From an uncultured Flavobacteriaceae bacterium (GTDB taxonomy: Bacteria; Bacteroidota; Bacteroidia; Flavobacteriales; Flavobacteriaceae), in contig CANMSN010000008.1 of NCBI GenBank assembly GCA_947500585.1, positions 81,120 to 145,119 on the forward strand: a stretch of DNA of 64,000 nucleotides, given 5' to 3'. The translations under genes and the position numbers were made by a program. Below are positions 1 through 64,000 of this stretch, piece after piece; the stretch's first letter is position 1, and the number at the start of each line of letters is the position of its first letter. The notes beneath the pieces are model-generated. The model did no database searches. It had not been told where the DNA came from and saw only the letters and a program-made list of their open reading frames with translations.

Positions 1-1
1 T

Positions 2-1294
2 TCTATCAATGTTGGTGAAGGTATTGTTGGTCGTGTGGTTGATACTTTAGGAAGCCCAATCGATGGTAAAGGCCCAATTGCTGGAAAAACTTACGAAATG
101 CCTTTAGAGCGTAAAGCACCTGGTGTTATTTATCGTGAGCCAGTTACTGAGCCATTACAAACAGGTATTAAGTCTATTGACGCTATGATTCCAGTTGGTC
201 GTGGTCAACGTGAGTTGGTTATTGGTGACCGTCAAACTGGTAAAACAGCTGTTTGTATTGATACCATTTTAAATCAAAAAGAATTTTACGATGTAGGTGA
301 GCCTGTATTTTGTATATATGTTGCCGTTGGTCAAAAAGCATCAACAGTCGCTTTAATTGCTAAAACATTAGAAGAAAAAGGCGCTTTAGCTTATACAACT
401 ATTGTTGCAGCAAATGCATCAGATCCTGCTCCAATGCAAGTTTACGCGCCAATGGCAGGTGCTGCAATTGGTGAGTATTTTAGAGATACTGGTCGTCCAG
501 CATTAATTGTTTATGATGATTTATCTAAACAAGCTGTTGCTTATCGTGAGGTATCCTTATTATTACGTCGTCCACCAGGACGTGAGGCGTATCCAGGTGA
601 TGTATTCTATTTACACTCTAGATTATTAGAGCGTTCTGCAAAAGTTATCAATGATGATAATATTGCTAAAGACATGAACGATTTACCGGATTTATTAAAA
701 CCAATAGTGAAAGGTGGTGGTTCATTAACAGCTTTACCAATTATTGAAACACAAGCGGGAGACGTTTCTGCATATATTCCAACAAACGTAATCTCGATTA
801 CAGATGGACAAATTTTCTTAGATGGAGATTTATTTAACTCTGGTGTACGTCCAGCAATTAACGTAGGTATTTCGGTATCTCGTGTTGGTGGTAATGCTCA
901 GATTAAGTCTATGAAGAAAGTAGCAGGTACATTAAAATTAGATCAAGCGCAATATCGTGAGTTAGAAGCCTTTGCTAAGTTTGGTTCAGACCTTGATGCC
1001 GTTACTTTAAATGTAATTGAAAAAGGTAAGCGTAACGTTGAGATTTTAAAACAAGCACAGAACGATCCATTTACTGTTGAAGATCAAATTGCAATTATTT
1101 ATGCAGGATCTAAAAACTTATTAAGAGATGTTCCTGTTGAGAAAGTAAAAGAGTTTGAACGCGATTTTATCGAGTTTTTAAAAGCAAAACATGCAGGAGT
1201 ACTTAGTACTTTAAAAGCAGGTAAATTAACTGATGAAGTTACAGATACATTAACAGCTGTAGCAAAAGATTTATCAGGAAAGTATATAGCATAA
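2..1294 (+). CDS. atpA: ATP synthase F1 subunit alpha (5' partial)
   Basis: Regulatory/catalytic alpha subunit of the F1 head of the proton-translocating ATP synthase, on the cytoplasmic face of the inner membrane. The frame is open from base 2, so about 95 N-terminal codons lie upstream of the window. Seen: the P-loop GDRQTGKT (bases 224-247), the segment SRVGGNAQ carrying the conserved alpha-subunit arginine, and the complete helical C-terminal domain ending at TAA. It is followed 88 bases later by atpG, the usual order. atpD/atpC do not follow, which fits the split atp loci common in Bacteroidota. An apparent internal GTG start at 35 is only a valine codon of the full gene. Confidence 0.97.
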
Positions 1295-1295
1295 T

Positions 1296-1372
1296 TGTCA
1301 TTCCTGCGAAGGCAGGAATCTCATGTTTTGAAGTTCAATTAAAATAGATTCCGCATCAAGTACGGAATGACA
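1296..1372. repeat. Composite palindromic repeat, family A
   Basis: Lies between atpA and atpG. The unit is bounded by TGTCATTCC (1296-1304) and GGAATGACA (1364-1372), which are reverse complements. Each half holds its own hairpin: ATTCCTGC/GCAGGAAT (1300-1319) and ATTCCG/CGGAAT (1348-1368). Related TGTCATTCC elements recur near 4345, 8784, 12523, 23885, 51294, 61170 and 62667. As there is no T-run, it is more likely a small dispersed repeat than a terminator inside the atp operon. Confidence 0.75.
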
Positions 1373-1382
1373 AAAAGAGATT

Positions 1383-2243
1383 ATGGCGAATCTAAAAGAA
1401 ATACGTAACAGAATATCATCGGTATCTTCAACGATGCAGATTACCAGTGCCATGAAAATGGTATCGGCTGCAAAGTTAAAGAAGGCTCAAGATGCTATTA
1501 CCGCAATGCGCCCTTATGCCGATAAGTTAACTGAACTTTTACAGAGCTTAAGTGCCACTTTAGATGAAGATTCTGGAAGTAAATTTTCAGCACAACGTGA
1601 AGTTAACAATGTTTTAATAGTACCTATAACCTCTAACAGAGGTTTGTGTGGTGCTTTTAATTCAAATATTATTAAGCAAACACAACACTTAATTAGTAAT
1701 GTTTATGCGGGTAAAAAGGTTTCTGTCGTTGCTATAGGAAAAAAATCTAATGATGCTTTTGCCAAACAAAATATAGTTATAGCAAACAAAAGCGAAGTTT
1801 TAGATGATTTAACTTTTGATAATGTTGCTGAAATAGCTGAAATGCTAATGGATAAATTTGTTGCTGGCGAATTTGATAAAATTGAAATTGTTTACAACAA
1901 ATTTAAAAATGCAGCAACACAAGAAGTAATGACTGAGCAGTTTTTACCTATCGTGCCTGTTAAAGGAGAAGTAAATAATAATGCTGATTATATTTTTGAA
2001 CCATCAAAAATTGAAATCGTAGAACAATTAATACCTAAATCTTTAAAAACTCAATTATACAAAGGTATTAGAGATTCTTTTGCATCAGAACACGGTGCAC
2101 GTATGACCGCTATGCATAAAGCAACAGATAACGCAACTGAATTAAGAGATCAGCTTAAATTAACATATAATAAAGCACGACAAGCTGCAATTACTAATGA
2201 AATACTTGAAATTGTTGGTGGAGCGGAAGCTTTGAATAATTAG
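1383..2243 (+). CDS. atpG: ATP synthase F1 subunit gamma
   Basis: Central rotor shaft of F1, coupling proton flow through Fo to the catalytic beta subunits. The 286-aa length is normal for the family. The N-terminal helix has the conserved stretch MQITSAMKMVSAAKLKKA (about residues 18-35), and the C-terminal helix ends with the typical TNEILEIVGGAEAL. The ATG is 88 bases after atpA, with family-A repeat DNA between them. A strong palindrome about 40 bases downstream probably ends the operon. Confidence 0.98.
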   Translation: MANLKEIRNRISSVSSTMQITSAMKMVSAAKLKKAQDAITAMRPYADKLTELLQSLSATLDEDSGSKFSAQREVNNVLIVPITSNRGLCGAFNSNIIKQTQHLISNVYAGKKVSVVAIGKKSNDAFAKQNIVIANKSEVLDDLTFDNVAEIAEMLMDKFVAGEFDKIEIVYNKFKNAATQEVMTEQFLPIVPVKGEVNNNADYIFEPSKIEIVEQLIPKSLKTQLYKGIRDSFASEHGARMTAMHKATDNATELRDQLKLTYNKARQAAITNEILEIVGGAEALNN

Positions 2244-2284
2244 ATAGCTTTTTTACAGAGTTATTTTTTTAGAAATATTTGTTC

Positions 2285-2317
2285 AGACCTGACAGGTTTT
2301 AAAAACCTATCAGGTCT
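2285..2317 (+). repeat. REP-like palindrome (family B), possible atp terminator
   Basis: A 33-base near-perfect palindrome: arms AGACCTGACAGGTTTT and AAAACCTATCAGGTCT with one mismatch, followed by TTTT. It lies 41 bases after the atpG stop and could act as a rho-independent terminator. It shares the ACCT...AGGT arms of the REP-like elements at 4292, 36912, 37921, 37969 and 38573, so it is probably a divergent member of that family. Confidence 0.65.
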
Positions 2318-2425
2318 TTTCAATTTTTGTCTTTTATATCAATTATTCTATACTTAACACGTAAAAATTAATCTTTGCTTTACACTTGCTAAAAACGTAT
2401 TTTTAGCAGGAAAAACAAACAATCA

Positions 2426-3850
2426 TTGAGCACAATTAAGAAGTTCTTTAAGGACACTATTATATATGGTTTGGCTACCGTTTTGCCAAAGCTTATGAAT
2501 ATTGTTTTAGTCCGATTACACACAGATAAATTAGAAACCTCCAGTTATTCAGATAATACAACGTTTTATGTATATGCAGCATTTTTTAATGTACTGCTAA
2601 CCTACGGTATGGAAACTGCTTTTTTTAGGTTTTTTAGTAAAAGCGAAGAAAAACAAAAGGTGTTTTCAACAGCTCTAATAAGTTTAACGGTTACAGCAGT
2701 TTTATTTCTCTTAGTTGTTTTAATTTTCAATCAACAGCTAGCTGAATTGGTAAACTTAAATCAAAATTATTTCAACCTTTTAATTGGTGTTTTAGTTTTA
2801 GACGCTATTGTAGTTATTCCATTTGCTTATTTAAGAGCTACGGGCAAACCTGTTAAATTTACAATCATCAAATTAAGCAACATTGTTATTTATGTGCTTT
2901 TAAATTTTTTCTTTCTTTGGGCAATTCCAGAATTTGGGATTAATTATCCAAATTACGATGAGAACGATTTAGTTAAATATATTTTTATTGCAAATTTGGC
3001 AGCTAGTATTGCAACCTTCTTGTTGCTTTCTCCATATTTCTTTAAAACAAAATTACAATTCTGTAAGTCTATTTTTAAACAGTTATTAAATTACGGGTTG
3101 CCTATTATGGTTGCTGGTTTAGCGTATGTAATAAATGAAAATTTTGATAAATGGTTATTACCAGAAGTGCTTGGGAAAGATGTTAACGGTGCGTATAGTG
3201 GGTGTTATAAAATAGCGGTTTTCATGACTATATTTATTCAAGCATTTAGACTTGGTGCTGAACCTTTCTTTTTTAATCATGCAAAAGAAAAAAATGCAAA
3301 AGAAACCTATGCTAGAATAATGAAGTACTTTGTTATTTTCGGAAGCGCCATGTTGGTTTTTATAATTGCTTATTTAGATGTTTTTAAGTTACTTTTAGTT
3401 AGAGACGAAAGTTATTGGATTGCTATTGAAATTGTCCCCATTGTATTATTAGCAAATTTGTGTTTAGGTATTTATTTCAATTTAGCTATTTGGTATAAAT
3501 TAACAGATAAAACAAGATATGGCATGTATTTGTCCATAGTTGGAGCTGTTATAACTATTGTCTTTAATGTGGTGATGATAGAAAGAATTGGGTTTATGGC
3601 ATCTGCTTGGGCAACATTGTTGGCTTATGGAGCTATGATGGTTTTATCGTACTATTTTGGTCAAAAGCATTATAAGGTTCCCTATAATCTAATAAGTATA
3701 TTAGGGTACTTAATTTTAGCCATCGGCCTTTCTCTAATTGCAACACATACTAATGCTAACTACTATGCGAATACAGGACTACTTTTAGTATTTTTGACCT
3801 TAGTTTTAGTTTTTGAAAAAAACGAAATAAAACAACTTTTAAAGAGATAA
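2426..3850 (+). CDS. Polysaccharide flippase-like membrane protein (MOP superfamily)
   Basis: Integral inner-membrane protein of 474 aa, almost entirely hydrophobic, with about 12-14 predicted membrane segments. It has the look of oligosaccharide/lipid-linked sugar flippases (Wzx/MurJ type). Known of the family: flipping of undecaprenyl-linked sugars or lipid II. The substrate here is unknown. The start is TTG at 2426: the frame has a stop at 2390-2392 and no ATG before the conserved-looking [16 protein letters not shown]. The stop is one base before dut, and sugar nucleotidyltransferase and envelope genes follow, so a role in envelope glycan export is inferred. Confidence 0.8.
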
Positions 3851-3851
3851 T

Positions 3852-4286
3852 ATGAAAATTAAAATCATAAACAAATCCAATCACGATTTACCACATTACG
3901 AAACCATAGCCTCAGCAGGTATGGATTTGAGAGCAAGCCTATCAGAATCAAGAATTTTGAAACCTTTAGAGCGAAGTATAGTTGGCACAGGCTTATTTAT
4001 AGAGTTACCAGTTGGTTATGAGGCACAAGTGCGCCCAAGAAGTGGATTAGCAGCAAAAAAAGGCGTTACAGTATTGAATGCTCCAGGAACCATTGATGCA
4101 GATTATAGAGGCGAAATAGGCGTTATTTTAGTAAATCTATCAAATGAAGACTTTACCATAAATAATGGAGAACGGATAGCACAATTAGTTATTGCAAAGC
4201 ATGAACGTGCAGAATGGGAAGACGCTGAAGAACTATCTAATACATCACGAGGTGAAGGTGGTTTTGGAAGCACAGGTGTTTCTTAA
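3852..4286 (+). CDS. dut: dUTP diphosphatase
   Basis: Hydrolyses dUTP to dUMP and pyrophosphate, keeping uracil out of DNA and feeding dTMP synthesis; a cytoplasmic homotrimer. At 144 aa the length is normal. The family motifs are seen in order: AGMDLRA (about residues 23-29), [28 protein letters not shown] and the C-terminal arm [10 protein letters not shown]. It starts one base after the flippase stop, so the two are probably co-transcribed. Confidence 0.97.
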
Positions 4287-4291
4287 GAAAT

Positions 4292-4370
4292 CCTGCGATG
4301 TTTTTAAAACCTTGTAGGTATAAAAGTTAAATAAAATATTGAATAGATTTCCTCCTTCGAGGGAATGACA
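4292..4370. repeat. REP-like palindrome plus half family-A repeat
   Basis: Two elements sit side by side in the 96-base gap after dut. At 4292-4318 a degenerate family-B palindrome has outer arms CCTGCGATG and CCTTGTAGG around TTTTTAAAA. At 4345-4370 there is a half family-A unit with the hairpin TTTCCTC/GAGGGAA, ending in GGAATGACA. Confidence 0.6.
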
Positions 4371-4382
4371 AAAGTATAAAAC

Positions 4383-5402
4383 ATGAAAATAATTGTCCCA
4401 ATGGCAGGTCGGGGGTCTCGATTACGGCCTCACAGTTTAACTGTGCCTAAACCATTAATACCTGTTGCAGGTCAACCTATAGTGCATCGTTTAGTAAAAG
4501 ACATCGCTAAAGTTTTAAAGCAACCTATAGAGGAAATTGCTTTTGTTTTAGGAGATCCAGCTTGGTTTGGCGATGAGGTTGTTTCTAGTTTAAAAGCTTT
4601 GGCCAAAAGTTTGGGTGCAAAAGCTTCAATTTATCGTCAAGATAAGCCATTAGGCACAGGACACGCTATAATGTGTGCAAAACCATCATTAACAGGACCT
4701 GCAGTTATAGCTTATGCGGATACATTAATTAGAGCAGAATTTGATCTAGATCCTGCAGCAGATAGTGTTATTTGGACCAAACAAGTAAATAACCCAGAAG
4801 CCTATGGTGTTGTTAAGTTAAATTCAAAAAAAGAGATTGTAGAATTAGTTGAGAAGCCAGAAACCTTTGTGAGTGATCAAGCTGTTATTGGGATTTATTA
4901 TTTTAAAGACGTGGCTGTTTTAAAAGGAAAACTACAAGAAATTCTTGATGAAAATATTATGAATGGTGGTGAGTACCAAATTAACGATGGTATTAAGCGC
5001 ATGATGGCAGAGGGGAAAGTCTTTAAAACAGGAACAGTTGATGAATGGATGGATTGCGGAAATAAAGCCATAACTATCGAAACTAATCAAAGGATGCTAG
5101 GTTTTTTAAATGTAGATGGTGAAGAACAATTAGTAGCTTCCTCTGTCAATTTAGAGAACTCTAATATTATAGAGCCTTGTTTTATAGGAGATAATGTAGT
5201 GTTGAAAAATTCAACTATTGGTCCTTTTGTGTCTATTGGAAACGATACTATTATTGAAAATTCAACTGTTAAAAATAGCTTAATACAAACCAATACAAGT
5301 ATTAAAAATGCTAATTTAGATAATGCGATGATTGGTAATCATGTAAGATATAATGGGAACTACACATCGGTAAGTATTGGCGACTATTCGGTTTTGGAAT
5401 AA
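4383..5402 (+). CDS. Sugar-phosphate nucleotidyltransferase with left-handed beta-helix
   Basis: Transfers a nucleotide from NTP to a sugar 1-phosphate to make an activated sugar for glycan assembly; cytoplasmic. Seen: the signature MAGRGSRLRPHSLTVPKPL (residues 7-25) with its pyrophosphate-binding G-x-G-x-R and PKPL parts, the Rossmann-like core to about residue 235, then hexapeptide-type repeats (IEPCFIG, IIENSTV) from about 255 to the end. It resembles glucose-1-phosphate thymidylyltransferase/GlmU-type enzymes, but the sugar and base cannot be told. Only 8 bases separate it from the TPR gene downstream. Confidence 0.85.
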   Translation: MKIIVPMAGRGSRLRPHSLTVPKPLIPVAGQPIVHRLVKDIAKVLKQPIEEIAFVLGDPAWFGDEVVSSLKALAKSLGAKASIYRQDKPLGTGHAIMCAKPSLTGPAVIAYADTLIRAEFDLDPAADSVIWTKQVNNPEAYGVVKLNSKKEIVELVEKPETFVSDQAVIGIYYFKDVAVLKGKLQEILDENIMNGGEYQINDGIKRMMAEGKVFKTGTVDEWMDCGNKAITIETNQRMLGFLNVDGEEQLVASSVNLENSNIIEPCFIGDNVVLKNSTIGPFVSIGNDTIIENSTVKNSLIQTNTSIKNANLDNAMIGNHVRYNGNYTSVSIGDYSVLE

Positions 5403-5410
5403 CTTTTAAA

Positions 5411-6772
5411 ATGAAACATAAAATTTACATCCTTTTTTTTATCCTCGGAATAGTTTTACTTCCGCAGATAAATTATGCGCAAGTAGATTTTAATAAAAAA
5501 CCAGATGACGATTTAGGAAATTTTGAAGACGAGTTTCAAGAGCTTTTTTATGAAGCATTAAAACAAAAGGGTGTTGAAAATTATGATCGTTCAGCAGAAG
5601 CCCTTTTAAAATGTATAGCATTAGACGATTCTGCAGCTGTTTTATACTTCGAATTAGGTAAAAATTATAATAAACTTAAGAATTTTGGTGCAGCAGAAGA
5701 CGCTTTAAAAAAAGCCGTGAGTTTGGAGCCTGCTAATGAATGGTTTCTTGATGAACTTTACGGGTTTTACGCCTCTCAAAATAATTATGACAAAGCTATA
5801 AAAACGGTTAAACAACTTGTTAAGTATCATCCGGATTATAAAGAGGATTTGGCATCACTTTATGTGCGAACAGAAAAGTATGATGACGCATTAGAGCTTT
5901 TAGATGAGCTAGATACTGAATTTGGAGTTTCAGTGTTTAGAGATATTTTACGAAATCGAGTTTACAAAGCCACAGGCAGAAAAAAAGATCAGATAGAAAA
6001 TCTAGAACAGCGTGTTGAAAGCAACCCGAATAAAGAATCAAATTATTTAGCACTTATTTTCCGTTACAGTGAAAACAACGAAAAGGATAAAGCCTTTGAA
6101 ACCGCGAAAGAGTTATTAAAAGTGAATCCGAATTCGCAAATGGTACATTTGGCATTATACAAGTTTTATTTAGATGGCAATGATGCTGAAAATGCTATTG
6201 AATCTATGAAAATTGTAGTTAAAAGTTCTCAAATAAAACCTGAAGCAAAGCTTAAAGTATTATCAGATTTTGTGAGTTTTGTTAAGCAAAACCCAGAATA
6301 TGAAGCCGATTTAATTGAAGCAACCACTATGGTTAGTGATGCTAATAATGAAAAGTCATTAGCAGAATTGGGTCAATATTATTTATCAAAAAACAACAAG
6401 GTAAAAGCCTTAGAATATTTTCAAGAAGCCTTAAAAACAGATGCTGATAACTTTGGTATTTTGCGTAATGTACTCTTACTTCAAATAGATTTACTAAAGT
6501 TTAAAGAAGCAGAAGAAAACAGTATAAAAGCACTAGAAAAATATCCATCGCAACCCATAATTTATTTAATACATGGTGTGGCATCAAACGAATTAAACAA
6601 ACCTAATGAAGCTATAGAATCATTAGAAATAGGTTTAGACTATATTATTGAGGATGTTAAAATGGAAACCGATTTTTATAATCAATTAAGTAAAGCATAT
6701 ACTTTGCTAAACAATACAGCAAAGGCAAAAACGTTTAGTGATAAGGCAAAACAATTACAACCCCCAAATTAA
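5411..6772 (+). CDS. Exported tetratricopeptide-repeat protein
   Basis: 453-aa protein with a signal peptide (hydrophobic residues 4-20, likely cleavage after YAQ at about 24), followed by TPR-type helical repeats over nearly the whole chain. Examples are AVLYFELGKNYNKLKNFGAAEDALKKA near 63-90 and the similar KALEYFQEALKTDADNFG block in the C-terminal half. TPR proteins are protein-protein scaffolds; the partner here is unknown. It overlaps the next gene by one base (TAATG), so it is translationally coupled to the DUF4292 lipoprotein and the EnvC-like gene. A periplasmic envelope-assembly role is inferred. Confidence 0.8.
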   Translation: MKHKIYILFFILGIVLLPQINYAQVDFNKKPDDDLGNFEDEFQELFYEALKQKGVENYDRSAEALLKCIALDDSAAVLYFELGKNYNKLKNFGAAEDALKKAVSLEPANEWFLDELYGFYASQNNYDKAIKTVKQLVKYHPDYKEDLASLYVRTEKYDDALELLDELDTEFGVSVFRDILRNRVYKATGRKKDQIENLEQRVESNPNKESNYLALIFRYSENNEKDKAFETAKELLKVNPNSQMVHLALYKFYLDGNDAENAIESMKIVVKSSQIKPEAKLKVLSDFVSFVKQNPEYEADLIEATTMVSDANNEKSLAELGQYYLSKNNKVKALEYFQEALKTDADNFGILRNVLLLQIDLLKFKEAEENSIKALEKYPSQPIIYLIHGVASNELNKPNEAIESLEIGLDYIIEDVKMETDFYNQLSKAYTLLNNTAKAKTFSDKAKQLQPPN

Positions 6773-7539
6773 TGATTAAGTACCCGTATATATTTTTAAG
6801 CTGTTTTATGTTGCTGATTTTTAATTGCAAATCCTCAAAAACAGTTACTGGAGGACAGGCAGATTATGGTTTATCAACTAGACAGCTCATTAAAGAAAAC
6901 GCTAAACAGACTCCAGACTTTAAAACGTTACAGTCTAAACTTAAAATAACCTATAATCAAAAAGGAAATTCGCAAACACATTCCGTTAGTTTTAGAGCTA
7001 AAAAAGATGAAATGCTTTGGATTAGCGCTACATTTTCCATTATAAGAGCCTTAGTTACACCAGAAAAAGTAAGTTTTTATAATAAGTTAGACAACACCTA
7101 TTTTGAAGGCGATTTCTCGTATTTAAGTGATTTATTAGGAACAGAATTAGACTTTCAAAAATTACAGAACTTACTATTAGGTGAAGTATTATATAATTTG
7201 AATGAAGAACCTTATAAAGCAACAGTGCTTGATAGTAGTTATGTGCTTCAGCCTAAAAAACAACGTGAGTTATTTGAGATTTTTTTCATACTAGATCCTT
7301 CTACGTTTAAGGTGAAATCGCAACAAATTTCTCAGCCAAAAGAACAAAGGCATTTGCAAATTGATTATTTAGCGCATCAAGAAGTAGAAAAGCAAACCAT
7401 TCCAGAACGTATTAGAGTTATCGCTGTTGAAGCTAATGAGGAAGTTACCATAGATTTAGAGTTTAAAAATGTATCTTTAAACGAAGATCTGCGTTTCCCA
7501 TTTAAAATTCCTTCTGGATTTGATAAAATAGAACTATAA
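6772..7539 (+). CDS. DUF4292 family lipoprotein
   Basis: 255-aa predicted lipoprotein. The signal sequence ends in LIFNC, with Cys19 as the lipidation site, followed by KSSK. The remainder looks beta-rich with alternating charged strands, resembling the DUF4292 / LolA-LolB-like fold family of Bacteroidota; this fold assignment is from recollection of the family, not a search. The gene overlaps both neighbours by one base, so TPR protein, lipoprotein and EnvC-like protein form a tightly coupled trio. Function is unproven; cell-envelope lipoprotein handling is an inference. Confidence 0.75.
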   Translation: MIKYPYIFLSCFMLLIFNCKSSKTVTGGQADYGLSTRQLIKENAKQTPDFKTLQSKLKITYNQKGNSQTHSVSFRAKKDEMLWISATFSIIRALVTPEKVSFYNKLDNTYFEGDFSYLSDLLGTELDFQKLQNLLLGEVLYNLNEEPYKATVLDSSYVLQPKKQRELFEIFFILDPSTFKVKSQQISQPKEQRHLQIDYLAHQEVEKQTIPERIRVIAVEANEEVTIDLEFKNVSLNEDLRFPFKIPSGFDKIEL

Positions 7540-8768
7540 TGCCCATAGCTAAATCTTCATATAAAACCCTTTTACTACTTAGCTTTTTGTTATGTGGATT
7601 GTTTAGTTTCTCTCAAAATAACAAACAGAAAGAGCTAGAAACCCGCAGACAAGAATTGCGTAGAGAAATCCAGAAAATTAACCAATTAAGAGCTGAAAAT
7701 AAGTCAAAAGAAAAATCACAATTGTCATTAATTGAAGACTTTAATTATAAGATAAAAGTGCTGAACAATTTGATAAAAGTTACCAATCAGCAGGCTAATT
7801 ATTTAAATCGTGAGATAAATAACAATCAAAAAAACATAACAAACCTAAGAGATGAATTAAAACAGCTTAAAGAAGATTATGCAGCAATGATTGTGAAATC
7901 TTATAAAAGTAAAAATGAACAAAGCAGAATTATGTTTTTACTATCCTCTGAAAATTTCAAGCAAGCCTATAAGCGCTTACAGTATATTAAGCAATACTCA
8001 GATCATCAAAAAGAACAAGGTGAAATGATAAAGGCTAAAACAATAGAATTACAGAGTACAAACCTTAATTTATCAAGGCAACAGGAGGATAAGAAAAAGT
8101 TAGTTGCAGAAAATAAAGTGGTTCAAAAAACCTTAGAAAACGAGCGTAAACAACACAAGGTTTTAATGGCATCTATTCAGAAAAACTTAAGTAAATACAC
8201 AGCTCAAATAAAACAAAAACAAAGAGAGGCAGATAGAATAGACAGAGAAATTGATAACATTATTAAATCTGTTATAGCAGCTTCAAACAAAAAAGCAGGA
8301 AAGCCTACAAGCTCTAAAACTTTTGCACTAACACCAGCAGGAAAAACGTTAGCTAACGATTTTGAATCTAATAAAGGTAAATTAGATTGGCCTGTAGAAA
8401 AAGGATTAGTTAAATTAGGTTATGGTACACAGCCACACCCAATAAATAAAAGTTTAGTTATTAAAAGTAATGGCGTGCGTATAGCCACCGAAAAAGGTGC
8501 TAAGGTTAAATCGGTTTTTAATGGAGAGGTTACTGCAGTTATTGCAATAAAAAACGCAAATACTATTGTTATGGTGCAACATGGTAATTATTTTACAGCG
8601 TATAAAAACTTAGGTAGAGTATATGTAAAAAAAGGAGATAAAGTTACAACAAAACAAGACCTTGGCGAAGTATTTACCAATCCTTCAAATGGTGAAACCA
8701 TTCTTAGTTTTAGTATCTTTAAGGAGAGTACCACTCAAAATCCAGCAAATTGGATTTATAAAATGTGA
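7539..8768 (+). CDS. EnvC-like murein hydrolase activator with degenerate LytM domain
   Basis: 409-aa exported protein: signal peptide about 1-26, long coiled coil about 28-245 rich in K/E/Q/N, and a C-terminal M23/LytM-like domain about 285-409. Catalytic M23 enzymes need HxxxD and HxH zinc ligands. Here the first is replaced (SNGVRIA) and the second reads AYKNL where an active enzyme has YGHL, so the domain is probably inactive. Known of EnvC/NlpD: such domains activate amidases during cell separation. Last gene of the envelope operon. Confidence 0.85.
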   Translation: MPIAKSSYKTLLLLSFLLCGLFSFSQNNKQKELETRRQELRREIQKINQLRAENKSKEKSQLSLIEDFNYKIKVLNNLIKVTNQQANYLNREINNNQKNITNLRDELKQLKEDYAAMIVKSYKSKNEQSRIMFLLSSENFKQAYKRLQYIKQYSDHQKEQGEMIKAKTIELQSTNLNLSRQQEDKKKLVAENKVVQKTLENERKQHKVLMASIQKNLSKYTAQIKQKQREADRIDREIDNIIKSVIAASNKKAGKPTSSKTFALTPAGKTLANDFESNKGKLDWPVEKGLVKLGYGTQPHPINKSLVIKSNGVRIATEKGAKVKSVFNGEVTAVIAIKNANTIVMVQHGNYFTAYKNLGRVYVKKGDKVTTKQDLGEVFTNPSNGETILSFSIFKESTTQNPANWIYKM

Positions 8769-8811
8769 CATCATTTTTATTGATGTCATCCTTGAACTCG
8801 TTTCAGGATCT
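8766..8811. repeat. Palindromic repeats after the EnvC-like gene
   Basis: TGACATCA/TGATGTCA (8766-8773 and 8781-8788) forms an 8-bp stem that includes the stop codon. It overlaps a family-A-like unit TGTCATCC...GGATCT (8784-8811) with an imperfect ATCCTTGAA/TTTCAGGAT stem. It sits between convergent genes and may assist termination, although no clear T-run follows. Confidence 0.5.
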
Positions 8812-8829
8812 CATTATTATTACATCTAG

Positions 8830-9339
8830 CTATTCAAATAAGGCTTTTAATTCTGTAGCCTCATGAGGTTTTATTTTGCCTGCAAGAAGTAAACTTAGTT
8901 GTTTACGGCGTAAAGCGGCATCGTAGCGTTCCTTTTCTAAGTCCGTTTCTGGAGTCACTTCTGGTACAGAAATAGGTCTTCCAGTTTCGTCTACTGCAAC
9001 AAAGGTATAAATGGCTTCATTGGCTTTTGTTTTAGCACCAGATTCTCGGTCTTCTACCCAAACATCTATAAAAATTTCCATGGAGGTTTTAAAAGCTCTT
9101 GATACTTTTGCTTCAACAGTTACAACACTTCCTAAAGGTACAGCACGATTAAAAGCCACATGATTTACGGATGCTGTTACAACAATACGTCTTGAATGGC
9201 GTCTTGCAGATATACTCGCTGCACGATCCATACGCGCTAAAAGCTCACCACCAAATAAGTTATTTAAAGGATTTGTTTCACCAGGTAAAACCATATCAGT
9301 CATGATGGTTTTAGATTGTTCTGGGGTTTTCGCTTGCAT
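8830..9339 (-). CDS. Acyl-CoA thioesterase, hotdog fold
   Basis: Hydrolyses acyl-CoA to free acid and CoA in the cytoplasm. 169 aa, one hotdog domain of the YciA/YkhA type: NPLNNLFGGELLARMD (about 22-37) is the typical substrate-helix region, followed by VTASVNHVAFNRAVPLG (about 54-70) and the KTKANEAIYTFVAVDE strand. The acyl-chain preference cannot be read from sequence. Monocistronic, convergent with the EnvC-like gene. Confidence 0.88.
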   Translation of the reverse strand: MQAKTPEQSKTIMTDMVLPGETNPLNNLFGGELLARMDRAASISARRHSRRIVVTASVNHVAFNRAVPLGSVVTVEAKVSRAFKTSMEIFIDVWVEDRESGAKTKANEAIYTFVAVDETGRPISVPEVTPETDLEKERYDAALRRKQLSLLLAGKIKPHEATELKALFE

Positions 9340-9407
9340 ACAAATAGATTTTTTGATGCAGTAAAGTTAAGTATTAAAGAAGGAAAGTATAAAGAAATCT
9401 GTAAAAA

Positions 9408-10346
9408 CTAATCTAGCTTTTTCACCAACAACCAAGCATCTTTATTTTCGTTTTTTCGAATATTGCGAATAGCTTCTAAGGCATCATTGCTAGTTTCATA
9501 AGTGCCATATACAACTTGATGTAAACCGTATTTATTAACACCAATTTTTCTGGCATTAAAACCTTTAGCTTTAAGCTGTGCTACTTTTTTATCACAGTTT
9601 TCTTCAACTCTAAAAGCACCAGCTATAATATGGTAATTACCAGTTATTTTCTTGGTAACATTTAGTGTAACTGGAGGTAATGGGTTTAAATTAAAAGTGG
9701 CTTGTTGTATTTTGCTTTCAAGTTTTTGCGCTGCTTCTTCTTGCGCTATTTGATTGTGTTGTTCAATTTTTTTCACATAAAAATTAGATGCTCCTAAACC
9801 ACCAATTGTTAAGGCAATTAAGCCAACAGCTGCATATTTTAAATATGATTTAGATTTACGTTTTTCTGGGGTAACGGCTATTGGAACTACTTTTTCAATA
9901 GTTTCTACATCTTCTTTATAAACCTCTCTTGTAACAGATGGCACTATAAATTCAGATAAACCAAAAGCATCTGTTAAGTAATTTAAGTGATACGAAGGTT
10001 CGAATAAAATTTTGCCTTCTTTATTAAAAGTAATTTCACCTATATTTTTAAAAGTAAGTGTTTCGCCTTGGGTTAAAATGGATTTTAAAATTTTAACACG
10101 TTGCGCAATTTTTTTATTAGCAATTTCAAAAGGAATTTTTTCTACATCAGCAATATAGTTTGCCAGTAAGCCATCATTTTTTTGAATTTGCTCATTAAAT
10201 GACACTATTTTTTTAGGTGGATAAAAAGAATTTGTAGCACCATCAATGTTTGCAGATACAGTTTGCGTTAAAAATGCACCAAAATCTGGTATGGTAACAC
10301 ACTCATATCTGTATAGTAAATCGCTTATGTAGGTTTCAAGTTGCAT
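9408..10346 (-). CDS. HU-CCDC81-type and SPOR domain membrane protein
   Basis: 312 aa. The N-terminal 120 residues resemble the HU-CCDC81/IHF-like domains found in Bacteroidota (VTIPDFGAFLTQ; GEITFNKEGKILFEPS). One membrane segment follows at about 171-190, then a periplasmic linker and a C-terminal SPOR domain from about 235 (NYHIIAGAFRVEENC...). SPOR domains bind denuded peptidoglycan at division sites, so a septal peptidoglycan role is plausible. What the cytoplasmic HU-like part binds is unknown. Divergent from dprA. Confidence 0.82.
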   Translation of the reverse strand: MQLETYISDLLYRYECVTIPDFGAFLTQTVSANIDGATNSFYPPKKIVSFNEQIQKNDGLLANYIADVEKIPFEIANKKIAQRVKILKSILTQGETLTFKNIGEITFNKEGKILFEPSYHLNYLTDAFGLSEFIVPSVTREVYKEDVETIEKVVPIAVTPEKRKSKSYLKYAAVGLIALTIGGLGASNFYVKKIEQHNQIAQEEAAQKLESKIQQATFNLNPLPPVTLNVTKKITGNYHIIAGAFRVEENCDKKVAQLKAKGFNARKIGVNKYGLHQVVYGTYETSNDALEAIRNIRKNENKDAWLLVKKLD

Positions 10347-10451
10347 GAAAACAAAGTTAAAAAAATAAATGTATAGATAAAATTTAAGAAGAAGTATTTC
10401 TTAACAGTATAAAAATGCTTTTATTGTAGCTTTAAAAACCTATAGAATAGA

Positions 10452-11555
10452 ATGACAGAAAACAACTTACTTTATGCTTTAGCTTTGCAACATGTCCCTA
10501 ATGTTGGCGATATTACTGCTAAAAAGTTAATTTCTCATTGTGGTTCTGCAGAGGCTGTTTTAAAAGAGAAAAAACAAAATTTACTTAAAATTGACGGTGT
10601 AGGTTCTGTTCTTTTGAATGCACTATTTAAAAAAAACCATTTAGAAGAAGCTGAAAAAGAGATAGATTTTATAAAAAACAACCATATAAAAGTTTATTAT
10701 TTTGAAGACAAGGCATATCCTGAAAAACTTAAACATTGCATAGATGGTCCTATTTTATTGTTTCAGTCAGGTAATATAAATTTAGAGGATAAAAACATTA
10801 TTAGTATTGTAGGAACCAGAAAAATAACCAGTAACGGTATTGCGTTTTGCGAATCGTTAATAGAAGCGCTTAAGCCTTTTAATCCAATAATAGTTTCTGG
10901 TATGGCCTACGGAACAGATATTACAGCACATAAATTAGCCATTAAAAATAACCTACAAACCATTGGGTGTTTAGCACATGGTTTAAACACTATGTATCCT
11001 AAAGTGCATAAAAAGTATATAGTTGATATTGAGAAAAACGGCGGGTTCTTCACCGATTTTTGGAGTACCGACAAGTTAGATAGAAATAATTTTTTAAAAC
11101 GAAATAGAATTATTGCAGGCTTAAGTGAGGCTACTATTGTTATAGAATCGGCTAAAAAAGGAGGGAGTTTGGTAACAGCAGATATTGCAAGTTCATATAA
11201 TAGAGATGTGTTTGCTGTTCCTGGAAGAACTACAGATAGCCAAAGTGTTGGTTGTAATGATTTAATAAAACACCAAAAAGCACACATGCTTTCAACGCCT
11301 TTAGATGTGCCTTATATTTTAAATTGGCAATTGACAGAAAACAAAAAACTACCTGTACAAAAGCAATTATTTGTTGAATTAGACACCACTGAAAAAGTAA
11401 TTTACAACTACCTTAAAGAAAACGAAAAGCAGCAATTAGATGTTATTGCTATTAATTGCAACATGCCAATATTTAAGGTTTCTAGTACCTTACTAAATAT
11501 GGAATTGAAAGGTGTTATTCGTCCGTTACCGGGGAAGTTGTTTGAAGTGGTTTAA
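10452..11555 (+). CDS. dprA: DNA-processing protein DprA
   Basis: Loads RecA onto incoming single-stranded DNA during transformation; cytoplasmic. 367 aa: N-terminal helix-hairpin-helix-like region (about 8-60), extended Rossmann domain with ISIVGTRKIT, VSGMAYGTDITAH, RNRIIAGLSEATIVIESA and GGSLVTADIA, then a C-terminal winged-helix (DML1-like) of about 65 residues. Its 3' end overlaps the convergent trpS stop by four bases. Confidence 0.95.
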   Translation: MTENNLLYALALQHVPNVGDITAKKLISHCGSAEAVLKEKKQNLLKIDGVGSVLLNALFKKNHLEEAEKEIDFIKNNHIKVYYFEDKAYPEKLKHCIDGPILLFQSGNINLEDKNIISIVGTRKITSNGIAFCESLIEALKPFNPIIVSGMAYGTDITAHKLAIKNNLQTIGCLAHGLNTMYPKVHKKYIVDIEKNGGFFTDFWSTDKLDRNNFLKRNRIIAGLSEATIVIESAKKGGSLVTADIASSYNRDVFAVPGRTTDSQSVGCNDLIKHQKAHMLSTPLDVPYILNWQLTENKKLPVQKQLFVELDTTEKVIYNYLKENEKQQLDVIAINCNMPIFKVSSTLLNMELKGVIRPLPGKLFEVV

Positions 11556-12520
11556 TACCCAACCTTCTCCCTTACCCTATTCAAAACCTCATTTGCAACT
11601 AATGTTGCTTTTTCAGCACCAATGGTTAAAGCTTTATCAATTTCTGGAAGATTATTCATGTAATAGTTATAACGTTCACGTTCGTTAGAAAATTTATCAA
11701 TAATCAATTCAAATAGGGCTTGTTTAGCGTGTCCGTAGCCATAATTACCATTTTCATAATTGGCTTTCATGGTTTCTATTTGTTCATCAAAAGCTAATAA
11801 ATTGTATATGGCAAAACAGTTACAAGTACTCCAATTTTTAGGTTCTTCAAGTGGTGTACTATCGGTTTGAATACCCATAATTTGTTTGCGTAGTTTTTTA
11901 TCATCTAAAAATATATTGATGATGTTATTTCTACTCTTGCTCATTTTTTCACCATCTGTACCTGGAATAAGCATGGTGTTTTCTTGTATTTTACCTTCAG
12001 GAAGCACAAAGGTTTCACCCATTTTTGCGTGAAAACGAGATGCTACATCACGCGTCATTTCAATATGTTGAAGTTGGTCTTTTCCAACAGGTATAATTTC
12101 TGCATCATACAATAAAATATCGGCAGCCATTAGCATTGGATATGAAAATAAACCTGAATTTACGTCTTCCAACCTGTCGGCTTTATCTTTAAAACTATGT
12201 GCTAATGTTAGACGCTGGTATGGAAAAAAACAACTTAAATACCAGGATAGTTCGGTAACTTGAGGAATATCACTCTGTCTGTAAAACACCGTTTTTTCTA
12301 TATTTAAACCAAAGGCTAACCAAGTTGCAGCGGTAGAATAGGTGTTTGTGCGTAATGTTTCGGCATCTTTAATTTGAGTAAGTGTATGCAGATTTGCAAT
12401 AAATAAATACGAATCGTTCTCAGGGTTATTTGCCATTTCTATTGCAGGTATAATTGCTCCTAAAAGATTTCCTAAATGTGGTGTTCCTGTACTTTGTATG
12501 CCTGTTAGTATTCTTGCCAT
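11552..12520 (-). CDS. trpS: Tryptophan--tRNA ligase
   Basis: Charges tRNA-Trp with tryptophan using ATP; cytoplasmic class I synthetase. At 322 aa the length is normal. The HIGH-type motif reads PHLGN (about residues 14-18) and the KMSKS loop is GEKMSKSRNN (about 189-198). A family-A repeat lies directly upstream of the start. It overlaps dprA tail-to-tail by four bases. Confidence 0.97.
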   Translation of the reverse strand: MARILTGIQSTGTPHLGNLLGAIIPAIEMANNPENDSYLFIANLHTLTQIKDAETLRTNTYSTAATWLAFGLNIEKTVFYRQSDIPQVTELSWYLSCFFPYQRLTLAHSFKDKADRLEDVNSGLFSYPMLMAADILLYDAEIIPVGKDQLQHIEMTRDVASRFHAKMGETFVLPEGKIQENTMLIPGTDGEKMSKSRNNIINIFLDDKKLRKQIMGIQTDSTPLEEPKNWSTCNCFAIYNLLAFDEQIETMKANYENGNYGYGHAKQALFELIIDKFSNERERYNYYMNNLPEIDKALTIGAEKATLVANEVLNRVREKVGY

Positions 12521-12522
12521 CT

Positions 12523-12548
12523 TGTCGTTCCCTCAAAGGAGGGAATCT
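12523..12548. repeat. Family-A palindromic repeat upstream of trpS
   Basis: TGTCGTTCCCTC-AAAG-GAGGGAATCT: a short hairpin with TTCCCTC/GAGGGAA arms that shares the TGTC-TTCC and GGAATCT ends of the other family-A units. It starts three bases upstream of the trpS start codon, so on that strand it would lie in the leader. Confidence 0.55.
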
Positions 12549-12621
12549 TATTAAAATTAAACTCTATTTTTTTATTCAAGCAAAGGTAAACGTTTTAATA
12601 AAATACCTCAATACAATTATG

Positions 12622-12629
12622 TATTTTTG
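12622..12629 (+). promoter_or_regulatory. Bacteroidota -7 box, candidate plsC promoter
   Basis: TATTTTTG matches TANNTTTG and lies 6 bases before the preferred ATG of the acyltransferase at 12636. Transcription from here would give a leaderless or nearly leaderless mRNA. No convincing -33 box was found, so support is moderate. Confidence 0.35.
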
Positions 12630-12635
12630 AAACAC

Positions 12636-13373
12636 ATGAAAATTGTAAAATATATATTCTGGACACTTTACCGCATTTGGTTTTACATACTTGTAGGCTT
12701 ACCAATACTTATATTATTTCCTGTTCTTTTAATTTCAATATCAAAAGAATCATGGTATCCATTTTTTTTTAAAATAGCTCGTGTTTGGGCAAAATTTATT
12801 TTAATAGGTATGGGTTTTAATTACAGTATTGATAGAGAACAGATACCAGATAAAGATAAAAGCTATATGTTTATTGCCAACCACACTTCTATGGCAGATA
12901 TTATGCTGATGCTGGTTTCGGTTAAAAATCCTTTTGTTTTTGTTGGAAAAAAAGAGTTAGCTAAAATTCCACTTTTCGGTTTTTTTTATAAACGCACGTG
13001 TATTTTGGTAGATAGAAGTTCTGCAAAAAGCAGACAAGCGGTTTTTTTAAGAGCACAACGCAGGTTACAAACAGGTGTGAGTATTTGTATTTTTCCTGAA
13101 GGTGGTGTTCCAGAAGAACATATAGATTTAGATGAATTTAAAGATGGTGCTTTTAGGTTGGCCATAAACCACCAAATACCTATTGTGCCTATAACTTTTG
13201 CTGATAATAAAAAACGTTTTTCATATACTTTTTTTAGCGGTAGCCCTGGTAGAATGCGTGTTAAAATTCATAAATTTCTTTATACTAAGGGTTTAACAAT
13301 TGAAGATACAAGAACTTTGAATGATAAGGCTAGAGCTATTATACTAAAGCAATTACAAACTTTTTTAAAATAA
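12636..13373 (+). CDS. plsC: 1-acyl-sn-glycerol-3-phosphate acyltransferase
   Basis: Adds the second acyl chain to lysophosphatidic acid to form phosphatidic acid at the inner membrane. The acyltransferase motifs are NHTSMAD (HX4D) and FPEGG, after an N-terminal membrane segment (IWFYILVGLPILILF). The ATG at 12636 gives 245 aa. A TTG at 12627 would add three residues, but it overlaps the candidate -7 box and is less likely. A second PlsC-like gene lies at 59923-60660. A strong terminator follows immediately. Confidence 0.88.
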   Translation: MKIVKYIFWTLYRIWFYILVGLPILILFPVLLISISKESWYPFFFKIARVWAKFILIGMGFNYSIDREQIPDKDKSYMFIANHTSMADIMLMLVSVKNPFVFVGKKELAKIPLFGFFYKRTCILVDRSSAKSRQAVFLRAQRRLQTGVSICIFPEGGVPEEHIDLDEFKDGAFRLAINHQIPIVPITFADNKKRFSYTFFSGSPGRMRVKIHKFLYTKGLTIEDTRTLNDKARAIILKQLQTFLK

Positions 13374-13402
13374 AAAACTGCTCTGGGGAGAGCAGTTTTT
13401 TT
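13373..13402 (+). terminator. Rho-independent terminator after plsC
   Basis: A perfect 12-bp stem AAAAACTGCTCT/AGAGCAGTTTTT around GGGG, ending in T7. The A-rich 5' arm gives a T-run on the other strand too, so it may act in both directions for the convergent beta-barrel gene. Confidence 0.9.
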
Positions 13403-13403
13403 C

Positions 13404-13438
13404 GATATTGATTTCCGAGCTTAATGAAAATCAATATC
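13404..13438. repeat. 11-bp inverted repeat between convergent genes
   Basis: GATATTGATTT and AAATCAATATC are perfect inverted arms around a 13-base loop. It sits between the plsC terminator and the stop of the minus-strand beta-barrel gene. No T-run follows, so its role is unclear. Confidence 0.6.
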
Positions 13439-13455
13439 CAGATCTAACCAAAAAC

Positions 13456-15057
13456 CTAGAATTTAATGGCGAACCCACTATAAACCCCGATAAAGAAAGG
13501 TTGGAAATCGCCAGATGTATTGTTAAACGTGTTAATTTGATATTTAAACATGGGTTCTAAATTCAAATCTATTTTTTTTGATACTTTATAGTTTAAACCT
13601 AGTCCAAAATTGGCACTATAACTAACGTCGTTTATGTTAGTAGCCTCACCTAAAAACAGTCTTCCACCGCCTTCGGCTTCAGAATAAATTTTATTATCGC
13701 TTAAAAAGAATGAACTAAACCCACCAATAAGATTAACACCAAATTTTTTGTTTGAAAGGTTATATTGAATTTCTAGAGGAACTTCAATGTATCCTAAAGA
13801 TTGATTAATAGAGGTATTGGTTGCAAATGAAAGGTCATTATTTGAATTAAAATTTTCTCTGCTAATAACAGAAAGTGTTTGTGTAGTTGCATTTGTTAAA
13901 GCATCAGCAGTTGATCCATCATTAGCACTAACATCAACATTTCTTAAAGCACTAGAACTACTTAAGCCAACAGATTGAAATACAACTACATTATTGGTGT
14001 TATACCCTAAATTAACTCTGTTAACACCAGAGCGAATAGTTAATTTTTTATTTACAGCATAACTTGCAGAAATACCATAACTCATGTTAAGATCGCCAGT
14101 TTTTGAGTTATTATTAAACTGTGGATCAATTGAAGAGCCTTCACCTAATGTGCTAAAATAAACAGGAGCAGCATTTGGGGCTATGCTCCATCTACTTAGT
14201 TTTTCTTCTTCATTGGTCGTCTCTTTGTCTTCATCTATGGCATCTTCTATAGTAAGTGTATTATCCTTTATCTTATTTTCAGCTATAGCTTCTTGTAATT
14301 TATCTTCTTCTTTTATAGTCTCATTTTGAGCAATACCGGTGTTTTTGTTTGAGGGATTATTTAAAGTGTTTTTCGCTTTATTGTCATCTATTAAGTATTG
14401 TTCTTCATCGTTCTTCACAGAAGTTTCATTATTTTTTTCGTTGTTTGAGTTTAAAGCTATTGCGGTTTTATCTTCAGTTTTTAAAACTGAATGCTTACGA
14501 TTAGATTTTTTATTTGATGGCGAAGAGCTATTAGTTCTGCTTTCATTTAAATTTTTAGAAGCTGAATTTTCAGCAATAGATGTTTCTTTTGAAACGTCAA
14601 TTTTATCATTTAATTTACTGTTTTTCTTAGGCTCTTTTTCAATAGTATGCTCATTAGAATCAATATTTGCGATAGCATCATCAACACCATTTAAATTATT
14701 TGTTGATGTGTTATTATCAGTTATAGCTTCTTCATTGGTTTTATTCAATTCATCAAAACTATTTGAGTTTTCATCTGGTTGTTTTGAATCATCTTTAACA
14801 TTATTTTCAGTATCTGCAATGCTATTTGTTTGTGGCTGTTCGTCGTTATTACCAAAGTAATTAAAACTAATGGTTAATAACAATAATAGTAAAGCAGCAA
14901 CGCCAGCATATCGCCACCAAATAGGAATAACTCTGCGTTTTTTCTTTTTCTGGTTAAGCTTAGATTCAATGTTTTTCCAAACAGCATCACTAGGTGTGGC
15001 TTCAAAATTCTTGAAGCTTTCCTGAAACAGTCTGTCTATATGTTTTTTATCACTCAT
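13456..15057 (-). CDS. Membrane-anchored outer-membrane beta-barrel protein, sigma-linked
   Basis: 533 aa in four parts: a cytoplasmic N-terminus (about 1-48) ending in KKKKRR; one membrane segment at about 50-67; a low-complexity Asn/Lys/Asp/Glu/Ser-rich stretch (about 70-285); and a C-terminal region with alternating beta strands, ending in F, like PorT-type 8-strand outer-membrane barrels. The gene starts directly after the ECF sigma gene stops, the position of an anti-sigma factor. The cytoplasmic 50 residues may therefore hold the sigma factor while the barrel senses the outer membrane. That role is inferred; the layout is what is seen. Confidence 0.78.
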   Translation of the reverse strand: MSDKKHIDRLFQESFKNFEATPSDAVWKNIESKLNQKKKKRRVIPIWWRYAGVAALLLLLLTISFNYFGNNDEQPQTNSIADTENNVKDDSKQPDENSNSFDELNKTNEEAITDNNTSTNNLNGVDDAIANIDSNEHTIEKEPKKNSKLNDKIDVSKETSIAENSASKNLNESRTNSSSPSNKKSNRKHSVLKTEDKTAIALNSNNEKNNETSVKNDEEQYLIDDNKAKNTLNNPSNKNTGIAQNETIKEEDKLQEAIAENKIKDNTLTIEDAIDEDKETTNEEEKLSRWSIAPNAAPVYFSTLGEGSSIDPQFNNNSKTGDLNMSYGISASYAVNKKLTIRSGVNRVNLGYNTNNVVVFQSVGLSSSSALRNVDVSANDGSTADALTNATTQTLSVISRENFNSNNDLSFATNTSINQSLGYIEVPLEIQYNLSNKKFGVNLIGGFSSFFLSDNKIYSEAEGGGRLFLGEATNINDVSYSANFGLGLNYKVSKKIDLNLEPMFKYQINTFNNTSGDFQPFFIGVYSGFAIKF

Positions 15058-15609
15058 TTATAAGGATTGTAAACTTTGTGTTGTGTTATAATTTTCAATA
15101 GTTTGTTTCAAAATTTGTCTAGCACGAGCTAAATTAGATTTTGATGTTCCTAAATTTATTTTTAGCATGTCTGCTATTTCTTTATGCGAATACCCGTCAA
15201 GTACGTATAGGTTAAATACCAATCGATACCTATCGGGTAATTCTTGGATGATTTTTAAAAGATAATCGATAGAGACATGTTCTTCATCAATTTCTAATTC
15301 TACATCTTCAATGGTGTCTTCATTTATTATGTCAAAAACCTTTTCGTTTCTATAGCGTTGTAAAACGGTGTTTACTGTAATACGTTTTAACCAACCTTCA
15401 AAAGAGCCTTTGTTTTTATATTGTTCAATTTTATTGAAAATTGTTAAAAATGAATCTTGTAAATTATCTTCAGCTTCAGCATAGTTACGCGAATACTTTA
15501 AGCAAACAGAGAATAGTTTACTCGAAAAGAGTTTATACAATTCACTTTGAGCTTTAGTATCATTAATTTTACAATTTTCTATGAGTTGATTTAAACTCAA
15601 ATTAAACAC
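15058..15609 (-). CDS. ECF RNA polymerase sigma factor
   Basis: 183-aa sigma-70 family protein with only regions 2 and 4. Region 2 includes YAEAEDNLQDSFLTIFNKIEQYKNKGSFEGWLKRITVN (about 43-80); region 4 includes LPDRYRLVFNLYVLDGYSHKEIADMLKINLGTSKSNLARARQ (about 128-170). It directs RNA polymerase to a specialised promoter set. It lies between a lipoprotein gene and the membrane-anchored barrel gene with near-zero spacing. A candidate ECF-type promoter upstream of the lipoprotein gene (16082-16111) suggests autoregulation. Confidence 0.93.
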   Translation of the reverse strand: MFNLSLNQLIENCKINDTKAQSELYKLFSSKLFSVCLKYSRNYAEAEDNLQDSFLTIFNKIEQYKNKGSFEGWLKRITVNTVLQRYRNEKVFDIINEDTIEDVELEIDEEHVSIDYLLKIIQELPDRYRLVFNLYVLDGYSHKEIADMLKINLGTSKSNLARARQILKQTIENYNTTQSLQSL

Positions 15610-15632
15610 GTATTTTAATTAATTAACTTAAA

Positions 15633-16040
15633 TTACTCTATTACTGGCACTTCAATAGTTAAGTATTGGTCTTCTCCATTGGTATCTTCACCTTGCCAAA
15701 ATTTAAAAACATACGAGCCATTACTGGTAACAATAAAATTAAAGGTTTCTTCAGTTAAAACATCCTCCAAATCATTACAGTCATTATTTTCAAAAACATA
15801 GTTTATTGGAGCAACTGTTCGTTCGTTATTCTCTTTTAAATAGTAAAACTCTCTAAAAGTGTGGCACGTAGAGGGTCTTAAATATGAAATTGTAATAGGG
15901 TATGTTTCACCCATTTCAAACGCATCCGGTATTTCTACACTCTCTACTGGTAATACCTCAAAACTAAAATTTGTACCATCATCATCAATACTACATGAGG
16001 CTAATAGTAGTATTAAACAAAGTACAAGCACTCTTTTCAT
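15633..16040 (-). CDS. Small lipoprotein upstream of ECF sigma
   Basis: 135-aa predicted lipoprotein: signal sequence ending LLLASC with Cys16 as the lipid site, then SIDDDG, a typical Bacteroidota surface or outer-membrane export pattern. The rest is short, beta-rich and acidic with two further cysteines (STCHTF, NDCND). Family unknown. It ends 23 bases before the sigma gene and appears to be first in the sigma operon, so it may be a target or signal component of that system (inference). Confidence 0.75.
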   Translation of the reverse strand: MKRVLVLCLILLLASCSIDDDGTNFSFEVLPVESVEIPDAFEMGETYPITISYLRPSTCHTFREFYYLKENNERTVAPINYVFENNDCNDLEDVLTEETFNFIVTSNGSYVFKFWQGEDTNGEDQYLTIEVPVIE

Positions 16041-16081
16041 AACTAATAATTTTTTCTTTTTAAATACATGTTTGCTATATG

Positions 16082-16111
16082 TAGATGCATTTTCAGCTGA
16101 AAGGTTGCGTG
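16082..16111 (-). promoter_or_regulatory. Candidate ECF promoter of the sigma operon
   Basis: On the minus strand: CACGCAACC, then TGCATCTA, with exactly 17 bases between AACC and TCTA. The same layout and flanking bases recur at 17384-17413 on the plus strand. AACC-N17-TCTA resembles known ECF -35/-10 promoters (GGAAC...TCTGA type). It lies 42 bases upstream of the lipoprotein start, giving a short leader. Confidence 0.55.
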
Positions 16112-16213
16112 TAAATTAAAGAATTTAACGATATTCTTTATATATACAGATGCTTATTTAGACGAAACATTGTCAGTAAGCGAAAGTGAAGTAAACTTTA
16201 AAAGTGTATTAAA

Positions 16214-16246
16214 TTAAAAAATCCCGCAAATTTCGGGATTTTTTAA
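16214..16246 (-). terminator. recA terminator
   Basis: TTAAAAAATCCCG/CGGGATTTTTTAA is a perfect 13-bp inverted repeat with a 7-base loop. It begins 7 bases after the recA stop codon and gives a T-run when read on the minus strand. It is symmetric enough to work in both directions. Confidence 0.9.
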
Positions 16247-16253
16247 TTTTGTT

Positions 16254-17252
16254 TTAGCCTTTAATGGCAACTTTTATTTTCCCTTCGAGCTCTTCAAAAA
16301 GCTCGGGGTTGTCTTTTATTATGGCTTTAACGGCATCTCTACCTTGGCCAAGTTTTGTTTCGTCATAACTAAACCAGGAGCCACTTTTCTTAATAATTTC
16401 TAGTTCTACGGCAACATCTAGTATTTCACCAACTTTACTAACACCTTCACCGTACATAATGTCAAATTCAGCCATTTTAAAAGGAGGTGCAACTTTATTT
16501 TTAACAACTTTTACTCTTGTTTTATTACCTAAAACAGCCCCGTTACTATCTTTAATTTGAGTTGAACGACGAATATCTAACCGAACAGAAGCATAAAATT
16601 TCAAGGCATTACCACCAGTTGTAGTTTCTGGGTTACCAAACATAACCCCAATTTTTTCACGTAATTGGTTAATGAATATTACTGTACAATTTGTCTTGCT
16701 TATAGATCCAGTAAGCTTCCTTAAAGCCTGAGACATTAAACGTGCATGAAGCCCCATTTTAGAATCGCCCATTTCGCCTTCAATTTCGCTTTTTGGTGTT
16801 AAAGCTGCAACAGAATCAATGACAACAATATCAATTGCACCAGAACGGATTAAATTATCAGCAATTTCTAAAGCTTGCTCGCCATTATCTGGTTGCGATA
16901 TAATTAAATTATCGATATCTACACCTAATTTTTCAGCATAAAAACGATCAAAAGCATGTTCAGCATCAATAAAGGCAGCAATTCCACCAGCCTTTTGTGC
17001 TTCGGCTATGGCATGTAAAGTTAAGGTTGTTTTACCAGATGATTCTGGACCATAAATTTCTACAACTCTACCACGCGGATAGCCTCCTACTCCTAAAGCA
17101 ATATCTAAACCTAAAGAACCAGAAGGTATAGCATCTACATCAACCACTGCCTGATCGCTCATTTTCATTACGGTTCCCTTTCCGTAGGCTTTATCTAGTT
17201 TATCTAAAGTAAGTTTTAATGCTTTTAATTTCGCTTCTTTTTCGCTGCTCAT
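16254..17252 (-). CDS. recA: Recombinase RecA
   Basis: ATP-dependent strand-exchange protein and LexA co-protease; cytoplasmic filament on single-stranded DNA. Walker A is GPESSGKTT (residues 68-76), with [14 protein letters not shown] as Walker B and [21 protein letters not shown] as the L2 region. The start at 17252 ([10 protein letters not shown]) gives 332 aa. The frame extends 20 codons further upstream, but those residues are not RecA-like. A strong terminator follows. Confidence 0.97.
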
Positions 17253-17383
17253 TTCTATATTTTTTCTAAAAAATTTGTATGCTAAAATACTATATCTTTT
17301 ATGATGATACAATAATAGTTTTCAACATAAAAAATGAAAATAAAAGTACCTTTCTAAATTTTTTTAGAATAAAATAATATTTT

Positions 17384-17413
17384 CACGCAACCTTTTTATA
17401 AATGTTGCATCTA
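17384..17413 (+). promoter_or_regulatory. Candidate ECF promoter of an intergenic transcript
   Basis: CACGCAACC (17384-17392) and TGCATCTA (17406-17413) with 17 bases between AACC and TCTA. This is the same motif and spacing as the promoter ahead of the lipoprotein-sigma operon, in the 375-base recA-trhO gap. It points to a terminator at 17494-17527. Confidence 0.5.
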
Positions 17414-17419
17414 TTAGTT

Positions 17420-17527
17420 GAAAAGGAAAATTTTGTTGCTATGAAATTTACCAATTTGAGTATTGAAAAGACTAACTTTAAACTCAACTCAGGGCACTTA
17501 AACGAATTGTTTAGGTGCTTTTTTTGT
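17420..17527 (+). ncRNA. Candidate small RNA under ECF promoter control
   Basis: Boundaries are estimates: from about 7 bases after the TCTA box to the end of a terminator, about 110 nt. It contains a possible 29-codon ORF from ATG at 17441 that reads into the terminator stem and ends at a TGA just after it, so a leader peptide cannot be excluded. Nothing similar is recognised. The rest of the recA-trhO gap (17253-17383 and 17528-17627) shows only A/T-rich DNA. Confidence 0.4.
17494..17527 (+). terminator. Rho-independent terminator of the candidate small RNA
   Basis: GCACTTAAAC (17494-17503) pairs with GTTTAGGTGC (17509-17518), 10 bp with one G-U, 5-base loop, followed by seven T. It stands between divergent recA and trhO with no annotated gene upstream on this strand, which implies an unannotated transcript. 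Confidence 0.8.
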
Positions 17528-17627
17528 TGAATAAATTGCGCTATTCCCTTAAAATTGTACTTTTGCGTTTTAAAATAATTTCTTTATTCCGCCTAATGCG
17601 GTTTTAACCTTAAAAAATTAGTATAGC

Positions 17628-18701
17628 ATGCAACTGTACAATAAATTAAGTGCGAAAGAAAGAGCTGAATTAATTGATAAAACAGGAAAAAATCGATTAA
17701 CACTTTCTTTTTACCAATATGCCAAAATAGGCAATCCACAACTTTTTAGAGACCACTTGTTTATTACATGGGAAGCTTTAGATGTTCTTGGCAGAATATA
17801 TGTTGCTCATGAGGGTATTAATGGTCAATTGTCGCTTCCTGCCAATCGTTTCAATGAGTTTAAAACACATCTAGATTCTATCACTTTTTTAAAAGATATC
17901 CGATTAAATATCGCTGTTGAACAAGACAATAAATCGTTTTTAAAACTCAAAGTAAAAGTCCGCAATAAAATTGTAGCCGATGGTTTAAACGATAATACTT
18001 TTGATGTTACAAATAAAGGCGTACACGTTGATGCCCAAAAATTCAATAATCTAATTGAAGATGAAAAAACCGTTTTGGTAGATATGCGAAACCATTACGA
18101 AAGCGAAATAGGGCATTTTAAAAATGCTGTAACACCAGATGTAGATACCTTTAGAGAATCTTTAGATATTATTGAAGAAGATTTAAAAGACCATAAAGAA
18201 GACAAAAACCTAGTGATGTATTGTACTGGTGGTATTCGTTGTGAAAAAGCCAGTGCCTATTTTAAGCATAAAGGCTTTAAAAATGTATACCAGCTGGAAG
18301 GTGGTATTATAGAATATGCAAGACAGGTTAAAGACAAAAACTTAGAGAATAAATTTCTAGGACAAAACTTTGTGTTTGATGAGCGAAGAGCCGAACGTAT
18401 AAGCGATGATGTTATTGCCAATTGCCATCAATGTGGAAACCCATTTGATGTCCATACCAATTGTGCCAATGAAGCTTGCCATTTATTATTCATTCAATGT
18501 GATGCCTGTAAAGCTGAAATGGATAACTGTTGCTCAACAAATTGTAAAGAGATAAACGCTATGCCTTACGAAGCTCAAAAAGAACTGAGAAAAGGACAAG
18601 GGAATAGCAACGATATTTTCAAAAAAGGGCGTGCAGATCATCTTCCGTACAAAAAAGATTTGAGGAATATTTTTGAAGTATTGAACAAGAAAGAGATTTA
18701 A
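17628..18701 (+). CDS. trhO: tRNA uridine(34) hydroxylase TrhO (rhodanese family)
   Basis: Oxygen-dependent hydroxylation of U34 in tRNA anticodons, the first step towards 5-(carboxy)methoxyuridine. 357 aa, normal for this family (formerly UPF0176/YceA). Seen: the N-terminal ferredoxin-like part, a rhodanese domain (about 125-240) with active loop CTGGIRC (Cys199, Cys205), and a C-terminal cysteine-rich segment (CHQCGNPFD; CDACKAEMDNCC) that probably binds a metal. A single gene with a short A/T-rich upstream region. Confidence 0.93.
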   Translation: MQLYNKLSAKERAELIDKTGKNRLTLSFYQYAKIGNPQLFRDHLFITWEALDVLGRIYVAHEGINGQLSLPANRFNEFKTHLDSITFLKDIRLNIAVEQDNKSFLKLKVKVRNKIVADGLNDNTFDVTNKGVHVDAQKFNNLIEDEKTVLVDMRNHYESEIGHFKNAVTPDVDTFRESLDIIEEDLKDHKEDKNLVMYCTGGIRCEKASAYFKHKGFKNVYQLEGGIIEYARQVKDKNLENKFLGQNFVFDERRAERISDDVIANCHQCGNPFDVHTNCANEACHLLFIQCDACKAEMDNCCSTNCKEINAMPYEAQKELRKGQGNSNDIFKKGRADHLPYKKDLRNIFEVLNKKEI

Positions 18702-18731
18702 AAATCTTCCTTTTTAAGTCTGTATAATAAT

Positions 18732-18758
18732 CTTATCTTTACATCGATAAGTTTTTTT
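18732..18758 (+). terminator. Weak terminator candidate after trhO
   Basis: CTTATC (18732-18737) and GATAAG (18746-18751) form a 6-bp stem followed by T7. The stem is short. The overlapping TATCTTTA also resembles a degraded -7 box for the next gene, so the assignment is uncertain. Confidence 0.35.
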
Positions 18759-18878
18759 GAAATCTAATTTCAAAACACAACGTATTCAGAAATACTCGTG
18801 AAAACGAATATTTAAAAGATTTATGAACCTTCTTTCGATAGAACATTAGTTTTAATCGGAATCAATATATAAAAACAT

Positions 18879-20135
18879 ATGGCTTGCGCAAGTTGCTCAA
18901 CAAAAGACGGCTCACCTAAAGGCTGCAAAAATAATGGTACTTGTGGTACAGATAGTTGTAATAAGTTAACCGTTTTCGATTGGTTAGCAAATATGTCGCT
19001 TCCAAACGGAGAAAAACCATTTGATTGGGTAGAAGTTCGTTTTAAAAATGGCAGAAAGCATTATTATAAAAACACAGAAAATTTAACGTTAAGTATCGGA
19101 GATGTAGTTGCAACTCAAGCACAATCTGGTCATGATATTGGTATGGTTACGCTTACGGGGGAATTAGTGCGTGTTCAAATGAAACGTAAAAATATTTCAA
19201 AAAACCCAGAAGAGCTTTTAAAAATATACAGAAAAGCAAGTCAGAAGGATATTGATATTTGGCAAACAGCACGTGATAAAGAAGAACCTATGAAAGTTAA
19301 AGCGCGCCAATTTGCAATTGATTTGAGACTTCAAATGAAAATTTCAGATATCGAATTTCAAGGTGATGCCAGTAAAGCTACCTTTTATTACACTGCCGAA
19401 GAACGTGTTGATTTTAGAGAACTTATAAAAGTATTTGCGCGCGAATTTAGAACGCGTATAGAAATGAAACAAGTTGGTTTCCGTCAAGAAGCAGCAAGAC
19501 TTGGTGGTATTGGTTCTTGTGGGCGTGAGTTATGTTGTTCAACGTGGTTAACAGATTTTCGTTCTGTAAGTACATCTGCAGCACGCTACCAACAATTATC
19601 ATTAAATCCTCAAAAATTAGCAGGTCAATGTGGTAAGTTAAAATGCTGTTTAAATTATGAGCTTGACTCATACTTAGATGCTTTAAAAAGTTTCCCAAAA
19701 ACAGATATTAAACTTAAAACGGAAAAAGGAACAGCCGTCTGTCAAAAAACAGATATTTTTAAAGGACACATGTGGTATGCTTACGAAGGTGAGTGGATGA
19801 ATTGGCACAAAATAACAACAGAACAGGCCAACGAAATTATTGATGCTAACAAAAAAAACATAAAAATTGCTAGCCTTGAAGAATTCGCTTTAGACCTTGT
19901 AGAAGATACTAAAACAGAGTTTGAGAACGTTGTAGGGCAAGATAGTTTAACACGTTTTGATAGTCCAAAACGTAATAATAAACGTAGAAATAATAGAAGG
20001 AAAAGTAATCAGGGAAATAAAAACAATGCACCAAATAGTAATGGCGCATCAAAAAACAACCCTAACCAGAATAATAGAAATAAAAACAACAAAAGAAAAC
20101 CAAAACCTCAAAACAGTAAAAATGCTACGAAATAA
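18879..20135 (+). CDS. ricT: PSP1/RicT-like regulatory iron-sulfur protein
   Basis: 418 aa. It begins with a cysteine cluster (CASCS...GCKNNGTCGTDSC, residues 3-26). A PSP1 domain (about 150-290) follows with cysteines in GSCGRELCCSTW and GQCGKLKCCLNYE, and then an Asn/Lys/Arg-rich disordered tail of about 65 residues. Known of the family: RicT/YaaT works with partners in RNA maturation in Bacillus. The Bacteroidota role is less clear, but this gene sits with gldH, and gldH starts inside its last codons (14-base overlap), so the two are coupled. The symbol is by family resemblance. Confidence 0.8.
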   Translation: MACASCSTKDGSPKGCKNNGTCGTDSCNKLTVFDWLANMSLPNGEKPFDWVEVRFKNGRKHYYKNTENLTLSIGDVVATQAQSGHDIGMVTLTGELVRVQMKRKNISKNPEELLKIYRKASQKDIDIWQTARDKEEPMKVKARQFAIDLRLQMKISDIEFQGDASKATFYYTAEERVDFRELIKVFAREFRTRIEMKQVGFRQEAARLGGIGSCGRELCCSTWLTDFRSVSTSAARYQQLSLNPQKLAGQCGKLKCCLNYELDSYLDALKSFPKTDIKLKTEKGTAVCQKTDIFKGHMWYAYEGEWMNWHKITTEQANEIIDANKKNIKIASLEEFALDLVEDTKTEFENVVGQDSLTRFDSPKRNNKRRNNRRKSNQGNKNNAPNSNGASKNNPNQNNRNKNNKRKPKPQNSKNATK

Positions 20136-20625
20136 TATCTTGTTGTTTTTTATAATTTTTTCTTTTGTTTTTAGTTCTTGCGATTCAAATCGTGTTTTTG
20201 ATGAGTACAAATCGGTTCCTAGTTCATGGCATAAAGATGAGGTAATGAGCTTTAAAGTAAATCCGCCAGACTCAACCAATAGCTATAACTTATTTGTTAA
20301 TTTAAGAAACACGAATGCTTATAAATACAATAACTTATTTCTAATTGTAGAAATGGTTTATCCACACGGAAAAACCATAAAAGATACTTTGGAATATAGA
20401 ATGGCAGATCCTACAGGTAAACTTTTAGGCACAGGATTAACCGATGTTAAAGAAAACAAGTTATGGTATAAAGGGGATGAAATCCCATTTGTTTTTAAAG
20501 AAGCTGGAGAATATACAGTAAATATCCAGCACGCCATGAGAGAAAATGGAAAAGTAAATGGTGTTATTGAGCTAGAAGGTATTACAGATATTGGTTTTAG
20601 AGTAGAAAGCATAAATAATAATTAA
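20122..20625 (+). CDS. gldH: Gliding motility lipoprotein GldH
   Basis: 167-aa lipoprotein required for gliding in Flavobacterium-type bacteria. The signal sequence ends FVFSSC with Cys20 lipidated, followed by DSNRVFDEYK and the conserved WHKDEVMSF segment. The start at 20122 was chosen because it begins the signal peptide; the frame is open further upstream, but that sequence is the RicT tail in another frame. Its presence suggests, but does not prove, gliding ability. Confidence 0.9.
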   Translation: MLRNNILLFFIIFSFVFSSCDSNRVFDEYKSVPSSWHKDEVMSFKVNPPDSTNSYNLFVNLRNTNAYKYNNLFLIVEMVYPHGKTIKDTLEYRMADPTGKLLGTGLTDVKENKLWYKGDEIPFVFKEAGEYTVNIQHAMRENGKVNGVIELEGITDIGFRVESINNN

Positions 20626-20626
20626 A

Positions 20627-20690
20627 GGTCACTTCGAGTGATTAATATGTTGTTTGAGCGCAGTCGAAAACAATGTTGAAATTTTATCGA
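20627..20690. repeat. Family-C type intergenic repeat
   Basis: GTCACTTCGAGTG, then GAGCGCAGTCGA and a trailing TATCGAGAAG. It shares the GAGCG-AGTCGA core of the repeats at 23905, 35828 and 37515. It lies between gldH and the penicillin-binding protein gene. Confidence 0.5.
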
Positions 20691-20711
20691 GAAGTATTTA
20701 TTAAATAGTAC

Positions 20712-23054
20712 ATGGCAAAAGCAAAAAAAGAAACAAAAGCAGTTCAAGGTTTCTCAAAATACATCCGTTGGTTTTGGATGTTATTTTTAGGGGGAATTCT
20801 TTCAGTTATACTCATATTTTTATTAGCCTCATGGGGTGCATTTGGAGAGCTTCCAGATCATACAGTTTTAGAAAACCCTAAGACTAATTTAGCAACAGAA
20901 ATTATTTCATCAGATGGGAAAACTTTAGGAAAGTTTTATTTAAACGACAACAGAACACCTGTAAGCTATGATGAATTACCAAAACATTTAGTAGATGCAT
21001 TAGTTGCTACTGAGGATGTTCGTTTTCATAGTCATTCAGGTATAGATGCTAGAGGAACTCTTAGAGCTATATTCAAATTAGGTAGTGGTGGTGGAGCAAG
21101 TACTATATCACAACAATTAGCAAAACAGTTGTTTACAAAACAAGTTTCCAATAGCAAATTTGAACGTGGATTTCAAAAAGTAAAAGAATGGATTATCGCT
21201 ATTAAGTTAGAGCGGCAATACACCAAAGAAGAAATTATTGCTCAGTATTTTAACATTTACGACTTTTTAAATAATGCTGATGGTATAAGAAGTGCTTCAA
21301 GTATTTATTTTGACAAAGAACCAATGGAATTGGATTTAAAAGAATCTGCCATGTTGGTAGGGATGTTTAAAAATTCAGCGTTATACAATCCTAGAAGAAA
21401 TCCTGAAGGTGTTAAGAATAGAAGAAATGTGGTTTTGGCTCAAATGTATAAATATGATTATATAAGTGAAGAATTAAAGGATTCGCTACAAAAAACAGAT
21501 TTAGATTTAAAGTATACACCACAATCTCATAGAGACGGAATAGCAACTTATTTTAGAGGCTATCTTGATGGTTTTATGAAAGAATGGATTAAAGAAAACC
21601 CGAAACCAGATGGGTCAAAATGGAGCCTTTACAATGATGGATTAAAAGTCTACACGACTATCGATTTGCGCATGCAAAAATATGCTGAAGATGCTGTACA
21701 ACAACACATGCCAAGGTTACAAGCAGAATTTTTTAATCAAAATACACCAAAGCGTAATCCAACAGCGCCATTTTTAGATTTAGATCGAACAGAAATTAAC
21801 GATTTAATGAAGCGTTCTATGAAACAATCTGAACGTTGGAGACATATGAAGTATGATTTAAAAAAGGAAAATAAAGAGATAGAAGATTCATTTTACAAAC
21901 CTGTGCAAATGAGTGTTTTTGCATGGAAAGAAGGCAAAGCTTCAGAGATAGATACCATTATGAAGCCTATTGATTCTATGCGCTATTATAAATCTTTTTT
22001 ACGTACCGGCATGATGTCTATGGATCCACAAACAGGCCATGTTAAAGCATGGGTAGGCGGTATGAATTACAGACATTTTCAATACGATATGGTAAAACAA
22101 GGTAAACGTCAAATAGGCTCAACATTCAAACCATTTGTTTATACAGCAGCTATTGATCAATTACACTTATCACCATGTGATAAATTCCCTGATGTTCCAT
22201 TTTGTATAGAAGCAAACAAGTATGGGAATCCAGAAGAATGGTGTCCTAGGAATTCTAATGGTGAAAATGATTATGGTGGCACAAGGACCTTAAAAAACGC
22301 ATTAGCTAATTCGGTAAATACAATAACCGCAAGATTAATTGATAAAGTGGGCCCACAACCAGTAGTAGATTTAGCTAAAAAATTAGGAATTGAATCTGAA
22401 ATTCCTGTTGTGCCTTCAATCGCCTTAGGAACACCAGATTTAAGTGTTTACGAAATGGTTGGAGCTTACTCCACATTTGCAAATAAAGGTGTGTATACCA
22501 AACCAGTCATGGTAACAACTATAGAAGATAAAAACGGAACTATTTTATATCAGTTTAAACCAGAAACACGCGATGTCATAAGTGAAGAAACAGCCTATGT
22601 TACTGTAAAACTTATGGAAGGTGTTACTCAACAAGGTTCTGGTGTTCATTTAAGAACAAAAGGTGTAGATTCATATAGAGCTGCTTACCGTGAAGTGGTA
22701 ACAGGTTATCCTTATGAACTTAAAAACCCTATTGCAGGAAAAACAGGAACTACACAAAACCAAAGTGATGGTTGGTTTATGGGGATGGTACCAAATTTGG
22801 TTACTGGTGTTTGGGTTGGTGCCGAAGATAGAGCGGCTCATTTTGCAAGCATCACTTATGGTCAAGGAGGAGTAATGGCTTTACCTATTTGGGGACTTTA
22901 TATGAAAAGTTGTTATGCTGACGAAACCTTAAATATTTCAAAAGCAGATTTTGATGAACCAAAAGAACTTTCTATCAACGTAGATTGCTCTAAGACTACA
23001 GATAGTATAGTTGATGACACCAATGATGATACTCCTGATGATTTGAATTTTTAG
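20712..23054 (+). CDS. Class A penicillin-binding protein (PBP1A-type)
   Basis: Bifunctional peptidoglycan glycosyltransferase and transpeptidase, anchored by one membrane segment (about 23-45) with the bulk in the periplasm. 780 aa. GT51 motifs: EDVRFHSHSGID, GGASTISQQLAKQL, and an IIAIKLERQYTKEEI stretch. Transpeptidase motifs: STFK (Ser about 470), SVN (about 534), KTGTT (about 677). All catalytic motifs are intact. Monocistronic with its own terminator. Confidence 0.95.
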   Translation: MAKAKKETKAVQGFSKYIRWFWMLFLGGILSVILIFLLASWGAFGELPDHTVLENPKTNLATEIISSDGKTLGKFYLNDNRTPVSYDELPKHLVDALVATEDVRFHSHSGIDARGTLRAIFKLGSGGGASTISQQLAKQLFTKQVSNSKFERGFQKVKEWIIAIKLERQYTKEEIIAQYFNIYDFLNNADGIRSASSIYFDKEPMELDLKESAMLVGMFKNSALYNPRRNPEGVKNRRNVVLAQMYKYDYISEELKDSLQKTDLDLKYTPQSHRDGIATYFRGYLDGFMKEWIKENPKPDGSKWSLYNDGLKVYTTIDLRMQKYAEDAVQQHMPRLQAEFFNQNTPKRNPTAPFLDLDRTEINDLMKRSMKQSERWRHMKYDLKKENKEIEDSFYKPVQMSVFAWKEGKASEIDTIMKPIDSMRYYKSFLRTGMMSMDPQTGHVKAWVGGMNYRHFQYDMVKQGKRQIGSTFKPFVYTAAIDQLHLSPCDKFPDVPFCIEANKYGNPEEWCPRNSNGENDYGGTRTLKNALANSVNTITARLIDKVGPQPVVDLAKKLGIESEIPVVPSIALGTPDLSVYEMVGAYSTFANKGVYTKPVMVTTIEDKNGTILYQFKPETRDVISEETAYVTVKLMEGVTQQGSGVHLRTKGVDSYRAAYREVVTGYPYELKNPIAGKTGTTQNQSDGWFMGMVPNLVTGVWVGAEDRAAHFASITYGQGGVMALPIWGLYMKSCYADETLNISKADFDEPKELSINVDCSKTTDSIVDDTNDDTPDDLNF

Positions 23055-23081
23055 TATTCATAAAATATAATTTGAAATGTT

Positions 23082-23112
23082 AAAACCATTCTGTAAAATG
23101 AATGGTTTTTTT
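23082..23112 (+). terminator. Terminator after the PBP gene
   Basis: AAAACCATTC/GAATGGTTTT, a 10-bp perfect stem with an 8-base loop, followed by a T-run, about 28 bases after the stop codon. Confidence 0.85.
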
Positions 23113-23178
23113 ATTTGTTAATATTATCTTCTTATAATTCTATTATTCGTAAATTTATAAGGCAAAAATTGAATAATA

Positions 23179-23880
23179 ATGATAAATAAAAAAGTAGCAG
23201 ATGTTAAAGAAGCCCTCAAAGGCGTTTCTGATAATATGACGCTTATGCTTGGTGGTTTTGGACTTAGCGGTATCCCTGAAAATGCTATTGCACATTTAGT
23301 AAAACTTGGTGTAAAAGGATTAACCTGTATTTCAAATAACGCAGGTGTTGATGATTTTGGTTTAGGCTTATTACTTCAAAAAAAGCAAATTCAAAAAATG
23401 GTGTCATCTTATGTTGGAGAGAACGATGAATTTGAGCGTCAAATGCTTTCAGGAGAATTGGATGTAGAATTAATACCTCAAGGCACTTTAGCAGAACGTT
23501 GTAGAGCTGCTCAAGCTGGTTTTCCAGCTATTTACACACCCGCAGGCTACGGAACCGAAGTTGCCGAAGGAAAAGAAACACGTGAATTTGATGGTAAAAT
23601 GTATGTTCTTGAATATGCTTTTAAAGCTGACTTTGCTTTTGTAAAGGCTTGGAAAGGAGATGCTGCAGGGAATTTAATTTTTAAAGGAACTGCCAGAAAT
23701 TTTAATCCTAATATGTGTGGCGCAGCAAAAATAACAGTTGCTGAGGTTGAAGAATTAGTGCCACTAGGAACTCTAGACCCAAACCAAATACATATTCCTG
23801 GAATATTTGTACAACGCATTTTTCAAGGAGCTAAGTATGAAAAACGAATTGAGCAACGAACAGTGAGAGTAAAAGAATAA
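23179..23880 (+). CDS. scoA: 3-oxoacid CoA-transferase subunit A
   Basis: Moves CoA from succinyl-CoA to acetoacetate-type 3-oxoacids, linking ketone or branched-chain degradation with central metabolism. 233 aa. Seen: [15 protein letters not shown] near the start (about 22-36) and LTCISNNAG, typical of the alpha subunit. Paired with scoB, but with a 120-base repeat-filled gap between them. Confidence 0.93.
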
Positions 23881-23884
23881 ATAT

Positions 23885-23988
23885 TGTCATTCCTGATTGG
23901 TAACTGAGCGAAGTCGAAGTGAAGGCAGGAATCCACTTTTTAAAATTAAGATTCAATTATAAGATTCCCATCTTCATGGGAATGTAAA
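23885..23988. repeat. Composite family A + C repeat between scoA and scoB
   Basis: TGTCATTCCTG opens the unit and GGCAGGAATCC closes its first half, but a family-C core (CTGAGCGAAGTCGAAGTG) sits inside that hairpin. A second hairpin AGATTCCCATC...GGGAATG follows (about 23961-23985). The nested layout is repeated at 51294. Confidence 0.65.
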
Positions 23989-24000
23989 AAGAAAAAATAG

Positions 24001-24654
24001 ATGTTAGATAAAAACGGAATAGCTAAACGCATTGCAAAAGAAGTACAAGATGGCTACTATGTAAACTTAGGAATAGGAATTCCTACCCTGGTAGCTAATT
24101 ATGTTCGTAATGATATTGAGGTAGAATTTCAAAGTGAAAACGGCGTTTTAGGGATGGGACCATTTCCTTTTGAAGGTGAAGAAGATGCTGATATAATTAA
24201 TGCTGGAAAACAAACTATTACAACATTACCTGGTGCAAGTTTTTTTGATTCTGCTATGAGTTTTTCTATGATACGTGGGCAACATGTTGACTTAACTATT
24301 TTAGGCGCAATGGAAGTTGCTGAAAATGGCGATATAGCGAACTGGAAAATTCCAGGGCGTATGGTAAAAGGTATGGGAGGTGCTATGGATTTAGTGGCAA
24401 GTGCAGAAAACATTATTGTAGCCATGATGCATACCAATAAATTAGGAGAATCTAAATTATTAAAACAATGTTTGCTACCACTTACAGGTGTTGGATGTGT
24501 AAAAAAAATAGTGACTAATCTCGCTGTACTTGAAGTAACAGATAAAGGCTTTAAACTTTTAGAACGGGCTCCAGGAATTTCTGTGGATGCAATTAAAAAA
24601 GCTACTGAAGGCAGGCTTATTATTGATGGGGAAATTCCAGAAATGATAATTTAA
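24001..24654 (+). CDS. scoB: 3-oxoacid CoA-transferase subunit B
   Basis: 217-aa beta subunit of the CoA-transferase. The catalytic glutamate is in the conserved SENG motif (about residues 44-47), which forms the glutamyl-CoA thioester intermediate. GIGIPTLVANY precedes it, and GGAMDLV and TGVGCVKKIVTNLAVLEVT follow as in the family. Probably co-transcribed with scoA despite the intervening repeat. Confidence 0.94.
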   Translation: MLDKNGIAKRIAKEVQDGYYVNLGIGIPTLVANYVRNDIEVEFQSENGVLGMGPFPFEGEEDADIINAGKQTITTLPGASFFDSAMSFSMIRGQHVDLTILGAMEVAENGDIANWKIPGRMVKGMGGAMDLVASAENIIVAMMHTNKLGESKLLKQCLLPLTGVGCVKKIVTNLAVLEVTDKGFKLLERAPGISVDAIKKATEGRLIIDGEIPEMII

Positions 24655-24819
24655 AATATTGAGTACTTATAATTAATTCGATGAAGTGTTAAATTAAAAT
24701 GTATTTCATCGATTTTTTTTGTTTTTAATCTGATTTATTTAAAATGTATTCTATATTAGCAATCCCAAAAGAACAAATAACTAAAAGATTTTCCCAAATC
24801 TATTATAAACTTAAAACTT

Positions 24820-24948
24820 ATGAATATTGCAACAAATCTACCTGAACTACCTACAAATGACGAAAGCAAATTCAAAGAAACTTTAAAAGAAAATTTAGAG
24901 TTTTTTAAAGGCTTGGTTTATTTAACAAAGAAAATATTCATGCTATAA
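24820..24948 (+). CDS. Small hypothetical protein (42 aa)
   Basis: Short ORF in the 384-base gap between scoB and the ABC ATPase gene. ATG at 24820, TAA at 24946-24948; reads MNIATNLPELPTNDESKFK, then a Leu/Phe/Lys-rich amphipathic tail. A strong terminator 30 bases downstream has no other gene on this strand nearby, which favours a real transcript. No family recognised. The rest of the gap (24655-24819) is A/T-rich with nothing clear. Confidence 0.4.
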   Translation: MNIATNLPELPTNDESKFKETLKENLEFFKGLVYLTKKIFML

Positions 24949-24977
24949 CTTTTGTTTTTGTATGAATTATTTTAACG

Positions 24978-25010
24978 AAAAACCAGAGTCTGTTAGACTC
25001 TGGTTTTTTT
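24978..25010 (+). terminator. Strong terminator after the 42-aa ORF
   Basis: AAAAACCAGAGTC/GACTCTGGTTTTT is a perfect 13-bp stem with a 5-base loop, then more T. It could serve the small ORF on plus and, with its A-rich 5' arm, the ABC ATPase gene on minus. Confidence 0.9.
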
Positions 25011-25038
25011 ATTTAGTGAAATAATGTGAAGTGTATTG

Positions 25039-26718
25039 TTATAAACCTTTTGGTATGGCTTCAATTAATTTTTTTGTGTATTCTTTTTTTGGTAATGCGT
25101 ATATAACATCGGCATCATCCAATTCTTCAATTTTACCTTGATTCATAACCAATAGTTGGTCGCTCATATATTTTACAACTGCTAAATCATGTGAGATAAA
25201 AATATAGGTAAATCCAAATGTATCTTTAAGTTCATTAAGTAAGTTAAGCACTTGCGCTTGAACGGAAATATCTAAAGCAGAAACCGATTCATCACAAACA
25301 ATAAGTTTTGGCTGTAAAGCTATAGTTCTTGCAATACCAATACGTTGCCTTTGTCCACCAGAAAACTCATGCGGATAACGATTAAAATAATCTTCAGATA
25401 ATCCTACACGGTTTAAAATATCTATCACCTTTTCTTTTCGTTCTTTATCAGAATTATAAAGTTTATGTACAATCATCGGTTCCATTATAGCTTCACCAAC
25501 TGGAATTCTCGGATTTAATGAGGAATAAGGATCTTGAAAAATAATTTGAATATCTTTTCTAAGTTTTCGCGTATCACTTTTAGAAAGTTTAGTAATATCA
25601 ACACCATTGTATAAAATTTGTCCAGAAGTGGCTTTATCTAATTGAAGAATGGCATTACCAAGTGTCGATTTTCCACAACCGGACTCTCCTACCAAACCTA
25701 AAGTTTCACCTTCATAGAGCTTAAAACTAACATCATTTACCGCTTTAAAATGTTGAGGTTTTGTAAACCAACCAGATTTAGAAATATATTCTTTCTCAAC
25801 GTTAATCACTTCCAATAAAGGCGGTTTGCTGTATAGTTTTTTGTGGGTTTCTTTACGTTGCTGAGGAGAAATAATGTCATTCGAAATACTATCGTCTAAA
25901 AAATCTTGAATGGTCGGCAATGTTTTTAAACGTGTATCTAAAGAAGGGCGAGAATTTATTAACGCTTTAGTATAATTATGCTGTGGGTTTTTAAAAATGT
26001 CTGAAACAATACCTTGCTCAACAATATTACCTTTATACATGACTAGAACTCTATTGGCAATTTTAGAAATTAAAGCTAAATCGTGGGTAATAAAAATAAT
26101 ACTCATTTTAGTTTCAACTTGTAATGCTTTCAGTAAACTGATAATATCTTTTTGAACTGTAACATCAAGTGCCGTTGTAGGTTCGTCTGCAATTAAAATA
26201 TCTGGTTTACAGGCAATAGCCATAGCAATCATGACCCGTTGTTTTTGTCCACCAGAAATCTCATGAGGGTATTTATTATAAGTAATATTTACATCGGGTA
26301 GTTTAACTTTTTCAAAGAGTAAAAGGGTTTCATTTTGAGCTTCTTTTTTTGATAGATTGGTGTGTTGCAATAGTATTTCCTGTACTTGTTTTCCGCAAGT
26401 CATAGACGGGTTTAAAGAACTCATAGGTTCTTGAAAAATCATGGCAATTTTATTGCCTCTTATTTTTTGAAATAATTTTGGCAAGAGGGTTGTTAAATCA
26501 GTGCCATTATAAGTAATGCTGCCAAAGTTTATCTTTGCTATTTTTTCAGGAAGAAGTCCTAATATAGCTAACGAAGAGACCGATTTACCAGACCCAGATT
26601 CTCCAACAATACCTAAAATTTCATTTTTATTTAAATGATAAGAAACTGAGTGAATGACTTCATTTTCACTAAACGATATAGATAGATTTTTAACTTCTAA
26701 TATTGGACTTTCTTGCAT
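25039..26718 (-). CDS. Oligopeptide-type ABC transporter, fused dual ATPase
   Basis: 559 aa with two complete nucleotide-binding domains, like YejF/DppD-DppF fusions. Domain 1: GESGSGKS (39-46), signature SGGQKQR, DEPTTALD. Domain 2: GESGCGKST (about 345), signature SGGQRQR, DESVSALD. It energises uptake of oligopeptides, dipeptides or related solutes at the inner membrane. No permease or binding-protein gene is adjacent, so its partners are encoded elsewhere. Directly abuts the exonuclease gene upstream. Confidence 0.9.
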   Translation of the reverse strand: MQESPILEVKNLSISFSENEVIHSVSYHLNKNEILGIVGESGSGKSVSSLAILGLLPEKIAKINFGSITYNGTDLTTLLPKLFQKIRGNKIAMIFQEPMSSLNPSMTCGKQVQEILLQHTNLSKKEAQNETLLLFEKVKLPDVNITYNKYPHEISGGQKQRVMIAMAIACKPDILIADEPTTALDVTVQKDIISLLKALQVETKMSIIFITHDLALISKIANRVLVMYKGNIVEQGIVSDIFKNPQHNYTKALINSRPSLDTRLKTLPTIQDFLDDSISNDIISPQQRKETHKKLYSKPPLLEVINVEKEYISKSGWFTKPQHFKAVNDVSFKLYEGETLGLVGESGCGKSTLGNAILQLDKATSGQILYNGVDITKLSKSDTRKLRKDIQIIFQDPYSSLNPRIPVGEAIMEPMIVHKLYNSDKERKEKVIDILNRVGLSEDYFNRYPHEFSGGQRQRIGIARTIALQPKLIVCDESVSALDISVQAQVLNLLNELKDTFGFTYIFISHDLAVVKYMSDQLLVMNQGKIEELDDADVIYALPKKEYTKKLIEAIPKGL

Positions 26719-27432
26719 TTAAATATGTATAATTTCATCTTCACTTAAAAGGGCATCACCTCGTAATCTTAAAAATATTTGAGCGACAGCTATGGTGTCT
26801 TTTTCGCAGTAAACTACTATTCTATCAATTTCATTGTCTTCATAATACACTCGATAAACTTCACTACCATCAATATCATCTTTAGGCGATGGAATGCCTA
26901 AAACATTGGCCATTAGTTTTAAGGAAGTATACGTTTTATAATCGCCAAATTTCCATAATTCTAAAGTATCTAAATGAGGAACTTCCCATGGTTTTTTACC
27001 AAAGAGGTTTAGTTTATAAGGTAATTCAATATTATTAATTATCATGCGGCGAGCAATGTATGGAAAGTCGAATTCCTTACCATTATGCGCACATAGTAAA
27101 TGTTTGGTTTGGCTAAAGTGTGAAATTAATAGGCTTTTAAAATCTTTTAAAATTTTAATTTCATCACCAAAAAAAGAAGTCACTCTAAACTTTCTTAAAT
27201 CGCCTTGAATATTAAAATACCCAACGGAGATGCAAACTATTTTACCAAACTCCGCCCAAATACCTGCACGATCATAAAACTCTTCAGCGGTAAATTCATC
27301 TTTTCTTTGGTATTGCGATTTATGATCCCAAAGGGCTTGTTTGGTTTCATCTAAATCAGAAAAATGTTGCGTTTCAGGAACGGTTTCAATATCTAAAAAT
27401 AATATGTTTTCAAGATTTAATTTCGAGATCAT
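26719..27432 (-). CDS. DEDD-type 3'-5' exonuclease, PolB-like
   Basis: 237-aa predicted 3'-5' exonuclease of the DnaQ/PolB-exo superfamily. Seen: Exo I FLDIETVP (Asp14, Glu16), an Exo II-like CAHNGKEFDFPYIARR, and Exo III YCEKDTIAVAQIFLR with YxxxD, so the DEDDy set is complete. Substrate and pathway unknown. Overlaps the serine hydrolase gene by four bases and abuts the ABC gene. Confidence 0.82.
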   Translation of the reverse strand: MISKLNLENILFLDIETVPETQHFSDLDETKQALWDHKSQYQRKDEFTAEEFYDRAGIWAEFGKIVCISVGYFNIQGDLRKFRVTSFFGDEIKILKDFKSLLISHFSQTKHLLCAHNGKEFDFPYIARRMIINNIELPYKLNLFGKKPWEVPHLDTLELWKFGDYKTYTSLKLMANVLGIPSPKDDIDGSEVYRVYYEDNEIDRIVVYCEKDTIAVAQIFLRLRGDALLSEDEIIHI

Positions 27433-28580
27433 TTTTCTAGCATGTTATAAGCTTCATCAATATAAACCGAAATATCATCTGTAAACGTTGCAATGGCATC
27501 ACCAGAACCTTTTGAATGCCCAAGTCTGACAATAATAACATTATCATCAGGCTCTACAATAACGTACTGCCCAAGGTGTCCGCGCATCATAAAAAAGTTC
27601 TTTCCTTTATGTTTTTTTAACCACCAACCATAACCATATTGGGGGCTTTCAGAAAAACGAGGGGTAATAGATTTTGCTACAAAAGCAGAATCTAGAAGTT
27701 GTTTTCCATTCCATTTACCATAATCTTTATAAAGTTTACCAAAACGGGCAAAATCTTTTGCATTACTTGCAATACAACAATATGCTTTTACCAAATCGTG
27801 GCCTTCACTATCTACTTGCCAAAGTGTTGGATTTTCACTTTCCAATGGTTTCCAGAAACTTTCGGTTAAATAATTATATAGTTTTTTACCAGTAGCTTTT
27901 TCTATAACCATAGCAAGCATTTGGGTGTCTCCACTAGCATATTTAAATTTTTGTCCAGGTTCTTCAATTACTTTTAAGCCTAACATGACTTTTTCTAAAT
28001 CGTCATCAAAATAAGCACGTGTTGTAATAGATAATGGCGAATAATATGCCTCATCCCAGTTAGTTCCAGATGCCATACTTGACAAATCGCCAACAGTCAT
28101 TTTTGAAGCTAATCCTTCACTAAAAGTTGGTAAAAAATCACTAACGGGTTGATTTAAACTTTTTATATAACCATCCTTAATGGCTTTTCCTAATAACCCA
28201 GAAACATAACTTTTTGCCATAGAAAAGGAGTTTGTTTGAGAGTTTTCGTTAAAACCATCAGAATAATTTTCAAACCAAATACTATCATTTTTTATAATAA
28301 GATAAGCAATGGTGCCGTTAACTTTATTTATAGAATCTAGAGCTTTAGTTTCTTTAGCCGAATTATAGTTTTTATGATTTGGCCAGGGTTGAGGTGTGCT
28401 GTTTTTAATAATCTGATTGTCAAATTTCTTATAGTCTTCCAGATAAGCTGTTGTATAACCTTGAAGATATATGGTTCTTACCGCTTTAATAAGGTAGTCG
28501 GTATCAGTAATGTATAAAACGGCAATGAGTATACCAAATAGGATAATTATCCATTTAAGTAGTTTTTTTAAGAATTTCAT
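27429..28580 (-). CDS. Serine hydrolase, class C beta-lactamase family
   Basis: 383 aa with an N-terminal membrane or signal segment (about 8-25) and a beta-lactamase-like fold. The nucleophile motif is SMAK (Ser120-Lys123), followed by YAS (about 214) and an HLGQYVIVEPD stretch near the end in the place of the KTG-type strand. Such proteins may be D-aminopeptidases, esterases or penicillin-binding proteins; resistance cannot be inferred. Start of a run of close minus-strand genes. Confidence 0.8.
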   Translation of the reverse strand: MKFLKKLLKWIIILFGILIAVLYITDTDYLIKAVRTIYLQGYTTAYLEDYKKFDNQIIKNSTPQPWPNHKNYNSAKETKALDSINKVNGTIAYLIIKNDSIWFENYSDGFNENSQTNSFSMAKSYVSGLLGKAIKDGYIKSLNQPVSDFLPTFSEGLASKMTVGDLSSMASGTNWDEAYYSPLSITTRAYFDDDLEKVMLGLKVIEEPGQKFKYASGDTQMLAMVIEKATGKKLYNYLTESFWKPLESENPTLWQVDSEGHDLVKAYCCIASNAKDFARFGKLYKDYGKWNGKQLLDSAFVAKSITPRFSESPQYGYGWWLKKHKGKNFFMMRGHLGQYVIVEPDDNVIIVRLGHSKGSGDAIATFTDDISVYIDEAYNMLEK

Positions 28581-28630
28581 TTATATGAGTTTAGTTGAAC
28601 TAAATATAGGAAATTTTTTAAGTATTTTCT

Positions 28631-29104
28631 TTAAAATAAAGATTGCTGCTTATAAGGGCTTTCATGATTTAAAAGCCATTTTTTACGGTGTAAACCACCA
28701 GCATAACCTGTTAAACTGCCGTCACTTCCAATAACACGATGACAAGGCACAATAATCCATAATGGGTTTTTTCCATTGGCATTCGCAACTGCACGAATGG
28801 CTTTTACATCTCCTAATTTTTTTGATAATTCTAAATAAGAGATCGTTTTACCATAAGGAATTTGTTCTAGAAGCTTCCATACTTTTTTTTGAAACTCGGT
28901 ACCTTCAGGATTTAATTTAAGATCGAATTGTTTTCTAGAGCCTTCAAAATATTCGCTAAGTTGAATAACGCAATCTTCAAGTTCAATAGGAATGATATCG
29001 GTGATTTTTTCTTCGGAGTTAAGCACTGTTATCGAGGACATACCATTTTCATCACCAATAATTTTTGTAAATCCTAAAGGTGATTTGATGATGCAGGTTT
29101 CCAT
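28631..29104 (-). CDS. ogt: Methylated-DNA--protein-cysteine methyltransferase
   Basis: Suicide repair protein that moves the methyl group of O6-methylguanine to its own cysteine. 157 aa; active site IVPCHRVIG with Cys121, preceded by the helix-turn-helix region PYGKTISYLELSKKLG and the Asn-containing ANANGKNP. It starts one base before the stop of the CorC-like gene upstream. Confidence 0.95.
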   Translation of the reverse strand: METCIIKSPLGFTKIIGDENGMSSITVLNSEEKITDIIPIELEDCVIQLSEYFEGSRKQFDLKLNPEGTEFQKKVWKLLEQIPYGKTISYLELSKKLGDVKAIRAVANANGKNPLWIIVPCHRVIGSDGSLTGYAGGLHRKKWLLNHESPYKQQSLF

Positions 29105-30190
29105 TTATTCTTCGATATCATTTTCATCAAGAATACCTAGCTTTTTGGCACGTGCTTCCCAGCTTTTTCTAGCTAAATGCTGAAGGTCTGAAACGTTATC
29201 ACTTTCGTCCATAATTTCCAAGCCTAACAATGTTTCTATAACATCTTCCATGGTTACTAAACCACTCACGGAGCCATATTCATCAACCACCAAAGCCATA
29301 TGGTTTCTACTTTCAACCAATTGTTCGAATAAACTAGGAATGGGTAAATCTCTATCAACAATAATGATATCCCGTTTTAAATCTGATAACTTTTTAGAAC
29401 CATTATCTAATGCCATTTCTTTAAAAATTTCATCTTTTAATACGAGCCCTTTTATGTTATCAGGATTATCAGAATAAATAGGAATTCTAGAAAAACGGAG
29501 GTTTAAATTTCTTTTAAAAAAATCTTCAACAGTAGTGTTATCATTTTCGGTTTGCATTACTGTTCTAGGTGTCATGACATCTTTTGCAAACACTTCTCTA
29601 AAGGTGAGGAGATTTTTTATAATCTTGCTCTCATTTTCTTGAAAAACCCCTTCTTCTTGAGCCATATCTGCCATAACTAAAAACCCCTCACGACTTAACA
29701 CACTACCATGACCTTTGCCTCCAATAAGTTTTGTAGTAAGCTGTAAAAGCCATAAAATACCTGTCCATTTTAAAGGAAAAATTAAAACAGTTAATGCTTT
29801 TGAAGTAAAATTAGCCAACGTTTTCCAATACGTTGCACCAATAGTTTTTGGAATAATTTCTGAAGCTACCAAAATTAGAAACGTCATAATAGCCGAAACA
29901 ACACCAACTGTGTTTATACCAAAAAACTCCAATTTATAAGGAAGACTTTCAGCTTCAATACCAACCATCATAGCACCCAAAGTATGTGCTATAGTATTAA
30001 GAGTAAGTATGGCTATTAGCGGCTTATCAACATCTTTCTTTAAAGTCTCCAAAATTAAAGCATAGTCTTTACCTTCTTGTTTTTTAACATTTATAAAGGT
30101 AGGCGTAACGCTTAATAAAACAGCTTCGAGAATGGAACATAAAAATGAAAAGAAAATGGAGATGGTTGCCCAAAAAATTAATGCACTCAT
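29105..30190 (-). CDS. CNNM/CorC family membrane protein with CBS pair
   Basis: 361 aa: N-terminal DUF21/CNNM membrane domain (about 1-165, several hydrophobic segments) and a CBS pair (about 195-320; MTPRTVMQTENDN and VDEYGSVSGLVTMEDVIETLLG). The usual C-terminal CorC/HlyC transporter-associated domain seems to be missing. Members are linked to Mg2+/Co2+ transport or efflux; the ion here is unknown. Confidence 0.85.
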   Translation of the reverse strand: MSALIFWATISIFFSFLCSILEAVLLSVTPTFINVKKQEGKDYALILETLKKDVDKPLIAILTLNTIAHTLGAMMVGIEAESLPYKLEFFGINTVGVVSAIMTFLILVASEIIPKTIGATYWKTLANFTSKALTVLIFPLKWTGILWLLQLTTKLIGGKGHGSVLSREGFLVMADMAQEEGVFQENESKIIKNLLTFREVFAKDVMTPRTVMQTENDNTTVEDFFKRNLNLRFSRIPIYSDNPDNIKGLVLKDEIFKEMALDNGSKKLSDLKRDIIIVDRDLPIPSLFEQLVESRNHMALVVDEYGSVSGLVTMEDVIETLLGLEIMDESDNVSDLQHLARKSWEARAKKLGILDENDIEE

Positions 30191-30326
30191 TAAAATAGAT
30201 TTTGTCGTGAAAATACAAAATTAAATTACAAAGTGATTCAAGAAGTGATTCGTATTTTTTTTAACTTTTATATTAAAATTCTTATATTTTTTTTACTTTT
30301 AGGAAATCTCATTTAAATTTAAAGCG

Positions 30327-33047
30327 TTGAAACCATTTTTCACACCTATCGTTTTATTGTTTTTTATCAAAACAGTTTTATACGCTCAGGTTTCACCAAA
30401 TAGCAAACATATAGCTCAGTCTCATGAGTCATATGCCGAAAAAGTGTATTTACAGTTAGACAAAACCGTATACACATCCAACGAAACGGTATGGTTTAAA
30501 GCCATAGTTACAAGTGCCTCAAGCCATATTCCAACAGATTTAAGTAATATATTATACGTCGAGTTAATCGACCCTTATGAGAAAATTATAGACAAGCGTT
30601 TGCTCAAGCTCAACAACGGCATTGCAGAGGCTTCCTTTACACTTCAAAATTATAAATCGGGGGACTATTTAATTAGAGCCTATACCCAATGGAATTTAAA
30701 TTTTGGTCAAGATTTTATATTCAATCAATACATCCAAGTATATCCATTACAAAAAAAGGCAGACCCTATAAAAGCCGTTACATTAACCAAAACAGAAACA
30801 GAAACGTTTCAGCTATCGGCAGAACTAAATCCACTGTTGATAGATGATAAGTTTAAAGGAAAACTAACAGTCTATTTAACTTTAGATGATCAAGTAGACT
30901 CTCTGGAAGTAAAAAAAGATAAAACAGGCTATTATAATTTTGATTATGCTTTACCCCAAGATACTAAGCAAGCCACTTTACAATTAAACCTGGGCAATTT
31001 TAAAACCTTTTCTAAAACCATTGCATTAAACAAGGATGATTTAGAGCTTGAATTTTTTCCCGAAGGAGGCGAATTGGTATCTGGTTTAAAAAGTGTAGTC
31101 GGTTTTAAAGCCACAGATTATGCAGGTAAGGGGAAAGCCATTTCTGGTAATATCGTTGATGAAAACGGACAGATAATTTCCACCTTTACGAGCAACCATT
31201 TAGGCATGGGGAAAGTGCAGTTTACCCCGCAACCCAACACCGAATATTATGGTACTATATTAGGTAATGAAGGCGAAGTCGTTAAATATCCTTTACCTAA
31301 GGCATCTCCGTTTGGTATGGTGATGCATGTGACAGAAGATAACAAATATGTAAATGTATTAGTAACCTCTAAAACCCCTTTTGAAGGCGAATCCATCTTT
31401 ATACGATTACGACACAGAGGTCTTACAGATTATTATTCTATTATCAAGGCCAAGGGAAATACCGTTTATAAAGAATTTGAAAAAGCACTATTTCCAGAAG
31501 GTATTATAGAACTTACTGTTTTTAATAGTAATCAAGTCCCAGTTTGTGAGCGTTTATTTTTTAACAGAAATAAAGCACAAGAACTAAAAATAGCATCCAA
31601 ACCCAACCGAAGCATTTATGGCCAGCGCGATGAAATTAAGTTGGATATAGCCATTAAAGATATTAATGATGCCCCCGTAAATGCGAATACATCTGTTTTG
31701 GTTATTAATAAAGAACAGTTAGGCGAGATGCAAGCAATACGCCAAAACATACGCTCATACTTTTTGTTGTCATCAGATATAAAGGGCGAGATAGAAGACC
31801 CTGGATACTATTTTAAAGGCGAAAACAAAACAGAAGACTTAGATGTTTTAATGCTTACCCAAGGTTGGCGTAAGTACCATTACAAAAACCAAAAAGGAAG
31901 CTTTGTTAATCCAGTAGAAAAAGGACTTACAGTAAGTGGCAGAATAGGAGAAGTTATAAATGCAAAAAAAGCCTCTGAACGTACGATAGAATTAACCATG
32001 ATGACTTTTGGAGAAAAGACTAGAGGGCTTTACACACAAAAAGTAGATAGTACAGGCGTGTTTAATTTTAATTTAGAAGATGCTTATGAAGATAATTTGG
32101 GGTTAACCATTCAATCTAAAAATTCAAAAGGAAAGAAAAAAGATTATACCGTTGTTTTAGATAAAAAACCTGTTCCTGAAATTCAGTACAATCCTCAAAA
32201 AAAGATAGAACTTGTAGATACCATAATTGATACTTATTTAGAAAAAGCAAAAGAAAGCGAAAAAGTATTAGAAGCTTTCAGGTTATCAGAAAATACTATA
32301 GAACTCGATGAGGTTTTATTAGATGGTTATAAGCTAACACCAGAGCGTGAAAAAATGATGGAGTTGCATGGGCCACCAGATGTGGTTATTGAAAATAAGG
32401 AATTAGTCTCGAAAAAGGAAAAATGGTCGTACGGTTTGTATAGTATTCTTCTTTTTAATTATTCTGAACATCTAGATATAAGAGAAGTTCGTTACAGAGG
32501 TAATCGTTTTTTATATGCTAATGCTTATGGCGCAGATTTTACTTTTGTTCTTGTTGACGGTATTGTTACTTTACTTGATGAGTATTTTTTACTTGAAAGT
32601 TTAACTACCGAAGAAATTAAAAGTGTAGAGATTTTAAGAAATCCCAAAAACCAATTAGAATATTATTATGAGGTTTTTGGAAAGCCACCCAAAGCAGCTT
32701 TTTATTCATTTATTAGTATTTATACCTATGCAGGTAGAGGCATATACGGTGTGCATAAGCCAGAAGGTATTTCAAAAAAGGCAGTTCCAGTATTTTCTAC
32801 ACTCCGAGAATTTTATGCTCCCAAACATGAAAACTTAACCACTGGAGATTGGAGAGAACCCGATTTACGCTCTTTACTGTATTGGAATGCAAATTTACAA
32901 ACTGATACTGAGGGTAAGGTTCAGGTTGCATTCTATAATTCAGATGATATAGGTGATATGTTAGTTATTATTGAAACCATTACCGAAGATGGGAAAATAG
33001 GTTATCATGAAACCACTTACACGGTTGAAGAAAAGCTTGAAAAGTAA
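30327..33047 (+). CDS. Secreted macroglobulin-like protein with plug-like domain, copy 1
   Basis: 906 aa. Signal peptide 1-21 (LLFFIKTVLYAQ). An MG2-type domain (about 28-140; YLQLDKTVYTSNETVWFKA) is followed by more beta-sandwich modules (FFPEGGELVSGLKSVVGFKA near 245). Near 770-830 there is a segment like a TonB-receptor plug (FVLVDGI, TEEIKSVEILRN, YTYAGRGIYG), but no barrel follows. The start is TTG at 30327, exactly matching the ATG of copy 2. Possible roles are surface protease inhibition or a partner of a TonB system; neither is shown. Copy 2 follows after 15 bases. Confidence 0.8.
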   Translation: MKPFFTPIVLLFFIKTVLYAQVSPNSKHIAQSHESYAEKVYLQLDKTVYTSNETVWFKAIVTSASSHIPTDLSNILYVELIDPYEKIIDKRLLKLNNGIAEASFTLQNYKSGDYLIRAYTQWNLNFGQDFIFNQYIQVYPLQKKADPIKAVTLTKTETETFQLSAELNPLLIDDKFKGKLTVYLTLDDQVDSLEVKKDKTGYYNFDYALPQDTKQATLQLNLGNFKTFSKTIALNKDDLELEFFPEGGELVSGLKSVVGFKATDYAGKGKAISGNIVDENGQIISTFTSNHLGMGKVQFTPQPNTEYYGTILGNEGEVVKYPLPKASPFGMVMHVTEDNKYVNVLVTSKTPFEGESIFIRLRHRGLTDYYSIIKAKGNTVYKEFEKALFPEGIIELTVFNSNQVPVCERLFFNRNKAQELKIASKPNRSIYGQRDEIKLDIAIKDINDAPVNANTSVLVINKEQLGEMQAIRQNIRSYFLLSSDIKGEIEDPGYYFKGENKTEDLDVLMLTQGWRKYHYKNQKGSFVNPVEKGLTVSGRIGEVINAKKASERTIELTMMTFGEKTRGLYTQKVDSTGVFNFNLEDAYEDNLGLTIQSKNSKGKKKDYTVVLDKKPVPEIQYNPQKKIELVDTIIDTYLEKAKESEKVLEAFRLSENTIELDEVLLDGYKLTPEREKMMELHGPPDVVIENKELVSKKEKWSYGLYSILLFNYSEHLDIREVRYRGNRFLYANAYGADFTFVLVDGIVTLLDEYFLLESLTTEEIKSVEILRNPKNQLEYYYEVFGKPPKAAFYSFISIYTYAGRGIYGVHKPEGISKKAVPVFSTLREFYAPKHENLTTGDWREPDLRSLLYWNANLQTDTEGKVQVAFYNSDDIGDMLVIIETITEDGKIGYHETTYTVEEKLEK

Positions 33048-33062
33048 TTATTTTTAATAAAA

Positions 33063-35789
33063 ATGAAACCATTTTTCACACCTATCGTTTTATTATTTTT
33101 TATCAAAACAGTTTTATACGCTCAGGTTTCACCAACCAACCAACATATAACTCAGTCTCATGAGTCATATGCAGAAAAAGTATATTTACAGTTAGATAAA
33201 ACCGTATACACATCCAACGAAACGGTATGGTTTAAGGCCATAGTTACAAGTGCCTCAAGCCATATTCCAACAGATTTAAGTAATATACTATACGTCGAGT
33301 TAATCGACCCTTATGAGAAAATTATAGATAAACGTTTGCTCAAGCTTAACAATGGCATTGCAGAGGCTTCCTTTACACTTCAAAATTATAAATCTGGGCA
33401 TTATTTAATTAGAGCCTATACCCAATGGAATTTAAATTTTGGTCAAGATTTTATATTCAATCAATACATCCAAGTATATCCATTACAAAAAAAGGCAGAC
33501 CCTATAAAAGCCGTTACATTAACCAAAACAGAAACAGAAACGTTTCAGCTATCGGCAGAACTAAATCCACTGTTGATAGATGATAAGTTTAAAGGAAAAC
33601 TAACAGTCTATTTAACTTTAGATGATCAAGTAGACTCTCTGGAAGTAAAAAAAGATAAAACAGGCTATTATAATTTTGATTATGCTTTACCCCAAGATAC
33701 TAAGCAAGCCACTTTACAATTAAACCTGGGCAATTTTAAAACCTTTTCTAAAACCATTGCATTAAACAAGGATGATTTAGAGCTTGAATTTTTTCCCGAA
33801 GGAGGCGAATTGGTATCTGGTTTAAAAAGTGTAGTCGGTTTTAAAGCCACAGATTATGCAGGTAAGGGGAAAGCCATTTCTGGTAATATCGTTGATGAAA
33901 ACGGACAGATAATTTCCACCTTTACGAGCAACCATTTAGGCATGGGGAAAGTGCAGTTTACCCCGCAACCCAACACCGAATATTATGGTACTATATTAGG
34001 TAATGAAGGCGAAGTCGTTAAATATCCTTTACCTAAGGCATCTCCGTTTGGTATGGTGATGCATGTGACAGAAGATAACAAATATGTAAATGTATTAGTA
34101 ACCTCTAAAACCCCTTTTGAAGGCGAATCCATCTTTATACGATTACGACACAGAGGTCTTACAGATTATTATTCTATTATCAAGGCCAAGGGAAATACCG
34201 TTTATAAAGAATTTGAAAAAGCACTATTTCCAGAAGGTATTATAGAACTTACTGTTTTTAATAGTAATCAAGTCCCAGTTTGTGAGCGTTTATTTTTTAA
34301 CAGAAATAAAGCACAAGAACTAAAAATAGCATCCAAACCCAACCGAAGCATTTATGGCCAGCGCGATGAAATTAAGTTGGATATAGCCATTAAAGATATT
34401 AATGATGCCCCCGTAAATGCGAATACATCTGTTTTGGTTATTAATAAAGAACAGTTAGGCGAGATGCAAGCAATACGCCAAAACATACGCTCATACTTTT
34501 TGTTGTCATCAGATATAAAGGGCGAGATAGAAGACCCTGGATACTATTTTAAAGGCGAAAACAAAACAGAAGACTTAGATGTTTTAATGCTTACCCAAGG
34601 TTGGCGTAAGTACCATTACAAAAACCAAAAAGGAAGCTTTGTTAATCCAGTAGAAAAAGGACTTACAGTAAGTGGCAGAATAGGAGAAGTTATAAATGCA
34701 AAAAAAGCCTCTGAACGTACGATAGAATTAACCATGATGACTTTTGGAGAAAAGACTAGAGGGCTTTACACACAAAAAGTAGATAGTACAGGCGTGTTTA
34801 ATTTTAATTTAGAAGATGCTTATGAAGATAATTTGGGGTTAACCATTCAATCTAAAAATTCAAAAGGAAAGAAAAAAGATTATACCGTTGTTTTAGATAA
34901 AAAACCTGTTCCTGAAATTCAGTACAATCCTCAAAAAAAGATAGAACTTGTAGATACCATAATTGATACTTATTTAGAAAAAGCAAAAGAAAGCGAAAAA
35001 GTATTAGAAGCTTTCAGGTTATCAGAAAATACTATAGAACTCGATGAGGTTTTATTAGATGGTTATAAGCTAACACCAGAGCGTGAAAAAATGATGGAGT
35101 TGCATGGGCCACCAGATGTGGTTATTGAAAATAAGGAATTAGTCTCGAAAAAGGAAAAATGGTCGTACGGTTTGTATAGTATTCTTCTTTTTAATTATCC
35201 TGAACATATAGACATAATAAGAGTTGATGATTCTGATGGCGGGTTTTTATATGCCAATGCTCATGGAGCATTTTTTACTTTTGTTCTTGTAGACGGAATA
35301 CTTGTTGGTCTTGATGAGTACCCATTACTTGGAAATCTACCAATCGAAGAAATTAAAAGTGTAGAAATTTTTAAAAATCCTGAAAACCAGTTAGAATATT
35401 TTTATGATATTTTTCCACCTAAAGCTGAGCCTTATGTTTACACTTATTCAATGATTAGTATTTATACTTATGCAGGTAAAGGCTTATTGGGTGTACACAA
35501 AACACATGGTATGTCGAAAAAAACCATTCCTGTGTTTTCTACACCACGAGAATTTTATACGCCCAAACATGAAAATTTAACTACCCAAGATTGGAACATA
35601 CCAGATTTAAGGTCGTTGGTTTATTGGAATGCTAATTTGCAAACTGACATAAATGGAAAAGCTCAGGTTGCATTCTATAATTCTGATGATATAGGCGATA
35701 TGTTGGTCGTTATTGAAACGATTACCGATGATGGTAAAATCGGTTATCATGAAACGACTTATACCGTTGAAGAAAAGCTTGAAAAGTAG
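33063..35789 (+). CDS. Secreted macroglobulin-like protein with plug-like domain, copy 2
   Basis: 908 aa, tandem paralogue of copy 1. Residues about 113-712 appear identical, and the DNA from about 33408 to 35199 matches 30672-32463 with no difference seen, synonymous sites included. Upstream there are a few changes (residues 24-30, one at 112). From about residue 713 the proteins diverge strongly across the plug-like region (FVLVDGI, IEEIKSVEIFKN), then become similar again over the last 85 residues. The pattern suggests recent duplication or gene conversion with diversification of one domain. Confidence 0.82.
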   Translation: MKPFFTPIVLLFFIKTVLYAQVSPTNQHITQSHESYAEKVYLQLDKTVYTSNETVWFKAIVTSASSHIPTDLSNILYVELIDPYEKIIDKRLLKLNNGIAEASFTLQNYKSGHYLIRAYTQWNLNFGQDFIFNQYIQVYPLQKKADPIKAVTLTKTETETFQLSAELNPLLIDDKFKGKLTVYLTLDDQVDSLEVKKDKTGYYNFDYALPQDTKQATLQLNLGNFKTFSKTIALNKDDLELEFFPEGGELVSGLKSVVGFKATDYAGKGKAISGNIVDENGQIISTFTSNHLGMGKVQFTPQPNTEYYGTILGNEGEVVKYPLPKASPFGMVMHVTEDNKYVNVLVTSKTPFEGESIFIRLRHRGLTDYYSIIKAKGNTVYKEFEKALFPEGIIELTVFNSNQVPVCERLFFNRNKAQELKIASKPNRSIYGQRDEIKLDIAIKDINDAPVNANTSVLVINKEQLGEMQAIRQNIRSYFLLSSDIKGEIEDPGYYFKGENKTEDLDVLMLTQGWRKYHYKNQKGSFVNPVEKGLTVSGRIGEVINAKKASERTIELTMMTFGEKTRGLYTQKVDSTGVFNFNLEDAYEDNLGLTIQSKNSKGKKKDYTVVLDKKPVPEIQYNPQKKIELVDTIIDTYLEKAKESEKVLEAFRLSENTIELDEVLLDGYKLTPEREKMMELHGPPDVVIENKELVSKKEKWSYGLYSILLFNYPEHIDIIRVDDSDGGFLYANAHGAFFTFVLVDGILVGLDEYPLLGNLPIEEIKSVEIFKNPENQLEYFYDIFPPKAEPYVYTYSMISIYTYAGKGLLGVHKTHGMSKKTIPVFSTPREFYTPKHENLTTQDWNIPDLRSLVYWNANLQTDINGKAQVAFYNSDDIGDMLVVIETITDDGKIGYHETTYTVEEKLEK

Positions 35790-35827
35790 ATTATTTACGA
35801 AATCAATTTCATAACGTCTTTGGCAAC

Positions 35828-35874
35828 CCTTCGACTCACTTCGACTCTGCTCAGCAGCCACCGTTCAGGGTGAC
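35828..35874. repeat. Family-C intergenic repeat
   Basis: CCTTCGACTCACTTCGACT, then CTGCTCAGCAGCCACCG and TTCAGGGTGACA. The reverse complement of 37515-37564, inside hemF, is nearly the same sequence. Here it separates the second macroglobulin-like gene from hemB. Confidence 0.8.
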
Positions 35875-35901
35875 AAATTTCGTTTTTAATTGATCATATT
35901 T

Positions 35902-36894
35902 TTATCCGTTTAAAATTTTAACGACATCTTTAGCAAAGTAACTGGCTATAATATCTGCGCCTGCACGTTTTATGGCAGTTACTTGCTCCATCATAACCGC
36001 ATCATGTTCTAACCAACCTTTTTCGGCAGCAGCTTTTAACATAGCATACTCACCAGAAACTTGATAAACAGCTACAGGAACATCTACTTCGTTTTTTATT
36101 TCTCTTACTATATCTAAATAGCACAATCCTGGTTTTACCATCACAATATCAGCGCCTTCATCAATATCCATTTCGGTTTCTCTTATGGCTTCAAAACGGT
36201 TGCCATAATCCATTTGATAGGTTTTTTTATCCTTTGGAATATCTTTTACATCAACAGGAGCAGAATCTAGGGCATCTCGAAAAGGGCCATAAAAAGCTGA
36301 GGCATATTTAGCCGAATAACTCATAATACCAGTATTTATAAATCCTTCATCTTCTAAAGCCTCCCGAATGGTTAAAATACGGCCGTCCATCATATCGCTT
36401 GGTGCTACAAAATCAGCACCAGCTTGTGCATGCGAAACACTCATTTCTGCAAGAACTTCGGCAGTTTCATCGTTTATTATTTGTCCGTTTTCAATAATAC
36501 CATCATGTCCGCAAGCTGAATAGGGGTCTAAAGCTACATCTGTCATCACTAACATATCCGGACATACATTTTTAACCGTTTTAATGGCGCGTTGCATTAA
36601 TCCGTTTGGGTTTAGCGCTTCGGTGCCTTTGTTGTCTTTTAAATTTTCTGGTACTTTTACAAAAAGTAACACTGATTTTAAACCCACTTTCCACAATTCT
36701 TTGACTTCGCCCTTTAATAAATCTAAACTATAACGATAGTAGTTTGGCATCGATGGAATTTCATCCTTAATCCCTTTACCTTCTACTACAAAAAGTGGTA
36801 CTAAAAAATCGTTTGGTGTAATTATGGTTTCACGAACTAAAGAGCGGATGGCTTCGTTGGTTCTTAATCTTCGGTTTCTTCTTAGTGGGAACAT
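35902..36894 (-). CDS. hemB: Delta-aminolevulinic acid dehydratase
   Basis: Condenses two 5-aminolevulinates to porphobilinogen, the second committed step of heme synthesis; cytoplasmic octamer. 330 aa. Catalytic lysines are in MSYSAKYASAFYGPFRDA and VMVKPGLCYLD. The metal site reads VALDPYSACGHDG, with Asp/Ala in place of the cysteines of zinc enzymes, so a Mg-type enzyme is likely. Last gene of the minus-strand heme run. Confidence 0.96.
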   Translation of the reverse strand: MFPLRRNRRLRTNEAIRSLVRETIITPNDFLVPLFVVEGKGIKDEIPSMPNYYRYSLDLLKGEVKELWKVGLKSVLLFVKVPENLKDNKGTEALNPNGLMQRAIKTVKNVCPDMLVMTDVALDPYSACGHDGIIENGQIINDETAEVLAEMSVSHAQAGADFVAPSDMMDGRILTIREALEDEGFINTGIMSYSAKYASAFYGPFRDALDSAPVDVKDIPKDKKTYQMDYGNRFEAIRETEMDIDEGADIVMVKPGLCYLDIVREIKNEVDVPVAVYQVSGEYAMLKAAAEKGWLEHDAVMMEQVTAIKRAGADIIASYFAKDVVKILNG

Positions 36895-36911
36895 ATTTTT
36901 TTATTTTTAAA

Positions 36912-36940
36912 ACCTACAAGGTTGCTAAAACCTTGCAGGT
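36912..36940. repeat. REP-like palindrome (family B) between hemF and hemB
   Basis: ACCTACAAGG-TTGCTAAAA-CCTTGCAGGT: inverted arms with one mismatch. Same family and orientation as 37921-37949 and 38573-38605. It lies 8 bases after the hemF stop codon. Confidence 0.8.
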
Positions 36941-36948
36941 TGATGCGT

Positions 36949-37902
36949 TTATTTGTTTACCCAATCAATAGGGTTTTTCAGAACCTTTAAAAGTTTTTCT
37001 TCATCACTTCCAGCTTCTGGGTGATGGTCATAAACCCACTGCACATGTGGTGGCAAACTCATTAAAATACTTTCTATACGTCCGTTGGTTTTTAGTCCGA
37101 AAAGCGTGCCTTTATCGTGTACTAAATTGAATTCTACATAACGTCCACGTCTAATTTCTTGCCAATTACGTTGCACTTCTGTGTATGGTAAATCTTTTCG
37201 TTTTTCAACTATGGGTACATATGCTTCTAAGAAACTATCTCCAACCTCAGTTACAAAGTTATACCAATTTTCCATGGTCATATCATCTGTTTCTTTACAA
37301 TAATCAAAAAACAAACCGCCTAAGCCTCTGCCTTCGTTTCTATGTGCATTATAAAAGTATTCATCACAGCGTTTTTTATAATTTGAATAGAACTCTGAAT
37401 TATGCTTATCGCATGCAGTTTTACAAGTTTGATGGAAGTGTTTTGCATCTTCTTCAAATAAATAGTAAGGTGTTAGGTCTTGCCCACCACCAAACCAACT
37501 ATCAATGATATCTCTTGGCTCATTTACCCTGAGCGGTGGTTGCTGAGCGGAGTCGAAGTGAGCTGAAGCGTACATTTCAAAATAACGCCAGTTCGCATGA
37601 ACTGTTGGTACCATCGGGTTTTTTGGATGCAAAACCAAACTTAATCCACAAGCAAAAAAATCAACATCATCAACTTTAAAATAGGCTTGCATCGATTTTG
37701 GTAATTTACCATGAACACCTGAAATATTAACACCACCTTTTTCAAAAACCTTTCCGTTTTCAATCACTCGCGTGCGTCCGCCGCCGCCTTCAGGTCGTTT
37801 CCAAATATCTTCTTGAAACTTCGCTTTTCCATCAATAGCTTCAAGTTTAGATGTGATGCTATCTTGTAGATTTTGTATGTATTGGTAGAATTTGTCTTTC
37901 AT
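36949..37902 (-). CDS. hemF: Oxygen-dependent coproporphyrinogen III oxidase (with in-frame insertion)
   Basis: Oxidative decarboxylation of coproporphyrinogen III to protoporphyrinogen IX using O2. From the internal Met at 37902 (MKDKFYQYIQ) the protein has 317 aa, close to the usual 300. Seen: RPEGGGGRTRV, GVNISGVHG, VHANWRYFEMY, SWFGGGQDLTPYY and the RRGRYVEFNLV region. About 18 extra residues (about 112-129, ASAHFDSAQQPPLRVNEP) are encoded by a family-C repeat and replace the short loop before the SWFGGG strand. The frame continues upstream without a stop into a RAYT coding region (to 38556), so hemF may be made alone, as a fusion, or both. Confidence 0.9.
   Translation of the reverse strand: MKDKFYQYIQNLQDSITSKLEAIDGKAKFQEDIWKRPEGGGGRTRVIENGKVFEKGGVNISGVHGKLPKSMQAYFKVDDVDFFACGLSLVLHPKNPMVPTVHANWRYFEMYASAHFDSAQQPPLRVNEPRDIIDSWFGGGQDLTPYYLFEEDAKHFHQTCKTACDKHNSEFYSNYKKRCDEYFYNAHRNEGRGLGGLFFDYCKETDDMTMENWYNFVTEVGDSFLEAYVPIVEKRKDLPYTEVQRNWQEIRRGRYVEFNLVHDKGTLFGLKTNGRIESILMSLPPHVQWVYDHHPEAGSDEEKLLKVLKNPIDWVNK
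37515..37564. repeat. Family-C repeat inserted inside hemF
   Basis: On the minus strand: CGCTTCAGCTCACTTCGACT, CCGCTCAGCAACCACCGCTC, AGGG. It aligns base for base with the intergenic copy at 35828-35874 with only a few substitutions. The copy has no stop in the hemF frame and adds about 18 codons. Confidence 0.85.
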
Positions 37903-38556
37903 TGAAATTTCGGATTCTAAACCTACAAGGTCTTTAAGACCTCGCAGGTTGATATCAGTTGTCTGTTGACCTGCGAGGTTTTTAAAACCTTGTAGGTCTG
38001 TACCTAAATGATTATTAGGTAACGCTAAATATTCATTATGAGCAAAAATAAAATTTTCTAAATCATCAAACTGTTGTAGGACATAAGATTTGTTAATAGT
38101 CAATTGGGGTTTTAAAGTATTGTTCACATAGAATTTGAATGATGAGAACTCAAAATTTTTATAGTCACTAGTAATTTTATGATGCTGCGAGTTAGTATGT
38201 ATATACAGAATCACATTTTTTAGATATACTTCTGTATCAATTTTTTTTCTTCGGAAGTGTTTTTCAAATAAACTTCCCGTTCTGTTTTGCTGTTTATTAA
38301 AAGCTTTTGCATAGGCATTGAACAGATTAGAAATAGACTGATTTGCTGCTTTGGCTTCTGATATTATCTCTAATAAAAAATGAAAATGATTATCCATTAA
38401 ACAATACCCCAAAATAGAGACTTTATCAGCTAAATGTTTATTAATTAGATTTAAAAAATAGATTTTATTATCATCATTTTTAAAAATAGTTTCACCATTT
38501 ACACCACGATTAAAAATGTGATAATAATTTCCTTTCTCTAATGCTTCAAGTTTCAT
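37903..38556 (-). CDS. REP-associated tyrosine transposase (RAYT), in frame with hemF
   Basis: The first 218 codons of the 535-codon frame 36949-38556. IS200-like Y1 (HUH) transposase domain: YYHIFNRGVNG near 11-21, the HUH motif HFH (57-59) after N56, candidate catalytic Tyr82 in NAYAKAFNK, then GSLFEKHFRRKKI (94-106) and LYIHTNSQHH. RAYTs process REP hairpins. Residues about 185-216 are encoded by two inverted REP-like palindromes, and the frame then passes directly into HemF with no stop. A native RAYT would probably end near residue 184. Another REP lies 17 bases upstream of its start. Confidence 0.82.
37921..37997. repeat. Inverted pair of REP-like palindromes (BIME-like)
   Basis: REP 1 at 37921-37949: ACCTACAAGGTC...GACCTCGCAGGT. 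REP 2 at 37969-37997: ACCTGCGAGGTT...AACCTTGTAGGT, the reverse complement type of REP 1. The 19-base spacer holds GATATCAGTTGTCTGTTG. The pair forms the reading-frame bridge between RAYT and hemF. Confidence 0.9.
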
Positions 38557-38572
38557 TTTATGTTTTTAGTTT

Positions 38573-38605
38573 AGACCTACAAGGTTTTGTAAACCTCGCA
38601 GGTCT
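38573..38605. repeat. REP-like palindrome upstream of the RAYT gene
   Basis: AGACCTACAAGGTTTT-GTAAACCTCGCAGGTCT. Same family as the bridge pair, between the GNAT gene stop (38613) and the RAYT start (38556). In minus-strand order it lies just ahead of the RAYT ATG. Confidence 0.88.
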
Positions 38606-38612
38606 TTCATAA

Positions 38613-39155
38613 TTACTCAATCTCTTTATACAATTCGTATAATTCCATGTTTTGTGGTTTTCCTCCTGGAGGTGTAAACTCATTCTGGAGTGTTTTTATC
38701 CAAGTAAAATTGTTCTTTTTAGCAACCTTAACACTACTCATATTACTTTTATGCGAAATGATTTGTAGCGTTTTTAAGCCCAATACTTCAAACGCATAGT
38801 CTGATAGTTTTTTTACAGCTTCTGTTATTAAGCCTTTGCCTTCAATACTATAATCGATAGCATAGGCAAATTCGCCTTGTTTTTTAGTCCAATCAATTTC
38901 TTTGATGTAAACCAAACCAACTAATTTATGGGATTCATTTTCTTTTAAAGTGAATAAAAACTCATCTTTAGCTTTAAACTGTTTAACTTTTTTAGCGACA
39001 AAGTTATTTGATAAATCTGGCGTTAAATTCTGCTCTAATGTTTTTGGGAAATAGGTTTTTAATCGGTCTTCATTGGCTACAGCAAAATTGCAGATGTTCC
39101 AACCGTCTTTTAGTTGAATAGGTGTAATATGGTATGAACCTAAACTAAGCTGCAT
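38613..39155 (-). CDS. GNAT family N-acetyltransferase (RimJ/RimL type)
   Basis: 180 aa with one GNAT fold of the ribosomal-protein acetyltransferase-like group: LVGLVYIKEIDW, an acetyl-CoA-binding SIEGKGLITEAVKKLSDYAF (about 105-125) and LKTLQIISHKSNMSSVKVAKKNNF (about 132-155). The target amine is unknown. It overlaps the start region of its upstream neighbour's stop by 11 bases, inside the heme gene run. Confidence 0.85.
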   Translation of the reverse strand: MQLSLGSYHITPIQLKDGWNICNFAVANEDRLKTYFPKTLEQNLTPDLSNNFVAKKVKQFKAKDEFLFTLKENESHKLVGLVYIKEIDWTKKQGEFAYAIDYSIEGKGLITEAVKKLSDYAFEVLGLKTLQIISHKSNMSSVKVAKKNNFTWIKTLQNEFTPPGGKPQNMELYELYKEIE

Positions 39156-39903
39156 TTATTGGGTTGTTTTTAAGTTGAATTGCTTCTACCGTTCTAGTTG
39201 AAGCTGCAGTAACCGATAACGGCAACACTAAAATGACACCAATTATTGGAATTAATAAAAATAGAATAAAAACAATACCATTACCGATAGCTAACCCACG
39301 GTGTTTACGCACAAATTGTAAGCTTTCTTTGTATTGATAATGGCGTTCTAAAGTATAATCCATATTACCAAAACCCGCATAATAGGCTTGTACCATAAAT
39401 AATAATATGGTGGAAAATATATTAACAACTGGAATGAATTTTAAGAGTAAAATAGGAATAGTAAGAAGCAATTCCATAATTAAATTTCTACCATTAATTC
39501 TTATACCACGCATAAGTTGTTGTATAAAGGTTGTGTTTCTATGTGAATGTGGGGGATTACCTGTAAAATGGGCTTCTATTTTCTCTGAAACAGGACTCAT
39601 AAATGGCGCTGATAATGCCATTATAATGTGTTTGAAAAGAATGATTCCAATAACTAAAATAATAAGTCCGCCGATGAAATTACTAATTGATGAGAACGTT
39701 TCTTTACCCCAATCCCAAATCCATATTTTTGAAATGAAAGCACCAATATTATCTGATAATGTGTAAGCTGAACCAAAAATAATGATAGCTGTAACAAAAC
39801 TAATTATCATAGGAATAGCAAAATATTTCCAAAGTTTTAATTTTGAAATTAAGCTGAAAGCACCTATGTATGCTTTAATTCCTGAAATGATATTTTTAAT
39901 CAT
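39145..39903 (-). CDS. EI24/CysZ-like membrane protein
   Basis: 252 aa with several membrane segments (about 25-50, 70-95, 140-175, 205-235) and the pattern of the EI24 / CysZ family, whose CysZ member admits sulfate. The substrate here is unknown. It sits between hemE and the GNAT gene, overlapping the latter by 11 bases. Co-transcription with heme genes is likely, but a link to heme is not evident. Confidence 0.75.
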   Translation of the reverse strand: MIKNIISGIKAYIGAFSLISKLKLWKYFAIPMIISFVTAIIIFGSAYTLSDNIGAFISKIWIWDWGKETFSSISNFIGGLIILVIGIILFKHIIMALSAPFMSPVSEKIEAHFTGNPPHSHRNTTFIQQLMRGIRINGRNLIMELLLTIPILLLKFIPVVNIFSTILLFMVQAYYAGFGNMDYTLERHYQYKESLQFVRKHRGLAIGNGIVFILFLLIPIIGVILVLPLSVTAASTRTVEAIQLKNNPINAA

Positions 39904-39910
39904 AGAAGCC

Positions 39911-40035
39911 TCTCCCCAGCCCTCTCCATGGGAGAGGGAGTTTGGGTCATTTTATTTTTTAAGTTTCGTTTCAAATTTAAAAGACGTTTTTTATAAAGCA
40001 ATTATTTGAGTACGAGTGTCTCCCCTTTGGGGAGA
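39911..40035. repeat. Two C/G-rich hairpins (family D)
   Basis: CCCTCTCC-ATG-GGAGAGGG (39920-39938) and TCTCCCC-TTT-GGGGAGA (40019-40035). These are the two G/C-rich hairpins in an otherwise A/T-rich gap between hemE and the EI24-like gene. They look like members of one short palindromic repeat family rather than terminators. Confidence 0.6.
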
Positions 40036-41067
40036 TTAAGAGGGGCTTTTATATTCCTTTACAGCATCAATAAATGCCTTGGCATTATCTAAACCAATGT
40101 TAGGTAAAATGCCGTGGCCGAGGTTTACGATGTATTTGTCTTTACCAAATTCGTTAATCATTTGCTGTACCATTTTCTTGATTTCTGCAGGTGGAGAAAA
40201 CAAGCGTGTTGGGTCGAAATTACCTTGTAACGTAATGTTTCCACCAGTTAAATAGCGAGCGTTTTGAGCAGAACATGTCCAATCAACACCAAGAGCTGAA
40301 GCACCAGACTTTGCCATTTCACCGAGTGCAAACCAACAGCCTTTTCCAAAAGCGATAACGGGCGCATCGTCTTTTAAAGCGTCAATGATTTGTTGAATAT
40401 ATTGCCATGAAAATTCTTGATAATCGACAGGCGAGAGCATGCCTCCCCAAGAATCGAATACCTGAACAGCGTTACACCCTGCTTTTACTTTTTCCTTTAA
40501 ATAAGCAATAGTAGTATCTGTAATTTTCTGTAATAATTGATGCGCTGCAATAGGGTTAGTAAAGCAAAACTCTTTGGTTTTATCAAAGTTTTTACTGCCT
40601 TGTCCTTGTACGCAATAGCATAAAATAGTCCATGGCGAACCAGCGAAACCTATTAACGGAATTTCGTCGTTTAGTTTTTCTTTAGTTGCTTTTATGGCTT
40701 CGTAAACATAACTAAGACTGTCTTTTACGTCTGGAACAATGACATTGTCAACATCTTTTTGAGAACGCACAGGATTTGGTAAATACGGCCCGAAATTGGG
40801 TTTCATTTGCACCTCGATATTCATGGCTTGAGGAATTACCAAAATATCGCAGAATAAAATTGCAGCATCCATTCCATATCTGCGAATAGGTTGTACAGTA
40901 ATTTCACTGGCTAATTCTGGTGTTTGGCAGCGCGTAAAGAAATCGTATTTAGCCTTAATTTCCATGAATTCAGGAAGGTAACGTCCTGCTTGACGCATCA
41001 TCCAGACAGGTGGACGGTTAACGGTTTCTCCTTTTAATGCTCTTAAAAATAAATCGTTTTTTAACAT
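40036..41067 (-). CDS. hemE: Uroporphyrinogen decarboxylase
   Basis: Removes four carboxyls from uroporphyrinogen III to give coproporphyrinogen III; cytoplasmic. 343 aa. The N-terminal signature [17 protein letters not shown] (about 18-34), [12 protein letters not shown] and the C-terminal GHGILPN are all present. The substrate of HemF is the product of this enzyme, and both genes are in the same minus-strand run. Confidence 0.97.
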
Positions 41068-41127
41068 GGTAGTTAATAATTAGTTGTATTGAGGTTTCAG
41101 TTTAAATAAACTCTGTTTATGTAGAGC

Positions 41128-42579
41128 TTATTCATTGCTGTATGTTATAGGTGTTATTTTTTTCATTAATTGAACTTTAACGTTACGTCTTGTAAATGAC
41201 TTAATCGGATAGTAATTTTTATGTAAAATTTTAAGATTATAATCACTTAAATTATATACATTAGAGTAAAAAACAAGTTTTTCTTTTCCTGTAAATGCGA
41301 TAAAAGAGCGCATATCTCCATTTAAGTCAATATTATCTATTGAAGTAGAATTTGGAAAAAAAGATGCTGTTTCTGTAATAGGCAATTCGTTTTCATCCAT
41401 GTATTCAATACCTTTTTTACGTAGCTCCCAATAAGGTAAATGCGCTAAGGATGAATCCCAGCCCTGCGCAAAGGAATCAGGATAGACGATGAAATTCCCT
41501 AGTAGTAAACTAGTTAATAAACCTATATATAAAAATTTCTTCATTCTGTATTCTTTAATGAGTAAAAAGGATAATAATCCAAACGAAAGGTAAGAAGTTA
41601 TATAGTACCTATGTCCCATAGTATTTTTAATTAATAGACTGGTGAAATAAATTATAATTGTTGAAAAAGCAGCAATGATTAACAAATTATTATATTCTTT
41701 CCAATTTATTTGTTTCCTCTTGATATAAAAAGTTATAAGTATAAACAGCATTAAAATAATTCTCCCAAAATCAGTGAATTGATGCCCCAATACTAGCATA
41801 TTTCTTCCAAAGTTTAGTAAGAAATCTTGAATTGAAGAGAACTCCCATGCGTTACCCCATATTTCTAATGGATGTGAAATTATCCAACCTTTGTTAATAA
41901 TTCTCCAAATTAGATACAGGCAAGCAGGTATAGCTGCTATTGAATAAGTTAAAACTACACTTCTTGAAAAAAAAGCTATGATTTTTCGTTTTTTTATTAA
42001 TGTATGAATTAAAATATCAATAATGAAGATTCCTCCACACAACATCATACCTCTATATGTTACTATTCCTAAAAAAGAAAGGCCTATAATTTTTAGATAA
42101 ATACTGTTTCTTAATATTGCATTTAATGCCAGAAAAAAAAAGAATAGCTGTATTATTTCAGGATTTACTAAAACAAATTGAGACAATAATGTTGGGTCTG
42201 AAATGACTAATATAAACGCCCAGAGTTTTAGAGTTTTTTCTTTTATGAAAAAATCAATAAAATCGCATAATTGCCATAATAGCCCAAAAACAAAAGGGAA
42301 CATCATCCAATGTGAAGTAGATAATGATTTTCCAAATAGCGTCCAACCTATCGCCAATAAACTCGAGAGAAATGGAGGGTGTCCAGTGTCTGAATTAAGA
42401 GGGATAGAATTCCATTTAAAAATTCCATTTTGAAATAAGGAGATTCCCATTTCTGACCCGAAAAGCACATTATCCCAAAACATTCCAATTTTTAGGCTAA
42501 GTGATACAATGAAAAGACTAATTATAAATACAATTAGTCCTTTATAAATCCCTTTTAAGTTTTTATTTATAAATTTCAT
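41128..42579 (-). CDS. GT-C type glycosyltransferase-like membrane protein
   Basis: 483 aa with about 10-12 membrane segments. The first extracytoplasmic loop has FWDNVLFGSEM and NSDTGHPPFLSSLLA, the pattern of GT39/ArnT/PMT_2-like lipid-phosphosugar transferases that act on the periplasmic face. A soluble tail follows from about residue 385. Donor and acceptor unknown. It interrupts the heme gene order between hemE and hemCD and has A/T-rich gaps on both sides, so it looks like an insertion into the cluster. Confidence 0.7.
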   Translation of the reverse strand: MKFINKNLKGIYKGLIVFIISLFIVSLSLKIGMFWDNVLFGSEMGISLFQNGIFKWNSIPLNSDTGHPPFLSSLLAIGWTLFGKSLSTSHWMMFPFVFGLLWQLCDFIDFFIKEKTLKLWAFILVISDPTLLSQFVLVNPEIIQLFFFFLALNAILRNSIYLKIIGLSFLGIVTYRGMMLCGGIFIIDILIHTLIKKRKIIAFFSRSVVLTYSIAAIPACLYLIWRIINKGWIISHPLEIWGNAWEFSSIQDFLLNFGRNMLVLGHQFTDFGRIILMLFILITFYIKRKQINWKEYNNLLIIAAFSTIIIYFTSLLIKNTMGHRYYITSYLSFGLLSFLLIKEYRMKKFLYIGLLTSLLLGNFIVYPDSFAQGWDSSLAHLPYWELRKKGIEYMDENELPITETASFFPNSTSIDNIDLNGDMRSFIAFTGKEKLVFYSNVYNLSDYNLKILHKNYYPIKSFTRRNVKVQLMKKITPITYSNE

Positions 42580-42650
42580 AGTTAATCAAAGAAATTCATT
42601 GAATTTATTTAAAAGTGTAATAACATATAATCGAACAATATGAGTAACTC

Positions 42651-44225
42651 TTATATATAATATTCATTAACCAACTCAATCACACTTTCTACAGTCGGTA
42701 CTTTAGCAATTCTAACATCTTTAAAATGTTTTTTAGCTTCTTTTGCTGTAGTTTCTCCAATACAAAAAGCAATCACTTCACCTGTATTGCTTCGAACAAA
42801 ACTTTCAACGGTTGACGGACTGTAAAACATAGCACTTTCAACTGAATCATCTACTTTAAAGCCATCATATTTTGTTTGGTAGGCTTCTACTTCGTTTACT
42901 TTAATATTATTTTCTGTTAAAATAGTTGGTAACGCATCTAACCGGATATCGCTACAAAAATAAGTAACTTCAGTACCTTCCAAATATTCAACTAAATATT
43001 CTGCTAGCTTTTTAGCATTTTTTTCGGTGTGCTTTACTTTACCTATTTTATTTTCTACTAAACGTTTGGTTCTTCTACCAACACAATAGATGTTTTTAAA
43101 TTGCAATTCTATGGCTGAATAGTTTGTAGTTAATGATTCCACAGCGTTTTTACTGGTAATCACCACATTTTGTATTTCATTTTTTAAGAAGCGCGGATGT
43201 ATTCTGTTCAAACTTATTTTTATGAAATCTGAACTTTCAACAACTACCTTTTCATGAAACAATAAGCGTTGGTCTTCGGTAAAACTCTTGGTAGAAAACA
43301 CATTGGTCTTTCTATCTGAATGCTTAATCTTATCCATTAAACGTTTTCCGCCACGTTCAATTATAAAATCAGCACAAAATTGTCCCATATCATTGTGTTC
43401 TCCTAGTTTTTTAACTCGGGTAACATCAATCCTTTTTGTACCATCCGGACTTAATAAAACGCCTTTAAAGTTGATTTCCTCATCTTTAATATAAGCCAAA
43501 GCACCTATAGGCGCAGTACAACCACCTTCTAGTTTATTTAGAAACTCTCGCTCTATGGTTGTGCAAATTTCGGTTTCTTCATGGTTTAATTTGGCACAGG
43601 CTTCTTTTACAAAGTCATCTTCTTCCAAAGCGGTAATCATAATAGCACCTTGCGCTGGCGCAGGAATCATCCAATCTAAATTAATCGCTTCTTCTGGTCT
43701 TATGCCAATTCTACCAATACCCGCAGCAGCAAAAATTGCACCGTTCCATTCGTTATCTTGAAGTTTTTGCAAACGTGAATTTACATTACCACGTAAATCT
43801 GTAATAGTATGGGTCGGGAATCGGTTTAACCATTGTGCTCTTCGGCGCAAACTACCTGTTGCAATAACAGCTTCTTTAGCGCCTAAAAACTCTTCATTAT
43901 CTTTAAAAACAAGGGTGTCATTAACGTTTCCACGTTTTAAAACAGCCGCTTGAATAATACCTTTTGGCAAAACGGTTGGTACATCTTTTAAAGAGTGTAC
44001 CGCGATATCGATATCATGATTTAACATCGCGATATCTAAAGTTCGGGTAAAAATACCAGTAATGCCTAATTCGTAAAGCGGTTTGTCTAACACTAAATCG
44101 CCTGTAGATTTTACAGGTACAAGTTCGGTTTTATGACCCGCTTCTTCAAGTAATTTTTTTACTATGTTGGCTTGCCATAGTGCTAATTCACTATCGCGTG
44201 TACCAATTCTTATGGTTTTAGACAT
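42651..44225 (-). CDS. hemCD: Fused porphobilinogen deaminase / uroporphyrinogen-III synthase
   Basis: 524 aa. The HemC part (about 1-300) makes hydroxymethylbilane: IGTRDSELALWQA, SLKDVP (Asp81), TGSLRRRAQ, and GGCTAP with Cys236 holding the dipyrromethane cofactor. The HemD part (about 310-524) closes the ring to uroporphyrinogen III: VVITSKNAVESL, YFCSDIRLDALPTIL, YSPSTVESF, CIGETTAKEA. Fusion lets the unstable intermediate pass directly to the second enzyme (inference). Its start overlaps the hemA end by 8 bases. Confidence 0.96.
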   Translation of the reverse strand: MSKTIRIGTRDSELALWQANIVKKLLEEAGHKTELVPVKSTGDLVLDKPLYELGITGIFTRTLDIAMLNHDIDIAVHSLKDVPTVLPKGIIQAAVLKRGNVNDTLVFKDNEEFLGAKEAVIATGSLRRRAQWLNRFPTHTITDLRGNVNSRLQKLQDNEWNGAIFAAAGIGRIGIRPEEAINLDWMIPAPAQGAIMITALEEDDFVKEACAKLNHEETEICTTIEREFLNKLEGGCTAPIGALAYIKDEEINFKGVLLSPDGTKRIDVTRVKKLGEHNDMGQFCADFIIERGGKRLMDKIKHSDRKTNVFSTKSFTEDQRLLFHEKVVVESSDFIKISLNRIHPRFLKNEIQNVVITSKNAVESLTTNYSAIELQFKNIYCVGRRTKRLVENKIGKVKHTEKNAKKLAEYLVEYLEGTEVTYFCSDIRLDALPTILTENNIKVNEVEAYQTKYDGFKVDDSVESAMFYSPSTVESFVRSNTGEVIAFCIGETTAKEAKKHFKDVRIAKVPTVESVIELVNEYYI

Positions 44226-45483
44226 TGATTTTTTTAGGTTCTTCTAACTGGAATACTTTTTTAATAAGTTCCAAACTATCATCTGTAGATACATCATCAT
44301 CTTTTAAATGATGTGCAAAATGATTGGTGATTTTTTGAATGATTTTACTACTGATTATTTCCGCCTGTTCTTCATTAAAATCAGATAGCTTTTTACGTTG
44401 TGTATCTAATTCAGCCGATGCGAAATCAGATAGTTTATGTTTTAAAGCTTTTATGGTTGGTGCAAACTTTCTGGTTTCTAACCAGCTGTTAAACTCTGCT
44501 TTTATTTCTTCTATAATCGCTTCCGCGGTAGGAATATGAGCTTTACGCGCTTCTAAAGTTTCATCTGTAATTTGTGATAAATGATCTAGATGAACAAGTG
44601 ACACATTATCCAATTCCTGAACATTTTCATTCACGTTCTTAGGAATAGATAAATCTAAAATTAAAAGTGGTTTTTTGGTCTGTATAATATGTTTATCAAT
44701 AGTAGGGCGTTGTGCACCAGTAGCAACGATTAGAATATCCGACTCGCTTACTTCTTCTTGTAAATTCGCATAATCTTTAACTATCAAATTAAATTTTCCA
44801 GCAATTTGTTCCGCTTTATCTTTAGTTCTATTAATTAAAGTAATGTGCTCATTTTTGGTGTGTTTTACTAAATTTTCACAAGTATTTCTACCAATTTTTC
44901 CTGTTCCAAATAATAAAATATTCTTATTTGTAATATCTTCAATATTTTTAAAAATATACTGAACAGATGCGAAAGATACTGACGTTGCACCCGAAGAAAT
45001 ATCGGTTTCTGTTTTAATACGTTTGCTTGCTTGAATAACAGCATTTACTAAACGCTCTGTAAAATGATTTAACAAACCGTGTTTTCTAGATAGTTTAGTG
45101 CTTCTTTTTAATTGGCTAATAATTTCAAAGTCTCCAAGAATTTGGCTATCTAAACCAGAACCTACACGAAACATATGCGAAATAGCGTCTTTATTTTTAT
45201 AAACGTAAGCTACATTTTGAAACTCTTCAACGGTACCTCTGGTATTATCACAAAGTAATTGTATAAGTTGAAAAGGGTGTTGAGCAAAACCATAGATTTC
45301 GGTTCGGTTACAAGTTGAAGTAACTACCAAACTTTCAATATCATTTTCCTTGGCTTGATTAAGCAATGCTAATTTAGAATCTTCGTCTAAACTAAAACGT
45401 CCTCTTATGTCTGCATCGGCTTTTTTGTAACTTAAACCAATGGCATAAAAGTATTTACTACGTGAAATGTTGTACTTCTGCAT
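44218..45483 (-). CDS. hemA: Glutamyl-tRNA reductase
   Basis: First committed step of C5 heme synthesis: reduces glutamyl-tRNA to glutamate-1-semialdehyde with NADPH. The start at 45483 (MQKYNISRSK) gives 421 aa; the frame runs 20 codons further, but those residues are hydrophobic and unlike the family. The catalytic cysteine is in TSTCNRTEIYG (Cys58), with SGLDSQILGDFEI-type and GTGKIGRNT NADPH motifs following. Head of the minus-strand heme operon, divergent from an AraC regulator. Confidence 0.96.
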   Translation of the reverse strand: MQKYNISRSKYFYAIGLSYKKADADIRGRFSLDEDSKLALLNQAKENDIESLVVTSTCNRTEIYGFAQHPFQLIQLLCDNTRGTVEEFQNVAYVYKNKDAISHMFRVGSGLDSQILGDFEIISQLKRSTKLSRKHGLLNHFTERLVNAVIQASKRIKTETDISSGATSVSFASVQYIFKNIEDITNKNILLFGTGKIGRNTCENLVKHTKNEHITLINRTKDKAEQIAGKFNLIVKDYANLQEEVSESDILIVATGAQRPTIDKHIIQTKKPLLILDLSIPKNVNENVQELDNVSLVHLDHLSQITDETLEARKAHIPTAEAIIEEIKAEFNSWLETRKFAPTIKALKHKLSDFASAELDTQRKKLSDFNEEQAEIISSKIIQKITNHFAHHLKDDDVSTDDSLELIKKVFQLEEPKKINV

Positions 45484-45606
45484 GCTATACCTGAAAATGT
45501 GAAACAAAAATATATGGATGTCCACTAAAAAAGTAACGCTCAAAGAACTTTTAGTATCGTTTGTGGTTTTTTAGGCTTGTTTTTTCTCATTTCATGATAA
45601 ATGTCA

Positions 45607-45614
45607 TATTTTTG
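45607..45614 (+). promoter_or_regulatory. Possible -7 box of the AraC gene
   Basis: TATTTTTG matches TANNTTTG, 57 bases before the AraC start, in the 188-base divergent region with hemA. No well-spaced -33 box was found. Confidence 0.3.
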
Positions 45615-45671
45615 CAGTGTATTAGGCAGGTTTTAGCTTTATAGTTTAGAACCAATCTAAATAAAAGCTAT

Positions 45672-46571
45672 ATGAATAACCTAGAAAGTGTAAAAAAAAG
45701 TATCGCTAAAAGTTCTTTTGAAGAAACTAAAATTGAAGATGGCTTTTTAATTCTGATGTTTAAGAATGATGAGAGTGTGTTGCAAAATCTTGAAAAAGAA
45801 ATAGATAGCACATTTTTGCAATTTCACTTTTGTATTAAGGGTTCAACTAAGTTTGTTTTTAATCAAGGACGATATGCTTTAGATATTCATGAAGAAAATT
45901 CGTTATTACTTTACAATCCACAACGTGAATTACCTATAGACCTTCAGGTAGAACCTAATTCTTGGATTGTTTCAGTTTTAATTTCAATTAAAAAATTTCA
46001 TGGGTTATTTTCACAAGAAGCAGATTATATTACGTTTTTGAGCGAAGATAACAGAGATAAAAAGTATTACAAGGATGGTGCTATTTCGCCATCTATGGCT
46101 ATTGTTTTAAATCAGTTAATAAATTATAATCTTAACCAATCTATAAAATCGCTATATTTTAAAGGAAAAGCATACGAATTATTAAGTTTATATTTTAATA
46201 GAAGTGAAGAAGCAGATGTTGAGCAATGTCCGTTTTTAGTTGATGAAACCAACGTTATTAAAATCAGAAAAGCGAAAGATATTATTTTATCTCGAATGGC
46301 AGAGCCTCCAAGTTTACAAGAACTTGCAGATGAAATTGGTTTGAATTTAAAAAAGTTAAAAGAAGGGTTTAAACAAATTTATGGCGACTCAGTATTCAGT
46401 TTTTTATTCGATTATAAAATGGAAGTTGCTAGAAAACTTTTAGAGGCAGGCCATGATAATGTAAATGAGGTTGGTTTAAAAGTTGGGTATAGTACGTCGA
46501 GTCATTTTATAGCGGCATTTAAAAAGAAATATGGTACAACGCCTAAAAAGTATGTGATGTCGTTGAATTAA
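45672..46571 (+). CDS. AraC family regulator beside the heme genes
   Basis: 299 aa. The C-terminal double helix-turn-helix (about 200-298) contains PSLQELADEIGLNLKKLKEGFKQIYG and VGLKVGYSTSSHFIAAFKKKYGTTPKKY. The N-terminal 190 residues are a sensor-type beta domain resembling the PchR-like siderophore/iron regulators, though this is only a family impression. Its place between hemA and hemH suggests it controls heme or iron functions. A 57-aa ORF and hemH follow on the same strand. Confidence 0.85.
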   Translation: MNNLESVKKSIAKSSFEETKIEDGFLILMFKNDESVLQNLEKEIDSTFLQFHFCIKGSTKFVFNQGRYALDIHEENSLLLYNPQRELPIDLQVEPNSWIVSVLISIKKFHGLFSQEADYITFLSEDNRDKKYYKDGAISPSMAIVLNQLINYNLNQSIKSLYFKGKAYELLSLYFNRSEEADVEQCPFLVDETNVIKIRKAKDIILSRMAEPPSLQELADEIGLNLKKLKEGFKQIYGDSVFSFLFDYKMEVARKLLEAGHDNVNEVGLKVGYSTSSHFIAAFKKKYGTTPKKYVMSLN

Positions 46572-46584
46572 TAAATATTAAGCT

Positions 46585-46758
46585 ATGAAATTTTTAACCC
46601 CAGAAATAGAGGCTTTATTAAAGCGGGCTAATGCCGATGTAAATAATAAATCATTAGCACGAACAAATGTATCTTGTGGTATTTTTCAAGATTGTGATTA
46701 TAACGAAGACAGACCAAAATTATACCATCAACAAAAAAGAGAAAACACTGAAGATTAA
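46585..46758 (+). CDS. Small hypothetical protein (57 aa) between araC and hemH
   Basis: ATG at 46585, 13 bases after the AraC stop; TAA at 46756-46758, 15 bases before the hemH ATG. It reads MKFLTPEIEALLKRANADV..., then NVSCGIFQDCDYNEDRPKLY with two cysteines, and a charged tail. Coding-like composition and tight packing favour a real gene. No family recognised. A heme or iron role would be a guess from position alone. Confidence 0.55.
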   Translation: MKFLTPEIEALLKRANADVNNKSLARTNVSCGIFQDCDYNEDRPKLYHQQKRENTED

Positions 46759-46773
46759 AAAGAAAAATTGCAA

Positions 46774-47820
46774 ATGAAAAAAGGAATACTGCTAGTAAAT
46801 TTGGGTTCCCCAGATAGCCCAGAACCAAAAGATGTAAAAAAATATTTAGGCGAGTTTTTAATGGACGAACGTGTTATAGACGTTCCGCTTTGGGCAAGAA
46901 ATTTACTTGTTAAAGGTATTATTCTAAATACCCGACCAAAAGCTTCTGCCAAAGCATATAAAAAAATATGGTGGGACGAAGGTTCTCCATTAATTGTATT
47001 GTCTGAACGACTTCAAAAGAAAATACAAGAACTGGTTGAGTATCCTGTGGCTTTAGCTATGCGTTATGGAAGTATGACCATAAAAAAGGGTCTTCAAGAA
47101 TTGGTTGATAAAGGTGTTGAGGACGTTTTATTGTTTCCATTATATCCACAATTTGCTATGGCAACTACAGAGACGATAACCGTTTTAGCAGAAGATATTC
47201 GTCAAAGTCATTTTCCAAACTTGAAAATAGAATCAGTTCCAGCATTTTATAATAATCCAGGTTATATAGAAGTACTTTCAAACTCCATAAAAAGGCATTT
47301 AGAAGGTAAAAATTATGAGCATCTATTATTTTCATATCATGGTGTTCCTGAGCGACATATTCGAAAAAGTGATATTTCAAAATCGCATTGTAACCCAAGC
47401 GATAAAGTAGATTGTAACTGTTGTAAAACACCAAGTAAAGCGCACGAATTTTGCTATAAACACCAATGTAAAGAAGTCACCCGTTTGGTTGCTGAAAAAC
47501 TTCAATTTAAAGAAGGTACATATTCAACATCGTTTCAATCACGTTTAGGGTTTGATCCTTGGTTACAACCTTATACGGATAGAACCATTGAGCGTTTAGG
47601 AAAAGAAGGTGTTAAAAATATGGCCATTGTTACCCCTGCTTTTGTTAGCGATTGTCTAGAAACTTTAGAAGAAATTGCCATGGAAGGTGAGGAAATTTTC
47701 CATGAAATGGGAGGAAAAGATTTCACCACAGTGCCTTGTTTAAATGATGATGCAGAATGGGTGTCTTTAATTACAAAATGGGTAAATGAATGGGCAACTT
47801 CTGAAACTGTTTTGGCGTAA
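46774..47820 (+). CDS. hemH: Ferrochelatase
   Basis: Inserts Fe2+ into protoporphyrin IX, the last step of heme synthesis. 348 aa from the ATG at 46774; a TTG at 46768 would add two residues. Seen: VNLGSPDSPEPKDV, FPLYPQFA, the catalytic His189 in SYHGVPERH, and CLETLEEI. Six cysteines lie between residues 206 and 232 (HC, DCNCC, FCY, QC), which may form a metal or Fe-S site as in some bacterial ferrochelatases (inference). It overlaps the MATE gene by one base. Confidence 0.96.
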   Translation: MKKGILLVNLGSPDSPEPKDVKKYLGEFLMDERVIDVPLWARNLLVKGIILNTRPKASAKAYKKIWWDEGSPLIVLSERLQKKIQELVEYPVALAMRYGSMTIKKGLQELVDKGVEDVLLFPLYPQFAMATTETITVLAEDIRQSHFPNLKIESVPAFYNNPGYIEVLSNSIKRHLEGKNYEHLLFSYHGVPERHIRKSDISKSHCNPSDKVDCNCCKTPSKAHEFCYKHQCKEVTRLVAEKLQFKEGTYSTSFQSRLGFDPWLQPYTDRTIERLGKEGVKNMAIVTPAFVSDCLETLEEIAMEGEEIFHEMGGKDFTTVPCLNDDAEWVSLITKWVNEWATSETVLA

Positions 47821-49190
47821 TGGCTAGAGCATCTTCTGAAGAGCTAGGATCAGAACCCATAAGCAAACTCCTTGTAAAACAAGCGGTTCCAGCATCTATT
47901 GGTATTTTGGTGATGTCGTTAAACGTTCTAGTTGACACAATTTTTGTTGGCCAATGGATAGGTGCTACCGCCATTGCAGCTATAAATGTTGTACTGCCCG
48001 TATCGTTTTTTATAGCAGCTTTAGGAATGGCAATTGGTATTGGTGGCTCCTCAATAATTTCTCGAGCTTTAGGTGCAGATAATAAGGATAAAGCTTTAAA
48101 AACCTTCGGAAATCAAATTACCCTAACCTTATTATTAACTATTTCGATGGTTATTTTAGGTTTGTGGTTTGCAGATGGTATTGTTCCAGCTTTTGGAGGA
48201 AAAGGTAATATTTTAGAACCCGCAAAAATCTATTACATTATTGTGCTTTATGGTGTACCGTTTTTGGCGCTTTCAATGATGGGAAATACCGTAATTAGAG
48301 CTGAAGGAAAACCAAAATTTGCTATGTATGCGATGATGATTCCATCGGTAGGCAACCTTGTGTTAGATTATGTTTTTATTAATCTTCTAGATTTAGGAAT
48401 GGTAGGTGCTGCTTGGGCAACAACAATTGCTTACGTTTTGTGTTTTGCGTTTATTTTTTGGTTTTTTCTTTCTAAAAATTCAGAATTAAAGATAAATAAA
48501 TCTCATTTTGGACTCAATAAACCCATAGTTTCAGAGATAGGTTCTTTAGGGTTCGTTACTCTTGCAAGACAAGCTGTTGTAAGTATGACCTACTTATTTA
48601 TGAATAATATTTTGTTTGATTTAGGTGGAGAAACCTCAGTAACAGCTTATGCTATAGTAGGTAGAATGCTAATGTTTGCTTTGTTTCCAGTTTACGGCAT
48701 TACACAAGGGTTTTTGCCCATTGCTGGGTTTAATTATGGCGCTGTTAAATATGATAGAGTAAAAGAATCTATATATACCGCTATAAAATATGCGGCAGCG
48801 TTGGCAACAGTAGTTTTTATTTTGCTCATGGTATTTCCAGAAGCCATTACCAGACTTTTTACAGATGATAAAGATGTTATTTTACAAACGCCACCCGCCA
48901 TGCGATGGGTATTTGCAGCAACACCTATTATTGCGCTTCAACTTATAGGTGCAGCGTATTTTCAGGCTATTGGAAAAGCAAAACAAGCCCTATTATTAAC
49001 ATTGACTAGACAAGGGTTTTTCTTTATTCCGCTTATTTTTATTTTACCCATATTTTATGGTGAACTTGGAGTTTGGATAGCCTTTCCTATTTCAGATATT
49101 TTAGCAACAATTGTAACAGCTTATTTTTTAAATAGAGAAATTATTAAGAACTTGAAAGCTGAAACAAACCCTTTAGAACTTATTAAATAA
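47820..49190 (+). CDS. MATE family efflux transporter
   Basis: 456 aa, about 12 membrane segments in two related halves. Typical features include VPASIGILVMSLNVLVDTIFVGQWIG near residues 17-42 and QGFLPIAGFNYGA near 300. MATE pumps export cationic drugs or metabolites with Na+ or H+. Substrate unknown. One-base overlaps with hemH and hemJ place it firmly in the same operon, so export of a porphyrin or related compound is conceivable but unproven. Confidence 0.9.
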   Translation: MARASSEELGSEPISKLLVKQAVPASIGILVMSLNVLVDTIFVGQWIGATAIAAINVVLPVSFFIAALGMAIGIGGSSIISRALGADNKDKALKTFGNQITLTLLLTISMVILGLWFADGIVPAFGGKGNILEPAKIYYIIVLYGVPFLALSMMGNTVIRAEGKPKFAMYAMMIPSVGNLVLDYVFINLLDLGMVGAAWATTIAYVLCFAFIFWFFLSKNSELKINKSHFGLNKPIVSEIGSLGFVTLARQAVVSMTYLFMNNILFDLGGETSVTAYAIVGRMLMFALFPVYGITQGFLPIAGFNYGAVKYDRVKESIYTAIKYAAALATVVFILLMVFPEAITRLFTDDKDVILQTPPAMRWVFAATPIIALQLIGAAYFQAIGKAKQALLLTLTRQGFFFIPLIFILPIFYGELGVWIAFPISDILATIVTAYFLNREIIKNLKAETNPLELIK

Positions 49191-49738
49191 TGGAATATTA
49201 TCCATACATAAAATCGTTTCATATTATTTTCGTAATTACTTGGTTTGCGGGTTTATTTTATATACCGCGATTGTTTGTATATCAAATTGAAGCTTTTCAT
49301 AAACCCTCACCAGACAAAGAAATTCTTGGTAAACAACTAAAACTAATGGCAAAACGTTTGTGGTTTATTATTACATGGCCATCAGCAATTTTATCAACTA
49401 TTTTCGCTATTTGGTTACTTATTTTACAACCTTTTTGGTTACAACAACCTTGGATGCATGTAAAACTTGGGTTTGTAGTCTTGCTATTTATTTATCATCT
49501 AAAAACACATCAATATTTCAAGCAATTGCAAAGCGATGTTGTAAAAAAAACATCCAGTTTTATGCGTATCTGGAATGAAGGTGCTACCTTTATTTTATTC
49601 GCAGTTGTGTTCCTCGTCATTTTAAAAAGTGCAATCAATTGGGTTTGGGGTGTAATTGGTATTTTAGTTTTAGGAATTCTTATTATGCTCGGTTTTAAAA
49701 TTTATAAAAATATTAGAAATAAAAACCCAGAGGCTTAA
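49190..49738 (+). CDS. hemJ: Protoporphyrinogen oxidase HemJ
   Basis: Membrane protoporphyrinogen IX oxidase of the HemJ/UPF0093 (CopD-like) family; converts protoporphyrinogen IX to protoporphyrin IX. 182 aa, 4-5 membrane segments. The residues known to matter in HemJ are present: His11 in KSFHIIFVITWFAGLFY and Lys92 in WMHVKLGF. Its product is the substrate of HemH, encoded two genes upstream in the same operon. Together with hemF, this gives an oxygen-linked late heme pathway. Confidence 0.9.
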   Translation: MEYYPYIKSFHIIFVITWFAGLFYIPRLFVYQIEAFHKPSPDKEILGKQLKLMAKRLWFIITWPSAILSTIFAIWLLILQPFWLQQPWMHVKLGFVVLLFIYHLKTHQYFKQLQSDVVKKTSSFMRIWNEGATFILFAVVFLVILKSAINWVWGVIGILVLGILIMLGFKIYKNIRNKNPEA

Positions 49739-49834
49739 ATTGTAATTACTAGCTATAAATTAACAGGATTATTTTAAATGACGCTTAGCGTCTTTGGTTT
49801 GATTATTGCTATATTTATTGAATTAAAAATATAG

Positions 49835-51292
49835 ATGAAACTTAAAAAACTATCGCTTCGTACCCGTATTTTTTTAGCCATGATTTTGCTAGTGTTAATG
49901 GCGTCTATATTAATTTCTGCAGTAGCTATTTATCAATACAAAGAAGAAACTCATGATTATCATACAGAACGTTTAGGACGAAAAGAGGATAATATTCAAT
50001 CTCACATAAAACGTGTAATAAATGGTAGGCAAAATACTTGGGAAGTAAAAACTGAAAACATTCCGCTTATTTTTAAAGAAGAAATATACAACATAGCCGA
50101 TATACATAAGCTTCAAATTATTTTATACGACTTGGAAGGCAGCTTATTAATTACTTCAAAAGCGAGTTTTCAAAAACAAGAAATAGATGAGTGTATTGAT
50201 GCTCATATTTTAAATGAATTATCCAATACCTCAGAACATCGATATGTAGATAAACTCAAGGAAAATGGAGAAACATTTCAATCGTCATATACCTATATTT
50301 TAGATAACCGTTCCAAACCTTTGGCCATACTTAATATTCCGTATTTAGAAAATGACGATTTTCTCTCAAAAGAACTTAACGAATTTTTAGAACGGATAAG
50401 TTATGCGTATTTATTTATACTCTTAACTGCCATTGGTATTGCATTTTTACTATCAAAATACATTACCAAATCGTTAAAAACGATTAGTGATAAAATAAAT
50501 ACCACACGTTTAGAAAAACGAAATGAACGAATAGAAATAGACGACACTAGCGAAGAGATTTCAACGCTGGTTAGTTCTTATAATAGCATGATTGACGAGC
50601 TTGAAGAAAGTGCTGTACAACTTGCAAGAAGCGAGCGCGAACAGGCCTGGAGAGAAATGGCAAAACAAGTAGCTCATGAAATTAAAAACCCACTAACGCC
50701 TATGCGTTTAACGGTTCAAAACTTTCAGCGTAAGTTCGATCCGCAGGATGAAAACATTCATTCAAAATTAGACGAATACACTAAAACCTTAATTCAGCAA
50801 ATAGATACGATGAGTTCCATAGCATCAGCGTTTTCAAATTTTGCAAAAATGCCAGCACAACAAAATGAAACACTTAATGTTGTAAATATTGTAAAATTGG
50901 CTTTAGATATTTTTAATGAAGATTATATCTTTTTTACAGCCGAAAAAGAAGAAATTATTGCAAAGTTTGATAGAACACAATTGATACGTGTGGTTACAAA
51001 TTTGGTTAAAAATGCAATTCAAGCTATGCCAAACAATAAAACACCAAAAATTGTAATTAACGTAGGTACAAATAACGGAGACGTCGTTATTACAGTTGCA
51101 GACAATGGATCTGGAGTTTCAGAAGATAATAAGGATAAAGTATTTGAGCCCAAGTTTACAACCAAAACAAGTGGTATGGGTCTTGGTTTAGCTATGGTAA
51201 AAAACATAGTTGAAACCTACAAAGGTTCCATTTCATTTGTATCTGAAAAGAATAAAGGAACCACTTTTAAAGTTACATTTCCTAAAGAATAA
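49835..51292 (+). CDS. Sensor histidine kinase with HAMP domain
   Basis: 485 aa inner-membrane kinase: TM1 about 12-32, periplasmic sensor region to about 188, TM2 about 190-208, HAMP about 209-262, then HisKA with H-box [14 protein letters not shown] (His about 280) and ATPase motifs [17 protein letters not shown] and SGMGLGLAM. NtrY/AtoS-like in overall look. No response regulator gene is adjacent, so it is an orphan in this window. Confidence 0.9.
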
Positions 51293-51293
51293 C

Positions 51294-51342
51294 TGTTATT
51301 CCTGAGCGTAGCCTAAGTAAGTCGAAGTGAAGGCAGGAATCT
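51294..51342. repeat. Composite family A + C repeat
   Basis: TGTTATTCCTG ... GGCAGGAATCT, with GAGCGTAGCC and AAGTCGAAGTGAAG inside. Same nested layout as 23885. It fills the gap between the kinase and the enoyl-CoA hydratase gene. A frame extending into it makes the hydratase look ten codons longer than it is. Confidence 0.65.
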
Positions 51343-51356
51343 TAATAATTGAAGGT

Positions 51357-52139
51357 ATGAATTACAATAACATTTTAATTAGCTTAAAAGATAATATTTC
51401 AACAATTATCATAAACCGACCAAAGAAGTTAAACGCTTTAAATAAAGAAACTATTGAAGAATTACATGATGCTTTTTATAATGCGAATGAAGATAAAAAC
51501 ATTAAAGTTATTATTTTAACTGGAAGTGGAGAAAAAGCCTTTGTTGCTGGAGCAGATATTAGTGAATTTGCCAATTTTGATGTTGAAGAAGGTACGCGCT
51601 TAGCTGCAAAAGGGCAAGAAATTCTATTTGATTTCGTAGAAAATTTATCAACTCCAGTTATAGCTGCTATAAATGGTTTTGCACTTGGCGGCGGATTAGA
51701 ACTAGCCATGGCCTGCCATTTCAGAGTGGCCAGCGAAAATGCTAAAATGGGCTTGCCAGAAGTATCATTAGGCGTTATTCCTGGTTATGGTGGTACACAA
51801 CGTTTACCACAGCTTGTAGGAAAGGGTCTTGCCATGGAAATGATTATGACTGCAGGTATGATTAATGCTGAAACGGCGCTTAATTATGGTTTGGTAAACC
51901 ATGTTACAAAACAGGAAGAATTAATACCACTCTGCCAAAAAATAGCAAGTAAAATTTCTAATAATTCATCTGTAGCAATTAGTGCAGCAATTAAAGCTGT
52001 AAATGCTAATTTTAAAGATGGTGTAAATGGTTTTCATGTTGAGGTAACTGAATTTGGAAACTGTTTTGGAACAGAAGATTTTGAGGAAGGAACAAGTGCA
52101 TTTTTGGAGAAACGTAAAGCTGATTTTCCTGGGTGTTAA
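51357..52139 (+). CDS. Enoyl-CoA hydratase
   Basis: Adds water to 2-enoyl-CoA in beta-oxidation or a related acyl-CoA pathway. 260 aa from ATG at 51357 (MNYNNILISL), chosen because the upstream extension is repeat DNA. Crotonase motifs: GSGEKAFVAGADISEF (oxyanion region) and NGFALGGGLELAMAC, and both catalytic glutamates look present (GLPEVSLGVIPGYGGTQRL). Substrate unknown; the chain length matches short-chain enoyl-CoA hydratases. Confidence 0.93.
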   Translation: MNYNNILISLKDNISTIIINRPKKLNALNKETIEELHDAFYNANEDKNIKVIILTGSGEKAFVAGADISEFANFDVEEGTRLAAKGQEILFDFVENLSTPVIAAINGFALGGGLELAMACHFRVASENAKMGLPEVSLGVIPGYGGTQRLPQLVGKGLAMEMIMTAGMINAETALNYGLVNHVTKQEELIPLCQKIASKISNNSSVAISAAIKAVNANFKDGVNGFHVEVTEFGNCFGTEDFEEGTSAFLEKRKADFPGC

Positions 52140-52151
52140 TTTATCTTTTGT

Positions 52152-52685
52152 TTAGTGCTTATCCCTTTTTCTTCGTTCCATTCTTAAACCTCTTTCTTTT
52201 AAAAAATCATTAATATCAATACACTTAATTCCATTCTTTTTCGCTATTGCTGGAATTTTATTCGATTTAATTTTACTTTCATTAGTAATCAAGACGTAAT
52301 TATGAGTTTTACAATAGCCAAGTAAATAAGGGTCAGCTTCTTCTTTTCCTTGAGATTGCTTTTTTGCGTCTAAAAATCCTGAATTAAATTCTTCGTTAAT
52401 GATTGGGATAGAAGCAGTAATTGAAGCTGTATCTGTTTTATGAACGAAATGTTTTTTCCATTTTTGTATCCACTTTTTTAAAAAGTCTTCTTTACCCTCA
52501 TAGCTATTAATTTCATCTTCAACAAAATCAATTGTTCTAAAACATCCAGTTGGAATTAAATCTTCAATTTCTTCCCAAATAGCTTTAAAAACTGGGTTAT
52601 CGTATTTATATGTGTATTCAAGCATTATTAAAGCACTTGTATCTACAACATAAATAATTTCATTCTCGTAAAAATTTAACTCCAT
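52152..52685 (-). CDS. PIN-like DUF4411 family protein, putative toxin
   Basis: 177 aa with the PIN-fold acidic layout: VVDTSALIMLEY (Asp13), FVEDEI, EADPYLLGYCKTHNYVLITNESK (acidic middle and end). Resembles DUF4411 proteins. PIN domains are metal-dependent RNases, often toxins. Its ATG directly follows the stop of the XRE-ImmA gene with no spacing, so translation is coupled. Toxin function is inferred from this pairing. Confidence 0.75.
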   Translation of the reverse strand: MELNFYENEIIYVVDTSALIMLEYTYKYDNPVFKAIWEEIEDLIPTGCFRTIDFVEDEINSYEGKEDFLKKWIQKWKKHFVHKTDTASITASIPIINEEFNSGFLDAKKQSQGKEEADPYLLGYCKTHNYVLITNESKIKSNKIPAIAKKNGIKCIDINDFLKERGLRMERRKRDKH

Positions 52686-53837
52686 TTATCGAGAATTTAA
52701 TAGTTCACGAGCTTTTGGAATATAAGAGAGTTTAATACCTAAAAAATCGGATAAATCTTTAATATCAATTCGGTTTTTATCATACGCCGAAAATGCAAGA
52801 GAAATATACCCTCTTCCTTTCTCTTTTATTGTTTCTTTTGCAATATTTCTTCCTTCTGGATTTTTTGAACGACCAAAAGATGGTTTATTCCATACTTCGT
52901 GTTTTTCATTATAATATTTTGCGGTCGTTAGCTTGTTAGTTAGTAAAGAACGTAAAATAGCTAAAGGGCCAACATGGAAAAAAGTAGATAACTCAATCAA
53001 ATCTTTTTTAGCCCAAATTTTATTCTTAGCAAATTTGTAATTTTGAACGATTTGATTGGAAAGCAAGTCAGCGGTTGGAACTAATATTTCTGCCGCAAAA
53101 GCATTGCACCATTTTTCAATTTTACTGATAGTTTTTATTGATAAGTCACAAAGTCCTCCAGTATTTAATATTACATGCCCTAACTCATGAAAAAGAGTGA
53201 AAATTTTTGAGGTTGGTTTTTCTCCTCCTCTTTTAATTCCTATAATTGGTATTTCTTCATCTACAATTGAAAACCCTCTTAATTTATCCTGGGTTAAACT
53301 CATTTGAAAAACTGCTACACCTAGCGATTCCACTTTTTCAATATAAGCATCAAGAATATCATTCATGTTATCCAATTGTCTAACTTCATTCAAGTTTAAA
53401 TCAAATCTTATTTTTTGAGCTATTTCAGTAATTGAGGTTTCTGGTGTTGCAGAATAAGGGAATTTAGTTATCGATATTCCTGCTTCATTTTTAAGTTCAA
53501 TTAAAGATTGAGTAAAAGCTCTTGCTTTACGTACAGCTAAAATTGTCTTTTCATGAAAATTTCCTATCTCTTTCGAATCTATTGTTCTTCTATCTGTAGG
53601 AAGTGGTTTTTCTTTTGGTGGTTCTAGCAATAATAAAACTGCCAAAGTTCTTTTATAAGTCTTTGCTAATAGCTTTAATTCGTCTAAATCTGGATGGTTT
53701 TCTCCATTTTCTAGTTGATTTAGGCGGCGTAAGCTAATTCCAGTTTTCTCTACAACATAGTTTTTTGTTTGAGCAATAGATTCTCTTGCCCAAATCAAAA
53801 CTTTATTACTTACTGGTATTTTATCTTTTTCCGCCAT
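52686..53837 (-). CDS. XRE / ImmA-IrrE metalloprotease, putative antitoxin
   Basis: 383 aa. The N-terminal XRE-type helix-turn-helix (about 12-72; ISLRRLNQLENGENHPDLDELKLLAKTY) is followed by an ImmA/IrrE domain with zinc motif HELGH (217-221) and a third-ligand-like Glu in NAFAAE (about 250). Such proteins cleave repressors or act as antitoxins with PIN/DUF4411 partners. First gene of a two-gene unit between the enoyl-CoA hydratase and radical SAM genes, and probably autoregulated. Confidence 0.8.
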   Translation of the reverse strand: MAEKDKIPVSNKVLIWARESIAQTKNYVVEKTGISLRRLNQLENGENHPDLDELKLLAKTYKRTLAVLLLLEPPKEKPLPTDRRTIDSKEIGNFHEKTILAVRKARAFTQSLIELKNEAGISITKFPYSATPETSITEIAQKIRFDLNLNEVRQLDNMNDILDAYIEKVESLGVAVFQMSLTQDKLRGFSIVDEEIPIIGIKRGGEKPTSKIFTLFHELGHVILNTGGLCDLSIKTISKIEKWCNAFAAEILVPTADLLSNQIVQNYKFAKNKIWAKKDLIELSTFFHVGPLAILRSLLTNKLTTAKYYNEKHEVWNKPSFGRSKNPEGRNIAKETIKEKGRGYISLAFSAYDKNRIDIKDLSDFLGIKLSYIPKARELLNSR

Positions 53838-53842
53838 TTAGT

Positions 53843-53850
53843 CAAATCTA
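53843..53850 (-). promoter_or_regulatory. -7 box upstream of the XRE-ImmA gene
   Basis: TAGATTTG on the minus strand matches TANNTTTG and ends 5 bases before the ATG, implying an almost leaderless transcript. The rest of the 223-base divergent region to 54060 is A/T-rich with nothing else clear. Confidence 0.4.
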
Positions 53851-54060
53851 CAAATTTCGATTTAAACGATAAGATTTTTTTTCGGCATTATTCATAATGA
53901 ATCATTTCAATGCTCTCCATCATTAATTAAACGAATATAGCCGAAAATTTTTACAAAATCAAGTTGTTAATAACCCATATTTACTTTAACAGTTTTCAAT
54001 TTAAATTATAAGTAATTTTAAAGAGCTACCAAAAAAGCAATAAACCTTTATTTTACTATA

Positions 54061-55134
54061 ATGAACCCAAAATCTACTGTAAAAGGACGTGGTGCGCAGC
54101 GTAATGTGCATAATCGTTTCTTTGAATTAAGCCACGACATGCGTGACGATTTTCTTGAATTCTGCCGAAAAGAAGGCGAGGAAAGTGATAAAAATAAAAC
54201 ATTATATCTTCCTGTTTTTCCAAAAACGATAGTCAATAAAGTAGCGAGTACAGATGTTGGTATGCAGTATTCTATGAACATGTATCAAGGTTGCGAACAT
54301 GGTTGTGTATATTGTTATGCCCGAAATAGTCACGAGTTTTGGGGCTATAGCGCTGGCTTAGACTTTGAAAGGCGGATTCTTGTAAAAAAAGATGCACCAA
54401 AATTATTGGAAACTCTATTAAAAAAGAAAAGCTGGAAAGCAAATACCATAGTAATGTCTGGCAATACAGATTGTTACCAACCAGCAGAAAAAAACTTTAA
54501 AATTACAAGACAATGTTTAGAGGTGTTTTTAAAATATAAACATCCAGTTGGTATTATTACAAAAAATGCATTAATTCTTAGAGATTTAGACCTTTTAAAA
54601 CCTCTTGCAAAAGAAAATCTTATAGGAGTAAATATGTCAATCACTTCATTATCTGAAGATACAAGGCGCGTTTTAGAACCTAGAACAGCAACTATTAAAA
54701 AGCGATTAGAAACTGTAAAAAAATTAAGCGAAAATGGCATTCCAGTAAATGTTATGATAGCACCTATTATTCCTTCAATAAACAGTCATGAAATTTTACC
54801 GTTAGCTAAAGCAGCTTCTGATTATGGAGCCTTATCTATTGGGCATACTATAGTTAGGTTGAATGGAGCAATTGGTGAAATATTTTCGGATTGGATTCAT
54901 AAAACAATGCCAGATCGTGCAGAAAAAGTATTACATCAAATAGAAAATTGCCATGGAGGCCATTTAAATGATAGTCGTTATGGGACTAGAATGCGAGGAG
55001 AAGGTAAAATTGCAGAGCAGATTAATAGTTTGGTAAAACTGGCAAGGCGTAAATATTTTAAAGACAAAGGCATGCCAAAATTAAACAAGAACTTGCATGA
55101 ACAATTTAAAAGCGGGCAATTAAAACTATTCTAA
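54061..55134 (+). CDS. PA0069-type radical SAM protein
   Basis: 357 aa. The radical SAM cluster motif is C78-x3-C82-x2-C85 (CEHGCVYC), with MSGNTDCYQP and the VNVMIAPIIPSINSHEI core following. Resembles the SplB-related PA0069 family. The reaction is unknown; a DNA photoproduct-type role is only a distant relationship. Its last bases overlap the convergent 100-aa membrane protein gene by 9 bases. Confidence 0.85.
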   Translation: MNPKSTVKGRGAQRNVHNRFFELSHDMRDDFLEFCRKEGEESDKNKTLYLPVFPKTIVNKVASTDVGMQYSMNMYQGCEHGCVYCYARNSHEFWGYSAGLDFERRILVKKDAPKLLETLLKKKSWKANTIVMSGNTDCYQPAEKNFKITRQCLEVFLKYKHPVGIITKNALILRDLDLLKPLAKENLIGVNMSITSLSEDTRRVLEPRTATIKKRLETVKKLSENGIPVNVMIAPIIPSINSHEILPLAKAASDYGALSIGHTIVRLNGAIGEIFSDWIHKTMPDRAEKVLHQIENCHGGHLNDSRYGTRMRGEGKIAEQINSLVKLARRKYFKDKGMPKLNKNLHEQFKSGQLKLF

Positions 55135-55428
55135 ACTGGCATCTACTTCGTCTCCAATTAACTTATCAAATAACATACTTGATATTAACCAATAAGACGA
55201 GCAGTAAACGAAACACCCAATTAAAAATAAAACCTCTAAACCAGATTCTTTAATGAGTGTTGCAATATAAATTAACCCTAATATATTTAAAATACCCCAA
55301 ATAATATGAAGCGTGATTCTTTTATATAACCAGCTCACTTTTTTATTTTTTTGAACAGATAATGGTTCTATTATTCTAAAGTAGTTCGTTTTTAATTTTA
55401 ATGATGCGGATAAATCGAATGCTTTCAT
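55126..55428 (-). CDS. Small two-TM membrane protein (100 aa)
   Basis: Two hydrophobic segments (about 38-60 and 68-90) with a basic N-terminal part (LKLKTNYFRIIEP) and an acidic tail. No family recognised. It overlaps the radical SAM gene by 9 bases tail-to-tail, and its promoter region holds the terminator of the gene upstream on the same strand. Confidence 0.6.
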   Translation of the reverse strand: MKAFDLSASLKLKTNYFRIIEPLSVQKNKKVSWLYKRITLHIIWGILNILGLIYIATLIKESGLEVLFLIGCFVYCSSYWLISSMLFDKLIGDEVDASLE

Positions 55429-55453
55429 AACTATTTTTTAATTTTTAAATAAA

Positions 55454-55478
55454 AAAGTGGGCTACCACAGCCCACTTT
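55454..55478 (-). terminator. Terminator of the 198-aa secreted protein gene
   Basis: AAAGTGGGCT/AGCCCACTTT, a 10-bp stem with a T-run on the minus strand. A second copy of this terminator and its flanks is at about 56399-56426, 948 bases away. Confidence 0.85.
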
Positions 55479-55505
55479 ACCAACTAAACTAAATAAGACA
55501 TTAAA

Positions 55506-56102
55506 CTAATTATTAATGAATTTCGTGAACTCTTTGTTATTTGAATTAAATATTATTTTATAATTACCTTTTTTTAACCTATAAACACGTTCTATAGCTT
55601 GTGTATCTTCAATTTTCTCTGAGTAAACTAATTCAGAATATCCGTTTGTTTCTAAGAAAATGTCAATTTTAAGAGCTTCTAAATTTGGAGATAGTTTAGA
55701 TACAAGTATTAAATCACCTTTTTGTCTTACAAAAGGTTTAAAAGTGATTACTTCAGCTTCTTTGTTAAATACAACCTCATTAGATTTAACAGTAAAAGGA
55801 ATTGTTTTAATTTCTAAGTCTTTACTAACTTCAAAGAAATAATTACCGTTTGGTAAGGCTGTTAAATCAAACCCTTTTTTATAGGTACCAGAGATATTAA
55901 TTAATTCCTTATATAAAGTTATACCATTATAATCTTTAATGGTTAATAGGTCTCCTACTTTTACATTATTAATTGTTAAAGCAGTTTTTTTAAGATCTTC
56001 TTTAATAGTTAAAGTAGAAATTTCATTTGCGTTACCTAGCATTGCAGTAAACACTGTTACCGCTAATAGGCTCTTTTTAATTGTGTTAATTACTTTTTTC
56101 AT
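55506..56102 (-). CDS. Secreted hypothetical protein (198 aa)
   Basis: Signal peptide about 1-25 (SLLAVTVFTAMLGNAN), then a beta-rich chain with a T9SS-exported-protein feel (LTIKDYNGITLYKELI...GNYFFEVSKD) and no recognised catalytic motif. Expressed from promoter cassette P1 (56133-56251). The cassette and the 3' end of the gene both occur again in the neighbouring remnant, so this gene once had a tandem paralogue. Possibly regulated by the nearby AraC gene at 56759. Confidence 0.7.
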   Translation of the reverse strand: MKKVINTIKKSLLAVTVFTAMLGNANEISTLTIKEDLKKTALTINNVKVGDLLTIKDYNGITLYKELINISGTYKKGFDLTALPNGNYFFEVSKDLEIKTIPFTVKSNEVVFNKEAEVITFKPFVRQKGDLILVSKLSPNLEALKIDIFLETNGYSELVYSEKIEDTQAIERVYRLKKGNYKIIFNSNNKEFTKFINN

Positions 56103-56132
56103 GATTTGGATTTTTAATAACGTTCAACGGTA

Positions 56133-56251
56133 CAAAGATATGTTGAAGACAGTGTTAAGAAAACATCCATTTTGACAAGTTTGTGTTCTATTTTATCTGT
56201 TAATTAATTGTTAAGCTAATGTAAAGTTAAAATAGCACACAATTGAGTAAA
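56133..56251 (-). promoter_or_regulatory. Promoter cassette P1
   Basis: Minus strand: -7 box TATCTTTG (56133-56140), 19 bases, then GTCAAAATGGATGTTTT (56160-56176), then an upstream A/T block that reads GTTAAAATA on the plus strand at 56226. The -7 box lies 31 bases before the start codon of the 198-aa secreted protein. The same layout with the same distances recurs in P2 and P3. Confidence 0.6.
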
Positions 56252-56296
56252 TTTTTAACATAACTTAGTTAAAACTAATATTTAATCGAAAAGAAT

Positions 56297-56322
56297 ACCT
56301 CGAGGCTCTACCTCAAGGATAG
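56297..56322. repeat. Short imperfect inverted repeat
   Basis: ACCTCGAGGctctACCTCAAGG, with arms matching at 7 of 8 positions. It lies alone in the A/T-rich gap between P1 and the remnant of the paralogue; function unknown. Confidence 0.35.
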
Positions 56323-56395
56323 TTGAATCAAAAAATGCTTTGTTATTATAATAAAGAATGACCTATAGTTAAAACTTTAACACAGAAATTGGGGT

Positions 56396-56592
56396 AAAAA
56401 AAAAGTGAGCCACCACAGCTCACTTTACCAACTAAACTAAATAAGACATTAAACTAATTATTAATGAATATTGTAAACTCTTTTATTAAGAGTAATTATA
56501 TTTTAAATTTAATACATTAAATATTTATAAAAATATTATGGATACAGTATTAAATTTTTAAAGATTTTAACTATTAACATATAACTTTGATA
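56396..56592 (-). pseudogene. Remnant of a tandem copy of the 198-aa secreted protein gene
   Basis: The terminator region and last codons of the 55506-56102 gene reappear here at an offset of 948 bases, including the AACTAAACTAAATAAGACAT stretch and the ...KEFT-FINN-stop end. The distance from stop to promoter is only about 139 bases here against 627 in the intact gene, so about 490 bases of coding sequence have been lost. Promoter cassette P2 is still present upstream. Confidence 0.7.
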
Positions 56593-56711
56593 CAAAAATA
56601 AAGCATAATGGAAGTAAATAAAACATCTATATTAGCTTATTTATGTGCTATTTTAACCATTAAATCAATGTTAACAGTATGTTAAGCTAAAATAACATAC
56701 AATCAAGGTAA
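56593..56711 (-). promoter_or_regulatory. Promoter cassette P2 (orphaned)
   Basis: Minus strand: -7 box TATTTTTG (56593-56600), 19 bases, then GCTAATATAGATGTTTT (56620-56636), with the block GCTAAAATA (plus strand) at 56686. It aligns with P1 without gaps at an offset of 460 bases. The gene it once served is deleted. It stands back to back with the AraC start region. Confidence 0.55.
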
Positions 56712-56741
56712 TTAAATATATAATGTGTAGATAATAAATAG

Positions 56742-56749
56742 TAAATTTG
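56742..56749 (+). promoter_or_regulatory. -7 box of the second AraC gene
   Basis: TAAATTTG matches TANNTTTG, 9 bases before the TTG and 18 before the ATG start candidates. It faces away from P2. Confidence 0.4.
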
Positions 56750-56767
56750 TATTAAAAATTGCCTCAA

Positions 56768-57640
56768 ATGATTAATAAGAAACCCACATTAGAAAAGTTA
56801 AGCCCAAGTTTTGGGAGTTCTATACTAGTTAAGCAACATGCTGAAAAGGTAGATAAAAATAATGCCTTCTGGCATTTTCACCCCGAATTAGAATTGGTAT
56901 ATGTAAATAAAGGACAAGGGAAAACACATATTGGTAATCACTTGTCTTACTTTAATAATAGTCAACTTATATTAATTGGTGCTAATTTACCCCATAATGG
57001 TTTTGCAGATCGCTTAACAGCTAATGGAACAGAAACTACTGTACAATTCAAATCAGATTTTTTAGGAAGTGAATTTGTAAATATTCCCGAGATGGCTAAT
57101 GTTTCAGCATTATATGATAGAGCCAAAAAGGGTATTAAATTTGGTATTGAAACAAAACAAAAAATAGGACCAAAAATTGAAAAGCTCTTAGAACGAAAGG
57201 CTTTAAAACGTGTTTTAAAATTTCTAGAAATATTAGATTATTTAGCTACTACAGATGATTATAATATATTAAATGCTGATGGTTTGGTACTTGAAACAAA
57301 TCCGCAAGACAGCGATAAAATTAATATTATATACAAATACGTTAATGCTAATTTTCAAAATCATATTACTTTAGATGATATTGCAGATAAAGTAAGTATG
57401 ACGGTTCCAGCATTTTGCAGGTACTTTAAGAAAACTACAGGAAAAACCTTTACACAATTAGTTAACGAATATCGTGTGGTTCATGCTACAAAGCTTTTAA
57501 ATGAAAGCAAAATGAGTATAGCAGATATTTGTTTTGAATGCGGATTTAATAACTTTTCTCACTTTAACAAACAGTTTAATGATGTTACTGGCAAAAGCGC
57601 ATCGCAATACAGAAAAGAAATTAAACATATTATTCAATAG
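56768..57640 (+). CDS. AraC family regulator with cupin sensor domain
   Basis: The ATG at 56768 gives 290 aa; a TTG at 56759 would add three. N-terminal cupin-like domain (about 20-110; WHFHPELELVYVNKGQG, LIGANLPHNGF) suggests small-molecule sensing. The C-terminal AraC domain (about 190-288) contains ITLDDIADKVSMTVPAFCRYFKKTTGKTF and CFECGFNNFSHFNKQFNDVTGKSASQYRKE. Flanked on both sides by minus-strand genes that share a promoter cassette, it is the obvious candidate to bind that cassette. A 58-aa ORF follows after 14 bases. Confidence 0.85.
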   Translation: MINKKPTLEKLSPSFGSSILVKQHAEKVDKNNAFWHFHPELELVYVNKGQGKTHIGNHLSYFNNSQLILIGANLPHNGFADRLTANGTETTVQFKSDFLGSEFVNIPEMANVSALYDRAKKGIKFGIETKQKIGPKIEKLLERKALKRVLKFLEILDYLATTDDYNILNADGLVLETNPQDSDKINIIYKYVNANFQNHITLDDIADKVSMTVPAFCRYFKKTTGKTFTQLVNEYRVVHATKLLNESKMSIADICFECGFNNFSHFNKQFNDVTGKSASQYRKEIKHIIQ

Positions 57641-57654
57641 TAAATTTAAATTAC

Positions 57655-57831
57655 ATGGATACTGATAAAATAAATAAGACAATAGAATACTATAATATAA
57701 AAATTGAGACTATTTTGAATTTTATGAATACCAATAATAATTTAACTATTGAAGATATAATACAAAATGGTGAGCAACTAACTATTTTAGAGTATAAGCT
57801 TACTGCTTTAGAAGTTGCCAAAGAGAATTGA
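57655..57831 (+). CDS. Small hypothetical protein (58 aa) after AraC
   Basis: ATG at 57655, 14 bases after the AraC stop; TGA at 57829-57831, then a strong terminator. It is Asn/Ile/Glu-rich and probably helical (MDTDKINKTIEYYNIK..., LTILEYKLTALEVAKEN). No family recognised. Position suggests co-transcription with the regulator. Confidence 0.5.
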   Translation: MDTDKINKTIEYYNIKIETILNFMNTNNNLTIEDIIQNGEQLTILEYKLTALEVAKEN

Positions 57832-57851
57832 CAATACATACATCAAACAAT

Positions 57852-57888
57852 AAAAAAACCTCTATAATTAATTATAGAGGTTTTTTTG
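57852..57888. terminator. Bidirectional terminator between convergent small genes
   Basis: CCTCTATAATT/AATTATAGAGG is a perfect 22-base palindrome flanked by A7 and T7, so it can end transcripts from both directions: the AraC/58-aa unit on plus and the 44-aa gene on minus. Confidence 0.9.
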
Positions 57889-57908
57889 TTTAAAAATTAT
57901 TTAATCTA

Positions 57909-58043
57909 CTACATTTTAAACCACATTAATAATAATCCAGTTATTATTGGGAGTGCTAAAAACATGATTAATAGATATAAAACATAATCAGATGTTGTTA
58001 TATTATCACTTTCTATATTTAATTTTTCTATTCTGTTTTTCAT
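57909..58043 (-). CDS. Small single-TM membrane protein (44 aa)
   Basis: ATG at 58043, TAG at 57909-57911. A short polar N-terminus (MKNRIEKLNIESDN) is followed by one membrane segment (about 20-40; YVLYLLIMFLALPIITGLLL) and WFKM at the end. It is served by promoter cassette P3, whose -7 box is 27 bases upstream, and ends before a strong terminator; this supports a real gene. Function unknown. Confidence 0.55.
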   Translation of the reverse strand: MKNRIEKLNIESDNITTSDYVLYLLIMFLALPIITGLLLMWFKM

Positions 58044-58070
58044 AATTTAAATTTTTTAAATCTAACTAGG

Positions 58071-58189
58071 CAAATATATACTTAGAGTAAGAATTGAAAA
58101 ACATCCATTTTGACTAATATGTATGTTAAATTATTAGCATTACCTTTTTTAACAGAATACGAAGTTAAAATAATATAGTTTTAAGTAAA
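58071..58189 (-). promoter_or_regulatory. Promoter cassette P3
   Basis: Minus strand: -7 box TATATTTG (58071-58078), 19 bases, then GTCAAAATGGATGTTTT (58098-58114), identical to P1 over 17 bases. GTTAAAATA (plus strand) is at 58164, the same 66-base offset as in P1 and P2. Drives the 44-aa membrane protein gene. Confidence 0.6.
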
Positions 58190-58196
58190 TTTACAG

Positions 58197-58847
58197 TTAA
58201 AGTTTACCTTCCCACTCGTTATAAAACTGTTTTAAATATAATTCCATGAAAGCATGTCTTTCTTTTGCAATTTGTTTTCCGGTTTTTGTATTCATTCTAT
58301 CTTTTAGAAGAAGTAGTTTTTCGTAAAAATGATTAATAGTTGGCGCCGTTGAGGTTTTGTATTCGGCTTTACTCATCTTAAGATTTGGTTTTATTTCAGG
58401 ATTGTAAAGTGCTCTGTTTTTAAATCCGCCATAATTAAAACAGCGTGCAATACCAATAGCGCCAATGGCATCAAGTCTGTCTGCATCTTGTACAACATCC
58501 AATTCTGGCGATGTAAATTTTTGAGCTTCATTTCCGCCTTTAAAAGAAATATTTTCAATAATTTTTATAACATGCTCAATAACTGAAGAATCAACGTAGT
58601 TTTGAAATAGAAACTCGCGCGCTATTTTTGGACCAATAGTTTCATCACCATTATGAAATTTACTATCAGCAATATCATGAAGCAAAGCACCTAGCGAAAC
58701 AATAAAAATATCTACTTGTTCAGTTTTAGCAATAAGTAGACTGTTTTTATAAACCCGTTCTATATGAAACCAATCATGTCCACCTTCAGCATCCTGTAAT
58801 TGTTCTTTTACGAATGTTATGGTTTTATTTATTATGTTTTTTGTCAT
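58197..58847 (-). CDS. HD domain phosphohydrolase
   Basis: 216 aa. HD-superfamily metal site: GGHDWFHIERVY (His24, His28), LLHDIADSKFHNG (His57-Asp58) and VQDADRLDAIGAIGIAR (Asp near 128). Resembles YedJ/YpgQ-type nucleotide phosphohydrolases. The natural substrate is unknown. Separated from the desaturase gene by about 70 bases with a small AAAGGAATT-type dyad. Confidence 0.88.
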   Translation of the reverse strand: MTKNIINKTITFVKEQLQDAEGGHDWFHIERVYKNSLLIAKTEQVDIFIVSLGALLHDIADSKFHNGDETIGPKIAREFLFQNYVDSSVIEHVIKIIENISFKGGNEAQKFTSPELDVVQDADRLDAIGAIGIARCFNYGGFKNRALYNPEIKPNLKMSKAEYKTSTAPTINHFYEKLLLLKDRMNTKTGKQIAKERHAFMELYLKQFYNEWEGKL

Positions 58848-58917
58848 GATGACTAAAAATAAAAATTCCTTTCGTTAATGAAAGGAATTGATTTATATAT
58901 TTTACAGAAAGTGCTGA

Positions 58918-59913
58918 TTATTTTATTATCGCAGGCTCAACCCATTTAAATTGAAAAGAATTTTCAGGTATTTTTATACGTTCTGATAAACGATACATTC
59001 TTGCTGGAAGTTTCATTAAGTAATCCCTAGCTTTTTCAGCTTCATCTGTAAGGTTGGTAATTTTATCAATCTCCCAACGCTTAATAAGTTTGTCTAGAAT
59101 ATCTACATAATCAGTTGAGGTGTAAACCCCGATACGTTGTGCAGTATTAGAAAACTCTTCGAAAGCTGTACTTATTTGATTTCCAGATTCTCTTAAGAAA
59201 TGCGCTGGCATCGTGATTTTTTGTTTCATCATATCATGAAACGCCATCATCATTTGGCTAGGATCTACTTTAAAAATACGCTCTACAAACTCAGAGTAGG
59301 CGTTATGGTGTCGCATTTCATCACCAGAAATTATCTGACACATTTTACCTAACTGCTTATTACCTTTTTTCTTTGCTATTTTTGCCACTCGATTATGCGA
59401 AACATAAGTTGCTAATTCTTGGAAACTAGTGTATACAAAGTTTTTATAAGGATCTCTATCTGTTCCAATATCAAAACCATCAGCAATTAAATATTGTGTT
59501 GTTTTTTCTATTTCACGCATGTTTACACGCCCAGATAAATACAAATACTTGTTAAGCACATCGCCATGTCTGTTTTCTTCACCTGTCCAATGGCGCACCC
59601 ATTTACCCCATGAATTTCCACCATCTTTCACCTGGTCTACACCTTCAACATCCATTAACCATGATTCGTATGTAGGTAAAGCTTCCTCAGTAATCATATC
59701 GCCAACTAAAACTACCCAAAAATCATAAGGCAGTTCTTTTGAAAGTTCTCTAATTTCTTTTACTTCTTCAAAAAAGTTATCACCTTCAGAGTTTGGTAAA
59801 AAATCGGTAGGTTGCCATATTTTTTCAATGGGAATTAAATATTTTTCAATGAGAGATTCAACGTCTTTTTCCAAAAACTGCATCACTTCTAATCGTACAT
59901 TTTTCAACGACAT
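58918..59913 (-). CDS. Acyl-ACP desaturase (di-iron)
   Basis: 331 aa, soluble Delta9-type acyl-[acyl-carrier-protein] desaturase. Puts a double bond in the acyl chain using O2 and a di-iron centre. The two ExxH motifs are seen: GEENRHGD (about 111-118) and GDEMRHHNAYSEF (about 197-209). Sets membrane unsaturation. Next to an acyltransferase gene that would use such acyl groups. Confidence 0.93.
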   Translation of the reverse strand: MSLKNVRLEVMQFLEKDVESLIEKYLIPIEKIWQPTDFLPNSEGDNFFEEVKEIRELSKELPYDFWVVLVGDMITEEALPTYESWLMDVEGVDQVKDGGNSWGKWVRHWTGEENRHGDVLNKYLYLSGRVNMREIEKTTQYLIADGFDIGTDRDPYKNFVYTSFQELATYVSHNRVAKIAKKKGNKQLGKMCQIISGDEMRHHNAYSEFVERIFKVDPSQMMMAFHDMMKQKITMPAHFLRESGNQISTAFEEFSNTAQRIGVYTSTDYVDILDKLIKRWEIDKITNLTDEAEKARDYLMKLPARMYRLSERIKIPENSFQFKWVEPAIIK

Positions 59914-59922
59914 AATATGTTT

Positions 59923-60660
59923 TTAGGTGTGTATATGTTCTTTTATAGTGGTTTCAATACTATTAATTAATAATTTTTTATCTGCAAAGGTAGCTAATTT
60001 TATAGGCTTATGGACTGTAAAAGTGATATGAGTACCTATTCCCATAGGAAATTTGCCATACTTGTACATTTTCCATGAATTATTTATTGAAATTGGTACA
60101 ATTAAAGCCGATGGTATTTTTTTAAATAAAATTTCTAATCCTTTTGTTTGAAAAGGTTTAGGCACACCGTTTTTACTTCGTGTTCCTTCTGGAAAAATAA
60201 CGGCGGCACGTTTATTTTTTTCAATATACTCACCAAATTTCATGAGTGCAGGTAAGGATTGTCTTGGGTTTTTCCTATCAATTAACGCGGCTCCACCATG
60301 ACGTAAATTATAAGATACACTGGGAATACCTTTGCCTAATTCTATTTTACTAATAAATTTAGGATGGTGTTTACGCATATACCAAGTAAGTGGGTATATA
60401 TCGTGTAAACTTTGATGATTTGCAACTATAATTAATGGTTGGTTTGTATCTATTTGATGCGGATTGTTAAATGTAAAACGTGTGCCCAATATGTTGGCAC
60501 ATCGCATGAGTGATACTTGTAAAAAATCAACACTTTTTTTGTGCGCTTGATACCCGAAAATATTAAAACAAACCCATTGAATTGGATGAAAAATAACCAA
60601 TGTTACAAGAAAGCAAATAAGATAAATAACGCTTAAAGGGTAAGCCAATAATTTTTGCAT
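59923..60660 (-). CDS. plsC: 1-acyl-sn-glycerol-3-phosphate acyltransferase
   Basis: 245 aa, PlsC family, with an N-terminal membrane segment, NHQSLHD (HX4D) and FPEGTRSKNG motifs complete. Makes phosphatidic acid. It lies 9 bases upstream of the desaturase gene on the same strand, so membrane lipid functions are clustered. A paralogue is at 12636-13373. Confidence 0.9.
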   Translation of the reverse strand: MQKLLAYPLSVIYLICFLVTLVIFHPIQWVCFNIFGYQAHKKSVDFLQVSLMRCANILGTRFTFNNPHQIDTNQPLIIVANHQSLHDIYPLTWYMRKHHPKFISKIELGKGIPSVSYNLRHGGAALIDRKNPRQSLPALMKFGEYIEKNKRAAVIFPEGTRSKNGVPKPFQTKGLEILFKKIPSALIVPISINNSWKMYKYGKFPMGIGTHITFTVHKPIKLATFADKKLLINSIETTIKEHIHT

Positions 60661-60685
60661 GTCGTAAAAATAAAAAAACTCCCTT

Positions 60686-61081
60686 TTAATACACCGCTAC
60701 ACAGGTGTTATTTTCGCAATTTACACGGGTTGGAGGGTTTACAATAGCGCAATCGGAAGCAATATTCCATTCTGTATTATAAAGTGCTTCTTTTCGGTTA
60801 TAATTTTCAACCATCGTTTCAAGTTGTTCCGTATCAATTGAAGTTGAGTAAACCAAATAAGTCCAAGACCCACCACAAGGTTTGCTGCCAAATGGAATAA
60901 ATTTACATTCAAAAGTATCTCCACAAATAGAGGTATTGGCTAATTCTTCAATATCTATTTTTAAAACTGCTAGTTGTTGTTCTTCATCTTCTTTTGTTAA
61001 ATTGGTGTCTTCATCACATTGTGTTGAAAATAACAACAAGCTAAATAGTATTAAAGCAAGTTTGGAAAATGGTTTTTTCAT
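60686..61081 (-). CDS. Hypothetical lipoprotein (131 aa)
   Basis: Signal sequence ending SLLLFSTQC with Cys22 lipidated, then DEDTNLTKEDE. The body has several cysteines (ICGDTFECKFIPFGSKPCGGSW; DCAIV; NCENNTCVAVY), probably disulfide-linked in the periplasm or at the surface. The CGGSW/YNR pattern may relate to small cysteine-rich domains but no family is recognised. Short gap to the acyltransferase gene. Confidence 0.7.
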   Translation of the reverse strand: MKKPFSKLALILFSLLLFSTQCDEDTNLTKEDEEQQLAVLKIDIEELANTSICGDTFECKFIPFGSKPCGGSWTYLVYSTSIDTEQLETMVENYNRKEALYNTEWNIASDCAIVNPPTRVNCENNTCVAVY

Positions 61082-61133
61082 CTTTTCTAGTTTAGTTGAT
61101 GTTATAATATTACTAATAATATCGTATAAAACT

Positions 61134-61160
61134 AAAAAACCACGAGTAAATCGTGGTTTT
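61134..61160 (-). terminator. Terminator after the bacilliredoxin gene
   Basis: AAAACCACGA/TCGTGGTTTT, a 10-bp perfect stem with a 5-base loop and T-run on the minus strand. The nearest minus-strand gene upstream is the bacilliredoxin gene ending at 61263. Confidence 0.75.
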
Positions 61161-61167
61161 TATTTTA

Positions 61168-61258
61168 TTTGTCATTCTGATTGGAGCGTGAGAATCTTTT
61201 TGTTTTATAGTTTAAATTAAAAAGATTACCACGTCATTTTATTCCTCGTAATGACGTA
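61168..61258. repeat. Family-A type repeat pair
   Basis: TTGTCATTC...GAGAATCT (61170-61197), then AGATTACCACGTCATT and AATGACGTAC (61223-61258), with ACGTCATT/AATGACGT as a perfect 8-bp stem. A degraded composite repeat between the terminator and the bacilliredoxin stop. Confidence 0.5.
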
Positions 61259-61262
61259 CATT

Positions 61263-61673
61263 TTAACAATGCGCATTATAAGCATCAACAAGGTTTTCAG
61301 CAATTAATTCTGCTGGACGACCTTCAATATGATGACGCTCTAACATGTGTACCAATTCACCATCCTTAAATAGTGCCATACTAGGAGAACTTGGAGGAAA
61401 CGGAATCATATAACCACGAGCAGCATCAACAGCTTCTCTATCTACACCTGCAAAAACAGTAACGATGTGGTCTGGTTTTTTTGCATTTTGCAAACTCATT
61501 CTGGCACCTGGGCGCGCATTGGCTGCTGCACAACCACAAACCGAATTTACTACAACTAATGTTGTGCCCGATTTAGCAATAGCAGCATCAACCGCTTCGG
61601 CAGTATGTAATTCTTCAAAACCAACTTTCGTTAAATCTTCGCGCATTGGTTTTACTAATTCTGCTGGATACAT
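61263..61673 (-). CDS. BrxA/BrxB family bacilliredoxin
   Basis: 136 aa, thioredoxin-like. The CGC active site is in VNSVCGCAAANARPG (Cys46, Cys48), typical of YphP/YqiW bacilliredoxins that remove bacillithiol from proteins. PPSSPSMALFKDGELVHMLERHHIEG matches the family. Whether this organism makes bacillithiol is not shown in the window. Confidence 0.93.
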   Translation of the reverse strand: MYPAELVKPMREDLTKVGFEELHTAEAVDAAIAKSGTTLVVVNSVCGCAAANARPGARMSLQNAKKPDHIVTVFAGVDREAVDAARGYMIPFPPSSPSMALFKDGELVHMLERHHIEGRPAELIAENLVDAYNAHC

Positions 61674-61883
61674 ATTTTTAAATTTTAATAATTAACAATT
61701 TTTATAACTGCAAAGATACCAATTGTGTAACAAAATTGTAAAGCAATCAACTAACAAATATTATATTTACGCTCATTATTTTTATTTTATTAAATAGGTG
61801 AGCCTGAACCTACTTAAAAAGACTCTTTTTAAAAAGAAGAATTTTATATGTAGGTTTGGTCATAATTAAAATTTATAACTTAC

Positions 61884-62660
61884 ATGAGTTTTTCAAAATG
61901 GATAGGTGGTGCTTTAGGATGGTCGTTTGGCGGGCCTATTGGCGCAATAATTGGATTAGCAATTGGCAGTATGTTTGATGCTGTTACAAACGGTGATAAA
62001 AGTCCGTTTTTAGGAGAAGGACAGCCACAAAATAGAAGAACCACTTACAGAACACAACCAAGACAACGTCCACAAACACAATCGGGCGATTTTGAGGTAA
62101 GCTTACTCATTTTAGCATCTATTGTTATAAAAGCAGATGGTGTTCAAGATCAACGCGAGTTAGATTTTGTGCGTCAGCAGTTTGTAAATATGTATGGTAA
62201 AGAACGTGCTAATCATGCATTCAAATTATTTAAAGGGATAAATAGTCAAAACAATATTTCTACAAGACAGGTTTGTTTACAAATTAAGCAAATGATGGAT
62301 CATCCATCACGCTTACAACTCATGCACTTTTTATTTGGTATTGCAAAAGCAGATGGAACAGTAACCGAAGATGAAGAACGCCAAATTTATACCATGGCAG
62401 GTTATTTAGGTATTAGCTCTCGCGATTATGAAAGTATTAAAGCTATGTTTTATAATAGTAGTGATAATGCTTATAAAATTTTAGAAATTGATAAAAGTGC
62501 CACAGTTGACGAGATTAAAAAAGCATACCGAAATATGGCCAAAAAATATCATCCAGATAAAGTGATACACTTAGGAAAAGAACATCAAAAAGGTGCTGAA
62601 GAAAAGTTTAGGCAAGTTCAAGCGGCTTATGAGCAGATTCAGAAGGAACGTGGGTTTTAG
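61884..62660 (+). CDS. TerB and J-domain protein (DjlA-like)
   Basis: 258 aa. A glycine-rich hydrophobic N-terminus ([24 protein letters not shown], about 8-31) could insert in a membrane. A TerB-like helical domain follows (about 70-190), with a C-terminal J domain holding HPD (223-225) in KKYHPDKV. J domains stimulate Hsp70 ATPase. Looks like DjlA; partner unknown. A half family-A repeat (62667-62692) follows. Confidence 0.88.
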
Positions 62661-62666
62661 GTTTTT

Positions 62667-62692
62667 TGTCATTCCAGCTTAGACAGCAATCT
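62667..62692. repeat. Half family-A repeat
   Basis: TGTCATTCC (62667-62675) and CAATCT nearby, without the second hairpin. It stands 7 bases after the TerB/J protein stop. Confidence 0.4.
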
Positions 62693-62767
62693 ACTATGAA
62701 ATTCAATTTTTTTGAATAGTTTGGGAGACCTTTTAGCATTTTGACCATTAAGTAATAAACCAGTTTT

Positions 62768-63307
62768 ATGAACGATAAAAAAATCTTAGAACTTTTCAAA
62801 GATGGTCAACGCGAAAAAGCCTTTAGTAAGCTATACGCTTTATATCCAAAAATTGAAGCTTTAGTGCTTTCTAAAGGCGGACAAAAACAAGATGCTTCCG
62901 ATGTTTTTCAGGAAGCTTTAATAATTCTAAATAGAAATCTCGAGAAATCAGATTTTAAGTTAACGTCTTCATTTTATACTTATTTATATTCAGTATCTCG
63001 ATTTATTTGGAAGGATACCCAAAAGAAATTTTCAAAAGAAGAACTACATAATTTAAACGATACCGAAGTTGAATACTTCCATAGTGTTTTAGAAGAAAAA
63101 AAGTACCAATGTGCAGAACGTGCATTTCTCGAATTAGGAGAACGATGTCAACAACTTTTACAACTGTTTTATCACAAAGCAATGTCTTTTAAAGATATTG
63201 CTAATGTGATGCAATTTAAATCTGAAAAGATTGCAAAAAACCAGAAGTATAAGTGCTTAACAAAGGCAAAAGACATTTATCGAAACAGTAAAACGGTTCA
63301 ATCTTAA
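62768..63307 (+). CDS. RNA polymerase sigma factor, ECF-like
   Basis: 179 aa, sigma-70 family. Region 2: QKQDASDVFQEALIILNRNL and SSFYTYLYSVSRFIWKD (about 38-80). Region 4 is an ELGERCQQLLQLFYHKAMSFKDIANVMQFKSEKIAKNQKYKC stretch (about 119-162). Paired with a single-TM protein starting 12 bases downstream, the sigma/anti-sigma layout. The upstream region has no copy of the 16082-type promoter. Confidence 0.85.
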   Translation: MNDKKILELFKDGQREKAFSKLYALYPKIEALVLSKGGQKQDASDVFQEALIILNRNLEKSDFKLTSSFYTYLYSVSRFIWKDTQKKFSKEELHNLNDTEVEYFHSVLEEKKYQCAERAFLELGERCQQLLQLFYHKAMSFKDIANVMQFKSEKIAKNQKYKCLTKAKDIYRNSKTVQS

Positions 63308-63318
63308 TTCAGGAAAAC

Positions 63319-64000
63319 ATGGAAAATTACATAGAAAATATAGAGTTAATTAATAACTATTTAAACAAAAAACTTTCTGAAAGTGCGATTCAAAATTTTG
63401 AAAATCGCTTAAAAACGGATTCAGGTTTTAATACCCTTTTTGATGAGCACTCCGCATTTTTAGAAGGATTAAAAAGGCAACAATTAAAAACAGAAATTGT
63501 AAAAGGAAAGCAGACTTATGTGAAAATGAAATGGTTTAAGTTTTTAGGAATTTCAATAACAGTTTTAGCTGTTGCAGCAGTTGTTTATTTTAACGTATTC
63601 AATTCAGATAAAGAATACTTAAAAAGTAAACTGAATTTCGAATCTGAGTATGTTCAAAATTTTCAAGTAGCTGTTGACTCTGTTATTGAAATAGTTGGAG
63701 AAAAAGGCACAATTATTAAATTTAATCCAAAAGATTTAGAAACTAGTTCAAAAGAACCTTTTACAGGAGATTCTTTAAGTATTGAGTTAATAGAATTAAC
63801 AACTAAACAAGATTTACTTTTAGCAAATGCTCAAACAATTTCTGATGGTAAAAGTTTGATTTCTGGAGGTGCTTTTAAAATTGATATTAAGTCTAAGGGT
63901 GAATCTTTAGTTTTAAAGGAAGGAAAAACTATTGACGCACAATTTCCTAAGAATACTTCAGAAGATGGTATGCAAATATTTTATGGGGAACGAGATAAGC
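63319..64000 (+). CDS. Single-TM anti-sigma-like protein (3' partial)
   Basis: Open to the window end: 227 complete codons. Soluble, presumably cytoplasmic N-terminus (about 1-70; NYLNKKLSESAIQNFENRLK), one membrane segment (about 75-91; GISITVLAVAAVVYF), and a periplasmic part with beta-like character. Its place after the sigma gene suggests an anti-sigma factor or a regulated membrane partner. No zinc anti-sigma motif (HxxxCxxC) is seen in the N-terminus. The end is beyond the window. Confidence 0.7.
   Translation, partial: MENYIENIELINNYLNKKLSESAIQNFENRLKTDSGFNTLFDEHSAFLEGLKRQQLKTEIVKGKQTYVKMKWFKFLGISITVLAVAAVVYFNVFNSDKEYLKSKLNFESEYVQNFQVAVDSVIEIVGEKGTIIKFNPKDLETSSKEPFTGDSLSIELIELTTKQDLLLANAQTISDGKSLISGGAFKIDIKSKGESLVLKEGKTIDAQFPKNTSEDGMQIFYGERDK

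Follow-up and report, generated by a model that had tools for sequence, protein, structure and literature searches.

The window (i.e., the whole 64,000-nucleotide stretch of DNA analysed here, from an uncultured Flavobacteriaceae bacterium) carries on its minus strand a single uninterrupted reading frame of 535 codons (36949–38556), which runs from a RAYT (REP-associated tyrosine transposase) through a linker into HemF. The initial annotation had described both the 535 stop-free codons and a HemF beginning at residue 219, and both descriptions were confirmed. The parts of this gene are the following:

36949–38556, minus strand: RAYT-HemF fusion gene of 535 codons (open frame, Pfam, NCBIfam)
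38023–38556, minus strand: RAYT domain, residues 1–178 (end taken from the predicted model)
38380–38388, minus strand: HUH motif H57-F58-H59 (alignment of fusions)
38191–38205, minus strand: Tyr118 to Asn122, probably the catalytic tyrosine and the asparagine that binds the metal ion (alignment, 4ER8 profile, motif from PMC6006769)
37903–38022, minus strand: linker, residues 179–218, mostly two inverted REPs (palindromes, predicted model)
36952–37902, minus strand: HemF domain, residues 219–535 (Pfam, NCBIfam, Foldseek)
37900–37902, minus strand: codon 1 of HemF, an ATG kept in the window genome (sequence read)

By homology and predicted fold, the C-terminal part is a coproporphyrinogen oxidase. 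The Pfam model Coprogen_oxidas matches residues 223–532 of the fusion (E 5e-133), and the NCBIfam model PRK05330 (HemF) scores 411.5 bits against a cut-off of 297, corresponding to a full-length domain above both curated cut-offs (PRK05330, PF01218). A structural model predicted from 21 sequences (mean pLDDT 69.5, pTM 0.50) consists of two folded parts, with residues 180–216 between them at pLDDT <50 and some of HemF low too; when this model was submitted to Foldseek, coproporphyrinogen oxidases ranked first (2aex, E 5.3e-21). The N-terminal part is matched by Y1_Tnp at residues 11–121 (Pfam, E 4.7e-5, with 23.9 bits barely above the cut-off of 23), and its closest NCBIfam model, REP_Tyr_transpos, reaches 43.3 bits, below the cut-off of 80. 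While a PDB search with a single RAYT-part sequence returned chance-level matches only, a profile of 14 RAYT parts aligned weakly to E. coli TnpA_REP 4ER8 (E 0.034), and the same structure ranked 20th in the Foldseek search (4er8, E 1.9e-5, TM 0.68 by target length, 16% identity).

The linker is for the most part coded by two inverted REP-like palindromes, as originally proposed (37921–37949 and 37969–37997), and further REPs lie on either side of the fusion gene:

38575–38603, strandless: REP upstream of the RAYT (palindrome, pattern search)
37968–37998, strandless: REP 1 of the linker, core 37969–37997 (palindrome, pattern search)
37921–37949, strandless: REP 2 of the linker, in the opposite orientation to REP 1 (palindrome, pattern search, RNA fold)
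36912–36940, strandless: REP downstream of hemF (pattern search)

Searching the window for the REP pattern gave six strand-matches, whereas 100 shuffles averaged 0.00. Throughout the genome, a similar pattern with up to three mismatches matched 17 times forward and 18 times in reverse (reversed control, 0 and 0), and by our own count REPs occupy 19 distinct genome places, four of them at the RAYT-hemF locus. REPs that are also found elsewhere in the genome hence lie on both sides of the RAYT gene, and the two linker copies, likewise palindromic and repeated, are both intragenic. An RNA fold of the linker pairs its two REPs into one long hairpin of –46.8 kcal/mol (z –9.06, equalled by 0 of 200 shuffles).

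When the profile of RAYT parts was run over 397 genomes of this mostly marine family, 62 were matched at E <= 1e-10. In 16 of the 397, representing 16 genera, the RAYT match lay inside a frame of 490–553 codons, and HemF was in that frame in all 16 cases; as regards diverged cases, 16/397 is a lower bound. A HemF query matched 331 of the same 397 genomes, and among the matches listed at least 14 frames were long enough for a RAYT fusion, 13 of which, besides the window, were fetched and read. Among the best 80 loci from named genomes, 20 were fused and 16 had hemF downstream but unfused; the fused named genomes include Hanstruepera flava, Aestuariivivens insulae, Flavivirga, several Winogradskyella, Aequorivita, Gelidibacter gilvus and Luteirhabdus pelagi. 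Pooling yielded 32 distinct fusions and 22 nearby-unfused RAYTs (with gaps of –4 to 2360 bases to hemF), distinctness being judged on the first 150 residues. Among the matches listed from 395 genomes of the order, fused frames were seen only in G000, G148 and G180, all from the window's family, and none outside Flavobacteriaceae.

The fusion gene is thus genuine, and the RAYT-REP-hemF order recurs among relatives as more than a single accident. Since 31 other distinct sequences share the fused frame, a missed stop or frameshift in the window is very unlikely, and an assembly or sequencing artefact masking a stop, refuted by this recurrence of 32 distinct sequences in independent assemblies, can practically be dismissed. 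The claim that a RAYT is joined in frame to HemF by way of REP palindromes was accordingly supported. One further candidate, a Maribacter aquimaris locus (L137) taken for a fusion cut by the contig end, was rejected, since its frame consists of a RAYT and a REP-coded repeat tail and does not reach HemF. At this locus (L137:5001-5966), the hem-operon RAYT frame continues as REP-coded peptides in tandem until the contig ends.

Across the fusions, the residues expected of an HUH nuclease are well preserved. H57, H59, Y118 and N122 are all intact in 31 of the 32 distinct fusions, with H57 replaced by Gln in a single case (G157) and the other three residues present in 32/32; they are likewise conserved in 24/24 nearby-unfused loci (not made distinct). 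The HFH motif had been correctly placed at residues 57–59 in the initial annotation. In contrast, its candidate catalytic residue, Tyr82, is invariant, yet Tyr118 is likelier: judged from the weak 4ER8 profile alignment and from the class 2 motif Y---NP, as given in PMC6006769, the nucleophile is likely Tyr118 (with Asn122). Following Tyr118, the window RAYT carries NS where 31 of the 32 fusions carry NP.

Palindromes are a common property of the linker as well. In the 45 codons before HemF, and with one mismatch allowed, inverted repeats reaching 11 pairs or more were present in 22/32 fusions, versus 1/32 for control stretches of equal length in the RAYT, 0/32 for those in HemF and 4/32 when the best of 20 shuffles was taken. 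The window linker itself scores nine pairs in this test because its REPs are imperfect, with two mismatches each. The linker REPs are read in more than one frame, yielding DLSGFENLTGL, DLQGFENLAG and RPAR-type peptides. REP-coded tails are already present on unfused RAYTs beside hemF (L101), and together with that of the Maribacter RAYT they would fit the route supposed in the initial annotation, in which the stop of the RAYT was lost to a REP pair. REP abundance differed weakly between 16 fused genomes and 10 genomes without fusion (Mann-Whitney p 0.034, kinship uncorrected), and one genome (G231) has 36 REPs yet no RAYT match in the family profile search.

The initial annotation had framed the outcome as a choice between an internal HemF start and a fusion protein. 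Codon 1 of HemF is ATG in 11 of the 32 fusions versus 45/45 unfused genes (i.e., 22/22 with a RAYT nearby, 7/7 without a RAYT and 16/16 further genes); comparing the 11/32 with the 22/22 plus 7/7 gave a Fisher p of 1.1e-8, kinship being uncorrected. In the fusions, codon 1 is otherwise ATC (nine), ATA (four), GTC (two), ACC (two), TTT, CTC, TTG or GTG (one each). Between –25 and +30 codons of the HemF start, 19/32 fusions lack any ATG, and 14/32 lack ATG, GTG and TTG alike. Two extra unfused genes, chosen as likely exceptions since their match began at residue 2 and kept outside the 45, have GTG (G144) and ACC with an ATG two codons upstream (G121).

Because no ATG, GTG or TTG remains near the HemF start in those 14 fusions, HemF should there, on the simplest reading, be made only as a fusion. 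Initiation at ATC or ATA (codon 1 in 13 of the 21 fusions without ATG there) is uncommon though still conceivable. Judging from the codons alone, it is simplest to suppose that HemF's own start was unneeded after fusion and then drifted. The alternative, in which one frame yields two proteins, with HemF made chiefly from an internal start and the RAYT-HemF read-through a by-product of the open linker, strikes us as doubtful. It would account for the ATG that the window shares with 10 other fusions (GTG and TTG standing in one each) and for the REP hairpin stopping shortly before the window's HemF ATG, which is itself weakly paired. However, it runs against the 14 fusions just mentioned and against the 21/32 without ATG at codon 1, and since no stop intervenes, even then one would expect a long read-through product. 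The earlier choice was therefore sound, with a fusion protein the simplest outcome for 14/32; in the window the ATG survives, so that the 535-aa fusion and the 317-aa HemF may both be made.

The initial annotation had spoken of an essential-looking heme gene. The fused HemF was the sole PF01218 match in all 16 fused genomes, but 15 of these 16 also carry an over-cut-off HemN, so that HemF is not their sole route and "essential" is too strong a word.

The RAYT part was found to be under purifying selection in the closest pairs. For the 14 fused pairs closest by synonymous distance (sequences being shared between pairs, which are thus not independent), dN/dS was 0.14–0.44 for the RAYT and 0.05–0.08 for HemF; in the eight closest, it was 0.14–0.33 for the RAYT (0.14–0.29 in seven of them) and 0.05–0.07 for HemF. 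The short linkers ranged from 0.19 to 2.24, most of them near or above 0.4 and two saturated. The window's own nearest pairs gave 0.25–0.26 for the RAYT, with synonymous sites near-saturated. These values bear on the idea that the RAYT is an inert passenger (i.e., a defunct extension that HemF tolerates at its N-terminus), which would agree with its faster evolution relative to HemF, with the missing HUH histidine of G157 and with the existence of close relatives without the fusion. We regard it as unlikely, since the four catalytic residues are all intact in 31/32 fusions and dN/dS in the closest pairs is lower for the RAYT than for most linkers. Moreover, the REP type of the linker was the genome's commoner REP type in 13 of 14 typed genomes (Fisher 0.003), as assigned by eye and with the low REP counts of several genomes consisting mostly of copies at the locus itself.

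The fusion lies in an operon-like array with the order hemA, fused hemC-hemD, membrane protein, hemE, CysZ-like, GNAT acetyltransferase, RAYT-hemF and hemB, of which the following features are referred to here:

40036–41067, minus strand: hemE, in the same operon-like array (neighbourhood)
38613–39155, minus strand: GNAT acetyltransferase gene, upstream neighbour, adjoining hemF in relatives without RAYT (neighbourhood)
38602–38610, minus strand: ATGAAAGAC, separated from the GNAT stop by two bases, identical to the first nine bases of hemF
35902–36894, minus strand: hemB, downstream neighbour (neighbourhood)

Within this array, hemC and hemD form one 524-codon frame (42651–44225), and a constant hemC-hemD spacing of 121 nt in many relatives suggests that the HemC-HemD fusion is old.

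Fused and nearby-unfused RAYTs all fall into one clade of 62 (support 100/99). Of its members, 57 lie beside hem genes (32 fused, 22 nearby, plus L114, L120 and L137), and the remaining five have no hem genes within the flanking DNA examined. By comparison, hem genes were found at 0 of 60 other RAYT loci (1.5–5 kb flanks), and the other RAYT of the window genome (L039) falls outside the hem-operon clade. In some relatives the RAYT stands before hemE instead of hemF. The fusion is patchy, and since relatives with 92% identical HemF carry no RAYT, neither the fusion nor the RAYT is needed.

This distribution also bears on the proposal that the fusion ties REP processing to heme or oxygen status, with HemF serving as the nuclease's anchor, dimeriser or sensor. 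The whole RAYT lineage is indeed tied to the hem operon, even when unfused, and many genera carry the fusion. However, its loss in close relatives speaks against a needed link, and chance insertion followed by inheritance could alone explain the operon position, making such a coupling decidedly improbable.

How the unit comes and goes is illustrated by a fused locus (L132) and one without RAYT (L090), which are 89–90% identical on each side of an exact 691-nt difference, consisting of a REP-RAYT-REP unit between the GNAT stop and the hemF ATG (L132:4892-5582 vs. L090:5000/5001). Such gains and losses are frequent. In Winogradskyella litoriviva versus W. psychrotolerans, hemF is 90% identical and the cysZ-GNAT-RAYT block 75%, which suggests that this block was replaced. 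The Winogradskyella pair L145 and L149 has near-identical hemF and a divergent cysZ-GNAT-RAYT block, again as would be expected from replacement. In the window, five bases of ATGAAAGAC at 38602–38610 fall outside the REP-like AGAC; among the loci read, only the window has this copy after the GNAT stop, and it is possibly a relic of a hemF start that predates the insertion.

In the RAYT tree, fused sequences alone were rejected as one clade (p-AU 6.5e-6), but were not rejected together with three nested unfused sequences (p-AU 0.489), and at least five changes of fusion state were required. The HemF tree requires 18 changes of the fused label and has low resolution, with 5 of its 72 branches starred. 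Both a single fusion event that was later reverted or lost in places and more than one fusion event would agree with these trees.

Altogether, the locus very probably holds a true fusion gene that yields a single polypeptide, at least in cases where HemF has lost any internal start. The RAYT lineage of the Flavobacteriaceae heme operon sits directly before hemF and, because the associated REP palindromes are open in one reading frame, the RAYT frame continues across them into hemF. The resulting polypeptide would comprise an HUH nuclease, a flexible REP-coded linker and a coproporphyrinogen oxidase, and we infer that the cell produces it with both parts functional. As HemF would then depend on the RAYT start, any nonsense or frameshift change within the RAYT would cost HemF as well, and the nuclease would therefore be kept by translational capture. 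HemF is a homodimer, so that in the fusion two RAYT domains would be brought close to each other as well. That the HUH nuclease took over HemF's translation start by way of REPs, resulting in an active double enzyme and a protected nuclease, is the reading that we put forward, tentatively and as a little short of an even chance.

RAYTs are viewed as domesticated relatives of transposases, and their benefit to the host and the reason for their long retention are debated. A RAYT residing in one polypeptide with a heme enzyme offers a concrete way in which selection on another function could retain it. If true, this would amount to addiction by fusion, with repeats called extragenic acting here as protein linkers, and RAYTs may do likewise with other genes (cf. 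the RAYT-helicase frame of G246). The loci with and without the 691-nt unit (L132 and L090, respectively) form a natural pair for experiments.

The RAYT-helicase frame (L207:3018-6095), a second RAYT fusion unrelated to the first, encodes 1025 aa in which a RAYT is joined to a putative Pif1-like helicase, named by its motifs, and contains a perfect 33-nt palindrome in frame twice, i.e., inside the RAYT and in the linker. Full-length homologues of this helicase (>=63% identity) have frames of 806–870 aa, and a 1501-aa frame for a helicase homologue occurs in G182.

A second repeat family is found within the HemF part of the window:

37513–37569, minus strand: in-frame insert in a HemF loop, with CTTCGACTNCGCTCAG core at 37543–37558 (genome repeat search)

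CTTCGACTNCGCTCAG has 97 matches in the window genome at up to one mismatch. The HemF loop exceeds 13 residues in 7 of 66 distinct HemFs, and the CTTCGACTNCGCTCAG repeat is present in four of these (the window, L077, L095 and L096).

In the open-access literature searched, no report of a RAYT-HemF (coproporphyrinogen oxidase) fusion was found. The RAYT part resembles RAYT/TnpA_REP proteins, class 2 of TnpA_Y1 (4ER8; PMC6006769), in its HUH motif, Tyr-x3-Asn, fold, flanking REPs and low copy number; cleavage or joining of single-stranded REP DNA would be a candidate activity. It differs from them in being joined to a metabolic enzyme and in scoring below the REP_Tyr_transpos cut-off. REPs inside a tnpA_REP gene have already been described for subclass 2.4 (PMC6006769), and the present REPs are likewise located within a RAYT coding frame. 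Unlike those of subclass 2.4, however, they are C-terminal and bridge to a second gene; candidate subclasses for this RAYT would be 2.4 and the Bacteroidetes subclass 2.6. The TnpA_REP survey of PMC6006769 discarded unexpectedly long proteins.

Compared with the usual HemF (PRK05330, PF01218), the protein has an N-terminal RAYT extension, and HemF's own ATG was lost in 21/32 fusions. As an inverted REP pair forming one long hairpin, the window linker resembles REPIN/BIME-like REP doublets, from which it differs by lying within a protein-coding frame. Palindromic repeats in frame inside proteins are known from the Rickettsia palindromic elements, which insert into genes and are not known to be related in sequence to the REPs found here. 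Unlike these elements, the REPs of the RAYT-hemF locus join two genes.
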